In this document: positions 1 to 34,269 of the stretch, piece after piece
Numbering within the stretch: position 1 is the first letter of the stretch
Layout of the letters: each line of letters starts with the position of its first letter
From: Alphaproteobacteria bacterium
GTDB taxonomy: Bacteria; Pseudomonadota; Alphaproteobacteria; SMXQ01
Direction of reading: 5' to 3'
Assembly: GCA_009380075.1 (NCBI GenBank)
Contig: WHSO01000035.1
Location: 1-34,269 of the forward strand
Length of the DNA stretch: 34,269 nt
Notes under the pieces: generated by a model
What the model was told of the DNA's origin: nothing
The model's input: the letters and a program-made list of their open reading frames with translations, nothing else
Databases searched by the model: none
Program-made: the position numbers and the translations under genes

Positions 1-414
1 CCGCCACCGGTTGTGCCGGACGCGGCTTTGGTGGATTCGACTGCCGTCACCCTATCGGAACCGGCGCCCGACCTGCCGCCCGGCGGGAGCGACATCGCTG
101 TCAACCGGACTCCCGAAGCCGTTGCAGCGCCGCGCTACGGCGTCGCCGGTTTCGCCAATCCGCGCCCGCGCTATCCCTGGCTGTCACGCCAGAAGGGCGA
201 ACAGGGCCGCGTCATATTGCGTGTCGCCGTCGATGAAGCGGGCCGTCCCACCGAGGTCGCCGTGGCAGCGAGCAGCGGCCACGGGCGCCTCGATCGCGCC
301 GCCGCCACCGCCGTCCGCCGCTGGCGGTTCGAACCGGCGCGGCGCGCCGGCCGTGCCGTACCCGGCGCCGTGGACGTGCCGGTGATGTTCCGCCTGTCGG
401 ACGAAGACGAATAG
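1..414 (+). CDS. TonB C-terminal domain protein (5' truncated)
   Basis: The reading frame is open from the first base of the window, so the N-terminus lies upstream; the GTG at 13 is not taken as the start. The visible 137 codons begin with a proline-rich stretch, typical of the periplasm-spanning part of TonB. The C-terminal 80 residues match the TonB C-terminal fold: YPWLSRQKGEQGRVILRVAV, then a region giving AVRRWRFEPA, a hallmark of this domain. TonB proteins carry proton-motive-force energy from ExbB/ExbD to outer-membrane receptors. No ExbB, ExbD or receptor gene is visible here. The gene converges on the Rieske beta-subunit gene with a 34-bp gap in which I see no terminator. Family assignment is firm; the partner receptor is unknown. 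Confidence 0.82.
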   Translation, partial: PPPVVPDAALVDSTAVTLSEPAPDLPPGGSDIAVNRTPEAVAAPRYGVAGFANPRPRYPWLSRQKGEQGRVILRVAVDEAGRPTEVAVAASSGHGRLDRAAATAVRRWRFEPARRAGRAVPGAVDVPVMFRLSDEDE

Positions 415-448
415 GAAGCGCCCGGCGCACCGGCGGCGGCGCGCAGCC

Positions 449-967
449 TCAAAGAATGATGCTGATCTTGCCCTGGGGGCGGAGCGCGTCGTGGTCGAGC
501 ACCGCGCGGCGGCGGCGGAAGCGGAAATCCGTTGCGCCGACGACGCGCAAGGAATGGTCGTAGCGCCCGACATAGGTGTCGGTTACGCCCTTGCGGATGC
601 GGGTGATGAGAAAATTGGCTGCGACGTCGATGGAATCCGCGGCCGTACCGGTAATCCGCACGTTGCCGACGATGCGCCGGGTGCGCGATTTCGGGCTTTC
701 GACGAAAGCGTTGACGGACTTGAGCCGCGTCACCCGCCCGCGCAGCACCGGCATGGTATCGGCGATAAGGAACAGGTCGCGCCCGGCGACGCCGTCCGGC
801 GCGTCGGTGGCCGGGACCTCATAGGTCGCGTCGTCGTCGAACAGCGCGAGCCAGTCGTCGAGTCGCCAGCGGTCGAGCACGTCCGCCTCCCGATAAAGGA
901 AATCCTCGACCGCGGTACGCTCGACCACGGCCGCGACGTCGCGAATCCCGCTCACGCCCCGCCCCAT
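449..967 (-). CDS. Aromatic-ring-hydroxylating dioxygenase, beta (small) subunit
   Basis: A 172-residue protein of the length and pattern of Rieske oxygenase small subunits (SnoaL/NTF2-like fold). It has an N-terminal helix segment with FLYREADVLDRWRLDDWLALF, an acidic DDDATYEVPATD turn and a C-terminal basic strand FRFRRRRAVLDHDALRP, all typical of the family. The beta subunit has no cofactor and supports the alpha3beta3 assembly. Its ATG lies inside the end of the alpha gene (16-bp overlap), so translational coupling is likely. It is the last gene of the operon that starts at 5,616. Together with the gentisate-dioxygenase-like gene this suggests a salicylate 5-hydroxylase-type (NagGH) enzyme, but the substrate is inference. 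Confidence 0.88.
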   Translation of the reverse strand: MGRGVSGIRDVAAVVERTAVEDFLYREADVLDRWRLDDWLALFDDDATYEVPATDAPDGVAGRDLFLIADTMPVLRGRVTRLKSVNAFVESPKSRTRRIVGNVRITGTAADSIDVAANFLITRIRKGVTDTYVGRYDHSLRVVGATDFRFRRRRAVLDHDALRPQGKISIIL

Positions 968-2274
968 CCGGGCAGGTTGCCGCCCGCTGCCATAAGCGTG
1001 CTCCAGCGGCGGTAGAAGGCGCGGATCTGGATTTCATGGCTCGACTGCTTTTCGGAATCGGGCCGGCCCGCCTCGCCGAAATAGCCGCGCGAATAATCGG
1101 ACCACGATACCTCGCGCCAGGCGCCGAAACCGCGCTGGGCACCTTCGAACGCCTCGATGTCGTCGGGGGTGGCGAGCCCACCGGGGCCAAGGAAGGTGTT
1201 GAAGGCGTGCAAGCGCCCGGCGCGGTCCTGGCGCGGTTCGCCCTTGGGCGCCAGCGCCCATTGGGTGATCTCCATGTAATCGTGGCTTATGGGGTTCACC
1301 TGGCGGATGACCGTCGCCATGATGTCGTTGATCAGCAGGTTGGGAAACAGCATGAGGTTGCGGTCCCAGTCGGCGACCATTTCCGTCCGTCGCTCGCCGT
1401 AGCGCGCGACGAGGTCGGCCCGCAGCGCCTCGATGCGGGTCCTCTCGGTCTCGCCCCAGCTCGGCTCCCAGCGTGCCACCGGACGCCCCCAGCCGGCCTT
1501 GAAGCACACCACCGCATGACCGCCGCCGAGGTCGTACCCGCGCCCGCCGACCCCGCCCGAGATATCGGCGCCGATGTCTTCGAGGAACTTGAAGTAGGTC
1601 TTGTGCAGCGGGACCGTGTGATAGAAATCGATGGAATTCTCCACCAGCAGCTTCCAGTTGGCGCGCGCGCTGTAGAGTTGCGTTCCGCGGATCACTTCCA
1701 TCCCGCCCGGCCCCTGGTCGGCGACGTAGTCGAGGTACTCCCCAGCGCCCGCGAGATACGTCGTGAGGTCCACCGCATCGGGATCGAAGCAGATGAACAG
1801 GAAACCGCGGTAGTTCTCCATCCGCGGTACGTGGCGCAAGTGGAAGTCCCTGCGGTCGAAGGCGCCGCCGAAGGCGTCCTCGCCCGGGATGTCCAGCACC
1901 TCGCCGGTATTGCGGAACGACCAGGCGTGGTAGAGGCAATGGAAAGCCTTGCCGTTGCCCGCCGTCTCGCGGCAGATCTCCGCACCCCGATGGGGGCAGG
2001 AGTTGATGAAGATGCGGACCTCGCCGTCGTCGCCCCGCGACAGGATCAGGGGCCGCCCGGCGAGGGTGCGGGTGCGGAAATCGCCGGGGTTGGGGACCTC
2101 GGACTCGTGGCCGAAATAGAGCCATACACGGTCGAAGACGCGCCGCCGCTCGGTGGCGAAAACCGCCGGGTCCGCCATCGCCGCGCGGTTGACGCGGAAC
2201 ACGCCCTTGTCGCGGTTGTCGATGACCAGCGCGCCGTTGCCGGAAAGGTCGTCGGTGATGATGGTGTCCGCCAT
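952..2274 (-). CDS. Rieske ring-hydroxylating dioxygenase, alpha (large) subunit
   Basis: A 440-residue protein, the usual length of the family. The Rieske [2Fe-2S] motif is intact: C93-x-H95 and C113-x2-H116 (NSCPHRG, then CLYHAW). The mononuclear iron site is visible as ENSIDFYHTVPLH, giving bridging Asp216 and ligands His219 and His224. The enzyme should insert dioxygen-derived oxygen into an aromatic acid with electrons from a ferredoxin and reductase, neither of which is encoded here. The open frame runs further upstream (to 2,688) and a second ATG lies at 2,289, but the ATG at 2,274 is chosen because GGGGGGACC precedes it directly. It lies 26 bp after the gentisate dioxygenase-like gene. 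A salicylate 5-hydroxylase role would feed that neighbour; an anthranilate- or benzoate-type substrate is possible. Confidence 0.92.
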   Translation of the reverse strand: MADTIITDDLSGNGALVIDNRDKGVFRVNRAAMADPAVFATERRRVFDRVWLYFGHESEVPNPGDFRTRTLAGRPLILSRGDDGEVRIFINSCPHRGAEICRETAGNGKAFHCLYHAWSFRNTGEVLDIPGEDAFGGAFDRRDFHLRHVPRMENYRGFLFICFDPDAVDLTTYLAGAGEYLDYVADQGPGGMEVIRGTQLYSARANWKLLVENSIDFYHTVPLHKTYFKFLEDIGADISGGVGGRGYDLGGGHAVVCFKAGWGRPVARWEPSWGETERTRIEALRADLVARYGERRTEMVADWDRNLMLFPNLLINDIMATVIRQVNPISHDYMEITQWALAPKGEPRQDRAGRLHAFNTFLGPGGLATPDDIEAFEGAQRGFGAWREVSWSDYSRGYFGEAGRPDSEKQSSHEIQIRAFYRRWSTLMAAGGNLPGWGGA

Positions 2275-2300
2275 GGTCCCCCCGTCCATGCCCGCGCCGG

Positions 2301-3350
2301 TCAGACGGCGGGGAATTCCTCGTAGAAGCCGAGCTTGCGCTGCAGCGGCGCGTCGTCGACGACGAACAGGAACAGCGGATTCTTGCCGGACCGGTTGGCG
2401 ACGGCGACATTGGCGTGGGTCGGCAGGACGAAGGTGTCGTTCTCGCCGAAGACGAGGGCCGTTCCGTCCACGTCGGCCTCGCCCTCGCCCTCGATCACAT
2501 GGACGACGGCGGAGCACGACCGGCGCGCCGTCCTCACGGTTTCGCCGGGCCGCACCATGAAGGCCGAGAACCCCAGCACCGGCAGGCACTCCAACCCGGT
2601 TTCGGGATTGACGTAGGCGAGCCACACCGGCTCCCCCGCCGGCACGTCCTGGGCGAGCGCCAGGAGGGATTCCCGCACCTCGACCCATGGGTAGCGCGTC
2701 AGCGGATAGGGCGCCCGCGCGCGGCCGAGGGAGGCGTAGGGCACCAGCCCCGCCCGCCGGTAACGGGTCTGGGACGAGTCGGGTGCATTGCGCAGCGGCT
2801 GGGACGCCCCTTCGACGCTGTAGGAGGCCTCGAGGTAATAGACCAGCGGCAAGTCGAGAGCGTCCATCCAGATCACCGGCCCCTTCCCTTCATGGCCGTG
2901 CTCGTGCCACATGCCCGACGGCGTAAGGATCAGGTCGCCCTTGTCCATCGGGCATTTTTCGCCCTGCACCGTGGTAAAGCCGCCGCTGCCCTCGACCACG
3001 CAGCGGATGGCCGACGGCGTGTGTTTGTGGTTGGGCGCGGTTTCGCCCGGGTTGATGAGCTGCATGCCGATGTAGATGCTGGGCGTGGCCATCATGTTGG
3101 ACAGGCCGAGGCCGGGATTGGCCAGCGCCAGCACCCGCCGCTCGGCCTTTTCGATCGGGGTGAGCTCGCCCGCCTTCAGCAGAAGCGGCCGGACGTCATC
3201 GTAGCGCCACAGCACCGGTTCCGACCGCCGGATCGGCTTGCCCGGCGGCACCTTCGCCCGCAGGTTGGGCCAGAGCGGCAGCAGGTTGTGACTGGTCAGG
3301 TCGTCCCGATAATCCTGGGGCAGTTCTTCGAGTGTGCCGAGTTCGGCCAT
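2301..3350 (-). CDS. Gentisate 1,2-dioxygenase-like bicupin ring-cleavage enzyme
   Basis: A 349-residue bicupin with the length and layout of gentisate 1,2-dioxygenase and 1-hydroxy-2-naphthoate dioxygenase. The N-terminal cupin has the iron motif in [10 protein letters not shown] (His108, His110), followed by GSG and a second motif [12 protein letters not shown] that supplies His149. The C-terminal cupin (about 240-340) is less well endowed with ligands, as is usual in this family. The family uses Fe(II) to open gentisate or salicylate-type rings between carboxyl- and hydroxyl-bearing carbons. A textbook ribosome site, AGGAGG five bases before the ATG, fixes the start. It lies between the aldolase gene (16-bp gap) and the Rieske alpha gene. 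Maleylpyruvate isomerase and hydrolase genes, needed to finish a gentisate route, are not in the window. Confidence 0.88.
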
Positions 3351-3366
3351 GGGGGCCTCCTGTTGC

Positions 3367-4062
3367 CTAAGAACCCGATGATACCTGCCGCACCAGGTAA
3401 TCGAAAACCCTGGGGCTCTGGGGCAATATCCGCCCGGCCTTGGCGACCGCGTCCTCGTGCGAACAGACGTGTCGAGCGCCGCCGCAGGATTCCACCATCA
3501 GCTGGGCCTTGCAAGCGCGCTCGAGATAAAGGGCCAGAACCGTCGCTTCCTCGATGGTGCGCCCGGCGGTGACGATGCCGTGGTTGCGCATGATCAGCAC
3601 GTCGCTGTCGGCGAGCGCGCGGGCCACCGCCTTGCCTCGCGTCTGGTCGATGATCAGGTCGGCGGTCTCGGAGAAGACCGGGATGCCCTTGTGGAACATC
3701 GCGCCTTCGTGGCCGACCCCCTGCAAAGAGCGGCCGAGGGCGGAAAAAGCCACGGCATAGGGCGCGTGGGTATGGACCACGGCGCCGAGGTCGGGACGCG
3801 CGCGCAGGATCTCGGAATGGATGAAGACCTCGATGTGGCGTCTGCTCTCGCCCGCGACCTTCTCGCCCTCCAGGTTGACGGTGATCAGGTTATCGGGCGT
3901 GATTTCCTCGAGGCCGAAATCATGCGGCTTCATCAGGAAATGCTCGGAATCATTCGGCAGGCGCGCGGTGACGTGGCCGAAAATAAGGTCGCCCTGGCCT
4001 TCGGCCGCGAGAATGCGCCCGGCGTGGATCAGCGATTCCTTGAGCCCGTCGATCGAAGTCAT
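3367..4062 (-). CDS. Class II aldolase/adducin family protein
   Basis: A 231-residue protein of the zinc-dependent fuculose-phosphate aldolase/adducin fold. The zinc ligands are visible as HTH (His97, His99) and His161 in MRNHG. The candidate catalytic acid is Glu78 in [11 protein letters not shown], and the glycine-rich FGHVTARLP follows the first helix, all as in the family. AAGGGGTGA directly before the ATG is the likely ribosome site. Members are aldolases or decarboxylases acting on hydroxy-keto acids or sugar phosphates. In this operon it could process a product of ring cleavage, or decarboxylate an aromatic hydroxy acid; neither is shown. It follows the M20 amidohydrolase gene by 96 bp and precedes the gentisate-dioxygenase-like gene by 16 bp. 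Confidence 0.85.
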
Positions 4063-4158
4063 CTCACCCCTTTTTTGCTCGCCTGTAGTAACGCGGCGTA
4101 GCGCGGCTCGTCGCGCTCGCGGAACGTACCGCCCCGGGCGCGACGTCGTCGAGCGGCA

Positions 4159-5616
4159 TCAGACGAATTCCGGCTTTTCCGCCAGATAGTGCGCGCGCAT
4201 CCTTTCGCGGAACGGCTCCATCTTGTCGCGGTTGAGGATCTTGGGCGGCTCCTGCCCCACCGGCAGCAGGGGGCGGTAGCTCACCCCGCCCAACTCCTCG
4301 GCGAAGGTGCGCCCGGCCTCCGCGACCAGTGCGGGATCGGTGAGGAAATCCAGCGCCGCGCCCGCCAGCACCTTGGCGCCCGTCACCGCGCCCTTGTGGG
4401 CGATGGACGTCGCCAGCGCCACGCCCGCCGCCCAATGGTGGAAGCCGATATTGGGGATGTTGGCCGGGAAATAGAACTTCACCATCGGTACCTTCCACGA
4501 CACGTCCCCGCCGTCGTTGGCGGACGGGCGCTGGCGCGCCTCCCCCCGGTAGGGCGGCAACTTGTCGCGCAGGCCTTCCACCGTGACTCCGGCGCGCTCC
4601 TGCAGCGTACGGGCCAGGGCGTGCTCGTCGTCGCTCCACTGCGGATGGCCGACGATCTCCATGTTGCGGCGCACGGTGTCGGCGACGGTGCGGTTGCCGC
4701 GCGTCGGCCAGACGGCGGACAGGACGGCATGTTCCCAAGTGCAATTGGTCATCAGCGCCGCGCCCTCGGCGACCTTCTTGGCGTGCCCGAACAGCTTTTC
4801 GGCGCCCTCGGCGGTGGGATCGCGGAAGTACCACCAGATCTGCGCGCGCTTGGGCACCACGTTGGGCTGCAGGCCGCCCTCGGTGATGGTGCGGTGCAAG
4901 CGCGAGGTCGGCGCCATGTGCTCGCGGTACTGGGCAAGGCCGGCGTCCATCAGCACCACGGCATCCAGCGCGTCACGCCCCTTCCACGGGGCGACGCCGG
5001 CATGGGCCGTCTCGCCATGAAAGGTGAAGGTGGCGGAGATCAGCGCCGATTGCTGCAACCCGTGGCCGACGGACAGCTCCGGCCCGATATGAGGATGCAG
5101 CGCCACGTCGACGTCGTCGAAATAGCCATCGCGCACGAAATAGGGGCGCGACAGCACCTGTTCCTCGGCCGGCGCTCCGAACACCTTGAGCGTCCCTGTG
5201 ATGCCACCTTCGGCCATGGCACGCCGGAGGGCGACGGCCGCGCCGATCATCACCGCGGCGTTGACGTTGTGCCCCTCGCAATGGCCGGGGGCGCCGTCGA
5301 CGATGGGGGTCGGCTCGGTCACGCCCGCCTGCTGGCTGTTGTCGGGATTGGCGTCGAACTCGGTGTGCAGCGCGATCACCGGCGCGCCCGTGCCATAGGT
5401 GGCGAGGAAGGCGGTCGGGAAGCCCGACAGGCCGCGCTCGACAGCGAAGCCTTCCTTCTCCAGCACGCCCGCCATCAGGGCGGCACTCTCGTACTCCTGG
5501 TTTCCGAGCTCGCCGAAGTAGAAGATGTTGTCGCCGGTCAGCGCGATCGCCCGGGCGTTGCGCTCGATCACCTCGAAGGCCAGGCGCTTCTCGCGCGTCA
5601 GGTTGGAACCGTCCAT
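4159..5616 (-). CDS. M20 family amidohydrolase, AbgB-like
   Basis: A 485-residue metallopeptidase-fold amidohydrolase, close to the length of AbgB (p-aminobenzoyl-glutamate hydrolase subunit B). Conserved metal and catalytic segments are HTEFDANP (His84), GAPGHCEGHN (His112, His116), GAPAEEQ (Glu151, Glu152) and LHPHIGP (His174, His176), with FHHW near residue 400. M20D enzymes cleave N-acyl or aroyl amino acid amides. As the first gene of an operon ending in a Rieske oxygenase, it probably frees an aromatic acid from an amino acid conjugate. The open frame extends to 5,688, but the ATG at 5,616 has GGGGAG five bases upstream. An aminobenzoyl-glutamate or indole-acetyl-amino acid substrate is equally compatible with the family. 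Confidence 0.87.
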   Translation of the reverse strand: MDGSNLTREKRLAFEVIERNARAIALTGDNIFYFGELGNQEYESAALMAGVLEKEGFAVERGLSGFPTAFLATYGTGAPVIALHTEFDANPDNSQQAGVTEPTPIVDGAPGHCEGHNVNAAVMIGAAVALRRAMAEGGITGTLKVFGAPAEEQVLSRPYFVRDGYFDDVDVALHPHIGPELSVGHGLQQSALISATFTFHGETAHAGVAPWKGRDALDAVVLMDAGLAQYREHMAPTSRLHRTITEGGLQPNVVPKRAQIWWYFRDPTAEGAEKLFGHAKKVAEGAALMTNCTWEHAVLSAVWPTRGNRTVADTVRRNMEIVGHPQWSDDEHALARTLQERAGVTVEGLRDKLPPYRGEARQRPSANDGGDVSWKVPMVKFYFPANIPNIGFHHWAAGVALATSIAHKGAVTGAKVLAGAALDFLTDPALVAEAGRTFAEELGGVSYRPLLPVGQEPPKILNRDKMEPFRERMRAHYLAEKPEFV

Positions 5617-5658
5617 CGTCGCTCCCCACGGGTCCGGAAATCCCGTTTTCTCGCCGTC

Positions 5659-5688
5659 ACGATAGCCCCCGTGCACCAAGGCTGGCAA
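5659..5688 (-). promoter_or_regulatory. Possible sigma70-type promoter of the M20-Rieske operon
   Basis: On the minus strand TTGCCA (5,688-5,683) is followed after 18 bases by TATCGT (5,664-5,659), about 43 bases before the M20 gene start. The -35 box is good and the -10 box mediocre. It is the best match in the short divergent gap, but it has no experimental support. Confidence 0.3.
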
Positions 5689-5703
5689 CCGCCCCCGGGG
5701 CGC

Positions 5704-5731
5704 TTGCCCAACCCCTTCCCTATGCTAGACT
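5704..5731 (+). promoter_or_regulatory. Probable sigma70-type promoter of the 5,791 binding-protein gene
   Basis: TTGCCC at 5,704-5,709 and TAGACT at 5,726-5,731 are separated by 16 bases. TGC directly before TAGACT resembles an extended -10 element. The likely transcript start is about 50 bases before the ATG at 5,791, which has GGGGAG as ribosome site. Confidence 0.42.
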
Positions 5732-5790
5732 TTCGGTGAAATCCGTGCCCGCCGGACATCGGGGCGCGGCACCGAACAGGGGAGCCCGAC

Positions 5791-7062
5791 ATGAAATCCG
5801 TCCGCGTCAGCCTGATCGCCGCCACCGCCGTCGCCGGTGGCCTCGTCGTTGGCCCTGCCTCGGCCCAGTCGGTCGAGGCGTTCTACAAGGGCAAGGTCAT
5901 GAACCTCTATGTCGGCTCGGCCCCGGGCGGCGGCTACGACACCTACGGCCGCTCCGTCGCCCGCCATATCGGCGACCATATCCCCGGCAACCCCAGCATC
6001 GTGGTCAAGAACATGCCGGGCGCCAGCGGATTGCGCCTCGCCGGCTACATGTACAACGCGGCGAACAAGAGCGGCATCGAAATCGCCGGCATTCACAACA
6101 CCGCCGTCGTCGACCAGCTTCTCGGCAGCAAGGTGCAGTTCGACGCACGCAAGTTCAACTGGCTCGGCAGCGCCAACCAGCTCACCTCCACCTGCGTCGC
6201 ACGGGCGAGCACCGGCATCACGACAATCAAACAGGCGATGGAGAAGGAGCTTCTGGTCGGCGCCACCGGCGCGTCGAGCTCCTCCACCCAGCTCGTCGCC
6301 GCCTTCATGAACAGCCTGACCGGCACCAAGTTCAAGATCATCAAGGGCTATCCCAGCACCTCGTCGGTCTTCCTCGCCATGGAGCGCGGCGAGGTCGGCG
6401 GCCTCTGCGGCATCGGCTGGGACAGCCTGCAGGCCCAGGTGCTGGGGGAGATCAAGGCCGGCAAGATCGTCATCCTGGTCCAGACCGGGACGGTGAAGAA
6501 CCCGGATATCAAGGACGTGCCGCTGGTCCTCGACCTCGCCCGCAATCCGACCGACCGCACGGTGCTGGAGTTCCTGGTGGCACGCCAGTACATGGGCCGG
6601 CCCTACGTCGCGCCGCCGGGCGCCCCGGCGGACCGGGTCGCCGCGCTGCGGGCCGCCTTCATGACGACGATGAACGACCCCGGATTCAAGGCCACGGCGA
6701 AGAAGTCCCGGGTGCCGCTGTCGCCCATTACCGGCCAGCAAGTGCAGGACCACGTCACCAAGCTGTTCGCCATGCCCAGGAGCATCATCGACCGCGCCAA
6801 TGCGGCGACCCAGGTCAACCCCGCCGCCGTCGCCGAAGCGAAGCTCACGTGGAAGACGGCCAAAGGGGCCACCATCGGCGGCGTGAAGAAGCGCAAGCTC
6901 CAGTTCACCGACGGCGGCAAGAAAGTCACCGCCGACCTGTCGGGCACCAGCATCATGGTCAAGGGCAAGAAGGCCAAGCGCAACGCGCTCAAGGCCGGCA
7001 TGGTCTGCGACATCACCTACCTCGGCGACGGCGACGCCGCCGGGAAGGTCACCTGTAATTAA
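5791..7062 (+). CDS. TTT-type (Bug/TctC family) solute-binding protein with extra C-terminal domain
   Basis: A 423-residue exported protein. Residues 1-25 form a signal peptide ending ASAQ. The mature part has Bug/TctC landmarks: SAPGGGYDTYGRSVARH after the first strand, then KNMPGASGLRLAGYMY. Typical members have about 320-330 residues; this one continues for about 70 more. The extra tail (about 350-423) is rich in Lys and beta-strand-like, and ends AKRNALKAGMVCDITYLGDG and VTCN. The binding protein at 14,167-15,489 has a very similar tail. The gene is alone on the plus strand, divergent from the M20-Rieske operon, so its ligand may be that operon's carboxylated substrate; this is inference. 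No TctA/TctB genes adjoin it, so it may share the fused permease at 15,713. Confidence 0.86.
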   Translation: MKSVRVSLIAATAVAGGLVVGPASAQSVEAFYKGKVMNLYVGSAPGGGYDTYGRSVARHIGDHIPGNPSIVVKNMPGASGLRLAGYMYNAANKSGIEIAGIHNTAVVDQLLGSKVQFDARKFNWLGSANQLTSTCVARASTGITTIKQAMEKELLVGATGASSSSTQLVAAFMNSLTGTKFKIIKGYPSTSSVFLAMERGEVGGLCGIGWDSLQAQVLGEIKAGKIVILVQTGTVKNPDIKDVPLVLDLARNPTDRTVLEFLVARQYMGRPYVAPPGAPADRVAALRAAFMTTMNDPGFKATAKKSRVPLSPITGQQVQDHVTKLFAMPRSIIDRANAATQVNPAAVAEAKLTWKTAKGATIGGVKKRKLQFTDGGKKVTADLSGTSIMVKGKKAKRNALKAGMVCDITYLGDGDAAGKVTCN

Positions 7063-7087
7063 CGCCGGCGCGCGCCGGCGCGGCATG

Positions 7088-7120
7088 AAAAAAGGGCGGG
7101 GACCCGCGGGTCCCGCCCTT
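7088..7120 (-). terminator. Rho-independent terminator (minus strand)
   Basis: A GC-rich hairpin covers 7,092-7,120 (AAGGGCGGG arm against CCCGCCCTT, one bulged G). It is followed in minus-strand reading by six T residues (A at 7,088-7,093 on plus). It suits the NicX-like gene ending at 7,151 and can also act against transcription arriving from 7,062. An 18-base perfect palindrome, CGCCGGCGCGCGCCGGCG, sits just beside it at 7,063-7,080. Confidence 0.8.
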
Positions 7121-7150
7121 GTCGTTCTGCCTCCGCTGTGCGCCCAGGGC

Positions 7151-8338
7151 CTATTGCGCGAAGGACTCCAGCAGTTCCACCGGATCGCCGTAGCGGCGGG
7201 CGGCCGCGACCACCTTCTCATCACGTAGAGACATCAGAAAACCATTGTCGATCAACGTGGTATTGCCGAGCTTTACAGTGGTGTCGAAGGTCACGAAATC
7301 CATGTGGATGTGGGGCTCTTCCCAGTTGGGGATGGCGCGGCGGAGGTATTCGCTCTCCTTCACGGCGTTGCAGCCGAAGTGCAGCCCGCCTGGCGAATTG
7401 GGCCCGGCCGGATAGACCTGGAACCGCGGCGCCTTGGGGTTGAAGCCGCAGCCGAGCTCGTTCAGCCGGGCGCCGATCAGGTATTCGCGCAGCGCGTCCG
7501 CCTCGCGCCCGTTGCCATGGATTTTCACGATGAAGTCGTCCTTGAACTCGACCCCGATCTTCTCCTCGAAGGGTCGCGGAAAGCCGACCGCCCACTGGGG
7601 GTAGACGATGCCCTCCATCTCGGCATGGGCGCCGGGCTCGCGCCGGTGAGCGGTGGCACCGTAGAGATTGGGGCCGTGGGTCGGCAGGTAATGGACGTAG
7701 CAGCCGGGCGCATCAGCGGTGTTGATCCCCTTCCAGCGGGTGATGCCGAGGAGGTTCTCGGTCATCTGCGGGGTGAATTTGATGTTGAGGTCGGAGCCGC
7801 GCGGGTCGGTGAAGCGCATGTCGAAGGCAGCGCCGCGCGGGTAGCTGCGCGCGGTGGCGCGGATGATCTCGCCCACCAGGTCGACGGGGAAGCGGGCCTG
7901 GGGCGTGTCCAGCAGGTCGAGGTCGCGGAAGAAGGTGATCTTGACCCAGCGCTGGCCCTTCTCGCGCCGCATCGTGTTGGCGAAGGGGCAGCCGGTCGAG
8001 GCGAACCACGTGGACACCACGAAGTCGCTGTCCTCGACCAAAGGCCGCGCTTCGGCCGGGATTTCGGTGTTGCGGGTGGAATGCCACATGAATTCGCGCA
8101 CCGTTGCGCCGTTGGCCCGGGCGATGCCGGAGATGGCATCGACGACGCGCCGGTCGAGCCTCGGGTCGGTCAGGAAGGCCACTTTCTCGTCGGCGCGGAT
8201 GGCGAAGACGCGGTTCATGTTGGCGATCGCCTGGAAGCGGTTGCGCAATCGCGTCGATTCGGTGACCGTTTCGGACGGCATGGCGGAGGCTGTAGACGAC
8301 GCAAGGATGTCGTCCCGGGTCGGTGGAACGTGGCTCAT
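7151..8338 (-). CDS. NicX/M29-like enzyme (2,5-dihydroxypyridine dioxygenase or aminopeptidase T-type)
   Basis: A 395-residue protein. KVAFLTDPRLDRRVVDAI near residue 52 followed by ANGATVREF matches the N-terminal domain shared by M29 aminopeptidases and NicX, the Fe(II) 2,5-dihydroxypyridine 5,6-dioxygenase. Near the C-terminus HFGCN (His320) and EEPHIHMDF (His343, His345, Asp347) supply a plausible His/His/Asp metal site as in NicX. The N-terminal 30 residues are poorly conserved in character. The ribosome site is GAGGA about nine bases before the ATG. It is divergent from an operon of other likely non-haem iron enzymes, so an oxygenase role fits better than a peptidase role, but the substrate is unknown. 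The gene ends at a clear terminator and appears monocistronic. Confidence 0.68.
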   Translation of the reverse strand: MSHVPPTRDDILASSTASAMPSETVTESTRLRNRFQAIANMNRVFAIRADEKVAFLTDPRLDRRVVDAISGIARANGATVREFMWHSTRNTEIPAEARPLVEDSDFVVSTWFASTGCPFANTMRREKGQRWVKITFFRDLDLLDTPQARFPVDLVGEIIRATARSYPRGAAFDMRFTDPRGSDLNIKFTPQMTENLLGITRWKGINTADAPGCYVHYLPTHGPNLYGATAHRREPGAHAEMEGIVYPQWAVGFPRPFEEKIGVEFKDDFIVKIHGNGREADALREYLIGARLNELGCGFNPKAPRFQVYPAGPNSPGGLHFGCNAVKESEYLRRAIPNWEEPHIHMDFVTFDTTVKLGNTTLIDNGFLMSLRDEKVVAAARRYGDPVELLESFAQ

Positions 8339-8361
8339 GATGGCATTCCTCTTCCGTTTTC

Positions 8362-8377
8362 CGTCATTGGAATGACG
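8362..8377. promoter_or_regulatory. Operator-like inverted repeat CGTCATT-GG-AATGACG
   Basis: A perfect 7-base inverted repeat with a 2-base spacer lies 24 bases upstream of the NicX-like gene start. Its size and symmetry are typical of a site for a dimeric repressor, for instance of the GntR, MarR or TetR type. No regulator gene of those classes is in the window. Confidence 0.4.
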
Positions 8378-8651
8378 CTACCATGCCACGAACGGGCGTT
8401 GAATAGGGTGCCGAACGGGCATTGGACCCGGCACAGGGAGAGCAAAAGGATACGTTGGGGGAGCCCCACAGGCCGTAATCGACGCCAGTCCCGGCGGTGC
8501 CCCATGCCCTCGCCGAGCGGTCCCACGATGCCGTCTGCGTCGATTCATGAAGTTTAATATCTACAGGATGGACAATTAACTGTTTCTCTTTCTGCCGTAG
8601 CGGGAATTTTGTCGCCGACGCCTGCCTCGCCCCGGCCTCCTGCCCTTGCGA

Positions 8652-8695
8652 GAAAGGCCGTTTCGGAAAATAATGCAATAGACGAAACGCCTTTC
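8652..8695. promoter_or_regulatory. Long inverted repeat upstream of the HDO-bicupin operon
   Basis: GAAAGGCCGTTTCG (8,652-8,665) and CGAAACGCCTTTC (8,683-8,695) are complementary except for one bulged C. The AT-rich 17-base spacer contains a -10-like TAATGCAATA. It lies about 110 bases before the HDO gene start. It may be an operator over a promoter or a leader hairpin. Confidence 0.42.
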
Positions 8696-8806
8696 GAAAT
8701 TCATCAATCCGGCCCCATGGGGTAACCTGCCGCCCGGGGACGGGGGCGCCTCGCGGCAAGCCAGGGACGCCCGGATCGAACCTCGCCATTCCCAAGGAGA
8801 AACCCG

Positions 8807-9547
8807 ATGGCCACCGCGATCGACATGTCGAAGTACAAAAAGGATTTCTATGCCGAGGTCCGGCGACTGGCCAACGCGCAGTTCGAGAGCCCGCAGTACC
8901 GGCACCTCCTCAACATCCCGCTCAACCAGAAGCGGGCCCAGGTCTACGTCCTGCAGAAGGGATTCTGGAACCTCAACCGCCGCGACTGCTGGGCCTTCGC
9001 GCAAGGATTGGCGCCCATGGACGTCAAGGCGCTGATCTGGGAGCACGAGCTCGACGAGCTCCAGGGCAACGAGGCGCGGGGCGTCGAGGACCACTATTCC
9101 CTGCAGGTGCGCCAGTCCGCGACCATCGGCCTGACCCGCGCCGACTTCGAGAAGGAAGTCATGCGCGATGAAACCCGCGGCATCATCTACGCCTACATCC
9201 ACCTGGACAAGGACACGCCGTGGCTCTATTCGGTGGCGACCTGTGCCGCCCTCGAAGTCTCCAACTCGTCGGACTGGGTCGACGGCGGCGGCATGTCCTA
9301 CCGCTGGGGCAAGAAGCAGGAAAAGGATCTCGGCATCCCCTTCCACAAGCAGCTCAATGCCGCGGAACACGCCGAGGTGGACGTCGAGCACGGCAACCTG
9401 CTGGTCAAGGTCGTCGAACGCCATGTCGACACCTCGGCCAAGTTCGACCAGATCCTCGACGGGCTGAACGAGGCCTGGGCGCTCGACCGCGCCTGGAAGG
9501 GCATCCTCGCGGGCTACCTCGAAGCCGTCCCCTACACCGCAAAGTAG
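8807..9547 (+). CDS. Haem-oxygenase-fold iron oxidase (HDO/TenA-PqqC-like)
   Basis: A 246-residue, largely helical protein of the TenA/PqqC/HDO superfamily. Likely iron-binding positions are Glu79/Glu81 in WEHELDE, His96 in EDHYSL, His180, and Asp192-x2-His195 in EVDVEH. This E...H...H...DxxH spacing resembles diiron HDO enzymes such as UndA, SznF and CADD, rather than the cofactor-free PqqC. HDOs use oxygen to cleave or hydroxylate amino acids, fatty acids or amines. The start has AAGGAG seven bases upstream. It is the first gene of an operon with three bicupin genes (20 bp to the next) and probably acts in one pathway with them. The substrate is not recognisable. Confidence 0.75.
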   Translation: MATAIDMSKYKKDFYAEVRRLANAQFESPQYRHLLNIPLNQKRAQVYVLQKGFWNLNRRDCWAFAQGLAPMDVKALIWEHELDELQGNEARGVEDHYSLQVRQSATIGLTRADFEKEVMRDETRGIIYAYIHLDKDTPWLYSVATCAALEVSNSSDWVDGGGMSYRWGKKQEKDLGIPFHKQLNAAEHAEVDVEHGNLLVKVVERHVDTSAKFDQILDGLNEAWALDRAWKGILAGYLEAVPYTAK

Positions 9548-9566
9548 GCGCGGGACCGCACATCGA

Positions 9567-10682
9567 ATGGCGCTGACGACCGACCGGGAACGCAAGTTCC
9601 TGCTCGACCCCTACCTCGACTTCGCGCGTGGCGAAGGCGTGCCGGTGGTCGAGGGTTTCGCCATCGACCTCACGGCGATGGAGACGGCACCGTGGGACCG
9701 CTTCGGCCTCCGCGGCGCCTTCGCGCACCTCGCCGGCCGCGGCGACTTCGTCGCGGTCCAGTGCCTGGAGCTGCCGCCGGGGGCCGTCGGCGCGCCGATG
9801 CGGCACCTGTATGACGAGGTATTCTACGTGCTCGCCGGGCACGGGTCGCTCAAGCTGACCCTGCCGGACGGACGCGAACATACGTTCGAATGGGGGCCGC
9901 GGTCGGTGTTCTCGCCGCCGCTCAACTGCGAATACCGCCTCTACAACGGCTCCGGCCGCGAGCCTGCGCGGCTCGCCTCGGGCAACAACCTGCCGCTGAT
10001 GATGAACGTCTTCCACAACGAGGACTTCATCTTCAACTGCCCCTACCCCTTCGTCGACCGCGCAGGCGACGCGTCGTGGTACGAGGGCGAAGGGCGGATG
10101 ATCGAGCTCAAGCCCGGCTCCCACATGTGGGAAACCAACTTCATCCCCGACCTCGCCGCCTTCGCGCTGAAGGAATGGGAGGCGCGCGGCGCCGGCTCGA
10201 AGAACCTGAAGCTGATCCTCGCCGACAGCGTCATGCACGCGCACACCTCGGAGATGGCGGTGGGTACCTACAAGAAGGGCCACAAGCACGGCCCCGGCGC
10301 CCATGTCTTTGCCGTCACCGGCGAGGGGTTTTCCATCCTGTGGAACGAGGGCGATGCGGATTTCGTCCGCCACGAATGGCGCCACGGCTGGGTCTTCGCG
10401 CCGCCCGATCAGATGTTCCACCAGCACTTCAACACCGCGGCCGATCCAGCGCGCTATCTCGCGGTGTCCCTGGGTTCCCACCGCTATCCGGTGACTTCGG
10501 TCAAGCGCAAGCGCAAGTCCGACGCGCTCAAGAGCGCCAAGGACGGCGGCTACCAGATCGAGTACGAGGACCAGGATCCGCGCATACATCCCATGTTCCT
10601 GAGGGAAATCGCCCGGAACGGGGTACAATCGCGCATGGGCAGGTATTTCGACGAAACCGCCATCGCGGCGGATGCAGGCTAG
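9567..10682 (+). CDS. Bicupin protein, paralog 1 of 3
   Basis: A 371-residue protein with two cupin barrels. The N-terminal barrel looks metal-free: the usual HxH is M78-R-H80 and the second-motif His is replaced (PPLNCEYRLYN). The C-terminal barrel keeps a full site: KKGHKHGPGAH gives His239, His241 and His246, and MFHQHFN gives His285 and Asn289. The tail carries QIEYEDQDPRIH (330-341), then GVQSRMG and FDE, shared with both neighbours. Size and bicupin layout resemble gentisate-type dioxygenases, with the active site moved to the C-terminal half. It starts 19 bases after the HDO gene and ends 22 bases before paralog 2. An Fe- or Mn-dependent oxygenase or isomerase is the best guess; the family has no function known to me. 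Confidence 0.72.
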   Translation: MALTTDRERKFLLDPYLDFARGEGVPVVEGFAIDLTAMETAPWDRFGLRGAFAHLAGRGDFVAVQCLELPPGAVGAPMRHLYDEVFYVLAGHGSLKLTLPDGREHTFEWGPRSVFSPPLNCEYRLYNGSGREPARLASGNNLPLMMNVFHNEDFIFNCPYPFVDRAGDASWYEGEGRMIELKPGSHMWETNFIPDLAAFALKEWEARGAGSKNLKLILADSVMHAHTSEMAVGTYKKGHKHGPGAHVFAVTGEGFSILWNEGDADFVRHEWRHGWVFAPPDQMFHQHFNTAADPARYLAVSLGSHRYPVTSVKRKRKSDALKSAKDGGYQIEYEDQDPRIHPMFLREIARNGVQSRMGRYFDETAIAADAG

Positions 10683-10704
10683 ACCCGCCAACCGGGGAGA
10701 ACCG

Positions 10705-11856
10705 ATGAGTAGCACGAAGCTGACGCCGCAGGACCTGGAGCAGTACCGGCGCGACCGCGTCTTGGTAGACCCCTATCTCGAATGGGCCGCGGACGAAGGC
10801 GTCCCGGTGATCGAGGATTTCGGCGTCGATCTCCTCGCCGCGGAGACGAAGGCCTGGGCGCGCTTCGGCTGCAACGGCGCCATCGTCAACCTGAAGGGGC
10901 GCGGCAACTACTGCTCGACGTTCCTGTTCAACCTGCCGCCGGGGGGATCCACCGCGCCCCAGAAGCATCTCTACGAGGACGTCTACTACGTGCTCTCGGG
11001 CCACGGCTCGACCCAGGTGCAGACGGCGGACGGCCGCACCCACAGTTTCGAATGGGGCCCCAAGAGCCTGTTCGCCCTGCCCCTCAACGCGCCCTACCGG
11101 CTGTTCAACGGGTCGGGAACGGAACCGGCGCGCCTCGCCTCCACCAACAATGCCGGCATGGTCCTCAACCTCTATCACGACACGGATTTCGTCTTCGACA
11201 ATCCGGAGTGGTTCAGCGACCGAGAGCAGGACGAATCGCGCTATTTCGGCGAGGGAGAAATGACCCCCATCCGCCCCGGCCGCGTGCTGTGGGACACCAA
11301 CTTCGTGCCCGACCTGTCAGCCTTCGAGGTCAAGCCCTGGGAAGCGCGCGGCAAGGGATCGGGCAACATGCAGTTCATCCTCGCCGACGGCGTGATGGGC
11401 GCGCATGTGTCGGAGATGCCGGTCGGCACCTACAAGAAAGGCCACCGCCACGGCGCCGGGCTGCACATCTTCCTGGTCCACGGCGAGGGCTATTCGCTTC
11501 TGTGGTACGCCGGCGACAAGGACTTCGTCCGGGTGGACTGGCGCCACGGCATGCTGTTCGCGCCGCCCGACGGCATGTTCCACCAGCATTTCGACACCAG
11601 CGCGCAGCCGGCGCGTTACCTCGCGGTCGGCCTCGGCTCCAAGCGCTATCCCGTGATCTACATGCGGCGCGCGGGCTCCGAGAACAACCGGTCCGACGTA
11701 TCGCTGAAGGAAGGCGGCCGCCAGATCGAGTACGAGGACCAGGACCCGCGCATCCACGCGCTGTGGCTCAGGGAGATCCGGCGCACCGGGGTCGAGAGCC
11801 GGATGGGCGACGTCTTCGACGAGGACGCGATCCTCAAGCAGATTCCGGCGGAGTAA
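10705..11856 (+). CDS. Bicupin protein, paralog 2 of 3
   Basis: A 383-residue bicupin clearly homologous over its full length to both neighbours. The N-terminal barrel again lacks a complete site (Q-K-H instead of HxH, then PLNAPYRLFN). The C-terminal barrel has YKKGHRHGAGLH and MFHQHFD; the last residue of the second motif is Asp where paralogs 1 and 3 have Asn. The conserved QIEYEDQDPRIH tail, GVESRMG and FDED follow. The open frame allows a start at 10,672 inside paralog 1, but the ATG at 10,705 is preceded by GGGGAG and makes better family sense. It ends 6 bases before paralog 3, so the genes are surely co-transcribed. It may have diverged in substrate or form a mixed oligomer with its neighbours. 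Confidence 0.72.
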   Translation: MSSTKLTPQDLEQYRRDRVLVDPYLEWAADEGVPVIEDFGVDLLAAETKAWARFGCNGAIVNLKGRGNYCSTFLFNLPPGGSTAPQKHLYEDVYYVLSGHGSTQVQTADGRTHSFEWGPKSLFALPLNAPYRLFNGSGTEPARLASTNNAGMVLNLYHDTDFVFDNPEWFSDREQDESRYFGEGEMTPIRPGRVLWDTNFVPDLSAFEVKPWEARGKGSGNMQFILADGVMGAHVSEMPVGTYKKGHRHGAGLHIFLVHGEGYSLLWYAGDKDFVRVDWRHGMLFAPPDGMFHQHFDTSAQPARYLAVGLGSKRYPVIYMRRAGSENNRSDVSLKEGGRQIEYEDQDPRIHALWLREIRRTGVESRMGDVFDEDAILKQIPAE

Positions 11857-11862
11857 CCGACG

Positions 11863-13011
11863 ATGAGCGATTTCCTCGAAGGCAAAAAATCCAATGCCGA
11901 AATGCGCTACCTGGTCGATCCCTACATGGATTGGCTGGCGGGCGAAGGCATTCCGGTCCACGACGATTTCTGCGTCGACCTGCATGCCCTGACGGTCGGC
12001 CCATGGCCCCGCTTCGGCATGAACGGGGCGGCGGCGCACCTCAAGGGCCGGGGCGATTTCATCTCCATCTTCCTCTACGAGATTCCGCCCGGGGCCAAGA
12101 GCGCGCCGGTCCAGCACCTGTTCGAGGAAGTGATGCTGGTGATCGAGGGCCACGGCTCGGCCACCATCGAAAGCCACGACGGCAGGAAGCACAGTTTCGA
12201 ATGGGGGCCCAATTCCATCTTCGCCATCCCGCTGAACGCACGCTACCAACTGTTCAACGGCTCGGGCTCGGAACGCGCCCGCCTCGCCTCCACCAATACC
12301 CTGCCGGTGACCATGAACCTGTTCCACCGGGAAAGCTTCATCTTCGACAATACACGCCGCTTTCCCGCGCGCGAGGGCCGCGGCGACCCCGGCTGGTTCG
12401 CCGGCGAAGGCGAATTCGTCCCGGCCCAGCGCGGCCGCCAGATGTGGGAGGCGAATTTCATCCCCGACGTCAACTCCTTCGAGCTACGCAAGTGGAATTC
12501 GCGCGGCGCCGGATCGTCCAATATCCAGTTCTGCATGGCTGACGGCGTCGTCCACACGCACACCTCGGAAATGGGCGTCGGCACCTACAAGAAGGGCCAC
12601 CGCCATTCCCCCGACTTCCACGTGCATATCGTCTCGGGCCACGGCTATTCGCTGTTCTGGTACGGGGGCGAGAAGGATTTTCGCCGCTTCGACTGGGCCC
12701 ACGGCTCGGTGTTCGCGCCGCCGGACCTGATCTTCCACCAGCACTTCAACACCTCGAACGTCCCGGTGCGCTATTTCGCCACGGCGATGGGCTCCACCCG
12801 CTATCCGTTCTCGGCGGAAAAGCGTGCCATCAAGCTCGGCGTCGACGTCTCGGTCAAGGAGGACGGCGGCTTCCAGATCGAATATGAGGACCAGGACCCG
12901 CGCATCCACCGCATGTTCCTGGACGAGCTGGCGAAAAACGGCGTCGAGTGCCACATGGGCGAGTTCATGGACGAAGCCGTCCTCACCCGGCGCATGGCCA
13001 AGAGCGCCTGA
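11863..13011 (+). CDS. Bicupin protein, paralog 3 of 3
   Basis: A 382-residue bicupin, last gene of the HDO-bicupin operon. The N-terminal barrel reads V-Q-H in place of HxH and IPLNARYQLFN in place of the second motif, so it is again unlikely to bind metal. The C-terminal barrel has YKKGHRHSPDFH and IFHQHFN, with the His residues complete. The tail QIEYEDQDPRIH, GVECHMG and MDE matches the paralogs. The start ATG has only a weak GGAG upstream, at the end of paralog 2, which points to translational coupling. A hairpin follows at 13,039. Keeping three diverged copies together suggests separate steps or subunits rather than dosage; that is inference. Confidence 0.72.
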   Translation: MSDFLEGKKSNAEMRYLVDPYMDWLAGEGIPVHDDFCVDLHALTVGPWPRFGMNGAAAHLKGRGDFISIFLYEIPPGAKSAPVQHLFEEVMLVIEGHGSATIESHDGRKHSFEWGPNSIFAIPLNARYQLFNGSGSERARLASTNTLPVTMNLFHRESFIFDNTRRFPAREGRGDPGWFAGEGEFVPAQRGRQMWEANFIPDVNSFELRKWNSRGAGSSNIQFCMADGVVHTHTSEMGVGTYKKGHRHSPDFHVHIVSGHGYSLFWYGGEKDFRRFDWAHGSVFAPPDLIFHQHFNTSNVPVRYFATAMGSTRYPFSAEKRAIKLGVDVSVKEDGGFQIEYEDQDPRIHRMFLDELAKNGVECHMGEFMDEAVLTRRMAKSA

Positions 13012-13038
13012 GCGCCCGGCCCCACCCATGAAAACAGG

Positions 13039-13070
13039 AAGGGCGGCACCCGGAAACGGGTGCCACCCTT
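13039..13070. terminator. Hairpin terminator between convergent genes
   Basis: AAGGGCGGCACCCG and CGGGTGCCACCCTT form a 14-base stem with one mismatch around a GAAA loop. It lies 28 bases after the third bicupin gene and 24 bases beyond the end of the minus-strand gene at 13,095. T-tracts are weak on both sides, so it is assigned as a shared stem for two converging transcripts. Confidence 0.7.
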
Positions 13071-13094
13071 CGTACTTCACGGTCAGACCCGAAC

Positions 13095-14084
13095 TCAGCC
13101 GCCGATGTTGAGCATCTTCGGCTGTTCCTTGTAGAGGCCGCGGACGAAGCCCGAATCGTCGATCTCGCGCAGGAAGTGGAAGTTCCACAGCGCCAGCGGA
13201 TGGATTCTCGCCGCGTCACCGTTCTTTTCGTCCTGCTTGAGGGCTTCCTGATAGACGTTGCTGACGGCGTCGATGCCCGGATAGAGGTTGGGCTCCAGCA
13301 CCGGGGCCAAGTCGTCGTACAGGATTTCCGCGGTCGCGCGGTCGAGCTTGCCTTCCTTGGTGTGCTTGTCCATCAGGATCTGCACGGTCTTTTCGCGGTT
13401 CTGCTTGAAGAACGCGATGCCCTCGATCATTGCCTTGAGGTTGCGGGTGATGATGTCGGGATGGTTGTCGACCATGTACTTGCTTGACGACAGGGTCATG
13501 AAGAAGACCATCGGCTGCGGCGGGATATCGATGATCTTGAGGCCGTTGCGGCTGACGAATTCGAGCCGCGGCTGGGTCATGAAGCAGGCGTCGATGTCGC
13601 CTTCCATCAGCATCTGCTCGAGGCTCTTGCGGTTGACCTGCTTTTCGCCGTCGGGCAGTTCGACGCGGGCCTCGCGCACGATCTCGACCTGATCGGTGTC
13701 GGGGTTGAGCCCGTTCTGCTTCAGGTACAGCCAGGTGTTGAGGCCGGGGTGGCGGCCGCGCGAGCCGAACCGGCGCTTGCGCACGTCCTCCAGCTTCTCG
13801 ATCCCGGTGTCGGGGCGCGTCACCAGCTTGATGTTGTTCTTGCTGACGGTCTGGCCGAGGTAGACCCAGGTGTCGCCACGGGCGCGCGCGGCGTAGGTGG
13901 AGACGTGGTTGCCCGAGACGAACTCGATCTCGCCGGTGGGTACCAGCTTGTGAGCGTCCTCACGGCCGATGATCTTGTCGTATTCGACCGACAGGCCGTT
14001 GCGTTCCCATGCGCCCGATTCCTGGATGACGTGCATCAGGGCGAGGTGGCTCGAGGAACGGTAGGGGAAATGGATATGGTCCAA
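13095..14084 (-). CDS. NMT1/SsuA-like periplasmic-binding-fold protein, TTG start
   Basis: A 329-residue protein with the type II binding-protein layout of NitT/TauT/NMT1 families: SHLALMHVIQESGAWERNGL at the start, GEIEFVSGNHVSTYAARARG in the middle of lobe one, and MLMEGDIDACFMTQP in lobe two. The start is TTG at 14,084, preceded by AGGAGG with nine bases between; no ATG gives a better N-terminus. There is no signal peptide, so the protein is probably cytoplasmic or a catalytic relative, as 4,5-dihydroxyphthalate decarboxylase and thiamin-precursor synthases of this fold are. No ABC permease or ATPase gene is near. It lies 82 bases after the TctC-like gene and is probably the last gene of the transport operon. 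Confidence 0.7.
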   Translation of the reverse strand: MDHIHFPYRSSSHLALMHVIQESGAWERNGLSVEYDKIIGREDAHKLVPTGEIEFVSGNHVSTYAARARGDTWVYLGQTVSKNNIKLVTRPDTGIEKLEDVRKRRFGSRGRHPGLNTWLYLKQNGLNPDTDQVEIVREARVELPDGEKQVNRKSLEQMLMEGDIDACFMTQPRLEFVSRNGLKIIDIPPQPMVFFMTLSSSKYMVDNHPDIITRNLKAMIEGIAFFKQNREKTVQILMDKHTKEGKLDRATAEILYDDLAPVLEPNLYPGIDAVSNVYQEALKQDEKNGDAARIHPLALWNFHFLREIDDSGFVRGLYKEQPKMLNIGG

Positions 14085-14166
14085 CTGGGTGGTCCTCCTG
14101 GTTGTGTTATGGCCGGATGGCCTTATGGGGAACGGGCGGCCCGAGGACCGCCCGCATCCGGAATTC

Positions 14167-15489
14167 CTACTTGCACTTCACTTCGGTGACTTCGGCGCCC
14201 TCGCCCATGTAGGTGATCTCGCAGGCCATGCCGGCCTTGAGCGCACCGCGCTTGGCTTCCTTGCCGCCGACATTGACCTTCGTGCGGCTGCCGGAGACCT
14301 TGGACTTGAACGCCTTGCCGTCGGCCTTGTAATGCAGGATGCGGCCATCGTTCTCGACCTTGTCGAGGCTGGCGTTGACGGTCTTCAGGCCGCCGCGCTC
14401 CTTGGCCAGTTTCGCCATCGCCTCATCCGACAGCGGCTCGCCCGGCAGACCGTGACGGACAGCCATGTCGTGCAGATAGGTGAAGATCTTGGCATCCGGG
14501 TAAGCCGTCGCACCGACAAGTTCGATGACGTCCTGCGCCGTCTGCGGTGAGAAGTCCTCGCTGAACTGCAGCCTGGCGAACTTGAGGAACTCCGGATCCT
14601 TCACAACCTTGCCATAGGCCGTGCGGTAGGTCTCGACGATGTCCTTCGAGGTGCCCGGGGGTAGCGCATACCACTTGTCGATCTGGTTGGTCTTGACCCA
14701 GAAATTGAACGCCTGCAGCGCGTCGCCCTTGAGCTTGCCCTTCATCAGGTCCGGCATCACCGGAACCTTGGGGAAGGAGATGCGGGGCACGATCTTGCCC
14801 TCGGCCGCTTCGCCCAGTTGCACGTAGCCCTCGAACTCCCCGGTCTTGGCCAGGTTCCGGTGCATGCTGATGGACGAAGTCCCGAAGGCGTCGATCTCGC
14901 CGCGGCGGGCAGCGAGCGTCAGCGCCGGGGCGCCAGGATAGCCGATGACGAACTTGATGTTCCAGCCGAGCACGTCCTTGCCCCACAGCATCATCTGGCC
15001 CCAACTGCGGCTGCCGTCCACGGCACCGATGACTGTCGGCGGCTTGGACTTGTCGGTGACGTTGGGGAACTTCTCCTTGCGCATGGTGACCACGGAGCCA
15101 CCACGCGCGACGCCGCCGATGAACTCGAACTCAGTCGGGTTGTACTCCACCACCGACTTGCGGAGGTTGTTGGAGTCGACGTAGGAGCTCGACCCGCCGG
15201 TCCATGTCGAGCCATCCTTCTTGGCGACCTTGGAGAAGTAATTCATCGCCTGCACGCCGTGGCCGGCGGGCATGTTGCGATAGACGATATTCGGCTTGCC
15301 CGGCAGGTACTTTTCGAGGTACCGGCCGACCAGGCGCGTCGTGCCGTCGGTGCCGCCGCCCGGTGAGGAGCCGATGAGGGCGTCGAGGCGTTTGCCCTTG
15401 AAATTGACCTCCGCCGCCGCAGCGGGGGTCAGCGCGGTGGCCCCGATCAGGCCAACCCCGAGGAAAAGAACAGTCACATTGCGAATCAT
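14167..15489 (-). CDS. TTT solute-binding protein (TctC-like) with extra C-terminal domain
   Basis: A 440-residue exported protein with a signal peptide ending TPAAAAE near residue 26. The Bug/TctC landmark SSPGGGTDGTTRLVGRYLEK and NMPAGHGVQAMNYF are clear. The protein is about 110 residues longer than standard members. The last 65 residues form a lysine-rich module ending AKRGALKAGMACEITYMGEG and VKCK, near-identical in pattern to the tail of the 5,791-7,062 protein. The gene follows the fused TctA-TctB permease gene by 223 bp on the same strand, so the two should form one TTT system for a carboxylated compound. GGAG precedes the ATG by seven bases. The ligand may be an aromatic or tricarboxylic acid of the divergent gal-like pathway. 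Confidence 0.87.
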   Translation of the reverse strand: MIRNVTVLFLGVGLIGATALTPAAAAEVNFKGKRLDALIGSSPGGGTDGTTRLVGRYLEKYLPGKPNIVYRNMPAGHGVQAMNYFSKVAKKDGSTWTGGSSSYVDSNNLRKSVVEYNPTEFEFIGGVARGGSVVTMRKEKFPNVTDKSKPPTVIGAVDGSRSWGQMMLWGKDVLGWNIKFVIGYPGAPALTLAARRGEIDAFGTSSISMHRNLAKTGEFEGYVQLGEAAEGKIVPRISFPKVPVMPDLMKGKLKGDALQAFNFWVKTNQIDKWYALPPGTSKDIVETYRTAYGKVVKDPEFLKFARLQFSEDFSPQTAQDVIELVGATAYPDAKIFTYLHDMAVRHGLPGEPLSDEAMAKLAKERGGLKTVNASLDKVENDGRILHYKADGKAFKSKVSGSRTKVNVGGKEAKRGALKAGMACEITYMGEGAEVTEVKCK

Positions 15490-15712
15490 ATCAGTCTCCC
15501 ATCAGCGTGGTGCCAGCGGGGTGCTCCAAGGCGGGGAACCTGAATATTCTTGGGCCGCGTCGGGCTGTTCTCGCCCCTTTTTGTACTTCATACCGGTTCC
15601 CTGTCCCGTCCGGCGATAGTCCTGACCGCATTGTCGTGGAAAACCGCCGTGGACTCAATCGCCATCCCCGTTCCCGACGTAAAAGTTTCCCCCAAGTCCT
15701 GAATTCTATTGA

Positions 15713-17701
15713 TTAGCCGAAAAGACTTTCCACCCACAGATAGAGATCGGGCAGCAGCAGCGGATTCGGCCAGACCACCGAAATTACCGTGTCGAACAAG
15801 CCGATCAGGATCGCCTCCGCGATCACGCCGAGGGTCAGCGCCAGCCGCCAGCCGCCGCCATAGATCCGGCAGTAGGCGACGGGGACGATCAGGAAGCTGA
15901 TGTGGAAGCCGAGAAGGACGATCAGCGCCAGGATGGCGGCGATCCAGCCCGCCGCCTCGAAGTAATAGCGTGTCACCTTGCTGCCGGTGACCGGCGCGTC
16001 GGCGGCGCCCGGGTTGCGCCAGTAGCGCCACCCGTCGACCGACAGTTGCAGCACCGCCAGAAAGATGCCGACGCCGGTGACGAAAAACACGTCGAGCGAC
16101 GCGCGCGGTGGCCACACCAGCGCCGACGCCAGGGCGTAGATCATCGCCGCGAGGAACAACAGCGTGAACACGACGCCGCCCAGCGACTGCATCTTGGGCT
16201 GGTCTTCCTCCAAGTAGTAATCCATCGACATTTTGGCGGATTTCCGGTTCTTCCACATCGGCAGAAAGATCGTCCCGACGATCACCAGGAATATGACGAT
16301 GACGCCGGGGAACAGCATCCAGTCCAGGAAATAGCGGTCGACGCTGAGCCACAGGTAGGTCTGCAACTGCGGCCCTAGGACCACCGCGACCAGCACCGGC
16401 GGACGCGGCCAGCCGTAGCGGCGCATGAAAAACCCGACGAACGACATGCCGACCAGAGCCACGAGGTCAGCGTAGGTGAAATTCACCCCATAGGCGGCGG
16501 CGATGGTGAAGATCAGGGTCATCGGCACGATGATGTAGTACGGCAGGATCGACACCTTGGCGAAGGTGTTGGCGAGGCCCATGGACAGCCCCGTCGCCAG
16601 GATGTTCGACAGCACCACGACAGCGATCATGGCGAAGATGAGGTGCTTGCTGCCGCTGATCATCGGTTCGCCCGGCACGATGCCGACCGCGGCGAAGGCG
16701 ACCAGCACCAACGCCATCGAGGTCGAACCGGGGATGCCGAAGAACATGGTCGGGATCAGCGCACCGCCTTCCTTGGCGTTGTTAGAACTTTCCGGCGCGA
16801 TGACGCCGCGCACGTCGCCCTTGCCGAAGTTTTCCGTGTTCTTTTCCGTCTGCGCCGCATGGGCGTAGGCGAACCAGTCCGCCACCGAGGAACCGAGCCC
16901 CGGGAGGATGCCGATCCACACGCCGATGATCGAACAGCGGATCACCAGCCACCAGTTCTTGAAGGTGTCCTTCACTCCCTGCCACAGGCCGCTGCCCAGA
17001 GTGCCGGTCTGGGAGATCGAAGACCGCCGCACCGAAAGGTCGATCAGTTCGGGAACGCCGAACAGGCCGAGGCCGATGATGGCGACATGGATGCCGTCCC
17101 ACAGGTAGTAGTCGCCGAAAGTGAAGCGTTCGATGCCGGTGCGGGTCTCGGTCCCGATCAGCGCAAGCCCGAGGCCAAAGGCCGCCGCCATCAGCCCCTT
17201 GATTGGCGTGTTGCCGGACAGGATACCGACCGCCGACAGGCCCCACAGCACCAGCATCAGCAGTTCGGGCGAGCCCAGCAGCAGCACCAGCGGCGTCACG
17301 ATCGGCAGCGCCGCGAGAAACACCGCACCGCCGATCAGCCCGCCCAGCAGCGACGACATATAGGCGGCGCCGAAGGCGCGGTTGGCCTCGCCCTTGCGGG
17401 CCATGGGATGACCGTCGACGATGGTGGCCTGGGACCCGGCGCCCCCCGGCACCGCGATCAGGACCGACGGAAACGTATTGGCGGTGTTGGAGATGATGGT
17501 GATGCCGAACAGGAGCGCGATGCATTCCATCGGCTGCAGGGTCATCGCGTAGGGCAGCGACATGGCGAGGAGGGTCGAGGACCCCACCCCCGGCATGGCC
17601 GCGAATATGGACGACGCGATGACCGCGACGGTCATCAGGATAAGGGGCTTGGTCTGCAGGATTCCGGAGAATCCCTGCGCGATGACATCCCAGTCGTACA
17701 T
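15713..17701 (-). CDS. tctA: TTT transporter permease, TctA-TctB fusion
   Basis: A 662-residue membrane protein. Residues 1 to about 500 are TctA: MPGVGSSTLLAMSLPYAMTL, NTANTFPSVLIAVPGGAGSQ, and the second-half repeats GILPGLGSSVADW, ESSNNAKEGGALIPTM and FGIPGSTSMALVL. After a hydrophilic linker (about 505-525, rich in Lys, Asp and Glu) come about four more membrane segments with the pattern of TctB (DUF1468), normally a separate protein of about 150 residues. The long frame could start at 17,989, but the upstream part is not protein-like and the ATG at 17,701 has GGGGGAAGA just before it. Together with the TctC-like gene downstream it makes a complete two-gene TTT uptake system. Confidence 0.88.
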   Translation of the reverse strand: MYDWDVIAQGFSGILQTKPLILMTVAVIASSIFAAMPGVGSSTLLAMSLPYAMTLQPMECIALLFGITIISNTANTFPSVLIAVPGGAGSQATIVDGHPMARKGEANRAFGAAYMSSLLGGLIGGAVFLAALPIVTPLVLLLGSPELLMLVLWGLSAVGILSGNTPIKGLMAAAFGLGLALIGTETRTGIERFTFGDYYLWDGIHVAIIGLGLFGVPELIDLSVRRSSISQTGTLGSGLWQGVKDTFKNWWLVIRCSIIGVWIGILPGLGSSVADWFAYAHAAQTEKNTENFGKGDVRGVIAPESSNNAKEGGALIPTMFFGIPGSTSMALVLVAFAAVGIVPGEPMISGSKHLIFAMIAVVVLSNILATGLSMGLANTFAKVSILPYYIIVPMTLIFTIAAAYGVNFTYADLVALVGMSFVGFFMRRYGWPRPPVLVAVVLGPQLQTYLWLSVDRYFLDWMLFPGVIVIFLVIVGTIFLPMWKNRKSAKMSMDYYLEEDQPKMQSLGGVVFTLLFLAAMIYALASALVWPPRASLDVFFVTGVGIFLAVLQLSVDGWRYWRNPGAADAPVTGSKVTRYYFEAAGWIAAILALIVLLGFHISFLIVPVAYCRIYGGGWRLALTLGVIAEAILIGLFDTVISVVWPNPLLLPDLYLWVESLFG

Positions 17702-18255
17702 TCTTCCCCCTTTTGGCTCGCGCCTTGTCCTCCTGCTGGCGAGGACGTGAGTCTCCGATGGTTGGACGTGATTCGCGGTCGATGAGCAGTTTTTGTGCTG
17801 TCGGTGCCTGCAGGACAAAATCGAACTTGCACACTTTTGCCACGAGGCCGGGATGGCGTCCCAGTGCCGTGCCAAGTGCGTCCGTTTCGGCGCGGGCAGC
17901 GTCGATTCCGTCGAGAATGTGCTGGAATGTGACGGCCGGAATGGCCACTGGTGACATGGCCACTGGTGACAGAGCCACCTCGCCGCCAAGCGGTCCCTTC
18001 TCCATTACGCCGGCCACGGTTTTCTGCCTGCCTGTTGTTTCTTCTTCGGCTGCCGGCGATGCCGCAACCGCCTTTCGATGATTGAAAATCATTTCACAGG
18101 TTGGAATGCGAAGCAACCACGGCACGTTCAACCATTACCAGCACTCATGCTACCGTTGAAAGAGGCTTTGGATCGCAATGGCCTGAACCCGCGGCAACTT
18201 GGGCCTTTCCCGCGCCCGATAATGGGACGAAAATCGGCCCCCGACGGAGGTTGAG
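17702..18255. other. 554-bp divergent intergenic region
   Basis: The gap lies between the TTT permease gene and the galD-like gene, and must hold promoters for both. It has a 15-base perfect tandem repeat (17,941-17,970). A minus-strand frame through 17,720-18,131 gives a moderately protein-like string including ILDGIDAARAETDALGTAL, but it has no ribosome site, runs into the permease gene out of frame and is not called. I recognise no gene here. Confidence 0.4.
17941..17970. repeat. Two tandem copies of ATGGCCACTGGTGAC
   Basis: Two exact 15-base copies abut each other. Each junction also forms the imperfect inverted repeat GGCCA...TGGCC. Position in the middle of a divergent promoter region suits paired sites for a regulator, but a chance slippage repeat cannot be excluded. 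Confidence 0.55.
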
Positions 18256-19377
18256 ATGACGGCGCAGACACGGATTCCCTGCGTCCTGATGCGTGGCGGC
18301 ACGTCGAAGGGCGTGTATTTTCTTGCGTCCGACCTGCCGGCACCGCGCGACCTGCGCGACCGGGTGCTGCTGCGCGTCATGGGGTCGCCCGATCCGCGCC
18401 AGATCGACGGGCTCGGCGGCGCCGATCCGCTGACCACCAAGGTCGCCATCGTCGGCCCCTCGTCGCGCCCAGACGCCGACATCGACTACCTGTTCGCCCA
18501 GGTCGTGGTGGACGAACCCACGGTCGATATCAGTCCCAATTGCGGCAACATGCTCGCAGGCGTCGGCCCCTTCGCCATCGAGGCCGGCCTGTTCCCCGCC
18601 GCCGACCCGGTTACCCGCATGCGCATCCACATGGTCAACACCCAGAACGTCTGCGAGGTGACGATCCGCACGCCCTCCGGCACCGTCACCTACGACGGCG
18701 ACGCGCGCATAGACGGCGTACCGGGCACCGCCGCACCGGTGATGATCGATTTCCTCGATACCGCGGGCTCCACCTGCGGCGCGCTGCTGCCGACCGGCAA
18801 TGTCGTCGATGTCATCGATGGAATCCCCTGCACGCTGATCGACAACGGCATGCCGGTGGTGGTCATGGACGCGCGCCGGTTCGGGCGCACCGGTTTCGAG
18901 GACCGCGACGCGATGAACAACGACGCGGAGCTCAAGGCCGCGATCGAAAGCATCCGCCTCAAGGCGGGGCCGCTGATGAACCTCGGCGACGTGACCCTGA
19001 AGGTCGTGCCCAAGATGTGCCTCGTCGCGCCTCCCGCCCACGGCAGCGCGGTGACGACGCGGTGCTTCATCCCCCATGTCTGCCACGCCACCATCGGTGT
19101 GCTCGCCGCCGTCACTATCGCCACCGCCTGCGCACTCCCCGGCTCTGCTGCCGACGGCATCGCCGTCGTGCCCGACGGTGCGAGCAAGCTGATGTCGGTG
19201 GAACACACGACCGGCGAGGTCACGGTGGGCCTCGATCTCGAGGGTGGGGCCAACGCGCCGGTAGTGCGCCGTGCCGCGCTGCTCAGGACGACGCGCCGCA
19301 TGATGGAGGGTTTCGCGCTGGTACCCGCCGACGTGTGGGACGGGCGCAGCGGCCTCGACCGCCGGGCGGCGGAATAG
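18256..19377 (+). CDS. galD: PrpF-fold isomerase, probable 4-oxalomesaconate tautomerase
   Basis: A 373-residue protein of the PrpF/diaminopimelate-epimerase fold. Landmarks are MRGGTSKGVYF near the N-terminus, GLGGADPLTTKVAIV, the active-site NCGN near residue 96 and FIPHVCHATIGV near residue 275. GalD isomerises the keto and enol forms of 4-oxalomesaconate in gallate breakdown; PrpF isomerises aconitate in the methylcitrate cycle. The galB-like gene directly downstream favours the gallate pathway, and no prpC or acnD is present. GGAGG eight bases before the ATG marks the start. It is the first gene of a probable four-gene operon reaching 22,820. Confidence 0.8.
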   Translation: MTAQTRIPCVLMRGGTSKGVYFLASDLPAPRDLRDRVLLRVMGSPDPRQIDGLGGADPLTTKVAIVGPSSRPDADIDYLFAQVVVDEPTVDISPNCGNMLAGVGPFAIEAGLFPAADPVTRMRIHMVNTQNVCEVTIRTPSGTVTYDGDARIDGVPGTAAPVMIDFLDTAGSTCGALLPTGNVVDVIDGIPCTLIDNGMPVVVMDARRFGRTGFEDRDAMNNDAELKAAIESIRLKAGPLMNLGDVTLKVVPKMCLVAPPAHGSAVTTRCFIPHVCHATIGVLAAVTIATACALPGSAADGIAVVPDGASKLMSVEHTTGEVTVGLDLEGGANAPVVRRAALLRTTRRMMEGFALVPADVWDGRSGLDRRAAE

Positions 19378-19427
19378 ACGTATAATAACCAAAGCGTTTC
19401 GCAGTGTAGGAAGAGGATCATCACGTC

Positions 19428-20153
19428 ATGGCCGATGCGGCACCCAAATCCATCCTGGTCGTCTCGGCCCACGCCGCCGATTTCGTCTGGCGCGCCGGCG
19501 GCGCCATCGCGCTCTATGCCAAGCGCGGCTACCACGTGCGGGTGGTCTGCCTGTCGTACGGCGAACGCGGCGAATCGGCCAAGGTCTGGGTCTCGGGGGA
19601 ACGCGACATGGCGAAGGTCAAGGCGGGACGCCGCGACGAAGCGGAACGCGCCGCCGCCATCCTCGGCGGGGTGCCGGAGTTCTACGACCTCGGCGACTAT
19701 CCCCTGCGCGTGCCGGACGAGGCGATCTATCGCCTCGCGGACACGTTTCGCGAACTGCGTCCCGAATTCGTCCTCACCCATGCGCTGGAGGACCCCTACA
19801 ATTTCGATCATCCCCTTGCCGCCCACGTCACCCAGGAGGCGCGAATCATTGCCCAGGCCCACGGCTACAAGCCCGACGTGAAGGTCATCGGCGCGCCCCA
19901 GGTCTACCTGTTCGAGCCGCACCAGACCGAGCAGTGCAACTGGAAGCCGCAGTTCATCCTCGACATCACCGAGGTGTGGGACCAGAAACGCAAGGCCTTC
20001 GAGGTGATGGCGGCACAGGAATACCTTTGGGATTACTACACAAGGGTGGCGCTCAATCGCGGCATCCAGGGCAAGCGCAATTCCGGCCGCGACATGACCT
20101 ACGGCGAGGCCTACCAGCGCATCTTCTCGAGCGCGTCGGACCATTTCATCTAG
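19428..20153 (+). CDS. galB: PIG-L/LmbE-family 4-oxalomesaconate hydratase
   Basis: A 241-residue protein of the LmbE/PIG-L zinc deacetylase fold. The usual AHPDD motif is changed to AHAAD (His15, Asp18), and the second metal region is LTHALEDPYNFDHPLAAH with His117, Asp126, His127 and His132. GalB of Pseudomonas putida belongs to this fold and adds water to 4-oxalomesaconate to give 4-carboxy-4-hydroxy-2-oxoadipate. The adjacent tautomerase gene strongly supports that role over sugar deacetylation. The gap to galD is 50 bases and the ribosome site is weak (AGAGG about 12 bases before the ATG). The aldolase that should follow (GalC/LigK, RraA-like) is not in the window. Confidence 0.8.
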   Translation: MADAAPKSILVVSAHAADFVWRAGGAIALYAKRGYHVRVVCLSYGERGESAKVWVSGERDMAKVKAGRRDEAERAAAILGGVPEFYDLGDYPLRVPDEAIYRLADTFRELRPEFVLTHALEDPYNFDHPLAAHVTQEARIIAQAHGYKPDVKVIGAPQVYLFEPHQTEQCNWKPQFILDITEVWDQKRKAFEVMAAQEYLWDYYTRVALNRGIQGKRNSGRDMTYGEAYQRIFSSASDHFI

Positions 20154-20170
20154 CCCCGGAGAGACGGATC

Positions 20171-20842
20171 ATGAGCCGCGATATTTCGGCCGAACAACAG
20201 CAACAGAAGCTGAAGGAAGAGGCGAAGTTCCTCCCGCGCACGCCGAGCGAGGAGTTGGGCCCCATGTACCCCGTCGGCAAGCCCGACGCACGCGGCACCG
20301 ACCTCGTCCACTCGGCCAGGACCGGCAAGGACGTCGAAGGGCAGATTCTCTATGTCCGCGGCCAGGTCAAGGACCTGACCGGCGCGCCGGTGCCGGGCGC
20401 CGAGGTCGAGATCTGGCACGCCGACCCGCACGGGCGGTACCCGCATCCCTGCGATCTCAACCCGGCACCCCTCGATCCCAGCTTCTCCGGCTGGGCGAAG
20501 ATCAACGCCGACGGCGAAGGCCGCTTCCGCCTGCGCTCGACCAAGCCCGGTCCCTACCCGACCTCGACGCCGGGCTGGTGGCGCCCGCCCCACGTGCATT
20601 TCCAGGTGACGACGCCCCACGACCGGCTCATCACCCAGATGTACTTCCCGGGCGAGGAGTTGAACGACCAGGACGAGCTGCTGACCCGCCATCGCCGCCT
20701 CAAGCAGGACGACCGGGTTACTGCCAAGGTCCTGCCCCTCGAGGACGGTATGGAAAAAGGCGCACTGTTCATCGAATTCGACATCGTGCTGCCGACGCCG
20801 CAATCGGTGGCGCGTCAGATCGCGGCGCGGGCGAAGAAGTAG
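20171..20842 (+). CDS. Intradiol ring-cleavage dioxygenase (PcaH-like)
   Basis: A 223-residue non-haem Fe(III) dioxygenase. All four expected iron ligands are visible: Tyr90 in HGRYPH, Tyr129 in KPGPYP, and His141 and His143 in WRPPHVHF. These segments match protocatechuate 3,4-dioxygenase beta subunits more than catechol dioxygenases. No alpha-subunit gene adjoins it, so it may be a homomer. The chosen ATG has GGAGAG seven bases upstream and starts 17 bases after the galB-like gene. In protocatechuate it would cut between the two hydroxyl-bearing carbons. With gallate the same cut gives the enol of 4-oxalomesaconate, the substrate of its two upstream neighbours, so gallate is a plausible substrate. 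Confidence 0.85.
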   Translation: MSRDISAEQQQQKLKEEAKFLPRTPSEELGPMYPVGKPDARGTDLVHSARTGKDVEGQILYVRGQVKDLTGAPVPGAEVEIWHADPHGRYPHPCDLNPAPLDPSFSGWAKINADGEGRFRLRSTKPGPYPTSTPGWWRPPHVHFQVTTPHDRLITQMYFPGEELNDQDELLTRHRRLKQDDRVTAKVLPLEDGMEKGALFIEFDIVLPTPQSVARQIAARAKK

Positions 20843-20948
20843 CGGCGCACCGCAACCGAGGTTGACCGGCTTTTCCGGCAACATTCGACCGCGTATGGTA
20901 CCCGGCCCGAAACCACGACAATCCCACGACGATTTTCCAGCGAGGACG

Positions 20949-22820
20949 ATGATGCGCGAGCGCGCCCCACGACGCCCCAAGACTAACGCCGCCGGTGAAG
21001 CCGCCTTCCCGAAGATCGACCGGCCGAAGGGGCTCGGCAACCGGCGTATGGGCTGGGGCTCCGACGTCGCGGCGGAGGCGATCCGCCGCCTCGACCTCCG
21101 GTATATCGCCCTGGTGCCGGGCGCGAGCTACCGCGGGCTGCACGATTCCATCGTCAACTACCTCGGCAACGCCAACCCGCAGATGCTGGTGTGCCTGCAC
21201 GAGGAGCACGCCGTCGCCATCGCCGACGGCTACGCCCGGGTAACGGAAACGCCGATGGCGGTGGCGCTGCATTCGAACGTCGGGCTGATGCATGGCATCA
21301 TGCCGATCTTCAATTCCTGGTGCGGCCGCACGCCGGTGATCGTATTCGGCGCAACCGGCCCGGTCGACGCCGACAAGCGCCGCCCGTGGATCGACTGGAT
21401 CCACACCGCCAGGGACCAGGGCGCGATGATCCGCCCCTTCGTCAAGTTCGACGACCAGCCGGCCTCGCCCCAGGCGACGGTGGAGGCGATCCTGCGCGCG
21501 GCGCAACTGGCGACGACGAAGCCGTTCGGCCCAGTCTATGTCTGCCTCGACGCCGAGTTGCAGGAAGCGCCGCTCACGTCCGAGGTCGCGTTTCCCGACC
21601 CGGCACGCTTCCGTGCCGCGCCACCGCCCCCCGCGCCCGAGGAAATAGTGAAGGAAACGCTGCGCCTCGTGTGCAAGGCACGCTTCCCGCTGTTCATGAT
21701 GGGCCGGGTCTCGCGGCGCGAGGACGACTGGGCCCGGCGCGTGCGCCTCGCCGAAGCCTTGGGCGCCGTCGTCATCACCGACCAGCACAACGCGGCGGCG
21801 TTCCCGACCGAACATCCCAACCACGTCGCGGCACCATCCTTCCGCGCGGGCAAGGCGGTGGCGGAGCTCCTCAACAACGCCGATGTCATCGTATCCTTCG
21901 ACTGGCTCGACCTGGCCGGCACGTTGCGTCACGTCTTTGGGCACGCCCAGACCCAGGAGCCGGTCGGGTCACGCATCGTGTCCTGTTCGCTCGATTCCTA
22001 CGTCCACAACGGCTGGAGCGCCGATCACCAGGCCCTGCCCGCGGTGGACGTGCCGGTGCTGGCCGATCCGGATACCTTCGTCGCACAAATGCTCGACGCG
22101 CTCGGCCCGGCAGCGAGGAAGACCGCACCCCTTCCCGCCGCGGCGCGCAAGATCACCCACTGGACCAAGAGCCCCGGCGGCAAGCTCAAGCCCTCCGCCT
22201 CGGGCCCGCTCGGTCCCCTCGATCTCGCCCTCACGGTCGCGGCGTTCGCGCGCGCCAACAAAGGCACGCTTTCCCGCACCGCATTGGGCTGGGCGGGGGA
22301 AGCCTGCCGCTTCGATCATCCGCTCGATTTCCTCGGCAACGACCAGGGCGGCGCCGTCGGCACCGGCCCGGGCCACAGCGTCGGCGCGGCGCTGGCGCTG
22401 CGCGACAGCGACCGCATGGCGCTGTCGGTGATCGGCGACGGCGATTACCTGATGGGCGTGTCGGCGCTGTGGACCGCATCGCACGTGGAATTGCCGATGA
22501 TGATCGTCGTCGCCAACAACCGCTCCTACTTCAACGACGAGGGCCACCAGGAGCGCGTGGCGCTCGACCGCGACCGGCCGAAGGACAACAAGTGGATCGG
22601 CCAGCAGATCGACAAGCCCGCGGTGGACCTCGGCAAGATGGCGGAGGCGCAGGGCTTCAAATCGGAACAGGTGGCGACGACGAAGGAGCTGACGGCGGCG
22701 CTGGCGCGCGGGAAGAAAGTCGTCAGGGGCGGAGGGCGCACCCTCATCGACGCCCGCGTGCTGCCGGGCTATGCCGAGGCCGCCGCGCGCGGTGCCTCCG
22801 GTGGGCGTGGGGGGACGTAG
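20949..22820 (+). CDS. Thiamine diphosphate-dependent enzyme, acetolactate synthase/benzoylformate decarboxylase-like
   Basis: A 623-residue protein with the three-domain layout of ThDP decarboxylases. The N-terminal domain has the activating glutamate in LHEEHAVAIADGYARV. The C-terminal domain has the diphosphate/Mg motif from GDGDYLMG to VVANNRSYFND. The middle domain (about 220-390) is present. Family members decarboxylate or ligate 2-oxo acids. The frame is open to a TTG at 20,862, but ATG codons at 20,949 and 20,952 are preceded by GAGGACG, so the start is placed at the first. Within this operon it might act on a 2-oxo acid from ring cleavage, or make the aromatic acid substrate; neither can be decided here. 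It is about 50-70 residues longer than typical members, partly in a basic N-terminal tail. Confidence 0.82.
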   Translation: MMRERAPRRPKTNAAGEAAFPKIDRPKGLGNRRMGWGSDVAAEAIRRLDLRYIALVPGASYRGLHDSIVNYLGNANPQMLVCLHEEHAVAIADGYARVTETPMAVALHSNVGLMHGIMPIFNSWCGRTPVIVFGATGPVDADKRRPWIDWIHTARDQGAMIRPFVKFDDQPASPQATVEAILRAAQLATTKPFGPVYVCLDAELQEAPLTSEVAFPDPARFRAAPPPPAPEEIVKETLRLVCKARFPLFMMGRVSRREDDWARRVRLAEALGAVVITDQHNAAAFPTEHPNHVAAPSFRAGKAVAELLNNADVIVSFDWLDLAGTLRHVFGHAQTQEPVGSRIVSCSLDSYVHNGWSADHQALPAVDVPVLADPDTFVAQMLDALGPAARKTAPLPAAARKITHWTKSPGGKLKPSASGPLGPLDLALTVAAFARANKGTLSRTALGWAGEACRFDHPLDFLGNDQGGAVGTGPGHSVGAALALRDSDRMALSVIGDGDYLMGVSALWTASHVELPMMIVVANNRSYFNDEGHQERVALDRDRPKDNKWIGQQIDKPAVDLGKMAEAQGFKSEQVATTKELTAALARGKKVVRGGGRTLIDARVLPGYAEAAARGASGGRGGT

Positions 22821-22970
22821 GCCAATACCATCTCCTCCTCAGGACGACCGACACCGGCTTATTTCGGAAGAAAACCCGGGGTTCAGGTCAATTCAAACAG
22901 CAGTGTCATGCGGCTTCGATGGGATCAGCCGGCACCAGCATCGAAATGATCCTACAGCATCTCCTTCATG

Positions 22971-24491
22971 TTACTGACGGGTCAGTGTCAGGTCTCCCGG
23001 CTTCTCAGGCCATGGATGCAGTAAGTCAAGCGGCACCGATCGCCCATCTTCCTGAACAATTCGGACGTGATGGCGCCGCAACTGCCGTGGTTCTGCGACA
23101 CCGCATGAATGGGCAATGATCTCTACCTCATGCACGAGGTTGCGACAGTAATTTGCCACTTTAACGGACTTGTCTGCCGGGTTGAGGCCGTGTTGCAAAC
23201 GAGGGTTATGGGTCGTGATGCCCGTAGGACAGGTGTTTTTATTACACTTGAGCGCTTGAATGCATCCGAGCGAGAACATGAAACCGCGGGCCGAAGTAAC
23301 AAAATCCGCGCCGGCACACAGCGCCCACGCGACGCCGGATGGCGTGATCAATTTGCCCGAAGCAATCAGTCTTACCCGATCCTTCAGGTCATGTGCCCTG
23401 AGTATATTGGCGACCATTGGAAGGGACTCGTGGATAAGCAGGCCCACATTGTCCATCAAAGGCATCGGAGCTGCGCCAGTGCCGCCATCCCCGCTGTCGA
23501 GCGTGATAAAATCCGGTGCATGTCGAGAGCCGCGTTTCTGGATTTCTTCGCATAACGATATCAGCCAGCCATAAGCTCCGATGACGGATTTGAAACCAAC
23601 CGGTTTTCCCGTCACGTCGCGAATGTGATTAATGAAATCGAGCAAATCACCGATTGAATTGATTTCCGGATGCCGGTTGGGAGAGATCGAGTCCTGCCCT
23701 TCCGGAATGTTTCGGATCGCAGCAATCTCGGCCGTAACCTTGGCGGCGGGAAGTATTCCACCCTTGCCGGGCTTTGCACCCTGGCTGAGCTTCAATTCAA
23801 ACATTCGCACCTGCTCATTCTTCGCGATGTCCCGGAGCTTCCCGTCATCGAGCTTTCCATCCTGCGCCCGCACCCCGTATTTGGCTGTACCAATCTGGAA
23901 AACGATGTCGCAACCGCTTTCCAGATGATAGGGCGCGAGGCCCCCTTCACCGGTATTCATCCAGCAATTCGCCATTTTTGCTCCACCGGATAATGCCCGT
24001 ACGGCAGGCGCGGACAGCGCCCCATAACTCATCCCCGAAATATTGAAGAACGACGGGGCGTCATAGGGTTTCCGGCAATCTTTCCCGATCCTCAACGGCC
24101 TTGTCCTAGCAGCATCCTCTTCGAGAGTCGGGAATGGACAGTTGACAAAGATTGCCGTCCCCTGGGGCGTCAGATTCTTGGTTGATCCGAAGGCGACGGT
24201 GTTGTCCTCGCCGCTTGCCGCCCGGTATGCCCATCCTCGTTCGGCGCGATTGAAAGGCATTTCTTCACGGTCCATGGCAAAGAAATACTGGCGAAAAAAT
24301 TCCCCCAATGCGGAGAACAGGTACCGGAACCGGCCAATTACCGGATAGTTTCGGCGGATCGCGTCGCCCGTCTGGGTAACGTCGAGGACAAAAAACACAA
24401 ACAAAATTACGACGAATACCCCGACCGCAAACACGAACAGGGCCGCCATCGCATTTATGGAGCTCATCGTCAGATCTGTGATGATTGACAT
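22971..24491 (-). CDS. Membrane-anchored FMN-binding glutamate synthase-family protein
   Basis: A 506-residue protein. A hydrophobic segment at about 13-37 anchors the N-terminus. The rest matches the FMN/central region of glutamate synthase: FNISGMSYGALS, NTGEGGLAPYHLE, the channel-like QGAKPGKGGILP, DSGDGGTGAAP, and CNKNTCPTGITTH, which with a preceding Cys can hold a [3Fe-4S] cluster. There is no glutaminase domain, so it is not a complete GltB. Relatives of this stand-alone type are often of unknown function. AGAGGA precedes the ATG. Base use is visibly more A/T-rich than in the catabolic genes before it, which may mean separate origin. It converges on the ThDP enzyme gene with a 150-bp gap. 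Confidence 0.85.
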   Translation of the reverse strand: MSIITDLTMSSINAMAALFVFAVGVFVVILFVFFVLDVTQTGDAIRRNYPVIGRFRYLFSALGEFFRQYFFAMDREEMPFNRAERGWAYRAASGEDNTVAFGSTKNLTPQGTAIFVNCPFPTLEEDAARTRPLRIGKDCRKPYDAPSFFNISGMSYGALSAPAVRALSGGAKMANCWMNTGEGGLAPYHLESGCDIVFQIGTAKYGVRAQDGKLDDGKLRDIAKNEQVRMFELKLSQGAKPGKGGILPAAKVTAEIAAIRNIPEGQDSISPNRHPEINSIGDLLDFINHIRDVTGKPVGFKSVIGAYGWLISLCEEIQKRGSRHAPDFITLDSGDGGTGAAPMPLMDNVGLLIHESLPMVANILRAHDLKDRVRLIASGKLITPSGVAWALCAGADFVTSARGFMFSLGCIQALKCNKNTCPTGITTHNPRLQHGLNPADKSVKVANYCRNLVHEVEIIAHSCGVAEPRQLRRHHVRIVQEDGRSVPLDLLHPWPEKPGDLTLTRQ

Positions 24492-24754
24492 CGTGTCCTC
24501 TTCTCTTTATCGCCGAGAAACCGGATTTCCTATGGTTTGGAAATCAAATCCGCAAATCGCATTGAAGGGATACTTGAGAGGCACCTTAGACGAGGGATGG
24601 AGCGCTGGCTGGGAAAATCGTGGTCCTGGCTCCCGTCAATACCCGCACGTTCACTTTCACAGGACTTCACATCGTTGCCGCTCACATTCAGAGCGCGACT
24701 TGCCACTGAAGCGGGGCGCGCTTTCGTCGGCGCAACCCGGTACCAAAACGGCAA
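24492..24754. other. Intergenic region upstream of the FMN protein gene
   Basis: About 260 bases between the terminator at 24,755 and the FMN gene start at 24,491. They presumably hold that gene's promoter. I could not pick a convincing -35/-10 pair, and short frames on both strands look non-coding. Confidence 0.35.
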
Positions 24755-24783
24755 GCGCCGCCCCGGATCCTTCGGGGCGGCGC
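24755..24783 (-). terminator. Rho-independent terminator of the small secreted-peptide gene
   Basis: A perfect 11-base stem, GCGCCGCCCCG with its complement, encloses a 7-base loop. Minus-strand reading continues TTGCCGTTTT. It lies 35 bases after the stop codon of the peptide gene at 24,819, confirming that a transcript ends here. Confidence 0.78.
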
Positions 24784-24818
24784 ACTGCGTTCCGGACGAG
24801 CGGGGGATGCGCGGGAAC

Positions 24819-24965
24819 TCACTCGCAGTCGTGCGAGCCACGCGGCTCCCCGCAGACCGGACGTTCCTCCATGGACATTTGCGAAGGAGTGGCGGCGAAC
24901 CCGACCTGCGAGACGGACAGAATTGTTGCGAACGCGGTAGAGAGAGCGATGAGATACTTGTGCAT
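24819..24965 (-). CDS. Small secreted cysteine-containing peptide, 48 residues
   Basis: A short gene supported by context. The ATG at 24,965 has a strong ribosome site, GGAGG five bases upstream, and a terminator follows the TGA. The product starts MHKYLIALSTAFATILSVSQ, a good signal peptide, with a likely cleavage after VGFAA near residue 25. The mature peptide would be about 23 residues, acidic, and contains two cysteines in EERPVCGEPRGSHDCE. No family is recognised. It might be a secreted redox or metal-binding peptide, in keeping with the cysteine-rich secreted proteins further downstream. It could be transcribed with the receiver-domain gene upstream (25,199-25,564), but the 233-bp gap allows its own promoter. 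Confidence 0.62.
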   Translation of the reverse strand: MHKYLIALSTAFATILSVSQVGFAATPSQMSMEERPVCGEPRGSHDCE

Positions 24966-25043
24966 GGTAACCTCCATAAGACGTGCAATTGGTGATGCGC
25001 GAATCCTAACGTCAATCGCACCGCTTATGGAAATGACACCTGT

Positions 25044-25202
25044 TCAAAGAAGCGAGAGCCGTGCGTTACCGTCCGTGATCGACCAATCAAGCCGCACAAC
25101 ATCCGCAACCGGACCCGCATCCTTCAATTCGCGGAGTCCGTCCGCAGCAACATGAAGTTGGTCAAGCGACCATCGAGGGACTTCACCTCGCGCGCCGATC
25201 AA
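25044..25202 (-). CDS. Possible 52-codon ORF overlapping the receiver gene end
   Basis: A frame opens with TTG at 25,202, overlapping the stop codon of the receiver gene, and ends with TGA at 25,044. Its translation looks protein-like: WSLDQLHVAADGLRELKDAG, then ADVVRLDWSITDGNARLSLL. The frame is also open for 11 more codons upstream inside the receiver gene. It is either a small coupled gene, or the C-terminal part of the receiver protein separated by loss of one base. I do not recognise a domain. Confidence 0.28.
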   Translation of the reverse strand: MIGARGEVPRWSLDQLHVAADGLRELKDAGPVADVVRLDWSITDGNARLSLL

Positions 25203-25564
25203 CGGAGATGGGACTGCAAGCGGGTCAAGAGTGACTTAAACTTTATGGCCTTTACGATGTAATCATCTGCGCCGGCGTCGAGTCCACGAACAACGTCCGC
25301 ATCGGATTGCAGTCCGCTCAACATGACGATGGGCACCTTGATACCCTGGCGCCGCATCAACCGACACAAGTCACGGCCGTCCATGTCCGGGAGTCCAACG
25401 TCCAGCAAGAGAAGGTCAAATCGGCTTTTGAACACAGCCTCGAGTGCGGCCCGCGCACAATGCGCCAGTTCCGTGTCGAATTCCCCGACGATCTGGAGTT
25501 GTTCGGCCAGCAGTTCGGCCAGGTCGCTGTCATCGTCTACCAAGAGCAGGCGCTTTCGCTCCAT
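25199..25564 (-). CDS. Stand-alone response-regulator receiver domain
   Basis: A 121-residue CheY-like protein. The acidic pocket is LLVDDDSD, the phosphate acceptor is the Asp in LLLLDVGLPDMDG, the switch residue is Ser in VMLSGLQSDADV, and the conserved lysine is in DDYIVKAIKF. The Pro that normally follows this lysine is Ala here. The protein ends right after the last receiver helix (LLTRLQSHLR) and has no DNA-binding domain. AGAGGA lies nine bases before the ATG. It is divergent from the AhpD-like trio. It may act as a phosphate sink, or it may be a regulator truncated by a frameshift, since a protein-like frame continues past the stop. No histidine kinase gene is in the window. Confidence 0.8.
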   Translation of the reverse strand: MERKRLLLVDDDSDLAELLAEQLQIVGEFDTELAHCARAALEAVFKSRFDLLLLDVGLPDMDGRDLCRLMRRQGIKVPIVMLSGLQSDADVVRGLDAGADDYIVKAIKFKSLLTRLQSHLR

Positions 25565-25804
25565 CGCCGGAGTCCTCTTGCGGCTTTTCCCAATGACGAC
25601 AGTTAAATTTGCAGGGGCCTGAGGGTCAAATTACAGGGAATCAAGTTCTTGTGATGTGGCACAAGAAGTATGGGTTTTCCTGGGCAAACACCGTAGATTG
25701 CTTCGGAATTCGGACCGACGTTGTCATGGGATAATCCGGGGCGCAAGAATTCGGTACACGCGGAATGTCAATCACGCCTTCACGTACAAAAAGGGAGCCA
25801 GAAA

Positions 25805-26338
25805 ATGCCGTTCATGAAATCACTGCCTGACACCGCCAACGTGCGCGAGATCTTTGGCCTCAAGCCCGAATTGCGCCGTGCGCACGGGGAGATGGGCCGG
25901 ATTATCATGCGCGGCGATTCCGAACTCACGCCGGCCGAGCGAGAGACCATCGCCGCCTACGTGTCCCGCATCAACCGATGCGACTATTGCTACGGCGGAC
26001 ATTCGGAACTGGCGAAGAGCCTAGGAGCCAACTCAAGCATTTTCGAGAATATGTTCGACGATGTGGATGCTGTGCCCGTATCGGAAAAACTGAAGCCCAT
26101 CCTGCAGTTCGCCAATGTGCTCACGTTGCAGCCAGGCAAAGTGAGCCAGGCCCATGCCGATGCGGTATATGCGGCAGGCTGGAGCGAGAAGGCACTTCAT
26201 GACGCGATACTGGTTATCTGCCGCTTCAATTTCATGAATCGGCTGACCCTCGGGCATGGGCTTGACCCTGCGCCGGAGAATTTCGAAAAGCGCGCGGCAA
26301 GCATGGCCTACAGCACAGGTCCTCAAGGCAAAGAGTAA
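25805..26338 (+). CDS. AhpD-like carboxymuconolactone decarboxylase-family peroxidase, copy 1
   Basis: A 177-residue protein of the AhpD/CMD fold. The redox motif is ERETIAAYVSRINRCDYCYGGH, giving Glu, Cys-x2-Cys and His as in AhpD-type thiol hydroperoxidases. The second half has the usual NVLTLQP and DAILVICRFNFMNRL segments of the peroxidase-related (YciW-like) subgroup. The start ATG is preceded by GGGAG; an earlier in-frame ATG at 25,721 has no such site. It is the first of three homologous genes in a row, all on plus. The family reduces peroxides or acts as an alkylhydroperoxidase with an external thiol donor. It lacks the last 20 residues present in copy 2. Confidence 0.85.
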   Translation: MPFMKSLPDTANVREIFGLKPELRRAHGEMGRIIMRGDSELTPAERETIAAYVSRINRCDYCYGGHSELAKSLGANSSIFENMFDDVDAVPVSEKLKPILQFANVLTLQPGKVSQAHADAVYAAGWSEKALHDAILVICRFNFMNRLTLGHGLDPAPENFEKRAASMAYSTGPQGKE

Positions 26339-26373
26339 CCGTCCCTCCGCAGTGACGTTGCAATGGTGCACCC

Positions 26374-26979
26374 ATGACGTTCATCCCATCCTTTCCTTCG
26401 GACGCAACCGTCAGGACGGTCATGGCCCAGCGGCCTGAGATTTACCGGCATTGGCACCAAGTTGGTGAAGGCATCATGCGTGGCGATTCACCTTTTACGC
26501 CCGGTGAACGGGAGCTGATCGCGGGTTACGTATCAGGACTCAACGCCTGTGCGTACTGTCATGGGGCCCACACGGCCGTGGCGGTGGCCTTCGGCTTCCC
26601 GGAGAGCCTCATGCCCTCGCTGCTCGACAATATCGACGAGGCCCCGATCGATGAAAGAATGAAGCCAGTACTGAAGTTCGTCAGAAAGCTCACCTTGACA
26701 CCCGCGCAAATGACGAAGGCCGATGCCGAGGCCATATTTACCGCCGGATGGGAGGAAATCGCGGTTCACGACGCCGTAGCGGTGTGCTGCTACTTCAACT
26801 TCATGAACCGTCTTGTGTTCGGTCACGGCATCGAGTTCGATCCCGACCCGGACAAGGTCCGTATGTTGGCGGAGAGGAAAAAACAACTGGGCTACGCGAA
26901 CAGGGATGACCTTCCTGAGGACCATCCGCTGGTACGGAAGGTTCGCGCAGGAAAAGAAGCAATCAGCTCATCCAGTTAA
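26374..26979 (+). CDS. AhpD-like carboxymuconolactone decarboxylase-family peroxidase, copy 2
   Basis: A 201-residue homolog of the preceding protein. The redox motif is ELIAGYVSGLNACAYCHGAH with both cysteines. It has a longer C-terminal tail than the others (from about residue 160: DPDPDKVRMLAERKKQLGYA). The gap to copy 1 is 35 bases and the ribosome site is weak, which suggests coupled translation. It is closer to copy 3 than to copy 1 in the motif region and in the following AVAFGFPE segment, so copies 2 and 3 look like the more recent duplication. Likely role: thiol-dependent peroxide or reactive-electrophile detoxification. Confidence 0.85.
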   Translation: MTFIPSFPSDATVRTVMAQRPEIYRHWHQVGEGIMRGDSPFTPGERELIAGYVSGLNACAYCHGAHTAVAVAFGFPESLMPSLLDNIDEAPIDERMKPVLKFVRKLTLTPAQMTKADAEAIFTAGWEEIAVHDAVAVCCYFNFMNRLVFGHGIEFDPDPDKVRMLAERKKQLGYANRDDLPEDHPLVRKVRAGKEAISSSS

Positions 26980-27003
26980 TATGCGAACGAGAGGTCCGGC
27001 ATC

Positions 27004-27576
27004 ATGCCATTCATGAAATCTTTTCCTGAAGAGTCCGAAATCGGCGATGTGTATCGATTCGATTCTTTCATTTGGCATCCTTTTGGCGAATTTTCCAGGA
27101 AGCTTATGCGCGGTCCCTCTCCCCTGACACCAGGTGAACGAGAACTGATTGCGGGTTACGTCTCCGGGCTCAACGCCTGCGAATTCTGTCACGGGGCGCA
27201 TACGGCCGCCGCCGTCGCGTTCGGCTTCCCCGAGGACCTGATGCCGAAACTGCTCGATAACGTCGATACGGCGCCGGTGCCGGAAAAGCTGCGGCCCATT
27301 CTCAAATTCGTCAAGAAGCTGACCCTGACGCCGGCCAGAATGGTCCAGGCCGACGCCGATGCGGTTTTCGCCGCCGGCTGGACTGAAGCCGCACTCCATC
27401 ACGCCATCGCGGTCGCAGCCCGATACAACCTCGTCAACCGCCTCATCCACGGGCACGGTATCGGGGCCAATCCGGACACGTTCCGGGCGCGGGGGGCACA
27501 CATCGCAGGCAAGACCGGGGATAATTGGAAGGAGAACGAGAGCGTCCTCGATCGCCAAGGCCAGGAAAAGGGCTAA
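27004..27576 (+). CDS. AhpD-like carboxymuconolactone decarboxylase-family peroxidase, copy 3
   Basis: A 190-residue homolog. The redox motif is ELIAGYVSGLNACEFCHGAH. The opening MPFMKSFPEESEI resembles copy 1 (MPFMKSLPDTANV), while the middle resembles copy 2, so the trio may have exchanged segments. It begins 24 bases after copy 2 with GAGAGG as ribosome site. It converges on the DUF3179 gene with a 50-base gap and no visible terminator. The function is expected to be as for the other copies; keeping three suggests different partners or peroxides. Confidence 0.85.
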   Translation: MPFMKSFPEESEIGDVYRFDSFIWHPFGEFSRKLMRGPSPLTPGERELIAGYVSGLNACEFCHGAHTAAAVAFGFPEDLMPKLLDNVDTAPVPEKLRPILKFVKKLTLTPARMVQADADAVFAAGWTEAALHHAIAVAARYNLVNRLIHGHGIGANPDTFRARGAHIAGKTGDNWKENESVLDRQGQEKG

Positions 27577-27626
27577 CGCACCACCCGACGCAGGTCCCAA
27601 AGCAGACCACATCCATGATAAAGCCT

Positions 27627-28688
27627 TTATTTCTTCCACGGCATGGGGCCGTTGACCGTAAACAGCACCCCCTCGGGACGGAACGCGTAGAAAACGAAAG
27701 CAAACGTCACGTCATAGACGACATCCTCAAGTGCCCCGTCGGGGTTACGACGTTGTGCGACGACGTTGCCGATGTCCCGCCCTTTCGCAATTTCCGACGC
27801 ATCGAGTGCCGAGGCGTTCCCGGCCTGCCACGACAGCTCAAGGTTCCCTACCTGTATTCGGCCTTCCCTGCGCAACAGTTCCAGCGTCCACGCCCTTTCG
27901 CCCACGGCGACGACGTACGCCATGGCCGGCACCTTGTCGTGAAGCGGGCCGGAAAAGAAGGCGGGCGCCGCCGATGCATCGTAACCGACATAGGGATTTT
28001 GGCCATATCGCCTCAGGTCCGGCTCGGAGGGGACGAGGACCTGCCCCTTGGGAGTCCGAGCCCTGAACCGGTCGAAAGATTCGAGGCGCGAAGGGATCAT
28101 CCTGAGGCGTTTTCCCGTCATTGTCCCGACAATGGCTTCGCCGCTGAACTGCTGCCACCAGCTTTCCGTTTGCCGGTCATACATGACAAGGTCGGAGTGA
28201 CGGAGTTTCCCCGTCGTACCAAAGTCGAGATCGCGCCCGTCAACGCGCCTCTCGAATACGATCGCCGCGTTGCACAACGGACAATACGTGACAGCCACCG
28301 GAACGCCCCCGAGCGTATCGTTGACGATCTCGTGCCAGGTGAGGATACGCAACGGATAGGCTTTGGATTCGCCATTGATGGTAAGACCGATAACGGGATC
28401 CCGCGACGACAGGTCCTGCACCTGTTCGACATCGACGAAAGCGGGCTGGTCGATCGCGGGGATACCATCCCTCGGGGGACCACCGGAACGCACCTCGTCG
28501 AGAGGCACGGAAAACCGCGTAAAATCGGTCCGGGGCCATTCCATGACCCAGGAACGCGGCGCCGCCGGAGCCTGGAGCGCAATCACGGCGACCGTGACGA
28601 ATCCGAGCACCGCGCTCAGGATCGTCACTGCGCTGATTTTCGTCCGTTTCCGCATCGCGAATGTCCATTCAATGCCCGGAACGATCAT
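27627..28688 (-). CDS. DUF3179 domain-containing protein, membrane-anchored
   Basis: A 353-residue protein with a hydrophobic segment near residues 20-42 (VTILSAVLGFVTVAVIAL) that acts as signal anchor. The rest is DUF3179: KAYPLRILTWHEIVNDTLGG, the conserved VTYCPLCNAAIVFER, then RHSDLVMYDRQTESWWQQF and GEAIVG. The C-P-L-C pair suggests a metal or redox role, but the family function is unknown to me. Two ATG starts are possible (28,688 and 28,655) and neither has a strong ribosome site; the longer is given. The gene lies 22 bases after the OmpR-type regulator gene and is probably the last gene of the P460 operon. Confidence 0.84.
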   Translation of the reverse strand: MIVPGIEWTFAMRKRTKISAVTILSAVLGFVTVAVIALQAPAAPRSWVMEWPRTDFTRFSVPLDEVRSGGPPRDGIPAIDQPAFVDVEQVQDLSSRDPVIGLTINGESKAYPLRILTWHEIVNDTLGGVPVAVTYCPLCNAAIVFERRVDGRDLDFGTTGKLRHSDLVMYDRQTESWWQQFSGEAIVGTMTGKRLRMIPSRLESFDRFRARTPKGQVLVPSEPDLRRYGQNPYVGYDASAAPAFFSGPLHDKVPAMAYVVAVGERAWTLELLRREGRIQVGNLELSWQAGNASALDASEIAKGRDIGNVVAQRRNPDGALEDVVYDVTFAFVFYAFRPEGVLFTVNGPMPWKK

Positions 28689-28710
28689 TCACCCCGAAGC
28701 GACGGTCGCC

Positions 28711-29391
28711 TCAGCTCGCCAGGCGATATCCATCCTTTTCGGTGACGATCAATGGTGTGGCCATGCGGTCCTGTCCTATCTTCTGACGCAAGCGGAAGAC
28801 GTGGGATTCAATGGTGTGGGTTTCGATATCCGACCTATAGCCCCAGACCTCCTTGAGAAGGCGACTTTGGCTTACAGCCCGACCGCGTGTTCTGTAGAGG
28901 TACTTGAGAAGACGGGTCTCTTTGTCGGTCAGGCGGATCTGTTTGCCATCTGAACCGACCAAAAGCTTTTCTGCGGAAACGAGGACGAACGGCCCCATCC
29001 TGATGACCGCATCTTCGGACAGATCATGCTGTCGGAGGTGCGCGCGCAATCGCGCCAGCAGGATGCCGAGCGTGAAAGGTTTCGTAATGTAATCGTTTGC
29101 ACCGGCATCCAGCGCCAGAATCTGATCAGCCTCCGAATCGCCGGAAGCCAATATGACGACGGGCCGGAAGAATCCTTCTCGCCGAACGAGGCGGCATAAT
29201 TCGCGCCCATCCATGCCTGTCAGATCGAGACTTATAAATGCAGCATCGAAATGCCGTTGCTGCATCGCGTCCAAGGCCTCCCGCCCCGTCGAAGCGGCCA
29301 GCACCTCCATACCTTCATGCAGGGAAAGTTGTTCCGCCAAGCTGCGGGCGAACTCTCGATCGTCGTCAACGATGAGAATACTTTTTGTCAT
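28711..29391 (-). CDS. OmpR/PhoB-family response regulator
   Basis: A 226-residue two-domain regulator. The receiver (1-120) has IVDDDRE, the acceptor Asp in SLDLTGMDG, and Lys in DYITKPF. The winged-helix effector (about 130-226) has IRLTDKETRLLKYL, RGRAVSQSRLLKEVWGY and THTIESHVFRLRQKIG, the standard DNA-recognition region. It closely resembles the shorter receiver protein at 25,199, which has lost or never had such an effector. The gene sits between the cytochrome P460 gene (68 bp upstream) and the DUF3179 gene. No histidine kinase is encoded in the window, so its input is unknown; it may control this operon. Confidence 0.92.
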   Translation of the reverse strand: MTKSILIVDDDREFARSLAEQLSLHEGMEVLAASTGREALDAMQQRHFDAAFISLDLTGMDGRELCRLVRREGFFRPVVILASGDSEADQILALDAGANDYITKPFTLGILLARLRAHLRQHDLSEDAVIRMGPFVLVSAEKLLVGSDGKQIRLTDKETRLLKYLYRTRGRAVSQSRLLKEVWGYRSDIETHTIESHVFRLRQKIGQDRMATPLIVTEKDGYRLAS

Positions 29392-29459
29392 GATGCGGTT
29401 CTCTACGGTCGCCAGCGTCCCGGTGCCTCGATACCCGAGAAGCCCCGGGACCGATGACG

Positions 29460-30233
29460 CTAGCGCTTCACCCGAAACGGCTCCGGCATGAAGAAGGCTT
29501 GCGACTTTCCGGCGGCCTGGTGGCAGGCCGCGCAGAACGTCACGTTCTCGTTCCCGCGTCCCTTGGTAACGCCGATGACGGAACCGTCGGGTCCGATCAG
29601 CGTGTATTTCCAGTCGGCGCTCTCGGCATTAAAGCCGGTCGGCATCTTTTCCATGAGGAAAAGTGGCCCCGCGGCCGCCTTTCCTGCCGACTGCACCATC
29701 ATGCTGTCCTTGGCGAGAATGGAACCGACAGGCAGAACCAGGTCTTGCTCGTACTTGCCGTAATCCCGCGCGATATCGTTGGCATAGTTATTGACGAAGC
29801 GATTTCCGTGGGTTTCGGAGGGATAGGGCGCAACGTTGTAGCGACGCCAAGTCTGATACTGTCCCGCGACTGCCAGTCCAGATCTCGCGTATCCGCGCGA
29901 CAGATTCGCCTTGAGCCCCTGGTAAAGCTTGGTGGCCTGCGCGTTGGTCACTTTGACAGCCTTGGCCGGTGCGCATGGGTTGGCACCGCATGGATTCGCC
30001 GCCCCGCAGGGATTCGCCGCCGGGGCACAGGGATTGGCGCGTGGGGCGCAAGGATTTGCCGCCTTGGGAGCACAGGGATTCGCCGCCTTCGGCGCGCAGG
30101 GATTGACCGCCCTGGGAGCGCAGGGATTGGCGCGGCGTGGACCGCACTGGGCCAGGGCGCCCGTCATCCCGACGCCCGCGGCAATAGCAACGGCAGCCCC
30201 AAGCAATCGGGCCTTATTGATATTACGTTCCAT
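29460..30233 (-). CDS. Cytochrome P460-family protein with N-terminal NPC repeats
   Basis: A 257-residue secreted protein. Residues 1-29 are a signal peptide ending GALAQ. Residues 36-89 hold eight NPC units with spacing shrinking from eight to five residues. The cytochrome P460 domain (about 95-257) has YNVAPYPSETHGNRFVNNYA, KYEQDLVLPVGSILAKDS, GPLFLMEKMPTGFN and the haem c motif C234-A-A-C237-H238. P460 cytochromes bind a haem cross-linked to lysine and can oxidise hydroxylamine; family members of this subgroup are mostly untested. The NPC region also occurs alone in the protein encoded just upstream. AAGGA precedes the ATG by about nine bases. The repeats might bind metal, form disulphides or mediate assembly with the upstream protein. 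Confidence 0.86.
   Translation of the reverse strand: MERNINKARLLGAAVAIAAGVGMTGALAQCGPRRANPCAPRAVNPCAPKAANPCAPKAANPCAPRANPCAPAANPCGAANPCGANPCAPAKAVKVTNAQATKLYQGLKANLSRGYARSGLAVAGQYQTWRRYNVAPYPSETHGNRFVNNYANDIARDYGKYEQDLVLPVGSILAKDSMMVQSAGKAAAGPLFLMEKMPTGFNAESADWKYTLIGPDGSVIGVTKGRGNENVTFCAACHQAAGKSQAFFMPEPFRVKR
29967..30128 (-). repeat. NPC-repeat coding region of the P460 gene
   Basis: The DNA codes for eight units beginning Asn-Pro-Cys, with consecutive start residues 36, 44, 52, 60, 67, 74, 80 and 85. The first three units are almost identical at the protein level (NPCAPxA). Unequal repeat length shows decay or expansion by slippage. Confidence 0.85.
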
Positions 30234-30283
30234 TGTGGCCTGTCCTTTCCTCTTCGACGTATCCTTTGCGCCCCGTCACCGGA

Positions 30284-30343
30284 CTACCGGCGCTTCGCGC
30301 CATAGGGATTCTTGGCGCCACAGGGATTCTTGCTTGAATCAGC
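30284..30343 (-). pseudogene. Out-of-frame remnant of NPC-repeat C-terminus
   Basis: Right after the stop codon of the NPC-repeat gene, a different minus-strand frame reads ADSSKNPCGAKNPYGAKRR and then TAG. These are two further repeat units of the same protein, shifted by one base relative to the gene. The simplest reading is a one-base deletion near 30,346-30,351 that created the present stop. Confidence 0.6.
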
Positions 30344-30345
30344 CG

Positions 30346-30621
30346 CTATTCGGACTGGTCTTCGCGGGGCTCCTTGGCGCCACCTGATGTTACGGGATTC
30401 TTAGCGCCACAGGGATTCTTGGCGGCGCAGGGGTTCTTGGCGGCGCAGGGGTTCTTAGCGGCACAAGGATTTTTCGGCGCGCAAGGGTTCTGTGCCCCGC
30501 GTGGCGCACATGGATTGGCAGACTGGGCGTTCGCGGGAAGACTGGTCGCCGTGGCAAGCCCGCCCAGCGCAACGGCTGAACCGATAATACCCAGGTATTT
30601 CATCCTCTTTAAGGTCAGCAT
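30346..30621 (-). CDS. Small secreted NPC-repeat protein
   Basis: A 91-residue protein. Residues 1-34 are a signal peptide ending LPANAQS. Residues 36-74 carry six NPC units, four of them in strict hexapeptide register (NPCAPK, three NPCAAK, NPCGAK), followed by a degenerate NPV. Six cysteines and regular lysines give a basic, cysteine-rich mature peptide of about 57 residues. The ATG at 30,621 has AGGAG eight bases upstream; an internal ATG at 30,603 has poor spacing. A GTAACC-N16-CGAA promoter lies 51-77 bases upstream. The P460 gene with similar repeats follows after 112 bp. No domain family is recognised; metal binding or disulphide-linked assembly are guesses. The coding end appears frameshifted. 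Confidence 0.78.
   Translation of the reverse strand: MLTLKRMKYLGIIGSAVALGGLATATSLPANAQSANPCAPRGAQNPCAPKNPCAAKNPCAAKNPCAAKNPCGAKNPVTSGGAKEPREDQSE
30400..30516 (-). repeat. 18-base tandem repeats coding for NPC hexapeptides
   Basis: From about 30,400 to 30,489 the DNA repeats with an 18-base period (AAGAACCCCTGCGCCGCC type), with an irregular first unit up to 30,516. Copies differ by a few silent or conservative changes. There are no unique spacers, so this is a coding minisatellite, not a CRISPR array. Confidence 0.85.
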
Positions 30622-30671
30622 GTCGAATTCTCCTGTTGCGGAGGAACCTCATTGTCCATCCGTAACAACAG

Positions 30672-30698
30672 GTTCGTTGCCGGCCCGCAAAAGGTTAC
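30672..30698 (-). promoter_or_regulatory. ECF (SigF/NrsF-type) promoter of the NPC-repeat gene
   Basis: On the minus strand TGTAACC is followed after exactly 16 bases by CGAAC (GTAACC at 30,698-30,693, CGAA at 30,676-30,673). From memory this is the consensus described for Caulobacter SigF, an ECF factor held by the DUF1109 anti-sigma NrsF. The divergent genes at 30,880 and 31,530 encode just such a pair. The site is well placed for the gene starting at 30,621. I found no second copy upstream of the sigma gene itself. Confidence 0.65.
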
Positions 30699-30879
30699 AT
30701 GCCCTTAATGGTCCTGCCGTCCGTCGGCTGCGGTTTCCGAGTCACCTCCTTAGGCCCTTGTGTTCGAACGAAAATCAGACGACACCGAAAAAATTCCCGG
30801 TGATTTGGAACCAGCTGAGCCTTGGATTTGCCGCCTCACCAGGTGTTTACTTCCCCGTGAACGGCGCGAAGGTTACAAA

Positions 30880-31533
30880 ATGGCTGTTCGCGGCGGCACG
30901 AGACGCGCCCGGCCCGCAGGTCCGACCACGACGGTTCCGCGCATGCATGCTTCGAAGAGGACTGACGTCACCGAGACGGCGGATCGCCTGCACCGCGAAC
31001 TGATGCACGCGGCCCAGGCGGGCGACGGGGACGCGTATGAACGGCTCCTGCGGGACATCGTCCCGCTGCTCCGCAGATACGTGCGCTGGCGTCAGGGTCG
31101 CTGGTCCCGCGAGGAGATCGAGGACGTCGTGCAGGACATCATTGTCTCCGTTCATGTGGCGCGTGCCACCTACGACCCGCGGCGGCCGCTCCGTCCCTGG
31201 CTGCTCGCGATCGCCCGAAACCGGGTCGCGGACGCGGCACGCCGAACGGCACAACGGAGCGCCCATGAAACCGCCGTCGATCCGCTTCCTGAAACCTTTT
31301 CCCGTACCGAAACGAACCTGCATGGTGAGACCCGTGCGGAAATTCTGCTGATGAAGCGCGCGATCGAAGGTCTTTCGGAGAACCAGAGGAGGGCGATCGA
31401 GTTGCTGAAGCTACAGGAGCTCTCCTTGAAGGAGGCATCGGCAGCGACCGGCCTGAGCGTGCCGGCGCTGAAAGTCACGGTACACCGCGCCATCAAGTCG
31501 CTCAGGGCGACGTTTGGACGGGGTACGCCATGA
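30880..31533 (+). CDS. ECF-family RNA polymerase sigma factor
   Basis: A 217-residue sigma factor with only regions 2 and 4. Region 2 (about 52-125) contains EEIEDVVQDIIVSVHVARAT and PLRPWLLAIARNRVADAARR. Region 4 (about 160-212) contains GLSENQRRAIELLKLQELSL and a helix-turn-helix ending VTVHRAIKSLR. The start at 30,880 has AAGG eight bases upstream; alternatives are an earlier in-frame ATG at 30,760 and a later one at 30,943, and the first 30 residues are not conserved in character. The stop overlaps the start of the anti-sigma gene (ATGA). The probable target is the divergent NPC-repeat gene, and possibly the P460 operon. Confidence 0.9.
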   Translation: MAVRGGTRRARPAGPTTTVPRMHASKRTDVTETADRLHRELMHAAQAGDGDAYERLLRDIVPLLRRYVRWRQGRWSREEIEDVVQDIIVSVHVARATYDPRRPLRPWLLAIARNRVADAARRTAQRSAHETAVDPLPETFSRTETNLHGETRAEILLMKRAIEGLSENQRRAIELLKLQELSLKEASAATGLSVPALKVTVHRAIKSLRATFGRGTP

Positions 31534-32189
31534 ACCAGACGGACAACCTGATCCGGCGTCTCGCCGCCGGCTGCGTGGGAACGGCAAGCCTGCCCTCGCC
31601 ACAGCGGCGCATGCTGTCGTGGTTTGCAGCTTCCATTCCCTACGTCGCGCTCGTGGTCCTGGTCATGTCGCCCAGGCCGGACCTGTTCGACAAGGTCATG
31701 GACACCCGGTTCGTGATCGAACAGTCCGGTGCCCTCCTCACGGCACTGACCGCGGCGATGGCGGCTTTCTGTGCCACCATTCCGGGCCTTCCGACCTGGC
31801 GCCTCCTCTTGCCGCTTGCGCCTCTGGCCCTCTGGGTCGGCAGCCTGGGCCAGGGCTGCCTCTCGGCGCTCTTCGAGAGAGGGACGGCGGCGCTGAAGCT
31901 CATGCCCGACCTGATCTGCTTCCCGGCCATCCTGATGGTCAGCCTGCTGCCGGCCATCCTGATGATAACGATGCTCCGTCGCGGGGCGCCGCTGATGCCC
32001 AAGATCACGGTGGCTTACGGTGCCCTGGCCGCGACGGCGCTTGGCAATTTCGGCCTGCGCCTGTTCCATCCGCAGGATGCGAGCCTGATGGTGCTGGTCT
32101 GGCAGTTTGGTACGGTGGTCATCCTCACCGCGTTCGCCAGCCTGTTCGGACGCCGTCTTCTGCGGTGGCGCCACGTTGCCGCCACATGA
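31530..32189 (+). CDS. nrsF: NrsF-like (DUF1109) membrane anti-sigma factor
   Basis: A 219-residue inner-membrane protein with about six hydrophobic segments, among them SWFAASIPYVALVVLVMSP, LAPLALWVGSLGQGCL, and AILMVSLLPAILMITML. This is the DUF1109 pattern known from NrsF, the negative regulator of SigF in Caulobacter. The short cytoplasmic N-terminus (MNQTDNLIRRLAAG) is expected to bind the sigma factor. The ATG overlaps the sigma gene stop by four bases, so the two are made in fixed proportion. In Caulobacter this pair responds to heavy metals and oxidative stress; a similar trigger is likely here but not shown. Confidence 0.85.
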   Translation: MNQTDNLIRRLAAGCVGTASLPSPQRRMLSWFAASIPYVALVVLVMSPRPDLFDKVMDTRFVIEQSGALLTALTAAMAAFCATIPGLPTWRLLLPLAPLALWVGSLGQGCLSALFERGTAALKLMPDLICFPAILMVSLLPAILMITMLRRGAPLMPKITVAYGALAATALGNFGLRLFHPQDASLMVLVWQFGTVVILTAFASLFGRRLLRWRHVAAT

Positions 32190-32226
32190 CGATGCGCCCC
32201 AAGTTCAACGGGAGGCACGCCTGCAC

Positions 32227-32904
32227 ATGAGCGTACCTCTCCGCAAGAATGAACGCCTTGTCTCCGCCGCCTATGAGGTGATGGAGTGCATGCGCGTGCT
32301 GCACAAGAGCGGCAGCAATCTGGTGGCGGAGGCGCTTCAGAAGAACGAGTTCATCGAGTGGGAGCATTATCCCCCCGACGACGTGTATGACCCGGAATCG
32401 CGGGCTCAATACTATTTTCACGCCCACCCGGTGTCTGAAGTGCGCTTCTCCGATTATGGACACTTTCATACGTTCCTTCGCTTTGACGAAGAGGCCGGAG
32501 GTTCCCGGGGCTCCGGCAATCCGCAAGACCCGAACAGTGGCGGCATCTGCCACATTGTCGGAATCTCGATGACGCGGGAGGGTCTCCCCGAACGGCTGTT
32601 CACGGTCAATCGCTGGGTTACAGGAGAATCCTGGCGTCCCGCGGCCGAGATCACAGAAACGCTTGACCGTTTTGAAATCGACCTGAGTTCGCCGTCCTGG
32701 CCGCTCAATCGCTGGCTCTCGGCGATGGTTGTGCTTTACCGCGCCGAAATCACTGTGTTGCTCAAGGAGCGGGACGAGAGGATTGCGTCCTGGGAAGCCG
32801 CGCATCCAGGCACCGACGTGCTGGAAGACAGAGCGCTGGAAATTACCTCGGCGCTTGAGATTTCCTTGGACCGGAAGATAAAGGCGCTTCAAGCAACCGC
32901 CTGA
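32227..32904 (+). CDS. Uncharacterised 225-residue cytoplasmic protein
   Basis: The gene is convincing by context and composition, but I do not recognise a named function. The protein has no signal peptide or membrane segment. Notable regions are EWEHYPPDDVYDPESRAQYY, then FHAHP and GHFHTFLRF, and GICHIVGISMTREGLPERLF, which has the look of a ligand- or metal-binding His cluster. The C-terminus is helical and charged (VLLKERDERIASWEAAHPG). The ATG at 32,227 has GGGAGG about ten bases upstream; a longer frame to 32,107 overlaps the anti-sigma gene and is unlikely. It starts 37 bases after the NrsF-like gene and precedes the DUF547 gene by 10 bases, so it belongs to the sigma operon. Confidence 0.7.
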   Translation: MSVPLRKNERLVSAAYEVMECMRVLHKSGSNLVAEALQKNEFIEWEHYPPDDVYDPESRAQYYFHAHPVSEVRFSDYGHFHTFLRFDEEAGGSRGSGNPQDPNSGGICHIVGISMTREGLPERLFTVNRWVTGESWRPAAEITETLDRFEIDLSSPSWPLNRWLSAMVVLYRAEITVLLKERDERIASWEAAHPGTDVLEDRALEITSALEISLDRKIKALQATA

Positions 32905-32914
32905 GGAGAAAACC

Positions 32915-33729
32915 GTGCGGATGACTCGCCGGACGATATTGCTGGCTCTGCTCTTGCTGGCGCTTCCCTATCGAGGTGCCATAGCGGCTCCCCGGGCGGA
33001 GTTGTGGGCGAAATGGCTCACACACGATCCGACTCCCCGAAAAGCCATCGACCACACATCCTGGGCCCAATTTCTGAGGCATTATGTGCAGGTCGGCCAT
33101 GATGGGATCAATCGCGTCACCTATGCGTCGGTAAGCAGGGACGACAGAGAAAAGCTCGACCCTACGTGGACGGGCTAGCCTCCATCAGGATCCGTACCTA
33201 TGCGTGCCGCGAGCAATTTGCCTACTGGGTGAACCTGTACAACGCGCTTACGGTTCAACTTGTTCTCCGTCACTACCCCATCAAGAGCATTCGGGAGATT
33301 CGCATTTCGCCGGGGTGGTTCTCCGTCGGGCCCTGGGGTAAGAAGCTGGTTGTCGTCGAGGGAGAAAGACTGAGCCTCGACGACATCGAGCACCGGATTC
33401 TCCGGCCGATTTGGAAAGACCCACGGATTCACTATGCGGTCAATTGCGCCGCCGTGGGGTGTCCGAACCTGCAGCCCCGGCCCTTCACGGCGGACGGATT
33501 CGAGCAAATGCTGGATCAAGCGGCACAGGGCTTCGTGAACCACCCGAAAGGGGCGCGTGTCGTTGACGGGAAGCTCCACGTCTCGAGCATCTATGACTGG
33601 TACAAGGAGGACTTCGGAAGCAGCGATACAGGCATCATCGCCCATTTGAGGCATTACGCGGACGAGGGCCTGGCGAGGATCTTGAGAGCATCTCCGCTAT
33701 CCAGGAACATGATTACGACTGGTCACTGA
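32915..33729 (+). pseudogene. DUF547 secreted protein, split by a one-base frameshift
   Basis: The first part (32,915-33,178) starts with GTG preceded by GAGGAG, has a signal peptide ending RGAIA, and reads on to LRHYVQVGHDGINRVTYASV and KLDPTWTG before a stop. The second part (frame of 33,166-33,729) continues with YVDGLASIRIRTY, then the DUF547 landmarks EQFAYWVNLYNALTVQL, IHYAVNCAAVGCPNLQPRPF and SSIYDWYKEDFG. Adding one base in the C run at 33,160-33,162 joins them as KLDPYVDGLAS and gives a normal protein of about 271 residues. DUF547 proteins are secreted or periplasmic, of unknown role. The break is either a recent mutation or a sequencing error in the homopolymer. Confidence 0.82.
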
Positions 33730-33846
33730 ACGACGCACCCGCGGCCAGTTTCCCAAGATTCCGACACAGTTGAGGGCCGACGCACCGTTGTTCGGTTTGA
33801 CGAGGACGGTTGTCCGCAACGTCGGGCTTTGACCGACCATTTCATG

Positions 33847-34245
33847 CTATTCTTTCTTCCCCCGCCATTCCTCGGTGGTGTCGAAGACCTCTTCGGCGAG
33901 GTGCATGGCGCCGTTGGCGGCGGGCAGGCCGCAGTAGAGGCCCGACTGGAGGATCGCCTCCTTGATCTCGGCGCGCGTCACGCCGGTGTTGGCGGCGGAA
34001 CGCAGGTGCATGCGCAATTCGGCCTCGCGGTTGAGCGCCACCAGCATGACGATGGTGATGAGGCTGCGGGTCTTCTTGTCGAGGCCGGGGCGCGACCACA
34101 CCTCGCCCCAGGCGTAGCGGGTGATGAAATCCTGGAAGTCGGCGTTGAAGTCGTTGCGGTTCTTCTCGGCACGATCGACGTGGGAGTCGCCCAGCACCGA
34201 GCGCCGCGTGCTCATGCCCTGCTTGTGACGGTCGCGTTCGTCCAT
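33847..34245 (-). CDS. pcaC: 4-carboxymuconolactone decarboxylase-like protein
   Basis: A 132-residue protein of the length of PcaC. The conserved path is GEVWSRPGLDKKTRSLITIV, ALNREAELRMHLRSAANTGV, EIKEAILQSGLYCGLPAANG. There is no Cys-x2-Cys, which separates it from the AhpD-like trio of the same superfamily. PcaC converts 4-carboxymuconolactone to beta-ketoadipate enol-lactone in the protocatechuate ortho-cleavage route, and the intradiol dioxygenase at 20,171 could be upstream in that pathway, although 13 kb away. Many homologs of this length have other or unknown roles. GGAGG five bases before the ATG fixes the start. Sequence beyond 34,269 would show its operon. Confidence 0.75.
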   Translation of the reverse strand: MDERDRHKQGMSTRRSVLGDSHVDRAEKNRNDFNADFQDFITRYAWGEVWSRPGLDKKTRSLITIVMLVALNREAELRMHLRSAANTGVTRAEIKEAILQSGLYCGLPAANGAMHLAEEVFDTTEEWRGKKE

Positions 34246-34269
34246 GATCCCCTCCGCCCCTACTTTCGC

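Follow-up and report, generated by a model that had tools for sequence, protein, structure and literature searches.

The window (the whole stretch of DNA analysed, 34,269 nucleotides) contains three tandem bicupin genes behind a gene for a predicted heme-oxygenase-like diiron oxygenase (HDO). These four genes, between positions 8807 and 13011, lie on one strand with intergenic gaps of 19, 22 and 6 bases and are presumably co-transcribed as a single operon. The features are as follows:

8807..9547, + strand: predicted HDO gene, which opens the operon (PF14518, 27.6 bits; model pLDDT 89; VIA-align; ligand alignment)
9567..10682, + strand: bicupin copy 1, H224 type (open frame, 371 aa)
10705..11856, + strand: bicupin copy 2, G224 type (383 aa; alternative start at 10672, 394 aa)
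11863..13011, + strand: bicupin copy 3, H224, D244 type (open frame, 382 aa)
10554..10589, + strand: QIEYEDQDPRIH tail in copy 1, residues 330-341 (position derived from the translation)
11722..11757, + strand: QIEYEDQDPRIH tail in copy 2 (position derived from the translation)
12874..12909, + strand: QIEYEDQDPRIH tail in copy 3 (position derived from the translation)
13095..14084, - strand: convergent neighbour with an NMT1/THI5-like binding-protein fold (PF09084, 46.8 bits)
2301..3350, - strand: gentisate-dioxygenase-like bicupin that served as a reference within the window (TIGR02272, 257.8 bits, below the 442.1 cut-off)

For copy 2, the start at 10705, which is preceded by GGGGAGAACCG, is likely to be the one used rather than that at 10672. 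All four operon genes showed dN/dS values of 0.10-0.12, which indicates purifying selection. The HDO gene, the breadth of the bicupin family and the association with EutA-family ATPases had all been missed in the preliminary description of this DNA. Identification of the convergent neighbour as a clear 4,5-dihydroxyphthalate decarboxylase was rejected at a score of only 28.9 bits; NMT1-like neighbours (cluster 14) recur near the arrays at seven loci. A PDB sequence search with positions 7151-8338 of the window returned no match.

Copy 1 shares 58% identity with copy 2 and 53% with copy 3, and the bicupin fold was modelled with a pLDDT of 94. The preliminary description had claimed a degenerate first barrel and a complete second-barrel site in all three copies, and both claims were confirmed. 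The first-barrel HxH position reads M-R-H, Q-K-H and V-Q-H in copies 1 to 3 and the motif-2 His is replaced by Tyr in each, while H239-x-H241, H246 and H285-Q-H287 of the second barrel (copy 1 numbering) are complete in all three. Among 126 homologs, a set that excludes fragments (profile start >25, end <325, or <100 bits), none has a His at position 78, the first N-barrel ligand, and position 123 is Tyr or another residue in most. H226, H239, H241, H285 and H287 are kept in all 113 homologs with at least 40% identity to copy 1; the 13 of the 126 below 40% identity were counted separately. This conservation supports the second barrel as the putative metal site and the first as degenerate. The second barrel of copies 1 to 3 also aligns onto the first-barrel motif of the gentisate-dioxygenase-like protein at 2301-3350. 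To call the arrangement the reverse of gentisate dioxygenases was fair, since PMC4019311 places the active iron of gentisate and salicylate dioxygenases in the N-terminal cupin and the motif lies here in the second barrel. The same paper assigns the active site of homogentisate dioxygenase, a 2-His-1-carboxylate centre, to the C-terminal cupin, so that the reversal is not unique.

Profile searches related the bicupins more closely to dioxygenases than to decarboxylases. The gentisate dioxygenase 3bu7 was matched with an E-value of 5e-10 in an alignment that superimposes the HxH and H residues, whereas the sequence-profile E-values for oxalate decarboxylases were only 0.58 and 1. TIGR02272 gave no score for copy 1 and 12.1 and 14.5 bits for copies 2 and 3, against a cut-off of 442.1. 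By fold, the two groups were nearly equal, with a VIA-align Z of 21 for gentisate/salicylate dioxygenases and about 20 for oxalate decarboxylases, which ranked first by Foldseek; this result counts against the oxygenase model that we favour. It fits a metal-dependent decarboxylase, isomerase or hydrolase of the oxalate decarboxylase kind, as does a His at the second-barrel motif position usually occupied by Glu, which would permit up to four His ligands. We nevertheless consider such a non-oxygenase function unlikely in view of the profile E-values (5e-10 versus 0.58) and of the HDO partner and the Rieske neighbours in some loci, which point to aerobic oxidation.

The tail QIEYEDQDPRIH is identical at 12 of 12 positions across the three copies, longer than any other identical stretch when the three are aligned; of the barrel columns, 46 of 93 and 45 of 91 are identical. 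As had been noted from the outset, it is common to all copies and lies outside the cupin folds, following the last barrel strand (295-302) in the confident model. Since it lies past this strand and alignments to gentisate/salicylate dioxygenases mostly end at residues 330-335, the tail is best described as an extension. The additional claim that it is more conserved than the barrels held on average (mean majority fraction in the 126 homologs of 0.83 versus 0.70 and 0.72, the tail value being inflated because the 79 related loci were partly retrieved via the tail pattern QIEYEDQ), but not in comparison with the metal motif: among 360 twelve-residue windows in these homologs, the tail ranks 11th and the second-barrel stretch 230-241 first. 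Copies from the same genome that had not been selected by the tail pattern carry variants, e.g. QIEYENQEPQIH.

The bicupin family is widespread, with 278 places that encode it recovered in one scan, and tandem arrays are found repeatedly. The loci analysed are the best 80 of these 278 places (79 distinct loci) and represent the closest relatives rather than a random sample. Copy numbers per genome are lower bounds, as the main scan seems to have scored no more than 13 matches per genome and that of the class sample described below no more than 5, and at least 13 bicupin matches were found in the genome from which the window derives. Profile searches of Pfam and NCBIfam yielded no naming family for the bicupins, and no characterised homolog was present in the protein-family and structure libraries or in the literature searched.

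The three copies fall in separate clades (support 99, 98 and 98) with group-specific fixed residues at 11 positions, and residue 224 follows the pattern H-G-H or H-G-G-H in all eight core-family arrays with at least three copies. Copies 1 to 3 represent old orthologous groups that have kept their order and are separately conserved. The separate clades and the dN/dS of 0.10-0.12 led us to reject the idea that copies 2 and 3 arose by recent duplication or are decaying; the dN/dS also argues that all three copies are used. Their retention had initially been interpreted as pointing to either sequential reactions or a heteromeric enzyme. This interpretation was supported in part, by the ordered old groups and by nine related loci in which the tandem partner has lost the second-barrel HxH; a subunit role is easier to envisage for these partners than a second enzymatic step. 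Single bicupins occur in many loci, so that a heteromer would not be required for function everywhere. We regard it as rather doubtful that the three bicupins are instead separate homomeric enzymes, co-transcribed with the HDO and catalysing successive steps, or using different substrates, of one pathway. The full second-barrel site in all three window copies, the 11 group-specific positions and the frequent single bicupins would agree with separate enzymes, but the nine loci that pair an intact copy with an HxH-less one would not, and the fixed H-G-H order in core arrays of at least three resembles fixed subunit types.

The product of 8807-9547 scored 27.6 bits against PF14518, below the gathering cut-off of 28.9. 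Its model has a helical heme-oxygenase-like fold and aligned with CADD (VIA-align Z 21.4, 2.5 A over 206 residues) and BesC (Z 20.4), and E84, H96, E150, H188, D192 and H195, which correspond to the three-His, three-carboxylate ligand set (E84 and H96 by alignment only), are invariant in seven homologs. The H-x3-D-x2-H spacing is that of SznF. From the model and the ligand set, the protein is predicted to be an HDO; a PDB sequence search with it returned no match. Among the 79 related loci, the HDO gene leads 5 of 6 arrays of at least three copies, compared with 3 of 28 pairs and none of the 51 singles. In this tally, locus L039 is a pair, its three matches coming from two genes of which one is interrupted by a change of frame. 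Locus L073 has four bicupin copies and no HDO.

EutA (PF06277) is the reactivase of ethanolamine ammonia-lyase (EutB), a vitamin B12 enzyme. A EutA gene was located at most 500 bases from a bicupin gene in 42 of 79 loci, the frames adjoining and often overlapping, and no EutA was present in the fetched stretch, in some cases a short one, of 36 of the 79. In a class sample of 385 genomes, EutA was found in 11 of 12 bicupin genomes and in none of 373 others, and a further genome sample gave 2 of 2 and 0 of 245; because the genomes that share the two genes are related, p-values for this co-occurrence are too strong. EutB was detected in 1 of 33 such genomes tested (0/13 and 1/20). The window operon contains no EutA gene and none lies near the array. 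The genome from which the window derives encodes two full-length EutA proteins (PF06277 401-408 bits, far above the cut-off), one of them on contig C125 in an operon of HDO, three bicupins and EutA. A gene annotated as EutA adjoins the bicupin in Phyllobacterium, where the pair in P. zundukense lies next to TctABC, and the EutA homolog of locus L108 scores below the NCBI EutA equivalog cut-offs. Some EutA proteins do have a His-rich tail, but it is restricted to 6 of 44 homologs. Our literature search found no description of a bicupin-EutA link.

We tentatively suggest that many EutA-family ATPases in EutB-less genomes may be dedicated maturation or reactivation factors of a large unnamed family of second-barrel bicupin metalloenzymes, the most elaborate form of which would be a three-bicupin hetero-oligomer with a diiron HDO, and not reactivases of B12 enzymes. 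By analogy with HyuA-type ASKHA enzymes, bicupin and EutA-like ATPase might also constitute a single ATP-dependent enzyme with EutA as a catalytic subunit rather than a helper. The adjoining, often overlapping frames, the strict genome-level co-occurrence and the glycine-rich, ASKHA-like motifs conserved in 44 EutA homologs would be in line with such an enzyme. It appears quite improbable all the same, as neither the window array nor a large number of further loci have EutA nearby, and two EutA genes versus at least 13 bicupin matches in one genome are ill suited to a fixed stoichiometry.

The reading that we favour, with a probability of roughly 40%, is that the HDO and a metal oxygenase-like heteromer of the three bicupins act on an aromatic or heterocyclic carboxylate, with EutA helping in trans. 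Each bicupin would bind one metal, probably FeII, in the second barrel via H239, H241 and H285, close to H246 and H287, and the first barrel would have a structural or pocket-closing role. The three non-redundant copies would most probably combine in a mixed oligomer with slightly different subunit pockets, and the complex would carry out an O2-dependent cleavage or rearrangement of the carboxylate, which the HDO would oxygenate before or after the bicupin complex. The bicupins would be kept active, through metal loading or reactivation, by a EutA-family ATPase whose gene lies outside this operon, at another place in the genome. The lack of EutA near the window array, the HDO-less locus L073 and the many loci with single bicupins speak against this model. 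If true, it would provide a testable function for a bicupin family that is encoded at hundreds of places and that neither Pfam nor NCBIfam names, and most genomes with both bicupin and EutA would carry an erroneous EutA annotation. To our knowledge, an ATP-dependent helper of a non-heme cupin enzyme has no precedent and would be new.

Compared with known systems, the bicupins share their fold and an alignable HxH...H motif with gentisate/salicylate 1,2-dioxygenases (3bu7, 2phd, 4fag; VIA-align Z about 21), but have the motif in the second barrel, a degenerate first barrel and an extra conserved tail. The C-terminal-cupin site is common to homogentisate dioxygenase, from which they appear to differ by a His in place of the conserved carboxylate at the Glu position. 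Oxalate decarboxylases (1uw8, 5vg3, 2vqa) likewise have a bicupin fold and carry metal in both cupins, whereas the first barrel here is without two of the His ligands, so that the metal site is lost in one barrel. The ATPases match PF06277 as does the EutA reactivase, but are distinguished by their linkage to bicupins and by the absence of EutB from 32 of the 33 genomes tested. The predicted HDO shares the fold and six-ligand pattern of the HDO family (CADD, BesC, HrmI, UndA, SznF). In SznF, an HDO-cupin fusion of natural-product synthesis, the HDO domain functions together with a cupin domain according to PMC13108848 and PMC11705231, whereas three separate bicupins accompany the HDO here in a presumed setting of carboxylate catabolism; if our model is true, the partnership known from N-N bond synthesis by SznF would extend into catabolism.

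The three tandem bicupin genes lie on a contig of a draft genome (3.54 Mb, 162 contigs, 97% complete; the window is contig C81), for which the closest named match, at 89% identity, is the alphaproteobacterial metagenome-assembled genome at locus L031. Open reading frames confirmed the position of the three genes in the preliminary description, and comparison of the copies bore out its motif claims, namely a degenerate first barrel, a complete second-barrel metal site and a shared acidic tail; the observation as a whole is upheld. The most useful additions to it are an operon led by a heme-oxygenase-like diiron oxygenase (HDO) gene, a heteromer-like array pattern and an association with EutA, an ATPase of the ethanolamine ammonia-lyase reactivase family. 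The predicted operon comprises:

8807-9547 (+), HDO-like gene
9567-10682 (+), bicupin copy 1
10705-11856 (+), bicupin copy 2
11863-13011 (+), bicupin copy 3

The successive gaps are 19, 22 and six bases, and all four genes show dN/dS values of 0.10-0.12 against their L031 relatives. A terminator-like hairpin of 15 pairs (13038-13071, -) separates the array from a convergent NMT1-like gene.

Not one of 126 full-length homologs carries His as the first of the first-barrel ligands. Among the 113 homologs with at least 40% identity to copy 1, second-barrel residues H226, H239, H241, H285 and H287 (copy 1 numbering) are invariant, and H246 is present in 97. A 53-member bicupin profile best matched the gentisate dioxygenase 3bu7 (E 5e-10), with the bicupin second barrel falling on its HRH and HEH motifs; the second barrels of copies 1-3 also align with the first-barrel motif of a gentisate-dioxygenase-like protein encoded at 2301-3350. 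Identity as gentisate dioxygenases was rejected because it fails on two counts, the N-barrel feature as well as the family score, and we file the bicupins as cupin metalloenzymes of a new variety. In VIA-align, salicylate and gentisate dioxygenases came closest to the copy 1 model (pLDDT 94) at Z 21, against 20 for oxalate decarboxylases, and Foldseek listed an oxalate decarboxylase first; therefore, the fold alone does not settle the chemistry. The genome (G000) holds 73 Cupin_2 matches in its 3.5 Mb draft. One in-frame TGA each occurs in the bicupin matches G000:C6:28652-29731, G001:C56:32879-33955 and G114:C9:101602-102687, which may be decayed copies or errors.

In a tree of 126 bicupin sequences (quick method, SH-aLRT support), copies 1, 2 and 3 fall into three clades of 5, 7 and 9 members (support 99, 98 and 98), each including the same-order copy from L031, L032 and L033. 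Copy-2 and copy-3 types are also present at L046, L047 and L053, the last running into a contig end. Position 224 reads H-G-H (window, L031, L032, L033, L080 and contig C125 of the window's genome) or H-G-G-H (L059, L073) in all eight core-family arrays of three or more, and A-G-A in a sister array on contig C162, also of the window's genome. The latter (L117, 7676-11194) comprises three more distant bicupins (35-39% identity) and adjoins a Rieske oxygenase and a class II aldolase; neither HDO nor EutA was found beside it. At nine loci (L064, L070, L074, L076, L083, L086, L088, L091, L097) an intact bicupin has a tandem partner carrying R/Q/K/H-x-Q in place of the second-barrel HxH. These partners form one clade and, judged by sequence, are candidate pseudo-enzyme subunits; no adjacent same-strand EutA was found at any of the nine.

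The HDO gene was tallied with a single profile combining both HDO subfamilies at 79 distinct loci (best 80 of 278 places). It lies immediately 5' of a bicupin in eight: five of six arrays of three or more (exception L073), 3/28 pairs (L046, L047, L057) and 0/51 single bicupins. Both the window and C125 arrays have HDO upstream. Homologs of the window HDO occur in 10 of 13 genomes searched, where eight of the ten best matches lie directly upstream of a listed bicupin; for G001:C21 and G000:C97, no bicupin adjoins them among the matches listed.

The EutA-family neighbor emerged from clustering of neighboring genes and lies within 500 bases of the bicupin, on the same strand, at 42 of the 79 loci. 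Among 385 genomes of the window's class, 12 carry the bicupin and 11 EutA, all within those 12; the twelfth is 70% complete. A sample of 247 genomes from a different class, centered on that of L109 (titled Actinobacteria), has both genes in the same two genomes, side by side. Exact co-occurrence p-values are too strong, as the genomes share ancestry. EutB, the known client, was not found in 13/13 bicupin genomes of one set and 19/20 of another. The window's genome has two full-length EutA genes, on C125 and C160. The C125 array runs HDO, three bicupins, EutA. Next come a protein sharing 59% identity with that of L039, the latter matching 4,5-dihydroxyphthalate decarboxylase 9jp7 at 7e-71, and then MFS transporters. 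No EutA gene lies near the window array, and therefore any EutA required must be encoded elsewhere. Two EutA genes against at least 13 matches to the bicupin family would be easier to reconcile with a helper shared among the bicupins than with a fixed subunit. Six of 44 EutA homologs (L035, L036, L045, L052, L054, L065) carry 7 to 14 His residues in a His-rich tail at the C-terminus, which suggests metal handling.

Genes near bicupins across loci include TctC/TctA uptake, 4,5-dihydroxyphthalate decarboxylase, UbiD, class III CoA-transferase, class II aldolase and LigXa-type Rieske proteins; this set points to aromatic or related carboxylates rather than one compound. The Phyllobacterium zundukense plasmid, from a named, annotated host whose bicupin is labeled 'hypothetical protein', has the order TctABC, ThDP enzyme, oxidoreductase, bicupin, EutA, LysR. 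Elsewhere in the window, 7151-8338 (-; 395 aa) had no Pfam, NCBIfam or PDB-sequence match at the thresholds used, and its homolog occurs in L031. A long TctC-like protein (14167-15489, -), for which no Pfam match of its own was found, clusters with the TctC-like 5791-7062; its neighbor, a large membrane-protein frame (15713-17989, -), clusters with bicupin-adjacent frames.

We infer the function of the HDO/bicupin system. The HDO product scores slightly below the Pfam cut-off and retains the six-residue ligand pattern in sequence alignment. Its predicted structure (pLDDT 89) resembles Chlamydia CADD (VIA-align Z 21.4), BesC (20.4), HrmI (19.6) and UndA (17.7), and its H-x3-D-x2-H spacing is identical to the metal-ligand spacing of SznF, as given in PMC11705231.

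Follow-up and report, generated by a model that had tools for sequence, protein, structure and literature searches.

ECF sigma factors linked to NrsF are known to control two sorts of exported sulphur-rich peptide, the cysteine bufferins and the methionine scavengers. Bufferins are copper-chelating RiPPs, with DUF2282, Buf2 or Buf_EGKCG precursors accompanied by MNIO and DUF2063 proteins, and the sigma-F/NrsF system has a conserved NrsF cysteine pair (C129/C131 and C179/C181). The sigma-F promoter consensus was derived from Caulobacter (PMC3511200), in which DUF2282-DUF692-DUF2063 operons are under the control of this factor. Fusions with FGE and cytochromes are also known for bufferins (PMC12452194). 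Here, we describe a gene set that encodes repeats of the tripeptide NPC, whose layout can be compared with these systems.

The set was found in a 34,269-nt stretch of DNA (hereafter the window) from Alphaproteobacteria bacterium (SMXQ01; GCA_009380075.1, contig WHSO01000035.1, positions 1-34,269, forward strand). A sequence-only reading had described NPC-repeat, P460, OmpR and DUF3179 genes lying opposite an ECF sigma/NrsF pair, and all of them were present where it had placed them (Table 1). It had overlooked the DUF6969 gene directly behind NrsF and the sigma-F promoter before the NPC gene, and it likewise missed the connections with bufferins, with FGE-like proteins and with sulphur transport that are described below. 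It should be noted that the ECF sigma factor may start at a later ATG near 30943. AhpD/CMD genes are also located near the module in the window, likewise in locus L042.

Table 1 Coordinates of the NPC module and neighbouring features in the window
Feature	Position	Strand	Basis
DUF3179 protein	27627..28688	-	E=1.5e-88
OmpR-type response regulator, flanked by the P460 and DUF3179 genes	28711..29391	-	OmpR-type DNA-binding domain
NPC-repeat cytochrome P460, 257 aa	29460..30233	-	PF16694; AF2 model
P460 haem domain with CxxCH, conserved Lys and Glu	29463..29966	-	Aligned to NeP460
Cys-repeat region of P460 protein, 8 NPC units, residues 30-87	29973..30146	-	
Small exported NPC-repeat protein, 91 aa, 6 NPC, 6 Cys	30346..30621	-	ORF and repeats
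Sigma-F (ECF16) promoter GTAACC-N16-CGAA	30673..30698	-	Exact match to published consensus
ECF sigma factor	30880..31533	+	Sigma70_r2, r4_2
NrsF-family anti-sigma factor	31530..32189	+	PF06532, E=6e-26
DUF6969 protein	32227..32904	+	PF22308, E=4e-74

The small NPC protein, which contains only two Met, has a hydrophobic N-terminus followed by its NPC units at residues 36-71, and no family scored above the cut-off in Pfam or NCBIfam. In the P460 protein the units (residues 36-87) are spaced 5 to 8 residues and are therefore not strict hexapeptides. Both repeats go beyond chance, as shuffling the residues of the repeat regions reached at most 3 NPC (mean ∼0.2) against the real 8 and 6. A triple-NPC DNA pattern matched 36 of the 385 genomes sampled from the class, and the reversed control matched none. 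In one of these genomes (G240) the units are separated by stop codons and thus encode no protein repeat, which leaves 35 NPC genomes; because the pattern demands exact 18-base spacing, repeat-bearing genomes are undercounted. Small NPC proteins of similar type were found in dozens of loci. In the papers searched, neither NPC repeats nor DUF6969 are described.

DUF6969 was the most constant NPC partner, being present in 33 of the 36 NPC-pattern genomes (8.4 expected, p=3e-20) and lying no more than 6 kb from the NPC cluster in 26 of 35. When loci were fetched by DUF6969 alone, 46 of 80 encoded an exported protein with Cys repeats no further than 5 kb away, and other DUF6969 loci carried different Cys repeats (L184, L186 and Sinorhizobium meliloti). 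About half of the loci fetched by DUF6969 or P460 were without NPC repeats nearby. A single scan yielded at least 556 DUF6969 loci, and the window protein matches the family with 249 bits (cut-off 27). Alignments revealed five invariant His (65, 67, 79, 81 and 109) and a conserved HxP motif (H47, P49). A sequence search of the PDB gave nothing convincing, and the confident model had no fold match there (Foldseek best E 1.2; VIA-align Z at most 3.7); a weak P460 row among the structure matches was not trusted. DUF6969 is a candidate cytosolic cysteine-handling enzyme, although no structural relative points to catalysis.

The second partner was P460, which occurred in 28 of the 36 NPC genomes (5.1 expected, p=2e-20). 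Its co-occurrence with NPC repeats spans many families and genera, which the sequence-only reading had named as support for a system; mostly the two are in the same protein or side by side, and in several loci the repeat is inserted within the P460 domain. The C-terminal domain of the window protein scored 29.5 bits with PF16694 (cut-off 27), and its AF2 model (residues 90-257) matched P460 and c'-beta structures with Z 10.8-11.5 over 125-129 residues (Foldseek E 2e-5). CxxCH is kept in all 39 aligned repeat-bearing members. An invariant K and a near-invariant E align with Lys70 and Glu96 of NeP460, although this alignment is provisional (HMMER against 2je2, weak, E ∼0.03); the two residues are the cross-linking Lys and the distal carboxylate, respectively (PMC11928373). 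The window P460 keeps the fold and CxxCH and, provisionally, the cross-link-type Lys. A plasmid search with the P460 domain gave no match. We also considered a conserved CxVPRL motif as an FGE target. Of the P460 proteins, 25 of 44 with repeats and none of 20 without them contain it, but we rejected the idea because the motif occurs independently of an adjacent FGE-like gene.

Upstream of the NPC gene, GTAACC-N16-CGAA stands 51 bp before the start codon with zero mismatches, and only five exact copies exist in the whole 3.54 Mb window genome. In 2.15 Mb, 23 exact matches were identified, 11 of them just upstream of an NPC gene; as a control, 200 permuted motifs averaged 0.13 (maximum 3). These motif data support control of the NPC gene by sigma-F, as predicted from sequence. 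The proposed sigma/NrsF layout is unsupported as a general one: the motif precedes the NPC gene in the window and in relatives, usually so where the pair adjoins, but among the 35 NPC genomes sampled from the class the pair itself adjoins the NPC gene in just 3 and was therefore rejected as the core of the system. On a Skermanella mucosa plasmid the order is DUF6969, motif, NPC, DUF302, sigma, NrsF. The window NrsF keeps C130 and has FH at residues 179-180; FH also occupies this column in all ten NrsF proteins of an alignment without those of Caulobacter and Brucella.

Several NPC genes adjoin bufferin operons or align in series with them (L202, L206, L250 and L260). In L202, promoter, NPC gene, DUF2282 bufferin and MNIO lie on one strand, and in L206 a bufferin operon is divergent from a sigma-NrsF-NPC-DUF6969 run. 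This direct link is limited to a few loci. An MNIO gene next to the NPC precursor is not seen in the window and occurs only in a few relatives, for example L202. The single MNIO of the window genome (G000:C134) is on another contig, paired there with a separate DUF2282 precursor, and so gives no reason to assume that an MNIO modifies the NPC protein. No DUF2282 signature exceeded the cut-off in the small NPC protein using Pfam and NCBIfam, two libraries that lack the profiles for Buf2 and EGKCG described in PMC12452194. Of the copper, haem and disulphide roles that the sequence-only reading had put forward as possibilities, copper-type buffering gains support from the locus and promoter that NPC genes have in common with bufferin operons.

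Other neighbours were less constant. DUF3179, placed in the module by the sequence-only reading, is a recurrent neighbour yet a minority one (10 of 97 NPC loci versus 0 of 90 others), and in L042 a separate sigma-F motif belongs to its relative. The OmpR regulator had also been included; it is no consistent neighbour in relatives, which makes its membership doubtful, and we rejected it as a core part. Genes for universal stress proteins and TAXI transporters, seen close to P460 loci, were discarded, being as common in loci without NPC. In some relatives an FGE-like protein, a sulphur transporter or a SoxA-type cytochrome adjoins the NPC gene. A search of the window genome found no close relative of the FGE-like protein, which was thus rejected as a required partner.

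The results above show the gene content, its conserved associations, the promoter motif, and the fold and key residues of P460. From them we infer an envelope-protection module under sigma-F/NrsF control that would act as a thiol buffer in the periplasm, with copper-like metals as its probable targets; we give this reading about an even chance. Under stress, NrsF would let go of the ECF sigma factor, which would then transcribe the NPC gene from GTAACC-N16-CGAA, probably with the P460 gene on the same transcript. Once exported, the small NPC protein and the NPC-bearing tail of P460 would bring many evenly spaced Cys into the periplasm. These would form a flexible thiol buffer, with copper-like thiophilic metal ions as its most likely ligands, and P460 may deal with a reactive species of nitrogen or oxygen in this location. 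DUF6969, probably cytosolic, might use its His cluster to treat the Cys before export (modification, protection or loading), a role modelled on MNIO enzymes acting for bufferins, and in many relatives a periplasmic FGE-like protein could act after export. A broader proposal, which we hold tentatively, is that DUF6969 is an MNIO-independent enzyme family modifying or metal-loading Cys of secreted repeat proteins (NPC, SPC, APC, CGG and GCCAAE) and founds a large, unrecognised bufferin-like product class in alpha- and betaproteobacteria, some members being fused to P460 and SoxA-type cytochromes.

It is also conceivable, if rather unlikely, that the NPC cysteines sacrificially scavenge hypochlorous acid, peroxide or reactive nitrogen, with P460 clearing NO or hydroxylamine. 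Such an oxidant sink would resemble the Met-rich MrpX/BcrX peptides driven by sigma-F-type (ECF16) factors; Brucella BcrS (ECF16) drives a Met-repeat peptide from GTAACCTTTTTCCCC..GCGAA, which is almost the window motif (PMC8315932). The apparently retained catalytic residues of P460 and the nearby AhpD/CMD genes in the window and L042 are consistent with it. However, no methionine sulphoxide reductase or dedicated Cys reductase was identified among the neighbour genes (MsrPQ was absent from the annotated window genes), and direct locus sharing is with bufferins, not MrpX.

Thiol buffering must also be weighed against the idea that the Cys hold sulphane sulphur (persulphide), and so connect the uptake of thiosulphate or sulphide with P460 and with cytochromes of the SoxA type. 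Sulf_transp transporters (PF04143) are found in 18 of 97 NPC loci versus 3 of 90 others, an enrichment that fits sulphur chemistry as well as copper, SoxA/TsdA-type cytochromes are flanked by NPC repeats in 10 loci, and rhodanese genes occur in some NPC loci. Rhodanese is, however, unenriched (5 and 5), no sulphur genes were identified beside the window module, most NPC loci are devoid of them, and known sigma-F regulons indicate metals or oxidants; a sulphur carrier thus seems improbable to us. The assembly idea of the sequence-only reading, in which a disulphide-linked NPC scaffold docks P460 to the small protein, is least probable. One repeat is indeed common to the separate protein and P460, even inside the domain in several loci, but a scaffold leaves DUF6969 and the sigma-F promoter unexplained, repeat number and sequence vary widely among loci (GAC, SPC and APC types), and P460 is missing from many of the loci that encode the small protein.

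The NPC system shares with bufferins its exported multi-Cys proteins, sigma-F/NrsF, an identical promoter and, in the four loci named above, adjacent or in-line genes, whereas its proteins have no DUF2282 signature, DUF6969 replaces MNIO in most loci and P460 is a partner. With MrpX/BcrX of Azospira and Brucella (PMC8315932), it has in common an ECF16 sigma factor, an NrsF-type anti-sigma factor, a matching promoter and an exported low-complexity sulphur-rich peptide; on the other hand, its repeats contain Cys rather than Met, and DUF6969 and P460 are found instead. Fold, CxxCH, cross-link-type Lys and distal Glu agree with the cytochrome P460/c'-beta superfamily, from which the NPC-bearing P460 proteins differ by Cys-repeat regions that are N-terminal and in some cases also internal. 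A 2025 P460 review (PMC11928373) contains none of the words cysteine-rich, repeat and fusion. PF03781 proteins beside NPC genes in relatives belong with the FGE/SUMF1 family, including PvdO, but are secreted and have an invariant CxxC near the C-terminus.

Many proteobacteria carry the NPC gene set together with DUF6969, and it appears to form a new kind of protective system that absorbs metals or oxidants. DUF6969 gains a testable role, and culturable hosts include Sinorhizobium meliloti, Skermanella, Azospirillum, Thalassospira and Magnetospirillum. Next to cysteine bufferins and methionine scavengers, the set would represent a third sort under NrsF-linked ECF sigma factors. It is set apart by far more numerous repeats, by fusions to haem proteins and by DUF6969, an uncharacterised family that has a conserved His cluster and no fold match.

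The gene set described by the sequence-only reading, in which a small NPC-repeat protein, an NPC-repeat P460 protein, an OmpR-type regulator and a DUF3179 protein lie opposite an ECF sigma/NrsF pair, was found complete in the window and in the divergent layout described. Only 112, 68 and 22 bp separate the minus-strand genes, and 37 bp separates NrsF from DUF6969, which makes an arrangement as two divergent operons plausible. Residue shuffles of the repeats reached three NPC (Asn-Pro-Cys) units at most, against eight and six in the window proteins. Export was assigned by eye, from hydrophobic N-termini. Past the stop codon of the NPC protein, a different frame still codes for SSKNPCGAKNPYGAKRR, and its C-terminus therefore looks frameshifted, by mutation or assembly error. 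Three tandem carboxymuconolactone decarboxylase/AhpD-type genes face the module; such genes were present in 5 of 97 NPC loci.

Features of the NPC module and its surroundings in the window
Feature	Position	Strand
Carboxymuconolactone decarboxylase/AhpD-type genes	25721-26338, 26374-26979, 27004-27576	+
DUF3179 protein	27627-28688	-
Response regulator, OmpR-type	28711-29391	-
NPC-repeat P460 protein, 257 aa, eight NPC units, C-terminal Cytochrome_P460 domain	29460-30233	-
Sequence in another frame, past NPC stop codon	30290-30345	-
Small NPC protein, 91 aa, hydrophobic N-terminus, six NPC units	30346-30621	-
Exact GTAACC-N16-CGAA match	30698-30673	-
ECF sigma factor, NrsF, DUF6969		+

As the window's order comprises just 11 genomes of a single family, distribution was analyzed at class level (385 genomes). 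A triple-NPC DNA pattern matched 36 genomes (reversed control pattern, 0); the repeat matched in G240 is non-coding. The P460 domain was found in 55 genomes and DUF6969 in 90 (control genomes, 0/14). NPC occurred together with P460 in 28 genomes (5.1 expected, p=2e-20) and with DUF6969 in 33 of 36 (8.4 expected, p=3e-20); these p values take genomes as independent, so that kinship inflates significance, though the matches are spread over many families. DUF6969 lay within 6 kb of the NPC cluster in 26/35 genomes. NrsF was present in 80/385 genomes and adjoined NPC genes in only 3 of the 35 NPC genomes (G000, the window's own, G147 and G374); it also adjoins them in G014 and G105, where the strict DNA pattern misses the repeats. 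Thus, the proposed NPC/P460 association was upheld by co-occurrence, whereas adjacency to the sigma/NrsF pair did not generalize.

GTAACC-N16-CGAA is the promoter recognised by Caulobacter sigma-F, which controls two operons containing DUF2282, DUF692 and DUF2063 genes (PMC3511200), the same genes that accompany one another in copper bufferin systems (PMC12452194); for the homologous Brucella sigma factor, GTAACCTTTTTCCCC..GCGAA precedes a methionine-repeat peptide gene (PMC8315932). An exact match lies 51 bp upstream of the start codon of the window's small NPC gene, one of five in the whole genome. A search at spacings of 15-17 in 188 distinct loci, which after removal of near-identical duplicates totalled 2.15 Mb, gave 23 matches. 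Of these, 11 lay upstream of an NPC gene, at most 420 bp from its first NPC, versus a mean of 0.13 and a maximum of 3 for 200 permuted motifs. The DUF3179 gene of L042 has its own copy. The motif is not at every NrsF locus, with no match in L162. Exact motifs also precede an MtrC-like multihaem cytochrome (L208 4755-5986, +), whose family recurs in seven NPC loci, and, possibly by chance, a patatin-like phospholipase (L205 1351-2551, +).

A genome-collection scan with the DUF6969 alignment returned no fewer than 556 relatives; the 80 that scored best are from alpha- and betaproteobacteria (for example, Magnetospirillum, Thalassospira, Azospirillum, Parvularcula, Sulfuritalea and Gallionella). 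Within 5 kb of DUF6969 in these 80 loci, which include several near-duplicate Thalassospira loci, we found an exported Cys-repeat protein in 46, an FGE-like protein in 34 and P460 in 10. More distant members adjoin exported proteins with other Cys repeats, of CGG (L184), GCCAAE (L186) and SPC (L195 and L196) type; on Sinorhizobium meliloti pSymA, likewise, the gene of an exported APCAAG-repeat protein stands directly in front of DUF6969 (L290 5613-5984, L292 4630-5004), a tractable test case. Given these other types, the partner of DUF6969 is exported Cys repeats generally, rather than NPC alone. Alignments showed D55, H65, H67, H79, H81, H109 and N128 to be invariant and H47, R129 and R182 invariant or nearly so, a set that resembles a metal site. 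The AlphaFold model was confident (pLDDT 89.6, pTM 0.88); Foldseek gave no match (best E 1.2) and VIA-align Z did not exceed 3.7, which does not prove a new fold. No mention of DUF6969 or of NPC sequences was found in the open-access literature searched.

The P460 fold of the window domain was confirmed, the top matches being P460 and c'-beta structures (Z 7.7-11.5), over unrelated rows. CxxCH is kept in all aligned repeat-bearing members, and two residues known from the hydroxylamine-oxidising P460 enzymes have counterparts: NeP460 Lys70, which forms the cross-link, aligns with an invariant Lys (in AKDS), and Glu96, which provides the distal carboxylate, with a Glu (in MEKM) (PMC11928373). 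Because this alignment is weak (E about 0.03), catalytic competence is just predicted. Repeat-less relatives mostly have no DUF6969 nearby. An insertion splits the P460 match in L086, L088, L089, L090 and L091; in L088 and L089 it is an NPC block inside the domain, on top of the N-terminal block. GACGAK-type repeats replace NPC in L055, L075 and L078. The motif CxVPRL, similar but not identical to the FGE motif CxPxR, occurs in 25/44 repeat-bearing proteins (including L042, L047 and L073) versus 0/20 repeat-less ones, usually between two repeat blocks. Long P460-like proteins without CxxCH beside the NPC-P460 gene (L086 11092-12228, L089 12783-13856) are possibly haem-free paralogues.

Neighbour enrichment compared 97 NPC loci with 90 other DUF6969 or P460 loci, a set that is not random DNA. 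Sulf_transp transporters (18 versus 3), DUF3179 (10 versus 0) and multihaem cytochromes (7 versus 0) were more frequent near NPC genes, as was a secreted cupredoxin-like family without a Pfam name (17 versus 1). This family (IELTQTGCQFLEPEG ... CPLNPTPDY), whose likeness to cupredoxins is weak, adjoins NPC genes in L210 (1932-2438) and 16 other loci. SoxA/TsdA-type cytochromes c with NPC repeats on both sides were seen in 10 NPC loci (L228, L247, L250, L251, L252, L261, L273, L276, L278 and L205) versus none. FGE-like PF03781 proteins near NPC genes in relatives have an invariant CxxC.

Several loci are shared with bufferins. L202 carries, in order on one strand, a sigma-F promoter, an NPC protein, a DUF2282 bufferin and MNIO; in L206, a locus identical with L180, the run of sigma, NrsF, promoter, NPC and DUF6969 lies opposite a divergent bufferin operon; and in L250 and L260 bufferin operons lie at most about 3 kb from NPC genes. 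In the isolate Skermanella mucosa, a complete plasmid has DUF6969, promoter, NPC protein, DUF302, sigma and NrsF in order. In the window's own genome, a canonical bufferin operon of DUF2282, MNIO and further genes behind them lies on a different contig (L280, G000:C134, about 6680-8740), with neither NrsF nor an exact sigma-F motif beside it; the only NrsF of this genome is that of the window. In the sister genus (G001), NrsF adjoins the bufferin operon.

In the leading model, NPC proteins would buffer copper-like metals in the periplasm through their thiols, and DUF6969 would act on their precursor in the cytosol. That the NPC cysteines scavenge oxidants, or that they carry sulphane sulphur, are live rivals to metal buffering. 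ECF16-type sigma factors govern exported sulphur-rich peptides and their partner enzymes, and the NPC/DUF6969 module, judged by its position, its promoter and its composition, fits in as a putative third case: it would share such control and such a peptide with both bufferins and MrpX/BcrX, whereas the partner would be DUF6969 rather than the MNIO of the former or the MsrPQ of the latter.
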